Shown one piece after another: positions 1-64,000 of a stretch of DNA of 64,000 bases; within the stretch, counting starts at the first letter, position 1, and the number at the start of each line of letters is the position of its first letter. The DNA comes from Kiloniellaceae bacterium (GTDB taxonomy: Bacteria > Pseudomonadota > Alphaproteobacteria > Kiloniellales > J153): positions 26,845-90,844 of the forward strand of contig JAJFGL010000011.1 of NCBI GenBank assembly GCA_021776135.1, read 5' to 3'. Below the pieces are notes generated by a model. It ran no database searches and was not told where the DNA came from. It worked only from the letters and a program-made list of their open reading frames with translations. The position numbers and the translations under genes were made by a program.

Positions 1-1
1 G

Positions 2-1168
2 ACGGCGCGCGAGGTATGCGAGCGTTACGGCTACCTCGAGATGGCGACTCCGATCTTCGAGTTCACCGAGGTCTTCGCCCGCCCGCTCGGCGAAACCTCG
101 GACGTGGTTTCCAAGGAGATGTACAGCTTCACCGATCGCGGCGGCGAAAGCCTGACCCTGCGCCCGGAGGCGACGGCGGCGGTGGCCCGCGCCTTTCTGT
201 CGGAAGGCTTGATGCACGAACTGCCGCTCAAGTTCTTTTGCCACGGACCCATGTTTCGTTACGACCGCCCGCAAAAAGGGCGCTGGCGCCAGTTCCATCA
301 GATCAATGTGGAGCTTCTGGGCGTGGCGCAGCCCCAAGGCGATATCGAGATCGCCGCCTTGGGCTGGCATATTCTGGAGGCCCTGGGGGTGCGTGCGCGC
401 ACGGCCATGGAATTGAATAGCCTGGGCGATGGGGAAAGCCGGCGCGCCTACCGCGATGTTCTGGCCGCCTACTTCAGCGATCGCCGTGACGAGTTGTCCG
501 CAGATAGCCAAGCGCGTTTAACGCGCAATCCCTTGCGGATTTTGGATTCGAAGAACGAGGGCGACAAGCGCGTCGCCGCCGGGGCGCCGCCCCTGTCCGA
601 TTACCTCAATCAGGCCAGCGTCGATTTCTTTGGCACCGTGCGCGCCGGGCTCGATTCCCTGGGTATCGCCTATGTCCTCAATCCAGCTCTGGTGCGCGGC
701 TTGGACTATTACAGCCACACGATCTTCGAGTTCACGACCGAGGATCTGGGCGCCCAGGCCACGGTCATGGGCGGCGGCCGCTACGACGGCCTGATTGAAC
801 TTCTGGGCGGGCCCGCCACCCCCGGCGTTGGCTGGGCGGCGGGTATCGAGCGCCTGTCCATGCTCATGGCGCCGCCGCCGCCCGCGCCCCGGCCCTTCGT
901 CGTGGTGCCGATCGGCGCCGAGGCGGAGGCCAAGGCCCTCGCCGTGACGCAACGCCTGCGCCGGGCCGGCCTGCGGGTCGAGCTTGGCTTCAGCGGCAAC
1001 GTCAAGAAGCGCATGAAGCGGGCCGACAAACTGGGCGCGCGCGCCGCGGTTTTGATGGGCGAGGACGAGTTGGCGCAAAACGCGGCCACGGTTCGAGATC
1101 TCGAATCGGGCAAACAGGAACTCGTGCCCCTGGATGCCTTGAGCGAGCGTCTCGCGCAGTTTCGTTAG
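2..1168 (+). CDS. hisS: Histidyl-tRNA synthetase (5'-truncated by window edge)
   Basis: Frame is open from base 2 (TAREVCERYGYLEMATPIFEFTEVFARPLGETSDVVSKEMYSF); class II aaRS motifs LRPEATAAVAR, QFHQINVELLG, GLDYYSHTIFEF. Confidence 0.93.
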   Translation, partial: TAREVCERYGYLEMATPIFEFTEVFARPLGETSDVVSKEMYSFTDRGGESLTLRPEATAAVARAFLSEGLMHELPLKFFCHGPMFRYDRPQKGRWRQFHQINVELLGVAQPQGDIEIAALGWHILEALGVRARTAMELNSLGDGESRRAYRDVLAAYFSDRRDELSADSQARLTRNPLRILDSKNEGDKRVAAGAPPLSDYLNQASVDFFGTVRAGLDSLGIAYVLNPALVRGLDYYSHTIFEFTTEDLGAQATVMGGGRYDGLIELLGGPATPGVGWAAGIERLSMLMAPPPPAPRPFVVVPIGAEAEAKALAVTQRLRRAGLRVELGFSGNVKKRMKRADKLGARAAVLMGEDELAQNAATVRDLESGKQELVPLDALSERLAQFR

Positions 1169-1173
1169 CGGCC

Positions 1174-2478
1174 ATGACCGGCGCGGATCCGGATCCCATC
1201 GCCAATCTCATCTCGGCCGGTTTGACTCTGGACTCGGCGGGGCCCGAACTACGCGATCTGGTTTTCGGCTGTGAGCCGGATTTGACGCGCCTGCTGCACC
1301 GCCTGCGGGTTTCGTCTCTCGATGACGCGGTGGCGATTTCGACCTGCGAGCGGATCGAGATTTTCGCGGTTTCCGCGGCCCCCGAAGCAGCCGGGATCAT
1401 GTTCGATATCCTAGCCGGGGAGACCGGCGCGGCCACCGGTGCGCTTCAGGAACAATCGCGCCGTCTGCACGGCGGCCAAGCCTTGAATCGCTTATTCGCG
1501 GTGACCGCCGGCTTGGAAAGCCAGGTTCCCGGCGAGCCTCAAATTCTGGGCCAGGTCAAGGAAAGCCACCGCCAAGCCGCCGCCTTGGGCTTGGTCGGTC
1601 CGGGCTTGGAGCCCATGCTTCAAGCGGCCTATCAAACCGCGAAGCGGGTCCGCAACGAAACCGACATCGGCCACTACACGGTTTCCATCGCCGCCTCGGC
1701 CTTGATGGTGGCGCGCGATGTGCACGGCGATCTTAGACGCTGCACCGCTGTGGTGATCGGTCTTGGCGAGATGGCTGAATTTCTTGCTAGTGAGCTCAAG
1801 GCGGCGGGGGCCGGCGATATCGCGGTGCTGCATCCGACCCTGGCCCGCGCCCGCGCGGCGGCGCACCGTTTGAGCTGCCACTTCCGTCCCTGGGAAGAAT
1901 TGGATCAGGCCCTGGCCGGCGCCGATATCGTGGTCGGGGCCCTGGGAACCGGGCAATTCAGCGTGACCAGAAACCAAGGCGAAGCGGCGTTGCGGGCGCG
2001 CCGCCGCGCGCCCATGTATTTTATCGACTCTGCCGTGCCCCACGATATCGATCCGGCGGTCAACGATCTCGACGGCGCCTTCGTTTACGACCTGGAGGAT
2101 CTCGAACGCATCGCCTTGCGCGGCCGGGCATCGCGCGAAAACGCGCTTGAGGCGGCCCGGGACATCGTCGCGCAAGAACTCGCGGACTATAGCCGCCAGC
2201 ACGCCGCGCGCGGGGTGGCGCCCACGGTGGTCGCGCTGCGCCAGCATTTCGAGGCGGTGCGGGCCGAAATACTGGCGGGCGGCAATCTGGACGCGGATGA
2301 GGCGACCCGGCGCCTGATCAACCGCCTGCTGCACGACCCCACGGTGGTCCTGAAGGCCTCGGCGGCCGCAAGCCGGCAAACCGGGCCCCATGCCCCCTTC
2401 AAGCTGGAAGCCACCTTGAAACGCCTGTTTCATCTCGACGGCGGTGAGCCTGAGCCCACTAAGAAAGAAGACAAGTGA
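1174..2478 (+). CDS. hemA: Glutamyl-tRNA reductase
   Basis: STCERIE active-site region, [22 protein letters not shown] Rossmann motif, [11 protein letters not shown]. Confidence 0.9.
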
Positions 2479-3551
2479 GCCTGCAGGAAAAACTGGATAG
2501 CGTGCTGGTGCGCCACCAAGAGCTCAGCAACCTGGTGGCGACCCACGATCAACCGGGCTCGGAAGACTATACCCGTCTGCTCAAGGAATACGCCGAACTG
2601 ACTCCGGTCGTGGAAGGGGTGACCTCCCTGCGCGAAATACAGAGCGAAATGGCGGACCTGGCCGGCATGATCGCCGATCCGGATTCCGATGCCGAAATGA
2701 AAGCCATGGCGGAAGAGGAATTCCTGAACCTGAAGACACGCCTGCCGGACTTGGAACACCAGGTTCAGGTCTTGCTTTTGCCGCGCGACGAGGCCGATGA
2801 GCGTAATGCCATTCTGGAGTTGCGCGCCGGGACCGGGGGCGAGGAGGCGGCGCTCTTCGCCGCCGAGTTGTTTCGCATGTACAAGCGTTATGCCGACCTT
2901 CACGGCTGGCGTTTCGAGGTTATCGATTACGGCGAAACCGATATTGGCGGCTGCAAGGACGCCAGCGCCCTCATTTCCGGCAAGGGCGTGTTCGCGCGCC
3001 TGAAGTTCGAATCCGGTGTGCACCGGGTGCAGCGGGTTCCGGCAACCGAATCGGGGGGGCGCATTCACACCTCGGCGGCGACCGTGGCGGTTTTGCCCGA
3101 GGCCGAGGAAGTCGATATAGAGATCGACACCAAGGATCTGCGGATCGATACCTACCGCTCGCAAGGCGCCGGCGGCCAGCACGTCAATACCACCGACAGC
3201 GCGGTGCGCATCACCCACATGCCCTCGGGCGTGGTGGTGCAGTGCCAGGACGAGAAATCGCAGCACAAGAACCGGGCCAAGGCCATGAAGGTCTTGCGCG
3301 CCCGCCTCTACGATCACAAACGCCAGCAACAGGCGGACGCCCTGGCCGAGAGCCGGCGCAGCCAAGTCGGCAGCGGCGACCGTTCGGAACGTATCCGGAC
3401 CTATAATTTTCCCCAAGGGCGGGTCACCGATCATCGTATTCAGCTCACCCTCTATAAGCTGGAAAAAGTGCTCCTGGGCGAGGCCCTGGACGAGTTCGTC
3501 GATGCCTTGAGCGCCGAAGACCAAGCGGCACGCTTGGCGTCCCTCACTTGA
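2475..3551 (+). CDS. prfA: Peptide chain release factor 1
   Basis: GGQ motif ([24 protein letters not shown]), RF-1 core; overlaps hemA stop. Confidence 0.96.
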
Positions 3552-4420
3552 CACGGTGTGTAACCAGGCCGGCGCGGACCTGGGGCCAGGTCTTGGACCG
3601 GGCGGCGGCCCGCCTACGCGGCGCCGGTATCGAGGGTGCCCGGCGCGATGCCCGTATGCTTCTGGCGGCGGCCCTGGGGGTCGAGGCGGCGCAAGTCATG
3701 GCCTACCCGGAGCGCCTGGCCAGCGCGGGACAAGAGGCCGCGTTGGAGCGTGCGCTCGCCCGCCGGGTCCGGCGCGAGCCGGTGTCGCGCATCCTCGGGC
3801 GGCGGGAATTCTGGGGTCTGGAATTTCTCATAACCCCCGATACCCTGGACCCGCGCCCCGATAGCGAAACCCTGGTCGCGGCGGTCTTGGAACGGCTCGC
3901 CGGGCGGGACGGGCCCTTGTGGATCTTGGATTTGGGCACCGGCAGCGGTTGCCTTCTGCTGGCCTTGCTGTCGGAACTGCGCGCGGCCGAGGGTTTGGGA
4001 ATCGATGCCGATCCAGGGGCCCTGACGGTGGCGCGCGAAAACGCCGCGCGTCTGGGCCTGGCGGGGCGGGCGCGTTTCGCGGCCGGCGACTGGGCCCAGG
4101 GCTTAACCGGCGCTTGGCAAGCAATCGTTAGTAATCCGCCCTATATAATTCACGGTGAGATTGACGAGCTGAGCCCCGAAGTCGCGAAATACGATCCGCG
4201 GCTGGCGCTTGACGCCGGGCCCGACGGCTTGGGCAGTTATCGCAAGATCGTACCGCGGGCCGCGGATTTACTGGCGCCCGAGGGCGTTCTGATCTTGGAG
4301 ATCGGCGCCGGTCAAGGCGATGCCGTAGAACGGCTGCTGAGACAATCGGGTCTTGACGCGATTGAGCGTTTGAGGGATTTGAGCGGAACGGAGCGTTGCT
4401 TAGTGGCACGCCCCGCTTGA
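3548..4420 (+). CDS. prmC: Peptide chain release factor N5-glutamine methyltransferase
   Basis: NPPY motif (SNPPYI), [18 protein letters not shown] motif, immediately downstream of prfA. Confidence 0.94.
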
Positions 4421-4575
4421 GCATGGTGAGTTCATAAAGCGGCGGTGGGGTAAAGAAAGTAGTTGGAATGTCGGAAGTTCCCCATTAAATTGGGGTTGTA
4501 GAGCAGATGGCTCTCGCGTCCGAAGTGACGCTCCACGACCCCCGATATTGTGTCTGTGGCACCAAGCTCGCGAAA

Positions 4576-4623
4576 TCGCCGGATGGCGTTGTTGTTTCAT
4601 CGCCGGATAGCGTCATTGTTTCA
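4576..4623 (+). repeat. Two tandem 24-bp units (tcgccggat[g/a]gcgt[tg/ca]ttgtttca)
   Basis: Adjacent near-identical 24-mers read directly (3 mismatches). Confidence 0.7.
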
Positions 4624-4679
4624 ATAGCATTGTTACAATGCGGGCCTTTTTTGATTAATCACCAGAAGTAAAGCGACGG

Positions 4680-5429
4680 ATGAGACAAGGACCTAGTGGG
4701 CGGCGGCCGCGTGGGCGGCCGAATCGGAAGCAGCATGGCGGGCCCTCGCGGCCCAGCTCCTACGACAGCGGTGGCTCCGAAGGACGGATTCGCGGAAACG
4801 CCAATCAAGTCTATGAAAAGTACGTTGCCTTGGCGCGCGACGCCGTATCGGCGGGCGACCGAGTCGCGGCCGAGACATATTTCCAATATGCCGAGCACTA
4901 CTACCGAATCGTGAATTCCAGCACCGATCCGGAGACCGGCGAACGGCCACCGCAGCGCCCCGAAAATAACGGGCGCGACGCGGACACGCGCGACGCCAAT
5001 GGCGCGGACCGGCAGGACCGGCATGGCCAAGCGCCCCGGGGACAGGACCGGGGACAAGACCGGGGACAAGACCGGGGACAGGATGGACGGCGAAACGAGG
5101 CCCGCAGCGCGCCCGGCGACGGCCCGCAACCCGCGCCGGCGCCCGCGCGGCAGCCCGCGCGGCAGCCCGAGGAAGATCGTGCGGGCCTGGACCGCGTGCT
5201 AGGCAAGGACGGGGAAGACACGCCTCAGGCTGGTACCGACGGCCCGCCGGACCGCGAAGCCGGGCCAAGCCCCAGGCGGCGGCGTTCCCGACAACGGCCG
5301 GCGTCCGAATCGGATAACGGCGAGGCCAAAGCTAGTGCCGCGGAAGAACCCGCCCCTGGTCAGCCAGAGGCCGCGAAAAAATCCGCGACGGAAAAAAACG
5401 ACCGGGACAGCGAACCCGTCGGCACCTAG
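4680..5429 (+). CDS. DUF4167 domain-containing protein
   Basis: N-terminus GRRPRGRPNRKQ...RIRGNANQVYEKYVALARDAVSAGDRVAAETYFQYAEHYYRIVN is typical of this alphaproteobacterial family; low-complexity C-terminus. Confidence 0.85.
   Translation: MRQGPSGRRPRGRPNRKQHGGPSRPSSYDSGGSEGRIRGNANQVYEKYVALARDAVSAGDRVAAETYFQYAEHYYRIVNSSTDPETGERPPQRPENNGRDADTRDANGADRQDRHGQAPRGQDRGQDRGQDRGQDGRRNEARSAPGDGPQPAPAPARQPARQPEEDRAGLDRVLGKDGEDTPQAGTDGPPDREAGPSPRRRRSRQRPASESDNGEAKASAAEEPAPGQPEAAKKSATEKNDRDSEPVGT
5038..5085 (+). repeat. 12-bp tandem repeat (ggggacaagacc) x4 encoding (GQDR)n
   Basis: Four consecutive near-identical 12-mers in the DUF4167 CDS. Confidence 0.85.
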
Positions 5430-5484
5430 CGCGCTCCATCTTTTTTAGCGTCTTTCAGACCTGAGAGGCTGCTTATCCCTATTC

Positions 5485-5568
5485 GTCACCCTTGGGCTTG
5501 ACCCGAGGGTCCATGGAAAATCCGGGGCACCGGCCTAAATGGATTACCGGGTCAAGCCCGGTAATGAC
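5485..5568. repeat. Intergenic imperfect inverted repeat (29-nt arms)
   Basis: Arm 1 gtcacccttgggcttgacccgagggtcca (5485-5513); arm 2 tggattaccgggtcaagcccggtaatgac (5540-5568), whose reverse complement is gtcattaccgggcttgacccggtaatcca. Confidence 0.8.
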
Positions 5569-5605
5569 GTGGGGGTGGGGCGGATTCGGCGAAGCTCGAT
5601 AAATT

Positions 5606-6373
5606 TTAATTCCGCGTAGTGAGACTAACCGCGTCCCCTAGGGCGATTTCGCCGCCGGCCGTGACCCGCGCGTAGAGTCCCATGTCGACATGACCGAAGC
5701 CGCGCTGCAGGCTGCGCGGAAGGTTCAAATCGCGCGCGGCGGTTTCTGGATCGACGTTGGTCGCGGCGCAGCGTTCGATTCTATCGACGACTTGCAGGCG
5801 TGCCGGACCAAGGCCGATCTCCCGCCCGACCCAATCGAACTCCGCCCAGGGCGGGACACCTTGAATATAGATGTTGGCCCGGAAGCGCAGCGGGTCGATC
5901 GGCTGGCGCACCACCCGTTCCAGATCCTTGACGCTCGCCAGGTTGATAATGGAGACGACTTTGTCGGGCACGTCGGAGAACATGTGGCCGGGCGCCTCCA
6001 CCAACCTGGGGGTGCCGCGCGCGGCGGCGCCCATGAAGCCGGCGAAGAACTGCGCGATCAGGGTGCACCCCATGTCCTCGGTCGCCTTGGCGCGCACGAC
6101 CTGCTTGCCCGCCCTGTTGATGGCCAAGGTGCCGCTATCGGGATCGAAGGAGGCGCGCAGTTGCGCCAGCTTCTCGTCGCGCACGAGGCACAGGAAGTTG
6201 GTTTTCGGCATCCATTCCGGGGCGCCCGGATCGAAATGGGTGCTGCCGTGGGCGAGGGCGAAACGCCGGTCATGGGGCAAGCCTTCGCCGGGGGTCAGGA
6301 CGGCCCGGTCAAGTTTTTCCGCGTTCAGCCCCTTGAGCGGATAGCGGCATATATCGGTGATTTCCATGGCCAA
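5606..6373 (-). CDS. MOSC domain-containing protein
   Basis: MOSC-type N-terminus (ITDICRYPLKGLNAEKLDRAVLTPGEGLPHDRRFAL) and C-terminal RCAATNVDPETAARD. Confidence 0.88.
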   Translation of the reverse strand: MAMEITDICRYPLKGLNAEKLDRAVLTPGEGLPHDRRFALAHGSTHFDPGAPEWMPKTNFLCLVRDEKLAQLRASFDPDSGTLAINRAGKQVVRAKATEDMGCTLIAQFFAGFMGAAARGTPRLVEAPGHMFSDVPDKVVSIINLASVKDLERVVRQPIDPLRFRANIYIQGVPPWAEFDWVGREIGLGPARLQVVDRIERCAATNVDPETAARDLNLPRSLQRGFGHVDMGLYARVTAGGEIALGDAVSLTTRN

Positions 6374-6549
6374 GCGGTTCTCTCTCTTGTGTCATTTCCA
6401 TCACACCCCATATCCGGTTTAGGCGGGTGATTCAAATCAACGCCGGGGGTGCCACGGGCCAGTATCTTAGGACGTGGTGGGTATTTTAACCTTTGCATCG
6501 TCGACTGTATGCCGCAATGCGCGGGTGCGGACGAGGAGGGCGCACGAGC

Positions 6550-9141
<2,592 letters not shown>

Positions 9142-9206
9142 GGGCGAGGGCGATAGCGTTAGCGTGTTGCGCCGCATGGGATCGCCCCGAAGACCCGCAT
9201 AAATTC

Positions 9207-9236
9207 GGCGGATTACGCTTCGCTAACCCGCCCTAC
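9207..9236. repeat. Near-palindromic repeat ggcggattacgcttcgctaacccgccctac
   Basis: Imperfect palindrome lying between the clpB stop and the 3' end of the M23 gene. Confidence 0.5.
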
Positions 9237-10648
9237 TGAGAGGCGCCGGCGGGGCAGTCGCCATTCGTGCAATCGGCGCTGACCATGAGGTCCGGGCCAA
9301 GGGTTTCCGTGAGCGCGGTGTCGATCTCGGCGCGCCGGGCCTGGAAAGCTTTCAGGTGTTTACCTTTCAGCTTTTCGCCGCTCGGCAACTTAACCTTGCG
9401 TGGGCTGATCTGGCGGCCGTTGACCAGGACTTCGTAGTGCAGATGCGGGCCGGTCGAGCGGCCGGTGGAGCCGACATAGCCGATCACCTGTCCCTGGCTG
9501 ACCCGTTTACCCTTGCGGATGCCCTTGCGGATACTCTTCATGTGGGCATAAGCGGTCTTGTAGGTGCCGTTATGGCGGATGCGCACGTACTTGCCATAGC
9601 CACCGTTGCGGCCGGCGCTCTCGATAACGCCGTCGCCGGCGGCATAGATGGGCGTGCCTCTGGGGGCGGCGAAATCGACCCCCCGGTGCATCTTGGAATA
9701 GCCGAGCACCGGATGCTTGCGCATACCGAAGCGCGACGACAGCCGCGCCCCGTCGATGGGCGTGCGCATCAGGGTCTTGCGTACCGAATCGCCCTTGGTG
9801 TCGTAGTAATCGGGGTTCTTACCTTTGGGGGCGAAGCGGTATAACGCGATTCGCTTCCCCGACAGGGTAAGGGCGGCGTAAAGGATATCGTCGGGGACCG
9901 CGAGGCTGCCGTCTTCTTCGAAGCGGGCGTCGTAGAGAACCTCGAAACTATCGCCGCGGCGCAGGTCGCGCTGGAAATCGACGTCGAAGCTGTACATGCG
10001 GATCAACTCCGCCAAGACCTTCATGGGCAGTCCCGCCTTCTGGCCCGCCAGGGAGAGGCTGGATTCAATCGTGCCGCGTGCGCCGACACGGCGCTGTTCC
10101 AGGGGCCGGTCTATGGACAGGGCCAGGAATCCGGCCTCGTCGTCGCGCGATACGCGGACATCGCGTTCGACACTGGGCTGAAGCCCGAAGGCGATCAAAC
10201 GCGGTTCTTGGCTGTCGTTCTGGGCGGCGCCGTTCACGACGGCGAGACTCAATTCGATATTCTGTCCGATGCGCAGGTCGCGGGGCCGATAGACGTCGCG
10301 CAGGGCGGCGATGGCCTCGTGGGCCTCGCGCCGGTCGATGCCGGCCTTGACCAGCAGGCCCATGAGGGTGTCACCGGCCGCGACGGTCAGGGTCCGTTTT
10401 TCGACCGCCGGCTGGATTTCGATCTCACTTGCGGCGGCCTCGGTCACGTCCGGGACGGCCGCCATGGGGACTGGGACGATCGCTTCGCTTTTTTGCGCTT
10501 GCCCAAGATTCGCGCCGCCGGGCGCTTCCTGGCCGGGCCAGATTGCCACCCCTGCCGCGACCGCCAGGGGTACGGCCAAGACCGTGCCGAAGAGCGCGAG
10601 CCGTAAAAAGTGCCTGGGGCGGACCCTTGGCATGCCAGTGGAGAACAC
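9233..10648 (-). CDS. M23 family metallopeptidase (LytM/DipM-like)
   Basis: HPVLGYSKMHRGVDFAAPRGTPIYAAGDGVI...STGRSTGPHLHYEVLVNG zinc-peptidase motifs; N-terminal TM segment; LysM-like region. Confidence 0.92.
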   Translation of the reverse strand: MFSTGMPRVRPRHFLRLALFGTVLAVPLAVAAGVAIWPGQEAPGGANLGQAQKSEAIVPVPMAAVPDVTEAAASEIEIQPAVEKRTLTVAAGDTLMGLLVKAGIDRREAHEAIAALRDVYRPRDLRIGQNIELSLAVVNGAAQNDSQEPRLIAFGLQPSVERDVRVSRDDEAGFLALSIDRPLEQRRVGARGTIESSLSLAGQKAGLPMKVLAELIRMYSFDVDFQRDLRRGDSFEVLYDARFEEDGSLAVPDDILYAALTLSGKRIALYRFAPKGKNPDYYDTKGDSVRKTLMRTPIDGARLSSRFGMRKHPVLGYSKMHRGVDFAAPRGTPIYAAGDGVIESAGRNGGYGKYVRIRHNGTYKTAYAHMKSIRKGIRKGKRVSQGQVIGYVGSTGRSTGPHLHYEVLVNGRQISPRKVKLPSGEKLKGKHLKAFQARRAEIDTALTETLGPDLMVSADCTNGDCPAGASQ

Positions 10649-10823
10649 TAGGAGAAACCCCCCAAGCCGCGATTGTTCGATCCGATTGTTAACCTAGCGC
10701 CCGAACCGGTAAGATTCTCTTAGCAGATTCGTATGGTTTTACGCAAATACGGCGTATTTCTGTTCTTACCCGCGCGCTTGCTTTAACCTGGATGACGCGA
10801 TTTACCACCTTGGGGAGAAAAAC

Positions 10824-11573
10824 ATGCTCTTGCACCATTGTACCTGGCGGGAGGTCGAGGCGCGCCTCGAGCACGGCAAGGGAATCATGATCCCTATCGG
10901 ATCGACCGAACAGCACGGCCCCAACGGCCTGGTCGGGACCGACGCCCTGTGCGCGGAGGTTGTGGCCAAGGGCGCCGGCGAGGCCGTGGACGCCCTGGTC
11001 GCGCCAAGCATCGCCGTGGGCATGGCGCAGCACCACTTGGGCTTCGCGGGCAGTATTACCTTGCGGCCCTCGACCTTGATCGCGGTCGTATGCGATACCG
11101 TGCAATCCCTGGCGCGCCATGGCTTCGATAAATTCTACTTCGTCAACGGTCACGGCGGGAATATCGCCACCCTTAGCGCCGCGTTCTCGGAGATTTACGC
11201 CGGGCGCAGTCTTCATGGCCAGGGGCTGAATTCGAACGCCGTGCGGTGCAAATTGAAGAACTGGTTCGACGGACCGGCGATCAAGGCTTTATCGGAAGAA
11301 TTGTACGGCGCGGCCGAAGGCAGCCATGCGACACCGTCGGAGGTTTCCCTAACCCAGTACGCCTTCCCGGAGACGATCAAGCAAGCGGCCATGTCGCCCG
11401 CGATCGCACCCCAGGGTCCCATATACGATGCCGAGGATTACCGGAACCGCTTTCCGGACGGGCGCATCGGATCGAACCCGGCCTTGGCCTCGCCCGAAGA
11501 CGGTAAGCGCATTTACGACACGGCGGTCGGGGAAGTCGCCGAGGGATACCTGGCGTTTTTGAAAGCGGATTGA
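10824..11573 (+). CDS. Creatininase family protein
   Basis: IPIGSTEQHGPNGLVGTD and FVNGHGGN motifs. Confidence 0.9.
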   Translation: MLLHHCTWREVEARLEHGKGIMIPIGSTEQHGPNGLVGTDALCAEVVAKGAGEAVDALVAPSIAVGMAQHHLGFAGSITLRPSTLIAVVCDTVQSLARHGFDKFYFVNGHGGNIATLSAAFSEIYAGRSLHGQGLNSNAVRCKLKNWFDGPAIKALSEELYGAAEGSHATPSEVSLTQYAFPETIKQAAMSPAIAPQGPIYDAEDYRNRFPDGRIGSNPALASPEDGKRIYDTAVGEVAEGYLAFLKAD

Positions 11574-11603
11574 ATTTATACCAAGTCTCGACGATAAAGG
11601 CCC

Positions 11604-12662
11604 ATGAGATCGTCCTTGTCACGATGTGCCGGTGCGCTCGCCTTTGCCGGCTTGAGTGTCTTGTCTTTTCCCACCTTGGCGCAATCCTCGGACGAAGAGG
11701 CGGTTAGCCTTACCGGCGCGCAGGCGATGGAGCTTGAGACCGCCTTGGCGCGGCTCAATTTCGATCCCGGTAAGATCGACGGCGCCATCGATGAGCGGAC
11801 CCGCGCCGCGATTCGTCTGTATCAAGATTTCGCCGCGCTGCCCGCCGATGGCAAGGCGACCCCCGCGCTTCTGGCGGAAATCCTCTCCGTCGCCCAGTCT
11901 TTCGCCGAGATTCAAGCCACGCGCGCTTCCCAAGCGGCGCCCGCCACGGCCGCCGATACCGCGCCGGAGGCGCCGGAAGAAGCGCCGGAACCGCCCGGAC
12001 CGGCCGAAGCTGCCGAAGCGCCGGAACCGGCCAAGCTTGCCGAAGCGCCTAAAGAACCCGAAGCCGAGCCTCCTCTTGCCGAACAAACGGCGCCTAAACC
12101 CGCGCCGGCGCCCGAAGACCAAAGCCCGCCGGAAGAAAAGACGGCGGCGGGTTATAATATCGGCAGCGTGATAACGCGGCTCGCCAAGGCCGGTAAAAAA
12201 CCTGCCGAAAGCGCGGACCCGGCGCCAACAGGGGATCGGGCGGATGAGAAACAACTCGCGCGGGTTCCAGCGCCCGCACCCACGCCCGGAAAGCCGCTGG
12301 ACGGCTATGCCGCGTTTCGCGACGCTTACCTGGCGGCACAGGCCGGCGACCATGAATACGCCGCGCGGCGCTATGGCGACGCGATCCAATCGAAGACGCT
12401 GACCCTGGAGCATCTGGGCGATGCCCATTTCAACCGCGCCAACGCTCTCCATAATCTGGGGCGCTACGACAAATCGATCGCGGATTATGGGGCGACTATC
12501 GGCGCCAAGCCGCTTTTCGCCGGCGCCTACTACAACCGGGGCTTCGCCTACCGGGCCAAGGGCGAGCAGGCGCTGGCGATCGAAGATTTCCGCCGCGCCC
12601 GCGACCTGGGATTGCAACGCCTGGGCGTGCGCGCGCCCGACCGCATGCCGCCCATACGTTAA
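11604..12662 (+). CDS. Peptidoglycan-binding / tetratricopeptide repeat protein (signal peptide, Pro/Glu/Ala-rich linker)
   Basis: Signal peptide; PG-binding-like helix repeat ARLNFDPGKIDGAIDERTRAAIRLYQ; TPR-like AHFNRANALHNLGRYDKSIADY, AYYNRGFAYRAKGEQALAIEDF. Confidence 0.75.
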   Translation: MRSSLSRCAGALAFAGLSVLSFPTLAQSSDEEAVSLTGAQAMELETALARLNFDPGKIDGAIDERTRAAIRLYQDFAALPADGKATPALLAEILSVAQSFAEIQATRASQAAPATAADTAPEAPEEAPEPPGPAEAAEAPEPAKLAEAPKEPEAEPPLAEQTAPKPAPAPEDQSPPEEKTAAGYNIGSVITRLAKAGKKPAESADPAPTGDRADEKQLARVPAPAPTPGKPLDGYAAFRDAYLAAQAGDHEYAARRYGDAIQSKTLTLEHLGDAHFNRANALHNLGRYDKSIADYGATIGAKPLFAGAYYNRGFAYRAKGEQALAIEDFRRARDLGLQRLGVRAPDRMPPIR

Positions 12663-12706
12663 GCCGTCTAACTAAACAGGTATCCGCCGAAGGACGCCGC
12701 CTGCCC

Positions 12707-14380
12707 ATGCCCGAAGCCGACTACTTATTGCAAGTCATCGTCATACTCACGGCCGCGGTCGCCGGGGTCTTGGTTTCGCTTCGCTTGGGTCTCGGTTCCG
12801 TGCTCGGTTATCTCGTCGCCGGCATGGCGATCGGCCCAACCGGGCTCGGTTTGATCCACGATCTGGAAACTACCCGCGCCCTGGCGGAATTCGGGGTCGT
12901 GTTCTTGTTGTTCGCGGTCGGGCTGGAGTTGCCGCTGGAACGTATCAGGGTGATGTCCGCCAAGGTTTTCGGGCTTGGCATCGCCCAGGTGTTCGTGACC
13001 GCGGCGGCGATTGCCGCGCTCGCCGTTGCTTTCGGCGTGACGCTGGCGCCCGCTGTCGTGATCGGCGGCGGCTTGGCCCTGTCCTCGACCGCCATCGTTC
13101 TGCAATTATTATCGGAGCGCGGCGAACTGACCACGCGCTTCGGGCGCGCCGCCTTCGCGGTGCTTCTGGTGCAGGATCTGGCCGTCGCGCCCTTCCTGGT
13201 GGTCGTGGTCGCGCTTGGGGCGGCCGGCGGGTTCATACCCTCGGTGCTGTGGTTGGCCGGCCTGAAAATGATTGTCGCGGCGATTGCCTTGCTGGGGATC
13301 GGGCGGATCGTGCTGCGCCATGTGTTCTGGCCGGTCGCCGAGATGCGCAACCCGGACATCTTCGCCGCCTTGACCATACTGGTGGTGCTGGGCACCGCGT
13401 GGATATCGCAACTGGCCGGCATGTCCCTGGCGTTCGGGGCCTTTCTGGCCGGCATGATGCTGGCGGAGACAACCTACCGGCATCAGGTCGGCGCCGTTAT
13501 TCAGCCCTTTCGCGGACTCCTGCTCGGCCTGTTCTTCATCACCGTCGGGATGAGCATAGATTTCGCGCTAACCCGGCAACATGCCGGGCTCATCGTGGCG
13601 CTTCTGGCGGCCTTGCTATTGGGCAAGGCGGGCCTACTGGCGGGCCTGGGTTTGTTATCCGGCTTGACCCGGGCGCAAGCCCTGCGGCTTGGGCTCACCT
13701 TGGCCCAGGGCGGCGAGTTTGCCTTCGTGCTGCTGGGCGCCGCCATGGCCGGCGGCACGCTCGCGCCGGAGGTTGGGCAAGTGCTTCTCGTGGTCGTGGG
13801 TTTTTCGCTGATCGCCACGCCGTTCATGGCGCAATGGGGCGCGGCCCTGGCGGATCGCATGGAAGCCACCGAAGCGGAGGAAGCCGGCGAAGCGGCGATC
13901 GAAACCGAACACAGATCCGGTCATGTGGTCATCGCCGGCTTTGGCCGCGTTGGCGGCGCGGTCGCCGCCCGGCTACAGGCGGCCGGTATTTCGTTCGTGG
14001 CCGTCGATCTCAATCCCCATAGGATCGCCGAGGCCCGCGCCAGCGGCTATCCGGTTTATTACGGCGATATCTCCCGGCCCGAGATACTGGCCGCCTTGAA
14101 TGTCGAAACCGCGCGCGCCCTGGTCCTCACGGTCAACAAACCGGCGACGACGGCGCAATTGGTCGCTATGGTCAGCTATATCTTTCCGGACCTTCAGGTC
14201 TATGCCAGGGCGCAAGACGACGCGCACGCGAACGAGTTGCGAAAAATGGGCGCCCATATTGTCGTTCCCGAGTTGGTGGAGACCGGTTTCGCGCTCGCGG
14301 GATCCTTGATCGACGCCATGGGCGAAACAATTCCGGAGGTGGCGCCGGGCGAAACGCCGCTGCCGGGGCGGAGCGAATGA
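12707..14380 (+). CDS. Monovalent cation:proton antiporter-2 (CPA2), Kef/YbaL-like with TrkA-N domain
   Basis: Multi-TM antiporter core and C-terminal GHVVIAGFGRVGGAVAARLQAAGISFVAVD. Confidence 0.9.
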   Translation: MPEADYLLQVIVILTAAVAGVLVSLRLGLGSVLGYLVAGMAIGPTGLGLIHDLETTRALAEFGVVFLLFAVGLELPLERIRVMSAKVFGLGIAQVFVTAAAIAALAVAFGVTLAPAVVIGGGLALSSTAIVLQLLSERGELTTRFGRAAFAVLLVQDLAVAPFLVVVVALGAAGGFIPSVLWLAGLKMIVAAIALLGIGRIVLRHVFWPVAEMRNPDIFAALTILVVLGTAWISQLAGMSLAFGAFLAGMMLAETTYRHQVGAVIQPFRGLLLGLFFITVGMSIDFALTRQHAGLIVALLAALLLGKAGLLAGLGLLSGLTRAQALRLGLTLAQGGEFAFVLLGAAMAGGTLAPEVGQVLLVVVGFSLIATPFMAQWGAALADRMEATEAEEAGEAAIETEHRSGHVVIAGFGRVGGAVAARLQAAGISFVAVDLNPHRIAEARASGYPVYYGDISRPEILAALNVETARALVLTVNKPATTAQLVAMVSYIFPDLQVYARAQDDAHANELRKMGAHIVVPELVETGFALAGSLIDAMGETIPEVAPGETPLPGRSE

Positions 14381-14763
14381 GCCTGGGTCACATGGGTGTC
14401 CTCTATAGTCTTCTGGTGCTGCTGGGGGTTAGTTTGCTGGCGCCGGGCCTGTCGGGGATGCTGCGCGTGAATATCGGCCGGACCTGGCTGGTCGCGGACA
14501 CGGCGGACGCCCGCTGCCATTTGCGCGGCCTGAACGCGACCATGGCGGCGGTCGGTATGCTGGCCCTATGGGCCTGTTGGGATCTCGAAAGCTCCCGTAT
14601 GCTGGTCATGGGCCTTGGCCTGGTGATGGTCATGGCGGTCTTGTCGCGGCTTTACTCGATCCTGGCCGACGGGGCGCCGGACGCCTTGGGCGCGGCCTAC
14701 ATGGGGATCGAAGCCATCCTGGGCGGGGTGTTTCTGTTCTGGCCCCCGCCACCGCCGTATTAG
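14377..14763 (+). CDS. DUF4345-like small membrane protein
   Basis: Four hydrophobic segments; overlaps the antiporter stop by 4 bp. Confidence 0.55.
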
Positions 14764-14783
14764 GATTATCGGGGACGAAGCGA

Positions 14784-15974
14784 ATGGATTGCGGAATGCT
14801 CGAACACCTAAAGGCCGAGACCGATACCTTGCGCGCCGCCGGGCTCTACAAGGCGGAACGCATCATCGCGTCGCCCCAAGACGCGGCGATCCGCCTAGCC
14901 GGCGGGCGCGAGGTGTTGAATTTTTGCGCCAACAATTACCTGGGACTTTCCAACCATCCGGCCTTGATCGCCGCCGCCAAGGCGGCCTTGGATAGCCACG
15001 GCTACGGCATGTCCTCGGTGCGCTTTATCTGCGGCACCCAGGATATTCACCGCGAACTGGAAGGCCGGTTATCGGCGTTCCTGGGGATGGAGACTGCGAT
15101 CCTTTACGGTTCCTGCTTCGACGCCAACACCGGCTTGTTCGAGACCCTGCTGGGTGAGAAGGACGCGATTATCAGCGACGCGCTGAATCACGCCAGCATT
15201 ATCGACGGCGTGCGCCTGTGCAAGGCGCGGCGCCTGCGCTACGCCAACAACGACATGGCCGAACTGGCGCGCCACTTGGAGGCGGCGCGCGATTGCCGCT
15301 TCAAGCTGATCGCCACCGACGGCGTGTTTTCCATGGATGGGATCGTCGCCAACTTACCCGCGATCTGCGACTTGGCGGAACAGCATGGCGCCATGGTCAT
15401 GGTTGACGATTCCCATGCCGTCGGCTTCCTGGGCGAAGGCGGGCGCGGCACCCCTGAATTATGTGGCGTCGAAGGCCGCATCGATATCCTCACGGGCACC
15501 CTGGGCAAGGCCTTGGGCGGCGCTTCGGGGGGCTACACCGCGGCCGCCTCGCCCATAGTCGACTGGCTGCGCCAACGCTCGCGGCCCTATCTTTTTTCCA
15601 ACAGCATCGCCCCGGTCATCGCGGAGACCACGCTCAAGGTACTCGATCTCTTGGAAGACGGCGGCGAGTTGCGCCGCCGCCTGGCCGAAAACAGCGAGCG
15701 TTTCCGCACTGGCATGAGCGCGCTGGGATTCACGCTTGCCGGCGGCGGCCACCCGATTATTCCGGTCATGCTGGGCGAGGCCAAGCTCGCGGCGGCCATG
15801 GCGGAGGCCTTGTTGGACGACGGCATCTATGTGGTCGGGTTTTCGTTTCCGGTGGTGCCCAAGGGACAGGCCCGCATCCGCACCCAGATGTCGGCGGCAC
15901 ACACGCCGGAGCAAATCGACCGCGCCCTGGCGGCTTTCGCCAAGGCCGGGCGCGCGCTCGGCGTGATTTCCTAG
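14784..15974 (+). CDS. kbl: Glycine C-acetyltransferase (2-amino-3-ketobutyrate CoA ligase)
   Basis: [44 protein letters not shown] motif; adjacent to tdh. Start at 14784 or 14796 rather than 14568. Confidence 0.95.
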
Positions 15975-15987
15975 GGGGGGCATAGCC

Positions 15988-17013
15988 ATGAAAGCGCTGG
16001 TCAAGGCGAAACCGGAACCCGGTATCTGGATGGAGGACGTGCCGGTTCCGCGCATCGGCCACAACGATGTCCTGGTGAAGATCCACAAGACCGCCATCTG
16101 CGGCACCGATATTCACATCTATAACTGGGACGACTGGTCGCGTAAGACGATCCCCGTGCCCATGACCGTGGGTCACGAATTCGCCGGCGTCGTGGCCGAG
16201 ATCGGCAGCGAGGTTAAAGGCTTCACGGTCGGCGAGAGAGTTTCCGGCGAAGGCCATATCACCTGCGGCCATTGCCGGAACTGCCGCGCCGGCCGGCGCC
16301 ATCTGTGCCGCAATACGGTCGGGGTCGGCGTTAACCGGCCGGGCTGCTTCGCCGAATATTTATCTATTCCGGCGGTCAACGCCTTTCCCTTGCCGGACGA
16401 TATAAGCGACGAAACCGCCGCGATCCTCGATCCCCTGGGCAACGCGACCCACACGGCCTTGTCGTTCGATCTGGTCGGCGAGGACGTTCTGATTACCGGC
16501 GCCGGGCCCATCGGCATCATGGCCAGCGCCATCGCCCGCCATGTCGGCGCGCGCCATATCGTGGTCACCGACGTGAACGACTACCGCTTGAGCCTGGCAG
16601 CCAAGATGGGGGCGACGCGCGCCATCAACGTGACTGAGGCCAGTCTCGAAGAGACCATGGAAGACCTGGGCATGCGCGAGGGTTTCGACGTCGGCATGGA
16701 AATGTCCGGCAATCCTCAAGCCTTCCGCGATATGCTGGCGGCCATGAACCACGGCGGCCGGGTCGCGATCCTCGGCATCCCGCCCGAATCGGCGGCGATC
16801 GATTGGACCCAGGTGATCTTCAAGGGTTTGACCCTCAAGGGCGTCTATGGGCGTGAGATGTTCGAGACCTGGTACAAGATGACCACCATGCTGCAAAGCG
16901 GCCTGGATATCGCGCCGATCCTGACCCACCGCATGACGGTGGATGCCTTCCAGGACGGCTTCGACATCATGCGGTCCGGCCAGTCCGGCAAGGTGGTCTT
17001 GGACTGGGGATAG
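15988..17013 (+). CDS. tdh: L-threonine 3-dehydrogenase
   Basis: Zn-ADH family; [31 protein letters not shown]. Confidence 0.96.
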
Positions 17014-17980
17014 CTACTTACCGTTGGAGACCGCGATGTCGCTCCCGAACAGACTGTAGGCGGCGCGCAGGTCGGGCAGGGCGCGCTCGACCGCGGCCTC
17101 GCCTTCGGCGATGACCTCGTCCGCCCGGTCGAATTCAAGCAGGCCGATGTGGCCCAGGCGCGGGGTGATGTGAACGTCCGGCGGCTCCCCCGCCAGGCGC
17201 GAGCGCGTGATGCGGTCCTGCACGATATTCAGGGACGAGACCATGACTCCGAAGAGGCTGGGGCTGCTGGGCTGGCGCTTGAACAGGCGGCGGCCGAGAC
17301 CGTTCAGCTTTGACCCTGGCGCCTTCGTGGGATTGTTCCGCAGTTCCTCCAAGAGATCGAAGCCGGCGGCGGTTTGGAAATCCGTGCCCGGCTGGCGGGC
17401 CTTGCCGATCAGGTCGCCGTTGAGGTTGACGCCGATGGTCATCTGCGCGCCCATGGCCCGGCAGGCCGAGACCGGCACCGGATTGACCAAGGCCCCATCG
17501 ACCAGCCAGCGGCCCTCCAAGCGGACCGGTTCGAAGATGCCGGGCAGGGAGAACGAGGTGCGGATTGCCTGCACCAGATCGCCCTTGCGCAGCCAAACTT
17601 CGTGTCCGGTCAAGAGGTCGGTGGCCATGGCCGCGTAGGGCCGGCCCAGGTTCTCTATTTTGAGCCCGCCCATGTGCTTTTCCATGGCGTCGACCAGGGC
17701 CTGACCGCGGATCATGCCGCCGCGCACGCGAAAATCGAGATAGGAAACGATCCGGACCTTGTTGAGCCCGCGCGCCCAATCCTCAAGGGCGTCCAGGTGC
17801 CCGGCCAGGTAAGACCCGCCGACCAGGGCGCCGATCGAGGTGCCGGCCACGACCTGGGGTATGAAGCCATAGCGCTCCAAGGCGCGCAGGACGCCCAAGT
17901 GCGCCCAACCGCGCGCCACGCCGCTGCCAAGGGCGAGGCCTATTTTGGGTTGCGCCGGCCTATCCAGGGAATCGGGCATG
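17014..17980 (-). CDS. Patatin-like phospholipase family protein (RssA-like)
   Basis: GLALGSGVARGWAHLGVLRAL, GTSIGALVGG (GxSxG), VDGALVNPVPV (DGA/G). Start inferred near MPDSLDRPAQPK within ORF 17014..18132. Confidence 0.88.
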
Positions 17981-18079
17981 TTCAAGTCTGTGCCATGGCC
18001 ATTTAAGAATTCGTAAGCATGTGTTCTAGGGTGGCAAATCAGTCTAGAGTGGCGTTTCACCGCCCTAGAAGGAGATTTC

Positions 18080-19672
18080 ATGCGCAATTTAGAGCTTGCC
18101 GGCCGCTCGCCCGTCCATGGGGCCAAGGGCATGGCCGCGACCTCGCACCCCTTGGCGACCCTGGCGGCGGTCCAGATGCTTCAAAGCGGCGGCAACGCCA
18201 TGGACGCCGCCGTCGCCGCCTGCGCCGTGCAATGCGTGGTCGAGCCCGAATCGACCGGTATCGGCGGCGATTGCTTCGTTCTTTATGCGCCGGGGGGCGG
18301 TGGCGAGGTTTTGGCCTTCAACGGCTCCGGCCGGGCGCCCGCCGCCGCCACGGCGGCGCGGCTGCGCGGTCTTGGGGTCGAAAAGATCGAACGCCAGACG
18401 CCCCATGCGGTCACGGTCCCCGGCGCGATCGATGCTTGGTTTCAACTTCTCCGCGATCACGGGACCAGGGATTTGGGCGGTGTCCTGGGCCCGGCGATCG
18501 GCTATGCGAAAGACGGTTATCCGATCCATTCCAGGGTTCACACGGATTGGCGGGATTCAGCCGAAGTTCTAGGCGCGGATCCCACGGCCAGCCGGATATT
18601 CCTGCCCGGCGGCCAAGTGCCGGCGGTCGGCGCCCTGCACCGCCAGCCGGAGCTGGCCGCGACCTTGGAGCGCATAGCCCGCGAGGGACGGGACGGCTTC
18701 TACGCCGGCCCGGTGGCCCAAGACATCGTGAGCTATCTTAATGGCCTCGGCGGTTTGCACAGCCTGGAGGATTTCGCGGCGGCGGCTGGCGAGTATACGG
18801 CCCCGATCAAGACCGCGTATCGCGGCACCGATATCTACGAATGTCCACCCAACGGTCAGGGTCTTCTGGCCCTGGAAATGCTCAACATCCTATCCGACTT
18901 GCTGCCCGGCGTGCCTGGGCCTCTGGCGCCCGAGCGCCTGCATTTCGCCATCGAAGCGGCGCGCCTGGCCTACAGCGACCGCGACAGCCTCCTGGCCGAT
19001 CCGGCGCAGAGCGACGTACCGGTCGCCCGGCTGCTGTCCGCCGCTTACGCCGACAAGCAGCGCGCCCGCATCGATCCGGCGCGGGCCATGACGGACTTGC
19101 CGCCGGCGGTTTTGCCCGCCCATGGGGATACGGTTTATATCAGCGTCGTCGATAAGGACCGCAACGCGGTCAGCTTTATCAACTCCCTATTCAATTCCTT
19201 CGGCTCCGGTCTGGTCAGCCCCAAGTCCGGGGTAACGCTGCAAAATCGCGGCGAAAGTTTTGTCTTGGATCCGGACCATCCCAACTGCATCGCGCCCGGC
19301 AAGCGGCCCATGCACACCATTATTCCCGGCATGGCGGTCAAGGACGGCCGTGCGGTCATGCCCTTCGGGGTCATGGGCGGGCACTATCAGGCCATGGGCC
19401 ACGCTTGGTTCCTGGCTAACATGCTCGATTTCGGTTTGGACGTGCAGGAAGCCATCGATCTGCCGCGGCTATACGCCGGTGCCGAGGGGCCGGTGGAAGT
19501 GGAAAGCGGCGTTCCGGCGGCGGCGGTCGCGGCCTTGCAGGCTCTGGGCCATGAAACTATCGCACCGGACAAGCCCATCGGCGGCGCCCAGGCGATCTGG
19601 ATCGACCACGGCGAGGGCGTCCTTACCGGCGGCTCCGATCCGCGCAAGGACGGCTGCGCGCTCGGGTACTGA
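18080..19672 (+). CDS. ggt: Gamma-glutamyltransferase
   Basis: MAATSHPLATLAAVQMLQSGGNAMDAAVA; autoprocessing region HGDTVYISVVDKDRNAVSFINSLFNSFGSG. Confidence 0.94.
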   Translation: MRNLELAGRSPVHGAKGMAATSHPLATLAAVQMLQSGGNAMDAAVAACAVQCVVEPESTGIGGDCFVLYAPGGGGEVLAFNGSGRAPAAATAARLRGLGVEKIERQTPHAVTVPGAIDAWFQLLRDHGTRDLGGVLGPAIGYAKDGYPIHSRVHTDWRDSAEVLGADPTASRIFLPGGQVPAVGALHRQPELAATLERIAREGRDGFYAGPVAQDIVSYLNGLGGLHSLEDFAAAAGEYTAPIKTAYRGTDIYECPPNGQGLLALEMLNILSDLLPGVPGPLAPERLHFAIEAARLAYSDRDSLLADPAQSDVPVARLLSAAYADKQRARIDPARAMTDLPPAVLPAHGDTVYISVVDKDRNAVSFINSLFNSFGSGLVSPKSGVTLQNRGESFVLDPDHPNCIAPGKRPMHTIIPGMAVKDGRAVMPFGVMGGHYQAMGHAWFLANMLDFGLDVQEAIDLPRLYAGAEGPVEVESGVPAAAVAALQALGHETIAPDKPIGGAQAIWIDHGEGVLTGGSDPRKDGCALGY

Positions 19673-20104
19673 TCGGCCACCCCGGCATGAAAGAACAACC
19701 CCGCTGGTGCGGTTTCCGACGGGCCTTGTGGCATAAGCGCGAAAACGGGGTGGATCGGCGCCAGGACAAAGAGACCGCCCAGCAAGAGCAACAGGACCGC
19801 CAAGCCCAGGGTCGTTAGAACCGCCGCACCTGCGGACCGGCAAAAAGCGACTGTGCGCGGTGGGAAGATGCCGGTAAAGGCGAGGCCGTTGCGTTTCCGT
19901 GACATGAAATATGGATCCCCAAGATACTATTGAGTATGTAGCCCTTTCTTGTTTGATGCCGTGGCAAGGCGCGGGTGCGCTGCAAATGCGGCGATACCGG
20001 GAACAATTGCGGCAGTATCGCGGCGCAAACCGGCCTATCCTTGCGGCGCGCGATGGTCATTCTTGCTAGGAAGAGCAAGGATGTAACTTTAGGGTTCGGG
20101 CAAG

Positions 20105-20644
20105 ATGTTTAGATGTGGAACCACGTTTGGTTGGATTGCAGTATTGGGGTTGATCCTGGTGTCGTCGCAACCCTGGGCCGCGCCGAGCCTGGAGCGGCGC
20201 TCTTCCGCCCCCAGTTTTGCGGAGCCGCGCCACGGCTTGTTCCGCGAAAAATGTGGAGCCTGTCACGAGACAGCGCGTTCTCTCTTGCCCGCGCACTTGT
20301 CCGTGGCAGAGGGGGTATTGATTACGGCGAGCGACAACACCGACCTGCGAGAATTTTTACCTGGCCACTTCGGCGAGCCGGACCAGGAGGAAATTGACGC
20401 GATTTACGCTTCCTTGCTGAGGGTCGCCCAAGGTGGGGGCCGCTTCAAGGATCGTTGTGGCATTTGCCATGAGAGTGCTCGCGATGTCGCGCGTACATTC
20501 TTGATCCTGCGCGACGGGCGGCTCGTCGGGCGTTATTCTGGCCGCGACATCGAGGACTTCCTGCATCGCCATGGAACTGAGAGCCCGCAAGAGGTGGATT
20601 TTTTTAGATCCGTATTGGAGCGGCACTCGGCCGGTCGTCCCTAA
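20105..20644 (+). CDS. Putative secreted di-heme c-type cytochrome-like protein
   Basis: Signal-peptide-like N-terminus; two CxxCH motifs (KCGACHETAR, RCGICHESAR). Confidence 0.65.
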   Translation: MFRCGTTFGWIAVLGLILVSSQPWAAPSLERRSSAPSFAEPRHGLFREKCGACHETARSLLPAHLSVAEGVLITASDNTDLREFLPGHFGEPDQEEIDAIYASLLRVAQGGGRFKDRCGICHESARDVARTFLILRDGRLVGRYSGRDIEDFLHRHGTESPQEVDFFRSVLERHSAGRP

Positions 20645-20735
20645 AGTTTTTCAGGCCTTGCCGGCGGGCCAAAGCCGTGTTGCCAGGACGGGTGTGCTTG
20701 ACTACCGTGCACCCATCTCCGGCCGTGCCCTTTAG

Positions 20736-21950
<1,215 letters not shown>

Positions 21951-21979
21951 GCCGGTCATGGCCCATCGAATGGGTTCCC

Positions 21980-22447
21980 ATGGCCGGAAAGCGCTCTAGA
22001 AAATACCTCTTACGGGCGCCGGGGGATGCCGCCGAATGGGCGGCCTATCACCGGATTCGCCGCACGGCCCTGTTCGAGCCCTACATACCGGAAGTCGTTT
22101 ACGACCCCGATCATCCCGATGAGCGCAAGGCGGGGAACCATCCTCTTGTTCTGATCGAGGGGGACACCGTTATCGGGACGATTCGTATCGACTTGTTCGA
22201 TGCCGTGCGCGCGGCGTTTCGTCTCGTTACCATCGACCGCGACTATCAGGGGCAGGGCCACGGCGCCGTACTCTTGAAAATGGCGGAAGACTTCGCGCGC
22301 GCCCAAGGACGAAGAAAAGTCGTCCTGCACGGCAATCCCGAGGCGGTCGAGTTTTACCTGAGCAACGGTTACCTCAAGGCCCGCTGGGAAGACGACGCGC
22401 CCTTCGACGGTGCGATCGACATGGCGAAGGATATAGCTGATTTTTGA
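21980..22447 (+). CDS. GNAT family N-acetyltransferase
   Basis: Acetyl-CoA loop-like DYQGQGHGAVLLKMAEDFAR; start chosen inside ORF 21680. Confidence 0.75.
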   Translation: MAGKRSRKYLLRAPGDAAEWAAYHRIRRTALFEPYIPEVVYDPDHPDERKAGNHPLVLIEGDTVIGTIRIDLFDAVRAAFRLVTIDRDYQGQGHGAVLLKMAEDFARAQGRRKVVLHGNPEAVEFYLSNGYLKARWEDDAPFDGAIDMAKDIADF

Positions 22448-22466
22448 AAAGAAAACTTACTGCAAC

Positions 22467-22535
22467 AATCCTTCGACAAGCTCAGGATGAGGACATTCGA
22501 TAACAAAACCCTCATCCTGAGCTTGTCGAAGGATT
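22467..22535. repeat. Perfect 26-bp inverted repeat with 17-nt spacer
   Basis: aatccttcgacaagctcaggatgagg (22467-22492) and its exact reverse complement cctcatcctgagcttgtcgaaggatt (22510-22535), between convergent genes. Confidence 0.95.
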
Positions 22536-22578
22536 GGCGTTGCAAGGTCCGGTTTATCAGCAGCCTGTTGTCACTGCT

Positions 22579-23391
22579 CTAGGGCCAGACCTGTGGCCAG
22601 AGGTCGGAATCGAGTGGCCCGCCGGACGGGATAGCGGGCAGGGCCGGCATTTCCTGGAGACCGGGACGCGGGGCGTAGAGCGCGTCGTCGCCGGCCCAAC
22701 GGCTGACGTGGGCGCGCCGGCGCCGGTCCAGGCGGCTATTCCCCGGCGCGCCGTGCACGGTCAGGCCGTGATGCAAGGTACAGTCGCCCGGTTCCAACTC
22801 AAAGCGCGCGATATCCAGCTCATCGCGCATGGCCTCGATATCCGGCACCGGGTCCAGGTCTTCGGTGTATTGGTTGGAGCCGCTGAAACTGGCGGGCAGG
22901 TAATGCCGGCCCCAGGTGTGCGAGCCCTTGATGTACTCGACACTGCCGCTGGCGGCATCCACCGGGTCGAGGGCCAGCCAGAGGGTGCAAATCTGCGTGC
23001 CCTTCACCGGCCAATAAGTCAGATCGTGGTGCCAGGGCGTCGCCGTCGGGGTGCCGGGTTCCTTGATCAGCCATTGGTCGAAGAAAATATTGACCCGGCG
23101 GCTGTCCATGACCCGCGCCGCGATCTGGGCCGCCGGCGACTCGAACACAAAGGCCCGGCAGTCGGCATTGTGGCGCCAGATAAAGGTGTCGTGAAAAAAG
23201 CGGCCCTTTTCCTTACGCGCGGCCGCCAATTCGGCGCTCATATCGCTGGGCGCCGCAAGGCCGGCCTCGGCGGCCTCGCGCAGGCGTTCCACCCAGTCCG
23301 GCGCGAAGAGGCCGCGCAGGCAGACGATACCGTCTTCGCGGAAGGTTTCGGTCTCCCTGGGGGTTATGGGGCGTGCCGGTTCCTGGCTCAT
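22579..23391 (-). CDS. Phytanoyl-CoA dioxygenase (PhyH) family protein
   Basis: WHHDLTYWPVKG (HxD), GSHTWGRHYLP, CTLHHGLTVHGAPGN. Confidence 0.9.
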   Translation of the reverse strand: MSQEPARPITPRETETFREDGIVCLRGLFAPDWVERLREAAEAGLAAPSDMSAELAAARKEKGRFFHDTFIWRHNADCRAFVFESPAAQIAARVMDSRRVNIFFDQWLIKEPGTPTATPWHHDLTYWPVKGTQICTLWLALDPVDAASGSVEYIKGSHTWGRHYLPASFSGSNQYTEDLDPVPDIEAMRDELDIARFELEPGDCTLHHGLTVHGAPGNSRLDRRRRAHVSRWAGDDALYAPRPGLQEMPALPAIPSGGPLDSDLWPQVWP

Positions 23392-23464
23392 GCATTAATA
23401 TCGCCGAAAATCTGGTCCAAACCAAATAACGCTCGCGTGTGGGGCCGCAATTTAGGAGACGACG

Positions 23465-24391
23465 ATGAAATACGCGGTCATGGGGGTTGGCGGTATCGGC
23501 GGCTATTTCGGCGCCCGCTTGGCGGCCGACGGAAACGAGGTCGCCTTCATCGCCCGGGGCGCCCAGGCCGAGGCCCTGCGCCGCGATGGCTTGAGAGTCG
23601 TGTCGCCTCTCGGCGATGTGCATATCGCCGATCCGGATGTACCGGCGGACCTGGCCGATATCGGCCGGGCCGACTTTATCCTCTTCTGCGTCAAGCTGTG
23701 GGATTTGGACGCGGCGGCCGCGCAGATCAAGCCGCTGCTGGCCCAAGACACGGCGGTGATCCCGTTTCAGAACGGCGTATCCGCTTGCGATCGCTTGAGC
23801 GAAATCCTTGGCCCCCGGCATGTCCTGGGCGGCGTGGCCAAGGTCAGCGCGGCGATAGAGCGCCCCGGCCTTATCCGCCACAACAACAAATACGCGAGCT
23901 TGGTTTTCGGCGAGCTTGGCGGCGCCAAGACCTGGCGTCTGGAGTGCTTGGCCGCGGCCTGCACGGGCGCCGGCATCGACCACAAGGTGGCGGACCATAT
24001 CGAGCGGGATATCTGGGAGAAGTTCGTGCTCCTGGCGCCCTTCGCCGGGGCCTGCTGTTTCCACCGCGCGCCCATCGGTGAGATCGCCGGTAAGCCCGAA
24101 CGGCGCGCTCAACTGGCGGCCATGATGGCCGAGGCCGCCGAAGTCGGCCGGGCCAAGGGCATCGCCCTCGACGAGGGCTTGGCGCAACGCGCCCTGAGCC
24201 AAGCCACCGCCATGGGCGCGGGCGTCAAACCCTCCATGCTGGTCGATCTCGAAGCCGGCCGGCGCCTCGAGCTCGACTGGCTCAACGGCGAAGTCGTGCG
24301 CCTGGGTAAGGAGCTAGGCGTCCCGACGCCCGTGAATGCCGAGGTTTACGAGGCCCTGAAGCCCTTCGCCATGGGGGGCGGCGCGAACTAA
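23465..24391 (+). CDS. panE: 2-dehydropantoate 2-reductase family protein
   Basis: MGVGGIGGYFGARLAADGNEVAFIARG; KLWDLDAAA; FQNGVSACDRL. Confidence 0.88.
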   Translation: MKYAVMGVGGIGGYFGARLAADGNEVAFIARGAQAEALRRDGLRVVSPLGDVHIADPDVPADLADIGRADFILFCVKLWDLDAAAAQIKPLLAQDTAVIPFQNGVSACDRLSEILGPRHVLGGVAKVSAAIERPGLIRHNNKYASLVFGELGGAKTWRLECLAAACTGAGIDHKVADHIERDIWEKFVLLAPFAGACCFHRAPIGEIAGKPERRAQLAAMMAEAAEVGRAKGIALDEGLAQRALSQATAMGAGVKPSMLVDLEAGRRLELDWLNGEVVRLGKELGVPTPVNAEVYEALKPFAMGGGAN

Positions 24392-24403
24392 CGGCGAAAA
24401 AAA

Positions 24404-24429
24404 AGGCCCCGGTGGATGTGCCGGGGCCT
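24404..24429 (-). terminator. Rho-independent terminator for the minus-strand GMC gene
   Basis: Stem aggccccgg/ccggggcct; A-tract on + strand at 24397-24404 becomes a U-tract on the minus-strand transcript. Confidence 0.8.
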
Positions 24430-24480
24430 GGGAGTCGCTAGTTCACAGGGATAGATGAAGCCGAAGCTCCGGGTCGTCGC

Positions 24481-26049
24481 TCAGATGTTGCCCTTGGTCA
24501 TTTGCTCGGCCATGTAGTCGGCCTGACGGATGGCCAGGGTCACGATGGTCAGGGTCGGGTTCTCCGCCCCGCCGGTGGTGAACTGGCTGCCGTCGGAGAT
24601 GAAGAGATTGCCGATGTCGTGGGTCTGGCCGAAGCCGTTGCACACGCCATCGCCGGCCTTGGCGCTCATGCGGCAGGTGCCCAGATTATGGGTCGAGGGA
24701 TAGGGCGGCGTCTCGATGGTTCTGCGCGCCCCCGCCGCCTCGTACACCGCCGAACCCTGCTTGAAGGCATGGCTGCGCATGGCGATGTCGTTGGGGTGGT
24801 CGTCGAAGTGGACGTTGGGCACCGGCAGGCCGTACTGGTCCTTTTCGCTGCCATGCAAACTGATGGCGTTGTTTTCCTGGGGCATGTCCTCGCCCACCAG
24901 CCACATGCCGGCCATGTTTTCGTACATGTCCATGGCGGAAGTGAAGTTGCGGCCCCAGGCGCCGGGGTCCAGGAACGCGGCCATGAAGGGCAGGCCGAGC
25001 GCCAGGGTCTCCATCTCGTAGCCGCCGACGAAACCGCGCCGCGGATCGTTGCGCGATTCGTCGGTGATAATGCCGGCCATGGTGGTGCCCCGGTACATGT
25101 TCACGGGCCGGTCGAAGGTCGCATAGACCGATCCGGTCATGTGGCGCATGTAGTTCCTGCCGACCTGGCCCGAGGAATTGGCCAGACCGTCCGGCGATTT
25201 CGCGGTGGCCGAATTGAGCAGCAGGCGCGGGGTTTCGATCGAGTTGCCGGCCACGCACACGGCGCGCGCCTTTTGAACCTGCTGGGCGCCGTCCTTATCG
25301 GCATACAACACGCCCGTGGCCTTGCCGTCGGCGCCGGTCTGTATTTGCAGGACATGGGCCTTGGTGCGCAGGTCAAGATTGCCGGTTTTCTCCGCCGCCG
25401 GAATCTCGGTAACGAGAGTCGACCACTTGGCGCCCGATTTGCACCCTTGGAAGCAAAAACCGATCTGCCAGCAGGCATCGCGGCCATGGCGCGGGCGGGA
25501 GTTGATGGACATGCGCCCGGTGTGAACGTGCTTGTAGCCCAAGCGTTTGGCCCCGGCGTACATGACCTTGAAGTTATTGTTGCCGGGCAGGCCGGGAATG
25601 CCGTTGGTCCGGGTCGTGCCCATCTTGTCCTCGGCCTTGGCGTAGTAGGGCTCAAGGTCCTTCAGGGTCAGCGGCCAATCGAGCAGATTGGCGCCCGCCA
25701 GATCGCCATAGGTGCTCTTGACCTTGAACTCATGCTCTTGCAGGCGCAGGGAAGCCCCGGCCCAATGCGTGGTCGAGCCGCCGACGGTCTTGCAAATCCA
25801 GGCCGGCAGGCCGGCGAAGTCCTTGGCGACCCGCCAGGAGCCCGAGGTCGTGCGCTTGTCGAGCCAGGAAATCTGACCGAAGGAGCCCCATTCGTTGTTC
25901 TGGAAAGTCTCCTCCGTCTCGCGGCCGCCCGCTTCCAGCAGGATGACCTTGATGCCCTTTTGGCAGAGCTCATTGGCCAGGGTGCCGCCCCCGGCGCCGG
26001 AGCCGATAACGACAACGGCCGAGGAATCGCTCATGTCTATTTTTGCCAT
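24481..26049 (-). CDS. GMC family oxidoreductase (sugar/alcohol dehydrogenase large-subunit-like)
   Basis: VVVIGSGAGGGTLANELCQKG FAD motif; STHWAGASLRL; C-terminal HNLGTCRMSAKAGDGVCN...DGSQFTTGGAENPTLTI. Confidence 0.9.
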   Translation of the reverse strand: MAKIDMSDSSAVVVIGSGAGGGTLANELCQKGIKVILLEAGGRETEETFQNNEWGSFGQISWLDKRTTSGSWRVAKDFAGLPAWICKTVGGSTTHWAGASLRLQEHEFKVKSTYGDLAGANLLDWPLTLKDLEPYYAKAEDKMGTTRTNGIPGLPGNNNFKVMYAGAKRLGYKHVHTGRMSINSRPRHGRDACWQIGFCFQGCKSGAKWSTLVTEIPAAEKTGNLDLRTKAHVLQIQTGADGKATGVLYADKDGAQQVQKARAVCVAGNSIETPRLLLNSATAKSPDGLANSSGQVGRNYMRHMTGSVYATFDRPVNMYRGTTMAGIITDESRNDPRRGFVGGYEMETLALGLPFMAAFLDPGAWGRNFTSAMDMYENMAGMWLVGEDMPQENNAISLHGSEKDQYGLPVPNVHFDDHPNDIAMRSHAFKQGSAVYEAAGARRTIETPPYPSTHNLGTCRMSAKAGDGVCNGFGQTHDIGNLFISDGSQFTTGGAENPTLTIVTLAIRQADYMAEQMTKGNI

Positions 26050-26066
26050 GGTGTTTTCTCCTTCCC

Positions 26067-26627
26067 TCAACCGGCCTTGGGGCTGGCGTCTTCGGACGGC
26101 TGTTCCAGCCATGTGAGATCGTCGAAGCCGCGGTTTATATAACCGCCGTATTCATAGGAGGAACCTTCGTAGCCGAAGTGGCGCCAAACCAGCGGATTGT
26201 TGTAAAGCGCGACCACGATGGTGCCGCGCACCTTCTGGAAGAAACCGCCGTCTTGCATCGCGGTCAGGACTTCCAGTTGGTAGCCCGCGGACAAATCCAG
26301 CCACTTCACGCCCTTGGCCTTGTCCAGTTCCGCGACGCCGGTGCGCAACAGCTTGGCCAGATCCTTGTCGCCCGCCGCCGCGCCGTCCAGGTTCTCGACC
26401 ACGCCGGCGTAATACATGTCGGCCAGGGTGTCGTGCGGATAAATTGTGCGCGCCATGCCCAGAAGGGTCTTGGCCGTGTGTTCGTCCAAGGTTTTAAGCT
26501 GCAGAGCCCAGGCGCCGTCGGGGGCGGTCAAGACCGCGCCGGAAGCGACGGCGGCGACGCCTACGGCCGCCACGCTGCCGGTGTGCAGGAATTGGCGGCG
26601 GTTCATGCCGGTTTTATTTTTCTTCAT
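26067..26627 (-). CDS. Tat-exported gluconate 2-dehydrogenase subunit 3-like small subunit
   Basis: MNRRQFLHTGSVAAVGVAAVASGA Tat-like signal; small partner directly upstream of the GMC gene. Confidence 0.75.
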   Translation of the reverse strand: MKKNKTGMNRRQFLHTGSVAAVGVAAVASGAVLTAPDGAWALQLKTLDEHTAKTLLGMARTIYPHDTLADMYYAGVVENLDGAAAGDKDLAKLLRTGVAELDKAKGVKWLDLSAGYQLEVLTAMQDGGFFQKVRGTIVVALYNNPLVWRHFGYEGSSYEYGGYINRGFDDLTWLEQPSEDASPKAG

Positions 26628-26658
26628 GTGGTTTCCTCCTCTGATTTTCTCATGCGCT

Positions 26659-27054
26659 TCACCGGTAGCGGCCGTGCCGCTCCAGAACCTCGATCTTGTA
26701 GCCATCCGGGTCTTGAACGAAGAAGAAGCGCGCCATCAGCGCCCCCTCGCGGTGGAACTCCTTCACGTCGTTCGGGTTCAGGCCCTCTTTCTCGAAACGC
26801 GCGTGCTCGGCCTTGGCATCCTCGACGCAGACCGCGACATGGCCGTAGCCGTCGCCGTGGGTGTAGGGCGCGCGCTGTTCCTTGTTGAGGGTCAGCTCGA
26901 TTTCGAAATCGCTTTCTTGGTTGCGCAGATAGACCAGCGCGAAACCATCGAAATCGAAATGGTCGGCGACCTCGAGGCCGAAGGCCTTGCCGTAGAACTC
27001 GATCGAGCGGTCCAGGTCCAGGACCCGGATCATGGTATGGATGGCCTTGGCCAT
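26659..27054 (-). CDS. gloA: Lactoylglutathione lyase / glyoxalase I family
   Basis: HTMIRVLDLDRSIEFYGKAFGLEV...GYGHVAVCVEDA...FFVQDPDGYKIEVLER. Confidence 0.9.
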   Translation of the reverse strand: MAKAIHTMIRVLDLDRSIEFYGKAFGLEVADHFDFDGFALVYLRNQESDFEIELTLNKEQRAPYTHGDGYGHVAVCVEDAKAEHARFEKEGLNPNDVKEFHREGALMARFFFVQDPDGYKIEVLERHGRYR

Positions 27055-27231
27055 GCCTTTTCTCCCAAACGCGGCGTCTCTCAAACGCGCGGTGTCCAGG
27101 GGACAAGCCTAGCCCCTCGGCATCCTTGGGTGGTGGTAGCGGGCTACTACATTGGCGGCCGTGAGAGGAAGTCTTGACCGATCGTTCCAAACTCGTAAAA
27201 TGGGAGTCGAACGAAGCGGAGGCCGTTACTC

Positions 27232-27813
27232 TTGCCCTGGGAGAAAAATTTCAATACCGGCGAGGCGCTGAGCGAAGCCATGCATGCCTTCTGGGCGCGG
27301 GGGTACGAGGCGACATCGATTAGCGATCTCGTCGATTGTATGGGCGTCAACCGCGGCAGTCTGTACGCGACATTCGGCGACAAGCGTAGCCTCTTCATAC
27401 GGGTGCTGCGTCACTACGGCGCGCTTCACCTGCATGATTGGGTCGCGGCCCTGACTCACGCCCATGGGCCTCGCGGCGGGATCCTCGCGGCTTTCGAGGA
27501 AGCTATCGCCACCGCCATCGAAGGCGGCTCCCGCAAGGGCTGTCTGCTTGTCAACACGGCCCTGGAACTCTCACCCCATGACCAGGAGATTTCCGAAATC
27601 GTCAAAGAATGCCTGATCGAAATGGAAACATTTTTCCATGACATGATCCGGCAAGGACAGGCCCAGGGTGAAATCCCGGCTCATGTCGACGCGCTCGATA
27701 CCGCCCGTTCGCTTCTGAGTCTGTTCGTCGCCATACGTGTTTTTTCACGAAGCCGGCCGGAGGAATCCCTAATGCGTTCCGTCGCCAAGCAGGCGCGGAC
27801 ACTCTTGGGATAA
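27232..27813 (+). CDS. TetR/AcrR family transcriptional regulator (TTG start)
   Basis: HTH AMHAFWARGYEATSISDLVDCMGVNRGSLYATFGDKRSLF. Confidence 0.88.
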   Translation: MPWEKNFNTGEALSEAMHAFWARGYEATSISDLVDCMGVNRGSLYATFGDKRSLFIRVLRHYGALHLHDWVAALTHAHGPRGGILAAFEEAIATAIEGGSRKGCLLVNTALELSPHDQEISEIVKECLIEMETFFHDMIRQGQAQGEIPAHVDALDTARSLLSLFVAIRVFSRSRPEESLMRSVAKQARTLLG

Positions 27814-27859
27814 TTTTTTTACGTCGTTTGGAACGATTGATCAAATAGAGGAGGACTTT

Positions 27860-28429
27860 ATGACTGTCTCATACGTGGAACGCGAACAAGCATCGCCGGA
27901 AACTCTTGCCTTCTATGACAAGGCCGAAGACCGATTTGAAATGTTGCTGAATATCTTCAAGGTATTCGGCCACACGCCGGAACTTGGGGCGCTTTTTACC
28001 GACATCGTGATGGCGATCCTGAAGGACGGTGAGCTCGATTGGGTGACCAAGGAATTGCTGATTCTGAAAGCGACGCACCGGAACGATTGCCAATACTGCG
28101 TCGTTCAGCATGAAACGCTGTCGAAGCGGCTTGGTATTTCCGAAGAAAAAATCGCCGACATCGGCGGTGACCGCTACAAAACGAGTCCTCTTTTCACGGC
28201 CGCCGAAAAAGCTCTGATGGACTTGACGGTTCAGATCGGCGTCGATGCCAACCATGTTTCCAAGGAGCTATGGGACCGCCTTCACGAGCACTTTAGCGAG
28301 CCCCAAATCGTCGAGGCGGTTTTCACGATCACGACTTATATCGGGGTCAGCAAATTCGGCGATGCCCTCGGCGTTGCCCTCGAGCCGGTCTTCGACGGCA
28401 TTCAACCGCTTCTAAAGGTGTCTCATTGA
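27860..28429 (+). CDS. Carboxymuconolactone decarboxylase (AhpD-like) family protein
   Basis: ELLILKATHRNDCQYCVVQHETLSKRLGI with CxxC...H. Confidence 0.85.
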   Translation: MTVSYVEREQASPETLAFYDKAEDRFEMLLNIFKVFGHTPELGALFTDIVMAILKDGELDWVTKELLILKATHRNDCQYCVVQHETLSKRLGISEEKIADIGGDRYKTSPLFTAAEKALMDLTVQIGVDANHVSKELWDRLHEHFSEPQIVEAVFTITTYIGVSKFGDALGVALEPVFDGIQPLLKVSH

Positions 28430-28503
28430 CAGCGGTTTAGAGCACATTCCGGCGCTTACTCGGCAGGCATTCATGAGTCGTCAAAGCAAAGCCGTTTTTG
28501 GCC

Positions 28504-29358
28504 CTATTTGCCGACGATAACCTCGAGAACCTGTGCCTTCAATTCCGAACCGGCGTCTGTGAGATCCGAACCCTCATATAAGCCAAATTCGATGCTCGGG
28601 AGTTTAGGAAGGCCAATCGATTTTGGCAGGGCTTTTACGCCGGATGATATCAAGAGCATTGTTCTCGCCGTAACACCGAGCCCGGCTTGGACAGCTGCCC
28701 GGAGCCCCGAAAGGCTCGGGCTTGTATAGACGATGTCCCACTCCTTTCCGGCTAGGTTCAGGGCATCGATGGCGGCGTCGCGAAAGCTGCATGGCGGCTC
28801 GAAGAGAACGAGTGGGACAGGTGAGTTTGGCTCCAAGCGCATTGCATCGCCGCCAATCCAGATCATCTGTTCGAGCTGAATTGCGTGATCTTTTCGGCGC
28901 GACCAGCCATGCACGCCAATTGCCAGATCAAGGTCACCTTTCTCAACGGCCGCGGCCAGGAATTTGGTGCGGTCGACCTTCACGGATATGTGGACCTTGG
29001 GATAAATACGATCGAACCGGGCCAGAATTTCAGGGAGAACCGTGTCGGCTAAATCCTGGATTACCCCTAGCGAGACTTCACCTGAAAGGCGTGGGAACGT
29101 GAATTCGCCAACAATCGAATCATTCAGTCGAAGAATTTGTCGTGCGGTTATGAGAAGCCGTTCGCCTTCCGGGCTTGGAATCATCCGGCGACCCGTCCTT
29201 TGGAAGAGCGTCACGCCGGCCTGTTCTTCGAGCCGTCTGATTTGAAGGCTAACGGCAGAGGGCGTGCGCCCGACGAATCGAGACGCTTCCGCGTAACTGC
29301 CGAGTTCGATAATCGCCACGAATGTCCGCAGGCAATCCATGTCCAGGTTGGTTGGCAT
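28504..29358 (-). CDS. LysR family transcriptional regulator
   Basis: DMDCLRTFVAIIELGSYAEASRFVGRTPSAVSLQIRRLEEQAGVTLFQRTGRR; start chosen at MPTNLDMDCL. Confidence 0.9.
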   Translation of the reverse strand: MPTNLDMDCLRTFVAIIELGSYAEASRFVGRTPSAVSLQIRRLEEQAGVTLFQRTGRRMIPSPEGERLLITARQILRLNDSIVGEFTFPRLSGEVSLGVIQDLADTVLPEILARFDRIYPKVHISVKVDRTKFLAAAVEKGDLDLAIGVHGWSRRKDHAIQLEQMIWIGGDAMRLEPNSPVPLVLFEPPCSFRDAAIDALNLAGKEWDIVYTSPSLSGLRAAVQAGLGVTARTMLLISSGVKALPKSIGLPKLPSIEFGLYEGSDLTDAGSELKAQVLEVIVGK

Positions 29359-29360
29359 GG

Positions 29361-29397
29361 ATTGTTTAATAACATAAATGTCAAACATTAAAACAAT
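29361..29397. promoter_or_regulatory. Candidate LysR operator in the divergent promoter region
   Basis: Nested inverted repeats: attgttt (29361-29367)/aaacaat (29391-29397) and aatgt-caa-acatt (29377-29389). Confidence 0.4.
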
Positions 29398-29472
29398 TAA
29401 CTTTTTTAATGTCACCGAAAGTCACATCTTCTCGGCATCGCTATATTTCCACTGATAAGAGGAGCAAAAAAA

Positions 29473-29874
29473 ATGCCGTTCATCAACATCGCGGTTGCAG
29501 GCAGCCAAGTTACGTTGGCGCAGAAACAACAGCTTTTTGACGAGACAACCCGCCTCATGAATGAGGTGATGAGAAAGGATCCGAGTTTAACGGCCGTCAG
29601 GATTGATCAGTTCAGTGCTGACGATTGGGCTGTGGGCCGGAAATCTGCTGCTATCCTAGGAAAGACCGCTGTACATATGGACATTAAGGTGACCGCGGGC
29701 ACTAATTCGGACGAAGAGAAAGCGGAGATGCTCCGCCAAGCGATGGAGATGCTCCAGGAGGTTGTCGGGGCGACTCCGGAAGCGAGCTACATTGTAATCC
29801 ACGAACTCGATGCTACGGCTTGGGGGTACGATGGGCGCAGCCAACACTCGCGTGCATCGGCAAAAGCAGCCTAA
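29473..29874 (+). CDS. 4-oxalocrotonate tautomerase family protein
   Basis: MPFINIAVAGSQVTLAQKQQLFDETTRLMNEV: Pro after Met and tautomerase fold signature. Confidence 0.8.
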   Translation: MPFINIAVAGSQVTLAQKQQLFDETTRLMNEVMRKDPSLTAVRIDQFSADDWAVGRKSAAILGKTAVHMDIKVTAGTNSDEEKAEMLRQAMEMLQEVVGATPEASYIVIHELDATAWGYDGRSQHSRASAKAA

Positions 29875-29952
29875 GGGGATGTGCCGATAGCGGACATTTT
29901 TCCTAGATGCCGCGATCGGCCGCTCTTGTAACCGGCCTACTCCCCGGAGAGC

Positions 29953-30258
29953 TTACTCGGCGGGCTCCAGCACCACTTGCGGCAGATGCGCCATTAACTC
30001 TGGGCGGCGCAGATAAAGCACGCAGGCGACCCGCAGCAGCGAGGAAAAGTTGGCGATTCCGCCCCGCAGTTCCATCACCTCGTCGTAGAGGGTGGAGAGG
30101 AAGCGCGGCGTCGTAAGTCCTTGACGGCGCGCGATCTCGTCCAGGATATCCCAGAAAGCCGCCTCCAGGCGGATGGAGGTCGCATGGCCCGCCAGGCGGA
30201 CCGAACGGGCAACGTAGGCATATCTGGCCGGATCCTGCCCGGCGAATATCTCGCACAT
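29953..30258 (-). CDS. Ribbon-helix-helix domain-containing protein
   Basis: ARSVRLAGHATSIRLEAAFWDILDEIARRQGLTTPRFLSTLYDE. Confidence 0.75.
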   Translation of the reverse strand: MCEIFAGQDPARYAYVARSVRLAGHATSIRLEAAFWDILDEIARRQGLTTPRFLSTLYDEVMELRGGIANFSSLLRVACVLYLRRPELMAHLPQVVLEPAE

Positions 30259-30470
30259 GCTTTATTCTCCCTGTGAGGAACCCGTTTCCAGTACTCGAGG
30301 TTCCTTATTTTCACACATGTTAACACAAATATCGGCGCGATGTGGGCTCTGGCGGGGCAAGAGACGTTTTTTGTTGCCGGGTCCGCCGCAGTTTGAAACC
30401 ATACAGGGAACCGCTTGAGGCGGATTCAATCGCCTGAGCTGGATAGGTGCATATTCACAGGGAGATTGAT

Positions 30471-32507
30471 ATGTCTGGACAGGAGACCACTGCGGCGCGT
30501 TGCGCCGTGCTCGTAGGGCCGTACACCAGCGGCAAGACGACTTTGATGGAAGCGCTGTTACTCGCCGCCGAGGCGATTCACCGCAAGGGCTCCGTGCCGC
30601 AGGGCAATACCCTGGGCGATTTTTCGCCCGAGGCGCGCCACCGGCAAATGACGGTCGAACCCAATGTCGCCCACTGCGATTATCTTGGCGATAGCTGGTC
30701 GTTCATCGACTGTCCCGGATCGGTCGAGCTTAGCCAGGACCGCAATGCCGCCCTCATGGCCGCCGATATCGCCATCGTGGTGGCCGAACCCGACCCCGCC
30801 CGGGCCCTGACCCTGGCCCCGATATTCAAGATACTCGACGACTTCAATATCCCGCATATCTTGTTCGTCAATAAGATGGATAAGACCGAGGTCCGGGTCC
30901 GCGATCTCCTGGAGGCCCTGCAGGCGGTTTCCTCGAAACCCCTGGTCCTGCGGCAAGTGCCGATCCGCGACGGCGAAGATATCAGCGGCTTCGTGGATCT
31001 GGTGAGCGAGCGGGCCTACCGCTACAAGGAAGGCGCCGCCTCCGACCTCATTAAAATGCCGGAAGCGATCAAGGAGCGGGAAGACGAAGCCCGGCAGGTC
31101 ATGCTGGAATCCCTGGCCGATTTCGACGACGCCTTGCTTGAACAGTTGCTCGAAGACCAGGTTCCGGCGACCGGCGAGGTTTACGAGCAACTGACCAAGG
31201 ACTTGCGGGAAGACCTGATCGTGCCGGTGCTGTTCGGTTCGGCCGAGGCCGACAACGGTATCACGCGCTTGTGGAAGGCCTTGCGCCACGAAACGCCTGG
31301 GCACGAAAAAACCGCCGAACGCTTGGGCATTCCCCTGGGCGAAGAATTCACCGCATCGGTCGTCCGCGTCTATCACCAGTCCCACACCGGTAAGATGACC
31401 CTGGCGCGGATTTGGAACGGCGCCGCCCAGGACGGCATGACCCTCGGCGGCGAGCGGGTTTCGGGGTTGTTCCACATGATGGGCCACGACAACTTGAAAC
31501 TTAGCGAAGCGGGTCCCGGCGAATTGGTCGCCTTAGGGCGCATGGAAAACCCGCAGACCGGAAACCTCTTGCGCGACGGCGAGCGGATCGAATCCCCGGA
31601 CATGGTTTTGCCCGAGGTTCTCAAGCCGGTTTACGGCCTGGCCATTACGCCCAAGAACCGGCAGGACGAAGTCAAGCTGACCGGCAGTATCGCCAAGCTG
31701 ATCGAGGAAGACCCTTCGCTGGAGCTGGAACACAACGCCGACACCCATCAGATGCTGATTTGGGGACAGGGTGAAATTCACCTGAAGCTCGCGGTCGAAC
31801 ATCTGAACAGCAAATACCATGTGGAGGTCGAGGCCGCCCGGCCGCAAACCGCCTACAAGGAAACCATCAAGCGCGGCACCAAGCAGCACTCGCGTTTCAA
31901 ACGCCAGAGCGGCGGTCACGGGCAGTTCGGCGACGTGCAGATCGAAATCGCGCCGCAGCCGCGCGGCAAGGGCTTTGAGTTCGTCGACAAGATCGTGGGC
32001 GGTTCCGTGCCCCGGCAATTCATTCCCTCGGTCGAACATGGCGCGCGGGAGTATTTGCAACGCGGACCCCTGGGCTTTCCGGTCGTCGATGTCGCGGTCA
32101 CCCTGTTCGACGGCCAGTATCACTCGGTGGACAGCTCCGACATGGCGTTCAAGACCGCCGGGCGCTTGGCCATGAGCGAAGGCATGCCCAATTGCCAGCC
32201 GGTGCTGCTGGAGCCCATCTACGATGTGACGATCTCGGTGCCCAATGAGTTCACGTCCAAGATCCACGGTCTGGTCAGTGGCCGGCGCGGACAAATTCTG
32301 GGTTTCGAAACCAAGCCCGGTTGGGACGGTTGGGATAACCTGAAATGCCATCTGCCCCAGGCGGAGCTACAAGATCTGATCGTCGAGTTACGGTCCCTGA
32401 CCTTCGGGGTCGGCAGTTTCGAGCGCAGTTTCGATCACCTGCAGGAACTGACCGGCCGCTTGGCCGACAAGGTTATCGAGGCACAGCAGTCCGAGGACGC
32501 GCATTAG
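30471..32507 (+). CDS. Elongation factor G-like GTPase (EF-G paralog)
   Basis: P-loop VGPYTSGKTTL, VNKMDK, EF-G domains II-V (AGRLAMSEGMPNCQPVLLEPIYDVTISVPNEF). Confidence 0.9.
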   Translation: MSGQETTAARCAVLVGPYTSGKTTLMEALLLAAEAIHRKGSVPQGNTLGDFSPEARHRQMTVEPNVAHCDYLGDSWSFIDCPGSVELSQDRNAALMAADIAIVVAEPDPARALTLAPIFKILDDFNIPHILFVNKMDKTEVRVRDLLEALQAVSSKPLVLRQVPIRDGEDISGFVDLVSERAYRYKEGAASDLIKMPEAIKEREDEARQVMLESLADFDDALLEQLLEDQVPATGEVYEQLTKDLREDLIVPVLFGSAEADNGITRLWKALRHETPGHEKTAERLGIPLGEEFTASVVRVYHQSHTGKMTLARIWNGAAQDGMTLGGERVSGLFHMMGHDNLKLSEAGPGELVALGRMENPQTGNLLRDGERIESPDMVLPEVLKPVYGLAITPKNRQDEVKLTGSIAKLIEEDPSLELEHNADTHQMLIWGQGEIHLKLAVEHLNSKYHVEVEAARPQTAYKETIKRGTKQHSRFKRQSGGHGQFGDVQIEIAPQPRGKGFEFVDKIVGGSVPRQFIPSVEHGAREYLQRGPLGFPVVDVAVTLFDGQYHSVDSSDMAFKTAGRLAMSEGMPNCQPVLLEPIYDVTISVPNEFTSKIHGLVSGRRGQILGFETKPGWDGWDNLKCHLPQAELQDLIVELRSLTFGVGSFERSFDHLQELTGRLADKVIEAQQSEDAH

Positions 32508-32510
32508 CCC

Positions 32511-33314
32511 ATGACCGGCGATGCCGCCACACGCGCCGCCGCCGCGTTGCTTGCGGCCCGGCGCGGCCGGCGGCCGATCCAGGGGCTTCCCCAAGATTGC
32601 GCGCCCGAAACGATTTCGGCGGCCTACGAAATCCAAGCGGCGCTTGTGGAGACCTTATGCCGGGGCGGCGAACCCACCGCAATCGCCGGCTTCAAGATCG
32701 GCGCGACCAGCCGTGCGGCGCAAGAATTTCTGGGCCTGGACGGCCCCTTTTACGGGTGCCTCCTGACAGATCGGATTTTGGCCGCGCCGGCGAGAATTTC
32801 CCGCGCGGATTTCAATTTTTGCCTTATCGAGCCGGAATTCGCGGTGCGTCTCGGACGCGATTTACCCCCGCGCGATGAACCCTTCTCACGCGCCGAGGCC
32901 GCTGCGGCGGTGGCCAGTCTTCATCCCGCCTTCGAGGTCGTCACCAGCGCCTATGGCGAAGCCTGGAAAGATGCGGGCGCGCCCGGCTTGATCGCCGATA
33001 ACGGCGTGCATGGATGCTTGATTTTAGGCCCCGGCACGGAAGATTGGCGTAAGCTCGACCTGGCCGAACATGAGGCGGTGTTCCACCGCAACGGCCGCGA
33101 GGAAGGCCGGGGCCGGGGCGCCAATGCCTATGGCCATCCTCTCGATGCCTTGGCCTGGCTGGCCGGGCAAGCGCCGGCCGGCGGACGCGGCCTGAAGGCC
33201 GGCGATATCGTGACCACCGGGGTCGTGACCCCCTTTCTTCAGGCCGGGGCCGGGGACATCCTGGCCGCGGATTTCGGGACCTTGGGGGCGATCCGGCTCG
33301 ATGTCACGGTTTAG
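32511..33314 (+). CDS. 2-keto-4-pentenoate hydratase / fumarylacetoacetate hydrolase family
   Basis: IAGFKIGATSRAAQEFLGLDGPFYG, IEPEFAVRLGRDLP, LKAGDIVTTGVVTP. Confidence 0.82.
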   Translation: MTGDAATRAAAALLAARRGRRPIQGLPQDCAPETISAAYEIQAALVETLCRGGEPTAIAGFKIGATSRAAQEFLGLDGPFYGCLLTDRILAAPARISRADFNFCLIEPEFAVRLGRDLPPRDEPFSRAEAAAAVASLHPAFEVVTSAYGEAWKDAGAPGLIADNGVHGCLILGPGTEDWRKLDLAEHEAVFHRNGREEGRGRGANAYGHPLDALAWLAGQAPAGGRGLKAGDIVTTGVVTPFLQAGAGDILAADFGTLGAIRLDVTV

Positions 33315-33339
33315 AGCTTAACCGAAGGAGGGAATTTAT

Positions 33340-33633
33340 ATGTCCAGCGAAGGTCTGCACGCGCCGCGTAAGCGGCTGAGCAAGGGTACCTTGAATCTGC
33401 ACCACGCCATCGCCTCCCTGATGGAGGAGTTGGAGGCCGTCGACTGGTACCGCCAGCGCGCCGACGACTGCGATGACGAAGCTTTGAAGGGCATCCTGCT
33501 CCATAACATGCGCGAGGAAATGGAACACGCCTGCATGGTCCTGGAATGGATACGGCGCAATAACAAGGATTTCGAGGCCATGATGGACGAATTCCTTTAC
33601 CGTAAGGGAGAGATCGCGGGCCACGACGACTAA
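33340..33633 (+). CDS. Encapsulated ferritin-like protein (EncFtn family), stand-alone
   Basis: LHHAIASLMEELEAVDWYRQRADDC...ILLHNMREEMEHACMVLEWIRRN matches EncFtn metal-site pattern (E..E...W, ExxH); gaaggaggg RBS. Confidence 0.8.
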   Translation: MSSEGLHAPRKRLSKGTLNLHHAIASLMEELEAVDWYRQRADDCDDEALKGILLHNMREEMEHACMVLEWIRRNNKDFEAMMDEFLYRKGEIAGHDD

Positions 33634-33778
33634 TACCTGCATTTATCCGTGATGATCTCGTGATATTTGTCCCCTAGCCTAGCGCGGTGCTTGTCCTGGG
33701 CTCGCGGAAGCTTGATTGGCCGCCGGGTGCTGGGCGGACCATCTCGGCACCAAGCTTATTTACAAAGGACATTGACGC

Positions 33779-34786
33779 ATGTTACTCAAGATCAAACGCG
33801 GCTGGGAACTCAAGGAATCGCAGGCGACCCCCGAAGGCGTCTATTTGGACCGCCGGCGCCTGCTGAAAATGGCGGTGGCGGGACCGGCAATACTGGCCGG
33901 CGGCGGCATACTGACCGCCTGCGACGATGCGCCGGCGCAAGCGACCCAGCTTGCCGCGGGCGATGAGGCGGTCATACCCGATCCCAGCGCCAAGCTATAC
34001 CCGGTTAAGCGCAACGAGCGCTATGTCCTCGACCGCGATTTGACCGAGGAGAGCGACGCGACGACCTATAACAATTATTACGAATTCGGCTCGTCGAAGA
34101 ACATCTGGCAAAAGGCGCAAGCCCTGCCGATCCGCCCCTGGACGGTCAGCATCGCCGGCATGGTCGAAAAGCCCATGGAGATCGACATCGACGATCTTCT
34201 GGCCAAGATGCCCCTGGAGGAACGCCTGTACCGGCATCGCTGCGTCGAGGCCTGGTCCATGGCGGTGCCCTGGAGCGGCTTCGCCCTCAAGGCCTTGGTC
34301 GAGATGGCGCGCCCCTTGGGCTCGGCCAAGTACGTCAAGATGGTGACCTTCCAGAACCCGGAAGTGGCGGGCGGGCAAAAAGCGTCCTGGTATCCCTGGC
34401 CCTATGTGGAGGGCTTGACCCTGGCGGAAGCAACCAACGACCTCGCCTTCATCGCCACCGGCATCTACGGCAAGGCCATGCCGAAACAAAACGGCACCCC
34501 CTTACGCCTGGCGGTGCCGTGGAAATACGGCTTCAAGTCGATCAAGGGGATCGTCCGCTTCGAGTTTACCGATAAGCGCCCGGTTTCCTTCTGGGAGGAA
34601 ATTCAGGCCCGCGAATACGGCTTCTGGGCCAATGTGAACCCGAAGGTACCCCATCCGCGTTGGAGCCAGGCCAGCGAGCGCGTGCTGGGCAAGGTCAAGC
34701 GCGTGCCCACGCTGCTCTACAACGGCTACGGCGAATTCGTCGCCGATCTCTATAGCGGCATGGAGAACGAAAACCTGTTCATGTAG
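33779..34786 (+). CDS. msrP: Protein-methionine-sulfoxide reductase catalytic subunit MsrP (YedY-like)
   Basis: Tat motif DRRRLLKM; Moco domain YRHRCVEAWSMAVPWSGFAL; C-terminal GYGEFVADLYSGMENENLFM. Confidence 0.92.
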   Translation: MLLKIKRGWELKESQATPEGVYLDRRRLLKMAVAGPAILAGGGILTACDDAPAQATQLAAGDEAVIPDPSAKLYPVKRNERYVLDRDLTEESDATTYNNYYEFGSSKNIWQKAQALPIRPWTVSIAGMVEKPMEIDIDDLLAKMPLEERLYRHRCVEAWSMAVPWSGFALKALVEMARPLGSAKYVKMVTFQNPEVAGGQKASWYPWPYVEGLTLAEATNDLAFIATGIYGKAMPKQNGTPLRLAVPWKYGFKSIKGIVRFEFTDKRPVSFWEEIQAREYGFWANVNPKVPHPRWSQASERVLGKVKRVPTLLYNGYGEFVADLYSGMENENLFM

Positions 34787-34803
34787 GGCCGGGCAAAGAA
34801 AAA

Positions 34804-34828
34804 GCCGGGAAATCTATGATTTCCCGGC
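34804..34828. terminator. Terminator-like hairpin after msrP
   Basis: gccgggaaatc-tat-gatttcccggc perfect 11-bp stem 18 bp after the msrP stop. Confidence 0.65.
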
Positions 34829-35067
34829 AAGTTTAACAGGGAGGCTTCACGTCTGGGAGACGTGAGGTCCGAAACTTGAGGTCAGACCCCAAGCGGGACC
34901 GCGTGCTGCAATGCAGCACAAGCTATAGATAATGCTAATACGCCAAATCTCTAGGTGTGAATTCGGCAGGGAAGCTATGCAATAAACGCATGACTCTTTG
35001 TCCCAGCCTTGGCATTTTAGTCACACCTGTGCATATATCCGTTAAATAACAATATCTTACGTGGGCG

Positions 35068-35958
35068 TTAAAATTGAGATTCAGCGACTTTGCGGAGTAG
35101 AAAGTCCCGGAATACCTGGAGACGCTTGGAGGATCTCAATTCCTCGGGATAAACGAAATAGGCGTCGAAGTGCGGCCCTTGCAGGTCCGGAAGGACTTGC
35201 ACCAGATCGCTCAAGCCCTCGCCCATGAATTCAGGCAGGCTGCCGATGCCGGCGCCCGATTTCAGCGCCAGCATGATACCGTAGACGTTGTTAACGGTCA
35301 TGGCCGGGCGGCGTAGATGGCCCGGCTTGGCGCCTTCGCGCAGCAGCCAGTTCACGTCGGGGACCGGGGGCCGTATCGCCTCGCCGTAAACCACGACCCG
35401 GTGGTTATCCAGATCGGCGGCGGAATTCGGCATGCCGTGCTTTTTCAAGTAGCTGGGCGCGGCGTAGGCGTTCATGTGCACGGTCAGCAGATGGCGCTGG
35501 ATAAGATCGCCCTGGCGCGGCGGCGCCAGGCGCACGGCGACGTCGGCCTCGCGCATGGAAAGGTCGAGCTCGGCGTCGGTGAGCAGTAGCTGGACCTCGA
35601 TTTCCGGATAAACCTCGATGAACTCGCGCATACGCGGTGCCAGCCAGGTCGAGCCCAGGGCCACGGTCGCGGTGATTTTCAGCAGGCCTTTGGGCCGGTC
35701 CTTGCTTTCGGTCAGGCGCGCGGCGGTCATGGCCAGCTTGCCGAAGACCTCGTGGGCGGTGCGGTACAAAAGCTCGCCCTGTTCGGTCAGGATCAGGCCC
35801 CGGGCGTGGCGATGGAACAGGGGCACCTTGAGGCTCGCTTCCAGGGTGCTGATCTGGCGGCTGACCGCCGACTGGCTGAGGTTCAGCATCTCGCCGGCAT
35901 GGGTGAAGCTGCCGGCCTCGGCCACGGCATGAAACACCCGCAACTTGTCCCAGTCCAT
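35068..35958 (-). CDS. LysR family transcriptional regulator
   Basis: MDWDKLRVFHAVAEAGSFTHAGEMLNLSQSAVSRQISTLEASLKVPLFHRHARGL. Confidence 0.92.
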   Translation of the reverse strand: MDWDKLRVFHAVAEAGSFTHAGEMLNLSQSAVSRQISTLEASLKVPLFHRHARGLILTEQGELLYRTAHEVFGKLAMTAARLTESKDRPKGLLKITATVALGSTWLAPRMREFIEVYPEIEVQLLLTDAELDLSMREADVAVRLAPPRQGDLIQRHLLTVHMNAYAAPSYLKKHGMPNSAADLDNHRVVVYGEAIRPPVPDVNWLLREGAKPGHLRRPAMTVNNVYGIMLALKSGAGIGSLPEFMGEGLSDLVQVLPDLQGPHFDAYFVYPEELRSSKRLQVFRDFLLRKVAESQF

Positions 35959-36001
35959 GATGTTGGTAACCGTGTTGGTGGGCGTCGGCGGTATCATCAT
36001 C

Positions 36002-37912
36002 CTAAAATCCGAACATGTGGTCGAGGCTGAAGGCGGTCTCGCCCCGCATCAGGCCATGATATCCGAACAGGCGGCAGGTGGTATCGCGGATTAGGACATA
36101 GCTTCCGGCACCGGCCTGTTTCAGTTCCCGGTCCTCGAACATCTCCGAGGCGCGCCACAGCAGCGAGCCGCCGCAGGGTATTTCGATATCGCGCGCGGCC
36201 ACCTCCCGGCCCGTGGCGTCGTGCAGGGCCAGTTGCGTTTGGCTGGCCGCGCGCCAAGGCGTGGAGGCCGGATAGATCAAGTGGCACATGGTCTCCAAGG
36301 GCGCCGGACCCAGGCGCAGGAACAACCGGGTGCTGAGGCCCGGCGCGCGGCCGGCGTAGGACTGCGGTTCGCTTTTGTAGGTCAACACCGTATTGAAAAC
36401 ATGGGCGCCGAAGCTGGTCTCGGCCACATGGCCGGAGGCTTTGTCCCGGTAGCGGAACAGGCCGTGCAGCCAGCCGTCGGCCTCGCCGCCCTCGGAAAAA
36501 TCGTAGGTCAGCTCCATGTGTCCCCAGGCGCCGTTCGCCTGGCCGGGGCCTTGCGCGAGCAGCGCGCCGGTCTCCAGGGCCGCCGTATGATCGCGCGGCA
36601 GGCAGCCGAAGGAATGCACCGCGACCTCGCTGCCCTTGGCGTCGTAGACCGCGACCCGGACCGGCAGGTTGTCCTGGCAGGTCGACATGGGCGTCGGCAG
36701 GACCAGGGAGCTGTAGCGCCCCGGCGGCAGGACCGGCGCGGGCAGGATAAAGCCCTTGCCCATGAGGTTGGCGAGCTCGCGGATGCCCGGATCGGGTTTC
36801 AGGTCGCTGCGCTCGACATTGGCGTGGGCGATGCGGCCGCGGCCGTCGCGGTCGAAAACCTCGTAGCGGGGGCGCACGAAATGCTTGCCGGCCCGGACCT
36901 CGATCTGCGCCGGCCAGCGCGCGTCGGGCAGGAGGTCGCGGGTGTCCAAATCCAGCACCCCGAAACCGGGTATCTCCCGGTCCAGATAGAAAATCGCGCC
37001 GCTGCCCATGACGTTGAGGCCCAGGGCGCCGGCGGGGATCGGCGCCGGGTGGCTGTTCTGGACCCAGAGGATGACGCGCTCGCCGTCTTGGGGCGCGGGC
37101 AGGCCGGCGTAGCGCTCGGCCGGCCAGGAATTGGCGTCGTGGGTGCACGACAACTCGGTCTCGTCGTCGCCGTAGGTATCCAGGGCGTATTTCACGATGT
37201 CGTGGCCGGCGCCGCGCAGGACATGGATAAACAAGCTGCCGCAAAAGGCCGGCAGGCCGAAGCGGGCCCGCACCTCGGCGCTATCGATGGTAATCGTGCC
37301 ATAGGCAGCCGGCAGGGGCTCGCGCCACTCGGCCAGGGCGCCGCCGTCCCGGTCAAAGAGGCAGCACCAAATCTCGGGATCCTTGGCCCCGTAGCCGGAC
37401 CAGTAGTTGGCGGTGACCAGGCGCGTGTGGCGGCCGTCTTGGTCGCGGAACAGAACCAGGTTGGTGGCGAAGTTGAGGCCGTTCAAGTAATCGCGCGGCA
37501 CGGCCAGCATCTCCGCCGGCAGGCGCAGGGATTCCAGGCCCATAACCTCGGCCCCGGCCGGCACAAGGTGGCGGATATGATCGATCAGGCGCGCCGGTTC
37601 GAAGGCGACCACCAGGACCGCGCGCGCCCCGGCGCCTTTAAGATCGGTGACCGGCTGGGCGGCGTGGCCGAGCAGGCGGCGGCCGATATGGTCCAAGTCT
37701 TGAACGAAAACGCCGGCGATATCGAGGCCGCTTAGGTCGTACATCTCGGCCAGGGTTTGCCCCAGACCCAGAGGGTCGTAAATGGCCACGGGACCGGCGC
37801 CCAGACGCTCCAGCAGCGCCGGAAACGCCCGCGCCGCCAGGGGATGGCCGGCGGCCTTGAAGAAGGCGTTCCCACCCTTGAGGTTGGAAAAAGTTTCGAT
37901 CCGCAGCGCCAT
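36002..37912 (-). CDS. Conserved hypothetical protein, 636 aa, unknown function
   Basis: Long ORF with ATG start; no recognised catalytic signature; N-terminal half Rossmann-like, C-terminal half beta-rich. Confidence 0.75.
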   Translation of the reverse strand: MALRIETFSNLKGGNAFFKAAGHPLAARAFPALLERLGAGPVAIYDPLGLGQTLAEMYDLSGLDIAGVFVQDLDHIGRRLLGHAAQPVTDLKGAGARAVLVVAFEPARLIDHIRHLVPAGAEVMGLESLRLPAEMLAVPRDYLNGLNFATNLVLFRDQDGRHTRLVTANYWSGYGAKDPEIWCCLFDRDGGALAEWREPLPAAYGTITIDSAEVRARFGLPAFCGSLFIHVLRGAGHDIVKYALDTYGDDETELSCTHDANSWPAERYAGLPAPQDGERVILWVQNSHPAPIPAGALGLNVMGSGAIFYLDREIPGFGVLDLDTRDLLPDARWPAQIEVRAGKHFVRPRYEVFDRDGRGRIAHANVERSDLKPDPGIRELANLMGKGFILPAPVLPPGRYSSLVLPTPMSTCQDNLPVRVAVYDAKGSEVAVHSFGCLPRDHTAALETGALLAQGPGQANGAWGHMELTYDFSEGGEADGWLHGLFRYRDKASGHVAETSFGAHVFNTVLTYKSEPQSYAGRAPGLSTRLFLRLGPAPLETMCHLIYPASTPWRAASQTQLALHDATGREVAARDIEIPCGGSLLWRASEMFEDRELKQAGAGSYVLIRDTTCRLFGYHGLMRGETAFSLDHMFGF

Positions 37913-37916
37913 GTAT

Positions 37917-38175
37917 CTTAGGTCCTAACCTGCCGCATTTGAGTGTGGGCACGGGCCTTTTTTAAACCACAGAGGCACAGAGACACAGAGCAATTCTCTA
38001 GATGACCCTGCGAAGTATTCCGATTTCTCTGTGCCTCTGTGTCTCTGTGGTTCAATACTGTTTATTCGGCCATGTCGCTTAGGTTTTAACCTGCCGCGTT
38101 TGGGTGTAGGGACGAGGCCTTTTTTAAACCACAGAGGCACAGAGACACAGAGCAATTCTCTAGATGACCCTGCGA
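37917..38175. repeat. ~97-bp direct duplication (37917-38013; 38078-38175) containing CACAGAG-type cores
   Basis: Both copies read cttaggt..taacctgccgc.ttt..gtgt....ggccttttttaaaccacagaggcacagagacacagagcaattctctagatgaccctgcga; inverted related core at 38027-38053. Confidence 0.92.
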
Positions 38176-38564
38176 TGTATACCGTCCTTCAAGACCGGGA
38201 CGTTGAAATTGAGTAAAAGGCCGGTATGGATGCCGCTCAGTTTCAAATAAGTCAATAATTGTGCGTCGTGGATGGGCAGTATTTTCTCGACCGTCTTGAG
38301 TTCTACGACGACCGATCCATCAACGACGATGTCCATCCTTTATCCGCAATCCAACTTGACCGATTTATAAACCACCGGCAAAGGAACTTGCCGGCGAAAC
38401 GGAATGCCGTGATTTTTCAATTCGAAACTCAAGCATTCCTCGTAGGCCGATTCCAGTAGCCCGGGTCCGAGCGCACGGTGAACCTCGATGGCCAAACCGA
38501 TTATTGTATCGGTTCGGGGATCCCGAATATCAGAATCTAGATGGTTCACCATGGGTCCGACCAA
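38160..38564 (-). pseudogene. GxxExxY family protein, interrupted by one in-frame TAA
   Basis: AIEVHRALGPGLLESAYEECLSFELKNHGIPFRRQVPLPVVYKSVKLDCG-*-RMDIVVDGSVVVELKTVEKILPIHDAQLLTYLKLSGIHTGLLLNFNVPVLKDGIHRRVI-stop; both halves in one frame (135 codons). Confidence 0.85.
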
Positions 38565-38594
38565 GTATCCAAACGTCTCGCACCTAACTCTTTT

Positions 38595-38613
38595 CTCTGT
38601 GCCTCTGTGGTTC
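38595..38613. repeat. Inverted CACAGAG-type core upstream of the GxxExxY gene
   Basis: ctctgtgcctctgtggttc, reverse complement related to the core aaccacagaggcacagag at 38126-38152. Confidence 0.8.
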
Positions 38614-38621
38614 GATAAGGT

Positions 38622-39254
38622 CTAGGTTTGGCGAAAAAGCCGCTTGGTCCAGGCCGAGAGGCCGTGGCGCGCCGATTCACGCTTTAACACCGCCGCGCTG
38701 GTAAGCCAATTCAACTGTATCGAGCGCCGCTGGCCGACGAAGGGCTTGTGTCCGTGAAAGGCATGGGGGCTGCAACGGAAGATCAGCATCGTGCCGCGCG
38801 CGGGCGGCACCTCGGCGGCGTAGTTCTCGATATCCTCGCCATCGCGCAACAGCCGTAAACGCCCGCCGCCGGCTTCCCATGCCGGGTTCATATAGATCAG
38901 GGCGGTCATCAGCTTGGCCGCCGAATCGGTGTGAATGCGGCCGTCCTTGGCGCGCGATTGGCCGCGCAGGGTGACCATGGTCGGGCGCCCGCTCAGGTCG
39001 ATACCGAACTTGGCCTCGACCGCCGCACGCATGGCCGGGCTTTCCAGGTCCTTGATAAGATCGTTGAAGACGGGACCGCCGGACTGGGACGCCACCGGGT
39101 GGCTGCCGCCGGTTTCGATCGCCGGAAAATCGGCCTCGAGCCCGGCGCAGGCCGCCGCGCGCACGAAGCCCGGCACGATCACATGATCGAAGGGGTCGGG
39201 GTCGAGCGGCGTGGCCGTGAAAAGCTCTAGATCGAGGCTTGAACTGGCGGGCAT
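38622..39254 (-). CDS. 2OG-Fe(II) oxygenase family protein
   Basis: GRIHTDSAAKLMTALIYMNPAWEAGGGRLRLL (HxD) and HAFHGHKPFVGQRRSIQLNW (H...R). Confidence 0.8.
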   Translation of the reverse strand: MPASSSLDLELFTATPLDPDPFDHVIVPGFVRAAACAGLEADFPAIETGGSHPVASQSGGPVFNDLIKDLESPAMRAAVEAKFGIDLSGRPTMVTLRGQSRAKDGRIHTDSAAKLMTALIYMNPAWEAGGGRLRLLRDGEDIENYAAEVPPARGTMLIFRCSPHAFHGHKPFVGQRRSIQLNWLTSAAVLKRESARHGLSAWTKRLFRQT

Positions 39255-39321
39255 GATTTCAGTTTGCTTGTGGGGTTGCTTGGCCTTTTTTATCGCCTGG
39301 CAGCCGAAAGCGCAAAGGGCG

Positions 39322-40302
39322 CTAACCCAAGCGGTCCGCGAAACGGCGCCGGATTTCCGCGGCCGCGCGCGCCGTTTCTTGCAGGGGCGTATAAGACCAG
39401 GTTTCCAAACGGCCTTCGAACGGCCGGGTAATTCCCTTGTCCCGCATGTCCGTGTGGAAGCGGCTGAATTTGCGCGAGCCGCCCTCCAGCTCGACAATAA
39501 AGACAGGTTTGCCTGTCGTCGCCGCTTCCGAAACCATGTTGACCGAATCGGCGGTGACGATCATGGCGTCGGCCAAGGCTAGGTATCCCATGTAGGGGTT
39601 GCCGCCGCCGCCGTCCCAAATCCGCGCCGGCAGGCCGTCGAGCGCCCGGCGGATCGCTTGCAGCACCTCCGGCGCGGTGCGCCGCGATGGCGTGACCAGC
39701 AGCCCCGCGCCTTCGCGCCGGGCCATGTCCGCGAGCTGCCGGCCGAGGATTTCGCCGCGCTTTTCGGACATGCGGTACACCTTGTTGCCGCCGCCCAGCA
39801 TCACCGCCACCAGGGGACGCGGCAGATCGGACCAGAGGGGCGCGAAATGGGCCGCCGCCTCATGGAGGCGCGCGGCGGTCACGCGGTTCATGCCGCCAAG
39901 GGTTTCGATTATATTGGGTCCGTTCAGCCGGTCGTGACTAGGCGCCACGATTATGTCGAACAAGGCCGGATCGACCGCCGGATTCTGTATTTGTATGGTG
40001 AAAGTAGCACCTTTCGAGGCCGCGCGTATGGCGGTCGACACGGCCACCGACTGCCGGCCGCTGGCGATCAGGAGGTCCGGCCAGGGCGGTGTCAGGCGGT
40101 CTTTCTTTGGCCCCAGGCTGGCGAGGGGATTGGGCACCCAGAGGGACGGCATCCAGCGCCAGGGCCGGCGGACTTGAACCCGCTTCACCACGGGCGCGGC
40201 GCCCAGGGCCTCGGCGAGCCCGATACACTGGGATTCCATACCGATCTTGCCATCGCTGACAACCCAGCAGACCGGCGATGGAGGAAGGGGAGGGGCATTC
40301 AT
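39322..40302 (-). CDS. Mitochondrial fission ELM1-like family protein (putative glycosyltransferase fold)
   Basis: CWVVSDGKIGMESQCIGLAEALG; VAVMLGGGNKVYRMS; MIVTADSVNMVSEAATTGKPVFIVELEGGSRKFSRFH. Confidence 0.85.
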   Translation of the reverse strand: MNAPPLPPSPVCWVVSDGKIGMESQCIGLAEALGAAPVVKRVQVRRPWRWMPSLWVPNPLASLGPKKDRLTPPWPDLLIASGRQSVAVSTAIRAASKGATFTIQIQNPAVDPALFDIIVAPSHDRLNGPNIIETLGGMNRVTAARLHEAAAHFAPLWSDLPRPLVAVMLGGGNKVYRMSEKRGEILGRQLADMARREGAGLLVTPSRRTAPEVLQAIRRALDGLPARIWDGGGGNPYMGYLALADAMIVTADSVNMVSEAATTGKPVFIVELEGGSRKFSRFHTDMRDKGITRPFEGRLETWSYTPLQETARAAAEIRRRFADRLG

Positions 40303-40439
40303 GGGCCGGGACTATCGCTTTCTGGTTCGAGCCGGGCAAGACATGGCCGCCCGCGGCGCTTGGCTAAACACGAGACGTTGGGTAATATAGTTGCGTGAAT
40401 GCGGGGCCGTATTACGGCGAAGTTTCAAAGAGGCAGCCT

Positions 40440-40937
40440 ATGCGCCGGGTCAAGCTGGACCGGATCGATCTGCACATCCTGAAGGATCTGCAGGATGATG
40501 GACGCATCACCAATGTCGAACTCGCGCGCCGCGCGGGCATCTCGGCGCCGCCCTGCCTGCGCCGGGTTCGGGCGCTGGAGGAAGCCGGTTACATCAAGGG
40601 CTATCACGCGCAGTTAAGCAGCGAATTGCTGAGCTTCGATGTGACTTTTTTCGCCCTGGTCGGTCTCGACAGCCAATCGGAAACCGTGCTGAGCGCCTTC
40701 GAGCGCGCCATGGCCGAATGGCCGGAGGTTCGCCAGTGCCACATGGCGCGCGGCCCCCACGATTTTGTCCTCAAGATAGTGGCCCGCAACACCGCCCATG
40801 AAAATCAACTGACGTCCATGCTGACCGCCGCGCCCCATGTGGTGACGGTGCAAACGATCCAGGTGATCCAGACCTCCAAGGCGCTGCCCGGGGTTCCGAT
40901 CGAACCGAACCGGCCACTTGGCGATAGCGAAACCTGA
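40440..40937 (+). CDS. Lrp/AsnC family transcriptional regulator
   Basis: KLDRIDLHILKDLQDDGRITNVELARRAGISAPPCLRRVRALEEAGYIKGYHA. Confidence 0.92.
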   Translation: MRRVKLDRIDLHILKDLQDDGRITNVELARRAGISAPPCLRRVRALEEAGYIKGYHAQLSSELLSFDVTFFALVGLDSQSETVLSAFERAMAEWPEVRQCHMARGPHDFVLKIVARNTAHENQLTSMLTAAPHVVTVQTIQVIQTSKALPGVPIEPNRPLGDSET

Positions 40938-40939
40938 AA

Positions 40940-41416
40940 TCAGGCGAATTTTACCCGCGCGATCTCATAGCCCTTTTCGCCCTTGGGGGTATGCACCTCA
41001 ACCGAATCGCCGACTTTCTTGCCGATGATGGCGCGCGACAGGGGCGCGGTGATCGCCAAGCGGCCTTGCTTAACATCCGCTTCGTCCTCGCCGACGATCT
41101 GATAGGTCATTTTTTTATCGGAATCCTCGTCGATCAGCGTGACGGTGGCGCCGAACATCACGGTCTTGCCGGACAGTTTCGAGACATCGATCACCTCGGC
41201 GCGGGAGATTTTTTCCTCCAATTCGCCGACCCGGCCCTCGATGAAGCTCTGGCGGTCCCGCGCGGCGTGATACTCCGCGTTTTCCGACAGGTCGCCGTGC
41301 TCGCGCGCTTCCGCGATGGCGCGGATGACCTCGTGCCGGGCCGTGCCCTTCAAATGACGCAACTCTTCTTCTAGCCGGGCCAAGCCTTCGGCTGTCATGG
41401 GTATCTTTTCGCTCAT
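40940..41416 (-). CDS. greA: Transcription elongation factor GreA
   Basis: [59 protein letters not shown]. Confidence 0.97.
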
Positions 41417-41448
41417 ACGTGCTTAATCCGTCACAGAGGTTTCGATGT

Positions 41449-44400
41449 CTAAAACGACCCTTTAAAATAGGACTGAAGTGGGGCTACTTCAAGCTGTCCG
41501 GCTTTCCAGGCGGCAATGGCCTGGGTTGCCGCGTCCGCACCCGAGGTCGTCGTATAGTAGGGGATTGATCTAATCAACGCCGTTCGGCGCAGTGTATAGC
41601 TGTCTTCGACCGATTTGCCACTCTCGGTCGTGTTTATCACAAGTTTGATATGCCCGGATATCATGGCGTCCACGATGTGCGGGCGGCCTTCGCGCACCTT
41701 GTTGACGGCCTCGACAGTCAGGCCATGGCCTTCGAGGTATTTGGCGGTTCCGCGCGTGGCGACCAGGGAAAAACCCAGCTCGGCGAGGCGCCGGCATATG
41801 GGCGGGACAAGATGTTTATCGGCATCGCGAACCGAGACGAAAACGCCTCCCTCCAAGGGTAAATCGACGCCGGCGCCAATCTGCGACTTCAGGAACGCGC
41901 GGGCAAAGCTCGTATCAATGCCCATGACTTCGCCGGTCGAGCGCATCTCGGGGCCCAGTATGATATCCACGCCGGGGAAGCGGGCGAAGGGAAAAACCGT
42001 TTCCTTGACGGCGACATGGCCGTTTTTCGCGGCCTCCAGATTGAAATCGCTCAACTTTTGGCCGGCCATGACACAGGCGGCGATCTTGGCGATCGCCACG
42101 CCGGTGGCCTTGGCGACGAAGGGCACGGTGCGGCTGGCCCTTGGGTTGACCTCCAGGACATAGATGTCGTCGTCGCGGACCGCGAACTGAACGTTCATCA
42201 AGCCAACGACGTTAAGCCCCTTCGCCAGGCATACTGTCTGGCGCTTGATTTCCGCGATGATGTCCTCGCTTAGGGAGTGCGGCGGCAGGGAACAGGCCGA
42301 ATCCCCGGAGTGGATGCCGGCTTCCTCGATATGCTCCATGATGCCCGCCACGTACACGCTGTCGCCGTCGCAGACCGCGTCGACGTCAACCTCGATCGCC
42401 TGGCTCAGATAGCGGTCGATCAGGACCGGGTTAGCGCCGGAGGCCCGAACGGCGTTGCGCATGTAGCGCTCCAGATCGGCGAATTCATGGACGATTTCCA
42501 TGGCCCGCCCGCCCAGCACATAGGACGGCCGGATCAGGACCGGCAGGCCGAGGCCTTCGGCGACGGCGCGGGCTTCCTCGGTGGTGGTCGCGGTCCCGCT
42601 CTCGGGCTGCTTGAGGCCCAAGCCGGTCAGGAGTTTTTGGAACCGGCCGCGATCCTCGGCCAGGTCGATGGCGTCGGGCGAGGTTCCCAGGATCGGGATT
42701 TTCGCCTGCTCCAGGGCCAGGGCGAGCTTGAGCGGCGTTTGCCCGCCGAACTGAACGATCGCGCCCAGCAAGTTGCCATGGCTTTGTTCGACGCGGGCGA
42801 TCTCGATGACGTCCTCGGCGGTCAAGGGTTCGAAGTACAGCCGGTCGGAGGTATCGTAATCGGTGGAGACCGTTTCCGGGTTGCAGTTGACCATGATGGT
42901 CTCGATCCCGGCGTCCTTCAGGGCATAGGCCGCGTGGACGCAGCAGTAATCGAATTCTATGCCCTGGCCGATCCGGTTCGGGCCGCCGCCCAGGATCATG
43001 ACCTTGTCGCGGCCGCTTGGCACCGCTTCGCACTCCGCCGGCTGGGTCTCGTTGCCTTCGTAGGTCGAATACATATAGGGCGTGTCGGAAGGGAACTCGC
43101 CGGCGCAGGTATCGACGCGCTTGAACACCGGCGCGGCGCCTAGCTTGTGGCGCAGGGCGGTGACCTTGGCCTCGTCCTGGCCGCTCAAGACTCCCAGGCG
43201 GGCGTCGGAGAAACCTAGTTTTTTCAGGCGCAGCATCCCACCCAGGTCTTGGGGCAGGCCCTGTTCGCGCAGGTTTTCCTCCGCCTTCACCAACGCCGCG
43301 ATTTGGCGCAGATACCAGGGATCGTAATGGGTCGCCGCCTGGATCGTCTCCAGGTCGAGGCCGTGACGTATTGCCTGGGCTATGGTGAGGATACGGTCCG
43401 GTCTGGGCTTGGCCAATTCACTGCGGACGGCGTCCACATCGACTTTACCGTCTTCGTCCAGGGCGCCGGGGATCTCGACCTCGTCGAGACCGCTGAGGCC
43501 GGTTTCCATGGAACGCAGGGCCTTTTGCAGGGATTCGGCGAAGCTTCGCCCCATGGCCATGGCTTCGCCGACCGACTTCATGGAGGTTGTCAGCAAAGGC
43601 TCGGTGCCCGGGAATTTCTCGAAGGTGAAGCGCGGTATCTTGGTCACGACGTAGTCGATGGCCGGCTCGAAAGCCGCCGGCGTGACCTTGGTAATGTCGT
43701 TGTCCAACTCGTCCAGGGTATAGCCGACCGCCAGCTTGGCGGCGATTTTCGCGATCGGAAATCCGGTCGCCTTGGAGGCCAGGGCGGAGGAGCGAGAGAC
43801 CCGCGGGTTCATCTCGATCACGACCATCTGCCCGTCGGCCGGATTGACCGCGAACTGTACGTTTGACCCGCCGGTATCGACGCCGATCTCGCGCAAGACC
43901 GCGATCGAGGCGTCGCGCATGATCTGGTATTCCTTGTCGGTCAAGGTCAGCGCCGGAGCGACCGTGACCGAATCGCCGGTATGTATGCCCATGGGATCGA
44001 TGTTCTCGATCGAGCAGATAATGATGCAGTTGTCGGCGCGGTCGCGCACGACCTCCATCTCGTATTCTTTCCAGCCGAGAACCGACTGCTCGATCAGCAC
44101 CTCGGTGGTCGGTGAGGCGCGCAGGCCGCCGCGCACGATCTCCTCGTATTCGTCGCGGTTGTAGGCGATGCCGCCGCCGGTGCCGCCCAGGGTGTAGGAG
44201 GGGCGGATGATCGCCGGCAGACCGATATCGTCAATGGCTTCAAGCGCCTGTTCGTAGGTCGTAACCGTGTGCGCGCGCGGCGTGGTGAGGCCGATCCGCC
44301 CCATGGCCTCGCGGAATTCATCGCGCGCCTCGGCCTTTTGAATCGAAGCCGCCTTGGCGCCGATCATCTCCACACCGTACTCGGCCAGGACGCCCATGCG

Positions 44401-44709
44401 CTCCAAGGCCAGGCCGGTGTTGAGGGCGGTTTGTCCGCCCATGGTCGGCAGCAGGGCGTCGGGGCGCTCGCGCGCGATCACCTTGGCCACCACCTCGGGC
44501 GTGACCGGCTCAACGTAGGTCGCGTCCGCCAGTCCCGGATCGGTCATGATGGTGGCCGGATTGGAATTGACCAAAATAACCCGGTAGCCGTCCTCGCGCA
44601 GGGCCTTGCACGCCTGGGTCCCCGAATAATCGAACTCGCAAGCCTGCCCGATCACAATCGGCCCGGCGCCGATAATCAGGATCGATTTTATGTCTGTGCG
44701 TTTAGGCAT
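41449..44709 (-). CDS. carB: Carbamoyl-phosphate synthase large subunit
   Basis: [58 protein letters not shown]; 1086 aa duplicated ATP-grasp architecture. Confidence 0.98.
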
Positions 44710-44713
44710 GGGG

Positions 44714-45925
44714 TCAGGCCGCGCTCTTGTGGGATTCGATCATGGCCACGAACCTCTCGAAGAGGTAGTGGCTGTCGCGGGGGCCGGGGGAGGCTTCGGG
44801 GTGGTATTGGACCGAGAAGATGGGGCGGTTCTTGACCCGCAAGCCCTCGTTGGTGCCGTCGAACAGGGAGACGTGGCTGACCTCGACGTTATCCGGCAGG
44901 CTTTCCGGCACCACCTGGAAGCCGTGATTTTGCGAGGTGATCTCGACCTTGCCCGTCGCCAGATCCTTGACCGGGTGATTGGCGCCCCGGTGGCCCAGGT
45001 GCATTTTTTGCGTACGCGCGCCCAGGGCTAGGGCCAGAATCTGGTGGCCCAGGCAAATGCCGAATATGGGCAGGCCGCTGTCGATCAGCGCCCGCACGAT
45101 GGGGATCGCGTAGCGGCCGGTCGCCGCCGGGTCGCCCGGCCCATTGGCCAGGAAAATGCCGTCGGGGCCGCGGGCCAGGATGTCGGCGGCCGAGGTGTCC
45201 GCCGGCACCACGGTCAGGCGGCAGCCCAGGGCGGCGAGGCAGCGCAGGATATTGCGCTTGGCGCCGTAGTCGATGGCCACGACATGATATTTCGGCGCTT
45301 CCAGCTTGCCGTAACCCCGGCCCAGCTCCCAGCTTGTTTCGTCCCAGTTGTAGCTCTGCCGGCAGGTGACCTCCTTGGCCAAATCCGCGCCCTCCAGGCC
45401 CGGCCAGGCCGTGGCCCGCTCTTGCAGCGCCGGGACATCGAAAGCGCCCTCCGGTGCGTGAACCAGGCAGGCCTTGGGGGCGCCAAGGTCGCGGATTCGC
45501 CGGGTCAGCGCCCGGGTGTCGATGCCGGCGACAGCGGCCAAACCCTGCGCCTTCAGCCAGGCGTCCAGGCCCTGCGCGGCGCGCCAGTTGGAGGGTTCCG
45601 TGATATCGCAGCGCAGGACCGCGCCCCTTACCGCCGGGGTTTGGGTCTCGATGTCTTCCGGGTTGGCGCCGACGTTGCCAATGTGGGGAAAGGTGAAGGT
45701 GACGATCTCTCCGGCGTAGGAGGGATCGGTGAGGATTTCCTGGTAGCCGGTCATGGCGGTATTGAAGCAAACCTCGCCCGTGGCCGTGCCGGCCGCGCCC
45801 AGGCCCCGGCCCCAAAAAACCGTCCCATCGGCCAGCACCAGAGCGCCTGTCGCGCCTTCGGGCCGCGCAAGAATCTTTGTTCCCATGGCACCGTTCGAGG
45901 CTGCGGCATGGGGCGCTAGGGTCAT
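44714..45925 (-). CDS. carA: Carbamoyl-phosphate synthase small subunit
   Basis: [18 protein letters not shown]...[27 protein letters not shown]; GATase [16 protein letters not shown]. Confidence 0.96.
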
Positions 45926-46188
45926 GTTTTGGCGGTTCCTCGGCGGAAGGCCATGGGCAACAATGGCGGCCACGGCGGTCGGGCAAGGGAGCGGCAGGTA
46001 TTCTCGCGGGCCCTGCGGCGCTCCTCCGGTGCGGCGGCCCATCTTTTACGGGAATACAGCTAAGCGGTCAAGTCTCGTTGGGGATAATTAATTAAATAAT
46101 ATCAATAAGTTACCGCAAGCGCGAAACGTTGCCATTTGACTCTTTTTCGATTACCCTTCGTGCCCTTCGAGGCCACGCGGAGTCCCCC

Positions 46189-46644
46189 ATGTTTCGATCT
46201 CGTCTGAACGAATCGCTGAAAGAGGCGATGAAGGCCAAGGAGGCGAGCCGGGTTTCGACCCTGCGGCTGATCCTCGCGGCCCTTAAGGACCGCGATATCG
46301 CCGCCCGTACAAAGGGTGAATCCGACGGCATTGGCGAGGACGAGATCCTTGAAATGCTTCAGAAAATGGTCAAGCAGCGCCAAGATTCGATCGAGATGTA
46401 CACCAGGGGCGAGCGCCCGGATCTGGTCGATAAGGAAACCGCCGAGATCGGGATTATCGAGCAGTTCCTGCCCAAGCAGCTTAACGAAGACGAAATCGGC
46501 GCCGCGGTCGGCGAGGTTATCGGCGACCTGGAGGCCGGGTCCATCAAGGACATGGGCCGGGTCATGGGCGAATTGAAACAGCGTTTCGCCGGGCGCATGG
46601 ATTTCGGCCGGGCCAGCGCCCTGGTAAAGAGCAGGCTGGCCTGA
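46189..46644 (+). CDS. GatB/YqeY domain-containing protein
   Basis: MFRSRLNESLKEAMKAKEASRVSTLRLILAALKDRDIAAR...EIGIIEQFLPKQLNEDEI. Confidence 0.93.
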   Translation: MFRSRLNESLKEAMKAKEASRVSTLRLILAALKDRDIAARTKGESDGIGEDEILEMLQKMVKQRQDSIEMYTRGERPDLVDKETAEIGIIEQFLPKQLNEDEIGAAVGEVIGDLEAGSIKDMGRVMGELKQRFAGRMDFGRASALVKSRLA

Positions 46645-46764
46645 ACCAGCCGCGCCGCGATAAGGTATTCGTTCGTCCGCCGCGCCGAAGATGCTTTAAC
46701 TTCCGGGCGCGCGCGTCCGTCGATGGCATTCCCGGCTTGGCGAAACCATGAATCATATGTTCCG

Positions 46765-48711
46765 ATGAGCTTTCCGCCCGGATTTCTGGATGAAATACGC
46801 GCCCGGGTTCCCCTGGCCGGGATCGTCGGACGCCGGGTCAAGCTGGCGCGGCGCGGGCGCGAATACACCGGCCTGTGCCCTTTCCATAACGAGAAGACGC
46901 CGTCCTTCACCCTCAACGAGGATAAGGGCTTCTATCATTGCTTCGGCTGCGGCGCCCATGGCGACGTCATGGGTTTCGTCATGCAGACCGAGGGGCTTTC
47001 CTTTCCCGAGGCGGTGGAGCGCCTGGCCGGCGAGGCCGGTCTCGAAGTGCCGCGCCCAACCCCCGAGGCCCGCGCGGCGGCGGCGCGCCAAGCGACGCTC
47101 CTTGAGGCCCTGGAAGCGGCGGCCTTGTGGTTCGAGCAGCAATTGACCACGTCAGCCGGCGCCGCGGCGCGGTCTTATCTGGAGGGCCGTGGCCTGGCGG
47201 CCGAGACCGTCTCCGCTTTTCGCCTGGGGTTCGCGCCGGATCGGCGTGGCGCATTACGGGCGGATCTCAAGTTGAAGGGTATTGACGATGAGCGCCTGGC
47301 CGAGGCCGGGCTTATCAAGATACCGGAGGACGGCGGCGCGCCCCGCGACTATTTCTTCAACCGGATTATTTTCCCCATCACCGACCGGCGCGGGCGGACG
47401 ATCGCCTTCGGCGGGCGGGCGCTTGGCGACTCCAAGGCCAAGTATCTGAACTCGCCCGATACGCCCCTGTTTCATAAGGGCCGGGTTCTTTATAACCTGG
47501 CCCGCGCCCGCCAGGCGGCGCGCGACGCCGGCGAGCTGATTGTCGCCGAGGGCTATATGGACGTCATCGCCCTGACGGCGGCCGGGTTCCCGGCGGCGGT
47601 GGCGCCCCTGGGCACCGCCGTGACTGCGGAACAACTAGGCGAGCTGTGGCGTCTGTGCGACGAGCCGGCGATGTGCCTGGATGGCGACGCGGCCGGCCAA
47701 AGGGCGGGCCAAAAAGTGGCGGAACGGGCTTTGCCCCTGCTGCAGCCCGGCAAAAGCCTGCGCTTCGCGGTGCTGCCCAAGGGCGAGGATCCGGACAGCC
47801 TGGTCCGCGGCGCCGGGCCGGCGGCCATGCGCCGGGTGTTAAAAGCCGCCCGCCCCTTGGTCGGCCTGGTTTGGTCCATGGAAACCCAATCCGGCCGCTT
47901 CGACACCCCGGAGCGTCAGGCGGGCCTCATCAAGGCCCTGGACGGGCGCTTGCGCGAGATTGCCGATGGGGATGTTCAAAAAGCCTATCGCGAAGCCTTG
48001 AACCGGCGGTTTTACGAGGTTTTCGGCTTCGGCGCCTGGGGCCGGCCGGCGCGCGCCGCCGCCGGGCGGGGCGGCTATAACCCGGGCCGGGGCTCCTTTG
48101 GCCTGAAAGGGCGGCGCCCGGGGGCGGGGAATCGGCTTTCGGGCCGCCGGGAGCCTGGCCGGACGCCTTGGATGGGCGGCACGGGCGCGGCGGCGCATCA
48201 AGCGCCGGATTTGCTGATCCGGCGCCAGGAACAGGTGCTTTTGGCCACCCTCGTTAACCACCCGGAACTAATTGTCGAGTATGCTGAAGACTTGGCCGAG
48301 CTCAATTTCGATTCCGATGCGTTGGAGCGGCTGTTTAAAGCCGCCTTGGACCTTGGCGCGCGGCAACCGGATCTTGACAGCGCGGCCATGAACTGCCACC
48401 TGACAGAGCAGGGCTTTGAGGAGATTTTTAGCGAGATACTGCACGCAAGGGTATACCTTCACGCCCGCTTCGCCCGGCCCGACGGCTCCCTGGAAGAAGC
48501 GCGCACGGGATTGTTGCACATCCTGGAAGGATATCACCGGCGGCGGGCGGAAGTAGAAAGCGACTTGGCGGGCCGCGATCTGGCGGCGGCCATGACGGAA
48601 GGTGTGGAGCCGGAAGGCGCCTTGGCCAACTTGGAAGCCAAGCAAAGGCAACTCAAGGAAAGCGACGAACGCTGGTTCGAACTTGACCGCCCGGATGGGG
48701 GGGATACGTAA
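46765..48711 (+). CDS. dnaG: DNA primase
   Basis: Zn-finger CPFHNEKTPSFTLNEDKGFYHCFGCGAHGD; Toprim VAEGYMDVIAL. Confidence 0.97.
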   Translation: MSFPPGFLDEIRARVPLAGIVGRRVKLARRGREYTGLCPFHNEKTPSFTLNEDKGFYHCFGCGAHGDVMGFVMQTEGLSFPEAVERLAGEAGLEVPRPTPEARAAAARQATLLEALEAAALWFEQQLTTSAGAAARSYLEGRGLAAETVSAFRLGFAPDRRGALRADLKLKGIDDERLAEAGLIKIPEDGGAPRDYFFNRIIFPITDRRGRTIAFGGRALGDSKAKYLNSPDTPLFHKGRVLYNLARARQAARDAGELIVAEGYMDVIALTAAGFPAAVAPLGTAVTAEQLGELWRLCDEPAMCLDGDAAGQRAGQKVAERALPLLQPGKSLRFAVLPKGEDPDSLVRGAGPAAMRRVLKAARPLVGLVWSMETQSGRFDTPERQAGLIKALDGRLREIADGDVQKAYREALNRRFYEVFGFGAWGRPARAAAGRGGYNPGRGSFGLKGRRPGAGNRLSGRREPGRTPWMGGTGAAAHQAPDLLIRRQEQVLLATLVNHPELIVEYAEDLAELNFDSDALERLFKAALDLGARQPDLDSAAMNCHLTEQGFEEIFSEILHARVYLHARFARPDGSLEEARTGLLHILEGYHRRRAEVESDLAGRDLAAAMTEGVEPEGALANLEAKQRQLKESDERWFELDRPDGGDT

Positions 48712-48799
48712 CATTTTGCCGCCCATGGCGGCCCGCGCGGAGGCCAAAGACCTCAAAAGGCCACGGTCATGCACAGGAAATTTAAGGGTGAAGAGCTAA

Positions 48800-50857
<2,058 letters not shown>

Positions 50858-50868
50858 GCCAGAGAACA

Positions 50869-50920
50869 GGCATCAGGTATCGGGTATCGGAAAAGCAAGC
50901 GATCCCTGATCCCTGAAGCC
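50869..50920. repeat. Imperfect inverted repeat downstream of rpoD
   Basis: ggcatcaggtatcgggtatcgg versus cgatccctgatccctgaagcc (reverse complement ggcttcagggatcagggatcg). Confidence 0.55.
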
Positions 50921-50994
50921 TGACTTCTGATCCCTGGCCCTTCCTAAGCCGATGAAGCCTTGATCGGCGGGGCCACTACGGGCAAAACAGACCC

Positions 50995-51070
50995 GGGCCC
51001 GTAGTTCAGCGGTCAGAACCCACCGCTCATAACGGTGTTGTCGCAGGTTCGAATCCTGCCGGGCCCACCA
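50995..51070 (+). tRNA. tRNA with CAU anticodon, probably tRNA-Ile2 (k2CAU); Met is the alternative
   Basis: 76-nt cloverleaf: GGGCCCG TA GTTC AGCGGTCA GAAC C CACCG CTCATAA CGGTG TTGTC GCAGG TTCGAAT CCTGC CGGGCCC A CCA. Confidence 0.93.
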
Positions 51071-51139
51071 CGCAGCCTAGTCTCGATGCTGGCGTTCAAT
51101 GGGCTGTCCCGGTTTGCAACGTAGTTTGGGAGAAAACCC

Positions 51140-52816
51140 ATGACACCCAAGGGCGGCAAGCTGAAGGCCTCCGATTTATTCGTGAAGTGCCTGGAGGCCG
51201 AAGGCGTTACCCATATATTCGGGGTTCCGGGCGAGGAAAACGCCGATGTCATGATCTCGCTGCTCGACAGCAAGATCGAGTTCGTTTTGTGCCGCCACGA
51301 ACAGGCGGCGGCTTTCATGGCCGACGTTTACGGCCGGCTGACCGGCAAGGCGGGGGTCTGTCTCGGCACCCTTGGCCCGGGGGCGACCAACCTGGTGACC
51401 GGCGTGGCCGACGCCAACATGGACCGGGCGCCCCTGGTCTGCATCATCGGTCAGGCCAGCACGGACCGGCTTCATAAGGAAAGCCATCAGAACATGGACT
51501 CGATCGCCATGTACCGGCCGATCACCAAATGGGGCACGTCAATCATCAAAGCCGGCAACATTCCCGAGGTCGTGCGCAAGGCCTTTAAGGTGGCGGAGGC
51601 GGAAAAGCCCGGCGCTTGCCTGATCGAGCTGCCCGAGGATGTCGCCGAGGAACACCTCGACGCCGCGCCCATGACGGTGACCAAGACCCGCCGCGCCGCC
51701 GCCGACCACAAGGCCATCGCCCAGGCTGTCGAGCTGATCGCCGGAGCGAAAAACCCCATCATCCTGGCCGGCAACGGGGCGGTGCGTAAACGGGCGGCCA
51801 CCCAGTTGCGCCGCCTGGCCCGCAAGACCGGCATTGGCGTCGTGAACACCTTCATGGGCAAGGGCGCGCTCGCCATGTCCGACCGGCACTGTCTCTTTAC
51901 CATGGGCCTGCAGGGGCGCGACCACATCAACATGGCCATGGATAAGGCCGATCTGGTGATCGCCGTGGGCTACGATCTGGTGGAGTACAGCCCATCGTTC
52001 TGGAATCACGGCGACAAGAAGATCGTGCACATCGACTTCGAACCCGCCGAGATCGACGAGGATTATCACGTCACCGTCGATGTGGTCTCCGACGTCGCAG
52101 ATGCCCTATGGCAGATCAACGAGGAGATGAACAACCGTTACGAAGGCAAGCTGCCGCTTTTCGATATCGGGGACAGGGCCAAGCTGCGCCAGACGATACT
52201 CGACGATTTCGCTACCGAGAAGGACGATCGAAGCTTCCCGGTGAAGCCGCAGCGCGTGCTCTGGGATGTGCGCAAAGTCATGGGGCCGTCGGATATCCTG
52301 CTGTCGGACGTGGGCGCCCATAAGATGTGGATCGCCCGCTACTATCAATGCGAGGATCCCAACACCTGTTTGATCTCCAATGGCTTCTGCACCATGGGAT
52401 TCGCTCTGCCCGGCGCGATCGGGGCCAAGATCGCCCATCCCGACCGCAACGTCTTGGCGATCTGCGGCGATGCGGGCTTCCTGATGAATGTCCAGGATCT
52501 CGAGACCGCGGCGCGGCTGAAAATCCCGGTCACGATCATGGTCTGGTGCGACAACGAATACGGTCTGATCAAATGGAAGCAGCAGAACGCCTTCGACGGC
52601 CGGCATTCGGACCTGGCGTTCAACAACCCGGACTTCGACTACCTGGCCAAGGCCTTCGGCATCTGGGGCCGAACCCTCGACGGGCCGGATCAAATCGAGG
52701 ACGCACTGCAAGAGGCCTTCCGTCAGGATGGCCCGGCGCTCATCGCTGTGCCGGTTGACTACGGCGAGAACGTGAAATTATCCCAACGGCTCGGCAATCT
52801 CATCGCGCCGATTTAG
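51140..52816 (+). CDS. Acetolactate synthase large-subunit-like ThDP enzyme
   Basis: FGVPGEENADVMISL, RHEQAAAFMADVYGRLTGKAGVCLGTLGPGATN, ThDP motif GDAGFLMNVQDLETAARLKIPVTIMVWCDNEYG. Confidence 0.9.
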   Translation: MTPKGGKLKASDLFVKCLEAEGVTHIFGVPGEENADVMISLLDSKIEFVLCRHEQAAAFMADVYGRLTGKAGVCLGTLGPGATNLVTGVADANMDRAPLVCIIGQASTDRLHKESHQNMDSIAMYRPITKWGTSIIKAGNIPEVVRKAFKVAEAEKPGACLIELPEDVAEEHLDAAPMTVTKTRRAAADHKAIAQAVELIAGAKNPIILAGNGAVRKRAATQLRRLARKTGIGVVNTFMGKGALAMSDRHCLFTMGLQGRDHINMAMDKADLVIAVGYDLVEYSPSFWNHGDKKIVHIDFEPAEIDEDYHVTVDVVSDVADALWQINEEMNNRYEGKLPLFDIGDRAKLRQTILDDFATEKDDRSFPVKPQRVLWDVRKVMGPSDILLSDVGAHKMWIARYYQCEDPNTCLISNGFCTMGFALPGAIGAKIAHPDRNVLAICGDAGFLMNVQDLETAARLKIPVTIMVWCDNEYGLIKWKQQNAFDGRHSDLAFNNPDFDYLAKAFGIWGRTLDGPDQIEDALQEAFRQDGPALIAVPVDYGENVKLSQRLGNLIAPI

Positions 52817-52909
52817 AGCGATTTCACGGCAGAATAACGGCATATTGCCCGAATCCGCCGTTCCCCGTAATGTTATCGGGGGAATAGGGCTTTATGGGGC
52901 GGGGGCGAT

Positions 52910-55312
52910 ATGGGTAACGGAGCCGGAGGCGAGCACGTCACCGTCGCCATAGTGGGGTCCGGGCCCGGCGGTTTGAGCGCGGCCGGACGCGCCGCGCAAA
53001 GCGGCGTTTCCCATATCCTGCTGGAAAAGACCGATCACGCCTCCGACACCATCTTCAAGTACCAGAAGGGCAAGCTGGTCATGTCCGCGCCGGACGTCCT
53101 GCCCTTACGCAGCGACATGTCTTTCGCCTTGGGCATACGCGAGGACATCCTCGGCACCTGGGACCGGCAGATCGAGGACCTGGGCGTCAATATCCGTTAC
53201 AACGCCGAAGTCACCGGAATTGAGCGGCGCGAGGACGGATTCCACCTCGCCCTGAACGACGGCTCCGCCGTTAGCGCCGAGAAGGTCATCCTCGCCATAG
53301 GCTTGCAGGGTAATCTGCGCCAGCTTCAAGTGCCAGGGGCCGAACAGGCCAACCATGTCCAGTATCAGCTCGACGACCCGGATGAATACGAGGCCGAGAC
53401 CATCGTCGTGGTCGGGGCGGGCGACGCGGCGATCGAAAACGTGGTGGCGCTGGCCAAGCAGAACGACGCCATTATCGTCAACCGCAAGGACGAATTCGCC
53501 CGGGTCAAAGACGGCAACCGCTCACTCATACTGGATGCAATCGACAAGGGCGTCCTGTCGTGCATGTACAGTGCCGAAACTCTACGCCTGGATCCCGGTT
53601 CGATCACCGTCGAGACGCCCGATGGCGAGGTCACGGTCAAGTGCGACCGCGTCATTGCCCGCCTGGGCGCCATCGCGCCCCGCAAGTTCGTCGAATCATG
53701 CGGCATAGAATTCCCCTCCGCCGACCGGACCTCGCTGCCGGAGGTGAGCGCTACTTACGAGTCCAACGTACCCGGGCTTTACATCATCGGCGCCCTGGCC
53801 GGCTATCCCCTGATTAAGCAGGCCATGAATCAGGGCTACGAAGTGATCGAGTTCATTCTCGGCAACGACATCAAACCGGCCGACGAGCCGCTGCTAGAGG
53901 AACGCTTCGCCGTTTTGGGCGATGTCCCGGTCGAGCGGGTCTTCGACATGATTTTGAGCAACGTGCCGATTTTTTCGGACCTGCCGCACTTGGTGGTGCG
54001 CGAGATGATGCTCGAAGCGACGATCCATCGCCCGGCGCCCGGCGCGACGATCTTCGAGCGCGACGATTATTCGAACAGCTTCTATGCCATCGTGGAAGGC
54101 GAGGTGGCAATCGAAGTGGAGCCTGGAAACATCGCGCGGAACGTCACTCTCGCCCAGGGCGATTTCTTCGGTGAGATCGGTTTGATCGCCGGGCGGCGGC
54201 GCACGGCCACGGTGAAAGCGGGCGCCGGCTGCACCCTGCTCGAGGTTCCGCGGCGGACCATGATCAAGATGGTCTCTTCCTTCGACGAAGTGCGCCGGCG
54301 CTTCGACCTGGCCGCCATCGCACGGCAGATCAGCACCCACATCGCGCCGGGAATATCCGCCGAGGATTTGGCCGAGGTCGTGAAATCGGCCAGCGTCCGG
54401 ACCTTCAAGCGTGGCGAATTGCTGTTCGAGGAGGGGGGGGAGGCCAATGCGGTGCATTTGATTCGCCGCGGTTCGGTCATGGTCTCGCGCCGCATCGGCG
54501 GTAAGGAGACGGTCTTGTCCTACGTGCCCGTGGGGCACTACGTGGGCGAGATGGCCTTGCTTTCCGACGCGCCGCGCACGGCCAGCGTGCGCGCGGCGGT
54601 CGCGACCGAGACCGTGAGAATCGAAAACCAAGCCTTCAGCCGCTTGCTGGACCGGGCGCCGGACCTGCGCGCCCAGATCGAGGCGCAGTACCGCGAGCGC
54701 CTGGTCCAGAACGAACGCATGGAACAGGCGGGCGGCGCCGGCAACCTCATCCAGTTCCTGGTCGAGCAGGGCCTGGGGGAGGCCACGGACGTGCTACTGA
54801 TCGACGAGAGCCTGTGCACCCGCTGTGACAACTGCGAGACCGCTTGCGCGGAAACCCATGGCGGCGTTTCGCGCCTGAACCGGGAGGCCGGACCGACTTT
54901 CGCGAATGTTCATGTGCCGACCTCTTGCCGCCATTGCGAACACCCGCACTGCATGGCCGATTGTCCTCCCGACGCCATACACCGGGCGCCCAACGGCGAG
55001 GTCTTCATCGACGATTCCTGCATCGGGTGCGGTAATTGCGAGCGCAACTGTCCCTATGGGGTCATACAAATGGCGGCCATGCCGCCGCCGGGGCCCGGAC
55101 TTCTGTCTTGGCTGTTGTTCGGTTTCGGCGCCGGGCCCGGCGGGAATTCCGCCGCCAAGGGCGAGGGCGCTAAGCTCGCCGTCAAATGCGATATGTGCAA
55201 GGACATCGCCGGCGGCGCGGCCTGCGTGCGCGCCTGTCCGACAGGCGCCGCCATCCGCGTCCATCCGGAAGAGTTCATGTCGATCGCCAAGCTGGCCGAG
55301 AGGCGCGTGTGA
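52910..55312 (+). CDS. FAD/NAD(P) oxidoreductase - tandem cyclic-nucleotide-binding domains - 4Fe-4S ferredoxin fusion
   Basis: VAIVGSGPGGLSAAG and IVVVGAGDAAIENV; two CNB-like folds (ATIFERDDYSNSFYAIVEGEV...GDFFGEIGLIAGRRRTATV; ELLFEEGGEANAVHLIRRGSV...GHYVGEMALLSDAPRTASV); CTRCDNCETAC, CRHCEHPHCMADC, CIGCGNCERNC, CDMCKDIAGGAACVRAC. Confidence 0.9.
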   Translation: MGNGAGGEHVTVAIVGSGPGGLSAAGRAAQSGVSHILLEKTDHASDTIFKYQKGKLVMSAPDVLPLRSDMSFALGIREDILGTWDRQIEDLGVNIRYNAEVTGIERREDGFHLALNDGSAVSAEKVILAIGLQGNLRQLQVPGAEQANHVQYQLDDPDEYEAETIVVVGAGDAAIENVVALAKQNDAIIVNRKDEFARVKDGNRSLILDAIDKGVLSCMYSAETLRLDPGSITVETPDGEVTVKCDRVIARLGAIAPRKFVESCGIEFPSADRTSLPEVSATYESNVPGLYIIGALAGYPLIKQAMNQGYEVIEFILGNDIKPADEPLLEERFAVLGDVPVERVFDMILSNVPIFSDLPHLVVREMMLEATIHRPAPGATIFERDDYSNSFYAIVEGEVAIEVEPGNIARNVTLAQGDFFGEIGLIAGRRRTATVKAGAGCTLLEVPRRTMIKMVSSFDEVRRRFDLAAIARQISTHIAPGISAEDLAEVVKSASVRTFKRGELLFEEGGEANAVHLIRRGSVMVSRRIGGKETVLSYVPVGHYVGEMALLSDAPRTASVRAAVATETVRIENQAFSRLLDRAPDLRAQIEAQYRERLVQNERMEQAGGAGNLIQFLVEQGLGEATDVLLIDESLCTRCDNCETACAETHGGVSRLNREAGPTFANVHVPTSCRHCEHPHCMADCPPDAIHRAPNGEVFIDDSCIGCGNCERNCPYGVIQMAAMPPPGPGLLSWLLFGFGAGPGGNSAAKGEGAKLAVKCDMCKDIAGGAACVRACPTGAAIRVHPEEFMSIAKLAERRV

Positions 55313-56166
55313 TGGCGAACGGGCAGGGCGGCGCGATGCATGAATCGATTCTGATTTACCGCCGGTTCCGGTATTTGAAACTGGCGCTATTTGGGATAGC
55401 GGTGGCGGCGGTGGCCTATGGTTTTCATAGCCCCCTGGGAGAACCGAATGGCGGTACTTGGCTCGGCTACACCCTCGGGGGGGTCAGCGCCTTTCTGATT
55501 CTTTGGCTTATGTGGTTCGGTATCCGCAAGCGCCGTTACGGGCCGGGCAAGGTAAGGTTGGAATCCTGGCTTTCCGCCCATGTCTATCTGGGCTTGGCGC
55601 TGATTATCGTAGCTACCCTGCACACTGGCTTTCAGCTTGGGTACAACGTTCATAGCCTGGCCTACGTTCTGATGATGCTGGTAATCCTATCGGGCGCATT
55701 CGGCGTTTACGCCTACATTCGATATCCCAGGGCCATGACCGCGAACCGGCGCGGCGATTCTCTGCGCGAGATGATGCTGCAAATCGCCGATCTTGACCGG
55801 CAGTGCCGCGACATGGCCATGAACCTTGCCGACGAGATCAATAAGGCGGTGTTCGAGGCCGGCCGGAGCACGCGCATCGGCGGTGGGATCCTGCGCCAGC
55901 TTTCGGGCAGCGACCCGGCCTGCGCCTCGGCGGCGGCGCTGGAAAAGGTGCAGGGACTGGCGGCCGCCGCCGGCGGCGAAGACGCCGCGCGCTGCCGCCG
56001 CTTGGTCGCCTTGTTGAGCCGCAAGTGCGAACTGTTACGCCGGGCGAGAAAGGACGTGCAGTTGCAGACGCTCATGCAGTTTTGGCTATATCTTCATGTG
56101 CCTTTGTCGTTCGCGCTTCTCGCCGCGCTCAGCGCGCATGTCTTCGCCGTGTTCTACTACTGGTAG
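55312..56166 (+). CDS. b-type-cytochrome / ferric-reductase-like transmembrane protein
   Basis: TM segments with His candidates (SAHVYLGLALIIVATLHTGF, NVHSLAYVLMMLVILSG, LYLHVPLSFALLAALSAHVFAVFYYW); ATG overlaps the upstream stop. Confidence 0.7.
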   Translation: MANGQGGAMHESILIYRRFRYLKLALFGIAVAAVAYGFHSPLGEPNGGTWLGYTLGGVSAFLILWLMWFGIRKRRYGPGKVRLESWLSAHVYLGLALIIVATLHTGFQLGYNVHSLAYVLMMLVILSGAFGVYAYIRYPRAMTANRRGDSLREMMLQIADLDRQCRDMAMNLADEINKAVFEAGRSTRIGGGILRQLSGSDPACASAAALEKVQGLAAAAGGEDAARCRRLVALLSRKCELLRRARKDVQLQTLMQFWLYLHVPLSFALLAALSAHVFAVFYYW

Positions 56167-56176
56167 GGGCGCATCC

Positions 56177-57910
56177 TTGGCTGTCGAAGTCCTCATATCC
56201 TATCTGACCCGGAAGCGCCGGGGCGACGTGGCGCGGCGCGAGGAAAGGGCCGAAGGTGAGATCATACGCCTGGGCCGCGGCGCCGATTGCCAGATCTATC
56301 TGCCCGATCCCCGCGTGCCGCTGCTTCATTCGGAAATCCACGAACGCGATGGCCGCCTTCATATGGAGACCGTAGGGCCATCCCACGATCTCAAACTCAA
56401 CGGGGCCTCGGTGACCTCGGCCCGCCTCGATCCCGGAAGCAAGATCGGCCTCGGCCCCTACGAACTCGTCGCCGGCACGCAAGAAGATGGGACCGTGACC
56501 CTGTCGGTGGAGCTAATCCGTCCGCTCGGCGACGACTTCGCGGATCTCGACGCCCGTAGCCGGACCCGCGTGCAAAGGGTCGCGCTGAGCAAGCGGGGCT
56601 GGTCTTGGCTCATGTTTATAGTGGTCATGGCGGTGGCGCTCGCGGCCCCGCTTCTCGCGTCTTTGGATAGAGCGCAAGAAAAACCCCTGGCCCGGCCCGG
56701 CGGCGAGGCTGCTTTCTTGGCGAAACAGATCGGTTGGTCCGGGACCGCCGACAGCTTCTGGGAATCCGGCGCCATGTCCCGGCCGCACCAGAACTTCGCC
56801 GCCGATTGCGGGTCGTGTCACCAAAAGCCGTTTATTCAGGTGCGCGACGGCGCCTGTCTGACCTGCCATGCCAAGATCGAACACCATGCGGACGCGGTTT
56901 CCTTTCAGAGCGCCAGCTTCAAAGGCGAGGACTGCGCGTCTTGTCACAAGGAGCATACCGGGACCGCCCCCATGGTTATGGACTCTCAGGCGTTCTGCGT
57001 TTCCTGCCACGCCGGTCTGAGCCAGCGCGAGGCCAAGACAAACCTCCAGGACGCGAGCGATTTCGGCACCGGCCATCCCGAATTCCGGCCCAGCGTTGTC
57101 GTTAATGCCATGGGCCCGGTCTTGGCGCGTATGGAAATCGGGGGCGATCCGAAACCGGTGGAAAAATCCGGCCTCAAGTTCCCGCACGCGAAACACCTGG
57201 ACAAGCGCGGGGTGAAGCATCCCATTCAAGGGACTGTCCGCCTGGAATGCGCCGATTGCCACCGGGAGGAGCCCGGCGGACAAGGGATGCTGCCGATCGC
57301 CATGGAGGCTCATTGTCACGACTGTCACGGGCTGCAATTCGACCCTGCGGCGCCCACACGGCTGCTGCCCCACGGTAAACCGCGCGAGTCCGTGGAACAG
57401 ATGCGGGAGTTTTATTCCAAGTCCGCGCTCCATGGCGGTGTCGAAGACCCCAAGGCGCCGGCGAGCGTGCGTCTCCGGCGCCGTCCGGGTATCGGGCTTT
57501 CGCCGCAGGACAGCGCGGTTTCCTTGAACTGGGCGTTGCAAAAGGCGGCCGATGTCGCGACCGAGACCATCGGCAAGCGGGCTTGCGGAACCTGCCATGT
57601 CGTCACCCCGCCGGGGCCTGGCGATGCCGGCATCTGGGATGTGGTCAAACCCAGGCTGGCCGCGCGTTGGATGCCAAAAGGGCGCTTCGATCACGCCCAG
57701 CACAGGCAGACGGCCTGCGTCGAGTGCCACGACGCCGCCAAGTCCAAAACCGCGATGGACGTTCTCTTACCGGGGATCGAGACATGCCGGGACTGCCATG
57801 GCGGCGAGCAGGCGGTGGCCAAGGTGGCGACCACCTGCGTTTCGTGCCATGACTTTCATCGCCACGGGCTGCCGCCCCTGAAGGCCACCGCGAATAAGGC
57901 GTTGCCTTAG
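56177..57910 (+). CDS. FHA domain - TM - decaheme c-type cytochrome fusion (probable TTG start; alternative ATG 56096)
   Basis: FHA-like IIRLGRGADCQIYLPDPRVPLLHSEIHERDGRLHMETVG...LNGASVTSARLDPGSKIGLGPYELV; TM WSWLMFIVVMAVALAAPLLASL; ten CxxCH: CGSCH, CLTCH, CASCH, CVSCH, CADCH, CHDCH, CGTCH, CVECH, CRDCH, CVSCH. Confidence 0.9.
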   Translation: MAVEVLISYLTRKRRGDVARREERAEGEIIRLGRGADCQIYLPDPRVPLLHSEIHERDGRLHMETVGPSHDLKLNGASVTSARLDPGSKIGLGPYELVAGTQEDGTVTLSVELIRPLGDDFADLDARSRTRVQRVALSKRGWSWLMFIVVMAVALAAPLLASLDRAQEKPLARPGGEAAFLAKQIGWSGTADSFWESGAMSRPHQNFAADCGSCHQKPFIQVRDGACLTCHAKIEHHADAVSFQSASFKGEDCASCHKEHTGTAPMVMDSQAFCVSCHAGLSQREAKTNLQDASDFGTGHPEFRPSVVVNAMGPVLARMEIGGDPKPVEKSGLKFPHAKHLDKRGVKHPIQGTVRLECADCHREEPGGQGMLPIAMEAHCHDCHGLQFDPAAPTRLLPHGKPRESVEQMREFYSKSALHGGVEDPKAPASVRLRRRPGIGLSPQDSAVSLNWALQKAADVATETIGKRACGTCHVVTPPGPGDAGIWDVVKPRLAARWMPKGRFDHAQHRQTACVECHDAAKSKTAMDVLLPGIETCRDCHGGEQAVAKVATTCVSCHDFHRHGLPPLKATANKALP

Positions 57911-57979
57911 CCGGAAGATGCGTTCCTTGCGCGCTTTAAGGGCCTTGAGGTACGCTACTTGAGATAAGGTCCGAGCTTA

Positions 57980-59917
57980 ATGGATCGCTGGGGGGTAAGG
58001 ATGGCGCGTTCCGATCTGACCGCCACGCCAGGGAATTCGGCGAAAACATTCGCGCGCCGGTTTTGCCGGGTTGCTTATCGGATAGCGCCGCTGATCGCGG
58101 TCCTGGCCGTTTTCGCGGCCCCACCGGCGGGTGCCGGCGAAGGCTCGTTCAAATTGGAGCCGCCCCTCGAGCCTGGCAAGTTGGAAACCGGCCGTTCCGA
58201 TAGCTATCCCGCCGGTCTCATGGCGGCCGCGGGCGAGTCTGGCGCCCGGCGCCGCCCCGGCGAGCCGCCGCCGGTCCCGGAAGAGGAATTTCCAACCATC
58301 GACCCCTCGGCTGTGGCGCCGCCGCGCGCCAACATGCCGCGCGAGAGCATCCCGGTGCCGGATCGTTGGCGCCTGATCGATTCATTCGGGGTCACGGAAA
58401 AGTGGTGGGATCCTTATAACCAGAATACCTTGAAGGCAGACCGGCCGTTGTTCGACGACTGGTTCATCAATATCGCGCTCATATCAGATACCATTTACGA
58501 ACCGCGCCGCTTGCCTACGCCGGTCGGCATACAGACAACCGACCGGGCCGGCTCCGTCGATGTCTTTGGCGACGTCAATCAGTTCCTGTTCAACCAGAAC
58601 CTGATTACCTCGGTTTCCTTGATCAAGGGCGACACCGTTTACCGGCCGCCGGATATCGAACTGCGGCTGACCCCAGTCTTCAACTTCAACTATACGGAAG
58701 TCGAAGAAAGGCGGGTTCTGAACATCGATCCGAACCGGGGCACGACCCGCACCGACGGGCATGTCGCCTTGCAGGAAGCCTTCCTGGACTATCATATTCG
58801 CAATGTTTCGGACCGCTTCGACTTCGATTCCATCCGCGTCGGCATACAACCTATCCAGGCCGACTTTCGCGGTTTCCTGTTTCAGGATCAGCAACTCGGC
58901 GTGCGCCTGTTCGGAACCCGCGCCAACAACATCTTTCAATATAACCTGGCTTATTTCCGGCGCATCGAGAAGGACACCAACTCCGGCTTGAACGACTTAA
59001 ACCACCAACTGCGCGAGGACGATGTTTATCTGGCCAACCTTTTTTGGCAGGACTTTCCGGTTCGCGGTTTCGTCTCCCAGGTCACCGCGGTTCACAACCG
59101 GAACCGGGAGAACGACGAGTTTTTCTTCAACAACAACGGTTTCCTGGAACGGCCGGCCTCGCTCGGGGACGAACGGCCGCGCAAGTACCATGTGACCTAT
59201 CTGGGCTATAATGGCGACGGGCATTTCGGCAGGCTGAACCTTAGCGGTTCCTTCTATTACGCCTTCGGTAAAGACAGTCCCAATCAGTTCCGGGGCGACG
59301 GAAAAACCTCCGACATCAAAGCTTTCTTCGCCGCCTTGGAACCCTCGATTGATTTTTCCTGGTTTCGCCTGCGGGGGTCGTTGCTTTACGCCAGCGGCGA
59401 TTCGAACCCCTTCGATAACACCGAGGGCGGTTTCGACGCGATCTTCGAGAACCCGCAATTCGCAGGCGCCGATACCAGCTTCTTTATCCGCCAGGCGGTG
59501 CCCTTGATCGGCGGCGGCGGCGTCGCGCTTTCGGGCCGCAACGCCATACTGCCCTCCCTGCGCTCGTCGAAGGAACAAGGCCAGTCGAACTTCAACAATC
59601 CGGGACTTCGCTTGATCGGCGCCGGCGCCGATATCGACGTGACGCCGGAGTTGCGCCTTTCGGCCAACGCGAATTACCTGGAGTTTGACGATACGTCCTC
59701 GCTGGAATTCCTTCGCAATCAAGGCAGTATCGACCGCTCGATCGGCTGGGACCTTTCCGCCGCGGTCATATATCGTCCGTTCTTCACCCAGAACGTTATC
59801 CTGCGCGCTTCGGGCGCGGTCCTGGTTCCAGGCGATGGTTTCGATGAGTTATTCCGGACCGGCCGGGATCAAGACCTGTTTTATTCGGTCTTGGTAAACC
59901 TGATCATGACCTTCTGA
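57980..59917 (+). CDS. Putative outer-membrane beta-barrel protein of the electron-transfer locus
   Basis: Signal peptide (IAPLIAVLAVFAAPPAGAGE); alternating amphipathic strands rich in Asn/Tyr/Phe; terminal Phe (VLVNLIMTF). Confidence 0.75.
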   Translation: MDRWGVRMARSDLTATPGNSAKTFARRFCRVAYRIAPLIAVLAVFAAPPAGAGEGSFKLEPPLEPGKLETGRSDSYPAGLMAAAGESGARRRPGEPPPVPEEEFPTIDPSAVAPPRANMPRESIPVPDRWRLIDSFGVTEKWWDPYNQNTLKADRPLFDDWFINIALISDTIYEPRRLPTPVGIQTTDRAGSVDVFGDVNQFLFNQNLITSVSLIKGDTVYRPPDIELRLTPVFNFNYTEVEERRVLNIDPNRGTTRTDGHVALQEAFLDYHIRNVSDRFDFDSIRVGIQPIQADFRGFLFQDQQLGVRLFGTRANNIFQYNLAYFRRIEKDTNSGLNDLNHQLREDDVYLANLFWQDFPVRGFVSQVTAVHNRNRENDEFFFNNNGFLERPASLGDERPRKYHVTYLGYNGDGHFGRLNLSGSFYYAFGKDSPNQFRGDGKTSDIKAFFAALEPSIDFSWFRLRGSLLYASGDSNPFDNTEGGFDAIFENPQFAGADTSFFIRQAVPLIGGGGVALSGRNAILPSLRSSKEQGQSNFNNPGLRLIGAGADIDVTPELRLSANANYLEFDDTSSLEFLRNQGSIDRSIGWDLSAAVIYRPFFTQNVILRASGAVLVPGDGFDELFRTGRDQDLFYSVLVNLIMTF

Positions 59918-59924
59918 GCACGGC

Positions 59925-62900
59925 GTGAAACAAGCATCCTATATCCTGGCGGCGGTTTTATTTTTGGCGCTGGCCACGGTAAATGCTTGGGCCGCCAGCG
60001 GCGAATCGCCGCGCGGCATAACCTATGGCAAGACGCCGCCGGCGCCGGCCTTCCAGTCGCTCATGCAGAGTTACGCCAAGAGCCGCGGTTGCCAATCCTG
60101 TCATACCAAGACCGACCAGGCCTCGATGCACGTCACCCCGGCGGTGGTGCTGGGCTGCGCCGATTGCCACGGCGGCGACGCGGCGGTGACCCGGCCGGAG
60201 GGCAGCGAACCGGAGGATACGGCCTACCGGGCGGCGCTCGACCGAGCCCACGTGCAACCGCGTTATCCCAAAACCTGGAACTATCCGTCGAGCGCCAATC
60301 CGAGGAACAGCTATACGCTCTTGAACCGGGAGGCGGCCGAGTACGTCCGTTTCGTCAATCCGAGCGATTACCGGGTGGCGCGGGAGGCTTGCGGCGCCTG
60401 TCACTTGCCGATCATTCAAGCCGCCGAGCGCAGCCTCATGTCGACCAGCGCCATGCTTTGGGGCGGAGCCGCGTACAACAACGGCATCCTGCCGTTCAAG
60501 AACTACAACGTCGGCGAAGCCTATACCCGGGACGGCGAAGCGGCGACGCTGATGAGCCCGCTGCCCCCCAACGAGAAAATGAAAAAACGCGGCATCCTGC
60601 CGTATCTGTTTCCTCTACCGGCCTGGGAGGTCATTCCGGCTGGCGATATCTTCCGGGTATTCGAACGCGGCGGCCGCAACATCGCCAACCTGTTTCCCGA
60701 AATCGGCCTGCCCAACCTTACCGGCAGCATTCAACGGCTCGAGGAGCCGGGACGTCCGGACCTGCGCCAATCGAACCGGGGCCCCGGTACCGGGCTCAGG
60801 ATCTCGGTTCCGGTCATCAACATCACCAAGACCCGCCTGAACGATCCGCACATGTGGTTCCTGGGCACCAACGATCAACCGGGCGATTTTCGTTCCTCGG
60901 GTTGCGCGGGCTGTCATGTGGTCTATGCCAACGACCGGGATCCCCGCCATTCCGGGCCCTATGCCCGCTTCGGCCATGTCGGAGAGAGTCAGACCAGCGA
61001 TCCCACCATACCCAAGGGCGAACAGGGTCATCCGCTGAAGCATAAATTTTCGCGGGCTATCCCGACCAGCCAGTGCATGAGCTGCCACATGCACCAGCCG
61101 AACTCCTTCGTGAATACCTTCCTAGGCTATACCATGTGGGACTACGAATCCGACGCCCCCACCATGTGGCCGGAAGAACAGCGCTACCCGACTTCGGCGG
61201 AGATACGCGCCATCAACGAACGCAACCCGGAAGAAGCGGCGATACGAGGAAAGTGGTCGGATGTGGACTTCCTAAGGGGGGTATCGGAACTCAATCCCAA
61301 GCTCAAGAACACCCAGTTCGCCGATTACCACGGTCACGGCTGGAACTTCCGGGCCGTCTTCAAGAAAGACCGCAAGGGCGATCTTCTCGACGCCGAGGGC
61401 AAGGTGATCGGCCCGGACGATCCCGACAAGTTCAAGAAGGCCGTGCACATGTCGTCCATTCACCTGGATGTCGGGATGAATTGCGTCGATTGTCATTTCT
61501 CTCAAGACTCCCACGGCAACGGTTGGATCCACGGCGAGGTGGCGAACGCCATTGAGATTCGCTGCGCGGATTGTCACGGCACGGCGGAATCCTATCCCAG
61601 CCTTGTCACCTCGGGTCCGGCCGCGAAACCCGGCGGTTTCGATCTATCCTTGCTGCGCAACGAGGACGGCCGCAGGCGTTTTGTCTGGCGCGGCCCTGAT
61701 TGCGGTAAGCCGGCGGGCGGAACCCGCGACTGCAAGCTGTTCCAGCGGCCTATCCTATGGAAAAAGGGCGACACGCCGCCGGAGGATATCGCCAAGGCGA
61801 TCGGCCCGAACCTGGAATGGGAACTTTCCCTGGTTAAGGATACGGTGAACCCGGCCCATGCCGACTACAACCAGAAGGCGGCGCGGGCCAAGCTCATGGC
61901 CATGGGCACGGGCATGGGCTGGGGGCCGGGGGTGGCCGAAACCGGGCGCGCGCACCGCGACGAACGCATGGAATGCTATTCGTGCCATCTGTCCTGGACC
62001 ACCTCCTGCGCCGGCTGTCACTTGCCGATCCAGGCCAACTGGAAGACCGAGCGGAAACATTACGAGGGCGGCGAATCGCGCAACTACGCCACCTATAATC
62101 CCCAGGTTGTCCGCGACCAGATGTTCCAGCTTGGCATCCATTCCACGGTCAAGGGCAACACCATCGCGCCGATCCGCTCGTCCTCCGCGTTGATCCTGTC
62201 CTCCACCAACATCAACCGCGAAAAGATTTACATACAGCAACCGCCGATCGCGGCCTCCGGCTATTCCAGTCAGGCCTTCGCGCCCCACTTCCCGCACACG
62301 GTGCGCAAGACGGAAACCAAGCAGTGCACCGATTGCCACTTGTCCGAGGCCAAAGACAACAACGCCATCATGGCGCAGCTTCTGTTGCTCGGGACCAATT
62401 TCGTTAATTTCGTGGGCTACAACGCCTGGGTCGGCGCCAGCGGCGGCTTCGAAGCGGTGCGGGTCACGGAGTGGGACGAGCCCCAGGCGGTGATCGGCAG
62501 TTACCTGCACAAATACGCCTATCCCGATTGGTACCGGGACCACCTCGGCAAAGAAAAAAAGTTGAGTGAAAGTTATGCCCAATCCGGCGGCCGGGCGGGC
62601 TGTCTGCAGCTTCGCGGCGAGTACCTATACGTTGCCCAGGGCGCGGACGGCATGGAGGCCTACGATGTCGCCTCGATCGCCAACAAGGGCTTTTCCGACC
62701 GCATCATATCGGCGCCTTTCAGTCCGCTCGGGCACGACACGCGGGTCGGATCGGCGAACGCAACCTGCGTGGCCTTGGCGACCACTCAGCCGGTACATCC
62801 GGACCGCATGGACAAAGACGCGGCGACCGAGACTCTCATGCTGGAAACCAACCAGGAGCAGCCCTTCCATCCAATTTACGATTATGCCTTCATCACCGAT

Positions 62901-63761
62901 GCGCAAGAGGGCCTGATCCTGACCGACATCAACACCATGGCCGACGGCGAACCGCGTAATAATTTCCTGGAGCGCACCCTGACTTGGAACGAGGGGGGAA
63001 TCTTGAAGGGCGCCCGCCACATAACCATCGCCGGCCATTATCTCTACATCGCGGCGGATGCCGGCATCGTCGTTTTGAACGTGGACCGGCCCCTGCGGCC
63101 GAAGCTGGTTAGCGTACTTCCCTTCGCGGACGCGCGCGCCAGTGCGATCCAGTTCCGCTACCTCTTCGTGACCGACGCTTTGGGTCTGCATGTTCTCGAC
63201 GCCACCGATCCGGCGCGTCCGCGTAAGGTGGAGGGCGCCTTCGTGCCCTTGGCGGACGCGCGGCGTATTTACCTGGCGCGGACCTTTGCCTATGTGGCCG
63301 CCAAAAAAGAGGGGCTGGTCATTGTCGACGTGGAGCGCCCGGAAACGCCACGTGTGTATATGAAATTCACCGCCGGCGGGCGGATCGCGGATGCCGAGGA
63401 CGTGGTGGTCGGCTCCACCAATGCCTCGCTCATGGCCTATGTGGCCGACGGCCGTGGCGGCCTCAAGGTGGTGCAGCTCACCTCACCGGAGCGGCAGCCG
63501 CGTTTTTACGGCTTCAGCCCGGACCCCAAACCGGAGCTTATCGCCTGGAAGCCGACTAAGTGGCCGGCGCTTTCCTTGTCCAAGGGTCTCGACCGTGACC
63601 GGGCGGTGGACGAGACCGGGGGCCAGATGGCGGTCTTCGGCCGCCTCGGCAGCCGCCCCTTCACGCGCCAGGAGATGCAAAAGCTCTATTTGGACAGGAC
63701 CGGCGCCCCCTGGTTCGTATCCGATACCGGCAAACCGGCGGATTTCGTACCGGCGCCCTGA
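59925..63761 (+). CDS. Secreted decaheme c-type cytochrome fused to C-terminal LVIVD-type beta-propeller
   Basis: Signal peptide; ten CxxCH: CQSCH, CADCH, CGACH, CAGCH, CMSCH, CVDCH, CADCH, CYSCH, CAGCH, CTDCH; C-terminal repeats EYLYVAQGADGMEAYDV, HYLYIAADAGIVVLNVDRP, RYLFVTDALGLHVLDATDP, TFAYVAAKKEGLVIVDVERP, LMAYVADGRGGLKVVQLTSP. Confidence 0.9.
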   Translation: MKQASYILAAVLFLALATVNAWAASGESPRGITYGKTPPAPAFQSLMQSYAKSRGCQSCHTKTDQASMHVTPAVVLGCADCHGGDAAVTRPEGSEPEDTAYRAALDRAHVQPRYPKTWNYPSSANPRNSYTLLNREAAEYVRFVNPSDYRVAREACGACHLPIIQAAERSLMSTSAMLWGGAAYNNGILPFKNYNVGEAYTRDGEAATLMSPLPPNEKMKKRGILPYLFPLPAWEVIPAGDIFRVFERGGRNIANLFPEIGLPNLTGSIQRLEEPGRPDLRQSNRGPGTGLRISVPVINITKTRLNDPHMWFLGTNDQPGDFRSSGCAGCHVVYANDRDPRHSGPYARFGHVGESQTSDPTIPKGEQGHPLKHKFSRAIPTSQCMSCHMHQPNSFVNTFLGYTMWDYESDAPTMWPEEQRYPTSAEIRAINERNPEEAAIRGKWSDVDFLRGVSELNPKLKNTQFADYHGHGWNFRAVFKKDRKGDLLDAEGKVIGPDDPDKFKKAVHMSSIHLDVGMNCVDCHFSQDSHGNGWIHGEVANAIEIRCADCHGTAESYPSLVTSGPAAKPGGFDLSLLRNEDGRRRFVWRGPDCGKPAGGTRDCKLFQRPILWKKGDTPPEDIAKAIGPNLEWELSLVKDTVNPAHADYNQKAARAKLMAMGTGMGWGPGVAETGRAHRDERMECYSCHLSWTTSCAGCHLPIQANWKTERKHYEGGESRNYATYNPQVVRDQMFQLGIHSTVKGNTIAPIRSSSALILSSTNINREKIYIQQPPIAASGYSSQAFAPHFPHTVRKTETKQCTDCHLSEAKDNNAIMAQLLLLGTNFVNFVGYNAWVGASGGFEAVRVTEWDEPQAVIGSYLHKYAYPDWYRDHLGKEKKLSESYAQSGGRAGCLQLRGEYLYVAQGADGMEAYDVASIANKGFSDRIISAPFSPLGHDTRVGSANATCVALATTQPVHPDRMDKDAATETLMLETNQEQPFHPIYDYAFITDAQEGLILTDINTMADGEPRNNFLERTLTWNEGGILKGARHITIAGHYLYIAADAGIVVLNVDRPLRPKLVSVLPFADARASAIQFRYLFVTDALGLHVLDATDPARPRKVEGAFVPLADARRIYLARTFAYVAAKKEGLVIVDVERPETPRVYMKFTAGGRIADAEDVVVGSTNASLMAYVADGRGGLKVVQLTSPERQPRFYGFSPDPKPELIAWKPTKWPALSLSKGLDRDRAVDETGGQMAVFGRLGSRPFTRQEMQKLYLDRTGAPWFVSDTGKPADFVPAP

Positions 63762-63929
63762 AACCGGGCCTCCTCCTCGTCATACACGGATCAACGCTCC
63801 TTGGTATAATCGCCTGGCGGCGGCATGGACTCTTTATGCCACACACGGTCTTTCTCATCCTGGAGACCTTTGCACGAAGGGATAGATAGTGATTCGATGA
63901 TTTTGTTAGTTCATTGATTGGAGCGAAGC

Positions 63930-64000
63930 ATGACAGAGCGTCGAATTGGTCAGTTAGGCTGGTCTGATGGGGTTGTTATGAAGCGGGGTGCTGACCGGGG
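63930..64000 (+). CDS. Possible transposase N-terminus (IS5-like?), truncated by window end
   Basis: Open frame MTERRIGQLGWSDGVVMKRGADRG; preceded by a TIR-like ggagacctttgcacgaagg (63862-63880). Confidence 0.35.
   Translation, partial: MTERRIGQLGWSDGVVMKRGADR

Follow-up and report, generated by a model that had tools for sequence, protein, structure and literature searches.

Known electron conduits across the bacterial envelope have been studied mainly in metal-respiring bacteria, and they draw on the quinone pool. MtrCAB, PioAB, and MtoAB combine an outer-membrane barrel with decahaem cytochromes. The Uet cluster of Tenderiales and Gallionella groups a barrel, multihaem cytochromes, and propeller-type (NHL) proteins, and it encodes UetJ with 11-12 haems, three trihaem cytochromes, a PPIase, and separate NHL proteins (PMC10734462). 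In Desulfovibrio ferrophilus, a propeller and a multihaem cytochrome are encoded together as separate proteins, and no barrel conduit is reported (PMC8322314, PMC9769857). The window analysed here, a 64,000-nucleotide stretch from a Kiloniellaceae bacterium (contig JAJFGL010000011.1), encodes a decahaem cytochrome and an LVIVD-type propeller as one fused protein. Its gene set is apparently unnamed and is found in hundreds of mostly proteobacterial genomes. No description of the cluster or of the fused decahaem-LVIVD family was found in the open-access PMC literature, an absence that carries little weight, and a 2026 Leptothrix paper mentions a decahaem cytochrome, unnamed and with no porin nearby, that may or may not be a relative (PMC13386937). 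We give about an even chance to the reading that the cluster exports electrons from NAD(P)H over both membranes under cNMP/FHA gating, ending in the decahaem-propeller protein docked at the barrel.

The decahaem-propeller protein (1278 aa) is encoded at 59925-63761 on the plus strand, as are the partner genes given below, and its ORF starts with GTG. Its N-terminus, read from the sequence by eye, has a Sec-type signal peptide (59925-59996; LATVNAWA before and ASGE after the AWA/AS site) and no lipobox. The original prediction placed ten CxxCH motifs in roughly the first 820 residues, and exactly ten are present, at residues 56, 78, 156, 327, 384, 520, 547, 684, 695, and 801; from first to last they span residues 56-805 (60090-62339), referred to here as the haem half. 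Shuffled sequences of the same composition contained a mean of 0.012 CxxCH and a maximum of one (2000 shuffles). In 83 near-full-length homologues, each of the 20 Cys that bind haem and each of the ten motif His shows 100% conservation. Another 13 His in the haem half are at least 94% conserved, a number that suffices for bis-His ligation of ten haems. The haem count is 10 in 83 of 84 propeller proteins.

The C-terminal part of the protein belongs to the LVIVD-repeat proteins, both by profile match (PF08309, E 5.5e-14, 51.7 bits against a cutoff of 20.2) and by predicted fold. With a 42-sequence alignment, AlphaFold2 modelled residues ~830-1237 (62412-63635) as a beta-propeller with pLDDT mostly 85-96. 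The haem half had pLDDT mostly below 70, as expected because it was modelled without haems. Repeats resembling [YF]x[YF]V[AT] start at five places, residues 900, 987, 1039, 1079, and 1121, in agreement with the at least five [Y/F]xYVA-type repeats reported earlier. Foldseek matches of this domain are themselves propellers, including AztD, archaeal S-layer YVTN proteins, and surface B12-binding lipoproteins of the BtuG type, and the likeness is at fold level only (~10% identity). The proposed C-terminal propeller on a decahaem cytochrome, for which AlphaFold and Foldseek had been named as checks, is borne out by these results. C893 and C948 of the propeller are invariant in the homologue alignment and possibly form a disulphide. 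A search for other MHC-LVIVD fusions had also been advised. The 83 near-full-length homologues aligned here keep the fusion with propeller coverage of at least 98%; a lone chimera or assembly artefact is thereby ruled out.

Relatives of the decahaem-propeller protein are encoded in 308 genome stretches from a scan of 85,462 species genomes. The best 80 of these 308 have 61-72% identity, are nearly all full length, and come from Alpha-, Beta-, and Gammaproteobacteria; two of the 80 are labelled Marinimicrobia and one Klebsiella, probably through binning or labelling errors. The record titled Klebsiella pneumoniae MAG (L075) branches with Betaproteobacteria and Silanimonas, and it is probably a mislabelled or misbinned contig. 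A tblastn search against plasmids found relatives on 12 plasmids of Sphingobium (about 0.9-1.3 Mb) and on one of Sphingopyxis, with 57-63% identity over 97-98% of the protein. Cultured genera with relatives include Sphingobium, Duganella, Limnobacter, Haliea, and Dokdonella, some of them carrying the gene on megaplasmids, and the hosts named by genus are mostly aerobes. The cytochrome was present in 29 of 387 alphaproteobacterial genomes in a class sample, 12 of 399 genomes in a phylum sample, and none of eight other genomes from the source's own family. The tree mostly sorts by class (label changes: two for alpha, five for gamma, and four for beta) and alone demands little transfer, but the patchy distribution and plasmid location suggest that some horizontal transfer has occurred.

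Gene content was compared in loci from the best 80 of the 308 stretches, and more distant variants may differ from the counts given here. The conserved set in the closest loci comprises seven genes encoding an oxidoreductase, a membrane protein, an anchored cytochrome, an HbpS-repeat protein, a barrel, the decahaem-propeller protein, and a c554-like cytochrome. Genes for the HbpS-repeat protein, barrel, and decahaem-propeller protein are present in 44/44 loci with full flanks, the oxidoreductase gene in 43, and the membrane protein and anchored cytochrome genes in 42; the c554-like gene is absent from the examined flanks in 13 of the 44. In almost every homologous locus, the decahaem-propeller gene comes immediately after that of the outer-membrane-type barrel. 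Betaproteobacteria have the oxidoreductase gene behind the c554-like gene; sphingomonads encode the inner-membrane half of the cluster on the other strand. On two Sphingobium plasmids of about 1 Mb (L004 and L006), the cluster adjoins genes for two-partner secretion (FhaC/ShlB-type), metallophosphoesterases, and a 2OG-Fe(II) oxygenase.

The locus in the window holds the oxidoreductase, membrane protein, anchored cytochrome, barrel, and decahaem-propeller genes, and its contig (C3) ends 239 bases further on. The HbpS-repeat and c554-like genes of the source genome lie together at the end of a second contig, C62. The locus was probably split by assembly, because joining C3 to C62 would give the gene order of alphaproteobacterial relatives, in which the c554-like gene comes after the propeller gene on the opposite strand. 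No end overlap joining the two contigs was found, and the HbpS gene is not at its usual site between the anchored cytochrome and the barrel. At the C62 end (L090:9067-13644), a gene for a 373-aa protein without a Pfam family is located between the HbpS-repeat and c554-like genes. Adjoining the HbpS gene is a gene for a 1909-aa secreted repeat protein (L090:2400-8129, minus strand) with PKD-like, beta-helix, and LamG-like repeats recognised by eye. In the window, an acetolactate-synthase-like TPP enzyme (51140-52816; PRK08322, 752 bits, over cutoff) is encoded immediately upstream of the oxidoreductase. Several Lysobacterales loci also have a related gene within 10 kb of the cluster, which may be chance.

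The inner end of the proposed chain is encoded by three genes. The product of 52910-55312 is a cytoplasmic oxidoreductase of the FAD/NAD(P) type that carries two cNMP-binding domains and sites for four [4Fe-4S] clusters, and all 16 Cys for these clusters are invariant among homologues. Its FAD/NAD(P) module is YpdA/thioredoxin-reductase-like and contains no redox-active CxxC, and an NR-x-x-EF-x-R motif hints at NADPH. The membrane protein (55336-56166, likely start 55336) matched no family above cutoff, and its H-X13-H pairs are invariant in two helices across an alignment of 25 homologues. Such pairs are the mark of dihaem b carriers, and the protein is probably one of these. The anchored cytochrome (56183-57910) has an FHA domain (PF00498), one transmembrane segment, and a periplasmic part with ten CxxCH and cytochrome c7/c3 matches; the alignment favours a start at 56183 and shows the ORF start at 56096 to be too early. 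Profile searches matched it to MtrA (6r2q_A, E 8e-7) and to a Geobacter dodecahaem cytochrome (3ov0, E 1.5e-13), and the haem count is 10 in 63 of 67 anchored cytochromes.

From these parts we infer a path in which NAD(P)H would reduce the FAD, and the four [4Fe-4S] clusters would pass electrons to the dihaem b membrane protein. This protein would bring them through the inner membrane, and the anchored decahaem cytochrome would then take them over. The periplasm would be crossed from there to the decahaem-propeller protein, perhaps with help from the c554-like cytochrome, whose relatives have four CxxCH and one CX4CH in 56 of 58 cases. Electrons moving outward from NAD(P)H by way of two b haems run downhill, with both potential and membrane voltage in their favour. 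The same chain run inward, with the surface decahaem protein fed by a donor outside the cell (reduced metals, minerals, or an electrode) and the inner part feeding metabolism, would have to reduce NAD(P)+ through b haems and Fe-S clusters, which is uphill and also against the membrane voltage. Porin-cytochrome systems of iron oxidisers do run inward (MtoAB, PMC12016527), and two homologous loci (L026 and L040) come from MAGs named Biocath, but the cluster has no quinone or bc1 link and many of its hosts are heterotrophs, so inward flow appears very unlikely. Against the reading of a dedicated export chain, the Sphingopyxis plasmid pMC4 carries the outer half of the cluster, and no oxidoreductase was found on that plasmid.

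Electron flow along the export chain may be gated by the paired cNMP domains of the oxidoreductase and by the FHA domain that the anchored cytochrome carries in many lineages. The FHA domain is absent from this cytochrome in several Burkholderiales loci (including L032, L052, L058, and L083), which indicates that FHA control would be lineage-specific. CHASE2 adenylate/guanylate cyclase genes are found near the cluster in seven loci (including L032:17657-19918), and FHA and PP2C genes in 9-10 loci. These neighbours in subsets of loci fit cNMP- and FHA-based regulation, and the recurrent FHA/PP2C genes suggest control of the cluster by phospho-signalling. Genes for an FHA protein and a PP2C phosphatase recur downstream of the c554-like gene in gammaproteobacterial loci (L040-L045, L069, L077, L081, and L086). 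The source genome encodes 11 class III cyclase domains, which is merely permissive for cNMP regulation.

The outer-membrane-type barrel (57980-59917) has 18 strands in its AlphaFold2 model (pLDDT 75), joined by short turns at one end and by long loops at the opposite end, and its best Foldseek match is AlgE (E 2.9e-17). Alginate_exp was weakly matched by 5 of 37 barrel homologues (best E 1.9e-5). PDB sequence searches with the barrel, the propeller cytochrome, and the membrane protein returned nothing relevant. The decahaem-propeller protein would be held at this AlgE-type barrel, with either the barrel or the HbpS-repeat protein as the docking site of the propeller. The adjacency of the barrel and cytochrome genes in nearly all loci fits docking on the barrel. 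The MtrB barrel has 26 strands; the smaller size of the present one makes electron passage through the outer membrane hard to explain and so counts against the export chain. The cytochrome could instead be a periplasmic electron store or hub, with the barrel a separate channel or exporter. The missing lipobox, the resemblance of the barrel to an exporter, and the higher mean conservation of its periplasmic turns than of its outer loops (0.81 vs 0.67) agree with that arrangement. However, conservation is high (0.82, with 28 invariant positions) in barrel loop 13-14, a 71-residue segment predicted to be either external or in the lumen. This is unusual for a porin, and neither this loop nor the near-constant pairing of the barrel and cytochrome genes is what a periplasmic hub leads one to expect. 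We consider a periplasmic hub quite improbable.

Extracellular components of Geobacter conduits are variable (PMC6148476), and the multihaem cytochromes of Geobacter evolve fast (PMC12977616). The decahaem-propeller protein shows the opposite pattern. Its mean pairwise identity is 65%, compared to 34-54% for the other cluster proteins, and the propeller is nearly as conserved as the haem half (0.72 vs 0.75). Distance correlations between the cluster proteins are 0.78-0.87, to which common descent contributes. The near-invariance of the propeller cytochrome argues for a specific partner or ligand over loose mineral contact. The original prediction had offered mineral or partner binding as alternatives; the mineral half fits poorly with these values, and, as judged from sequence conservation, the protein more likely binds a specific partner or ligand. 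It is plausible that the protein is the terminal cytochrome, as had been suggested, and its haems would then hand electrons to a defined surface partner or ligand. The surface candidate is the most conserved part of the cluster and therefore should have a definable partner.

A defined ligand would also suit reductive nutrient uptake, in which the chain would reduce a cofactor or a ferric, haem, or corrinoid ligand on the HbpS-repeat protein or the propeller and so enable its uptake. The HbpS-repeat protein has repeated PF03928 domains, a haem-binding family, with a lipobox in many relatives, and its presence in every full locus and the strict conservation of the cytochrome are in keeping with such a role. 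The BtuG proteins that the propeller resembles cap a barrel, but that likeness is the distant fold-level one described above, and the flanks hold no recurrent gene for a TonB-dependent receptor or an uptake ATPase. We regard nutrient uptake as unlikely and keep to electron export as the working model. A broader claim is more tentative and, in our view, somewhat less probable than not: that the cluster represents a separate class of trans-envelope chain, found widely among proteobacteria, aerobes included, which would draw on NAD(P)H instead of quinol, be under cNMP/FHA gating, and consist of an AlgE-type barrel, a fused decahaem-propeller protein, and an HbpS-repeat protein that together serve one specific surface partner. 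If the chain works as proposed, such bacteria have a regulated outlet for electrons from NAD(P)H to the surface, and the cultured hosts allow direct testing.

As in MtrCAB, PioAB, and MtoAB, a barrel and decahaem cytochromes are encoded together, and the profile of the anchored cytochrome matches MtrA. However, the barrel here is 18-stranded and AlgE-like, the surface candidate is a propeller-bearing non-lipoprotein, and the chain would be fed from NAD(P)H, not quinol. The barrel had no NCBIfam or PDB sequence match to MtrB/PioB, and no MtrB was among its 50 best Foldseek folds. Despite its partial MtrA match, the anchored cytochrome scored 18.8 bits against the DmsE-family model (cutoff 192), which had no over-cutoff match anywhere in the source genome. 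The decahaem-propeller protein scored 17.2 bits against the MtrC/OmcA model PF22113 (cutoff 30) and, as noted, lacks a lipobox. The Uet cluster is similar in composition and is set apart by its own description (PMC10734462), since the proteins here have 10 haems and a fused LVIVD propeller; no PPIase or trihaem gene recurs in the cluster flanks. Among the Geobacter Ext conduits and the ExtM/ExtN proteins of the selenite/tellurite operon, ExtM is matched weakly and partially by the haem half (83 bits, against an NCBIfam equivalog cutoff of 800), as are ExtN/ExtO, and the barrel matched none of the Ext families. The propeller and multihaem cytochrome of D. ferrophilus are two proteins, whereas here they are one. 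In NOX/FRE proteins, electrons pass from NAD(P)H to FAD, then through two b haems across the membrane to an acceptor on the far side. The present cluster resembles these by function, not by sequence membership, and differs in its separate subunits, four extra [4Fe-4S] clusters, cNMP domains, and c-haem chain over the periplasm and outer membrane. Membership in any named conduit family is not justified, and by analogy the cluster would work as a porin-cytochrome conduit does, coupled to an inner-membrane route of the NOX/FRE kind.
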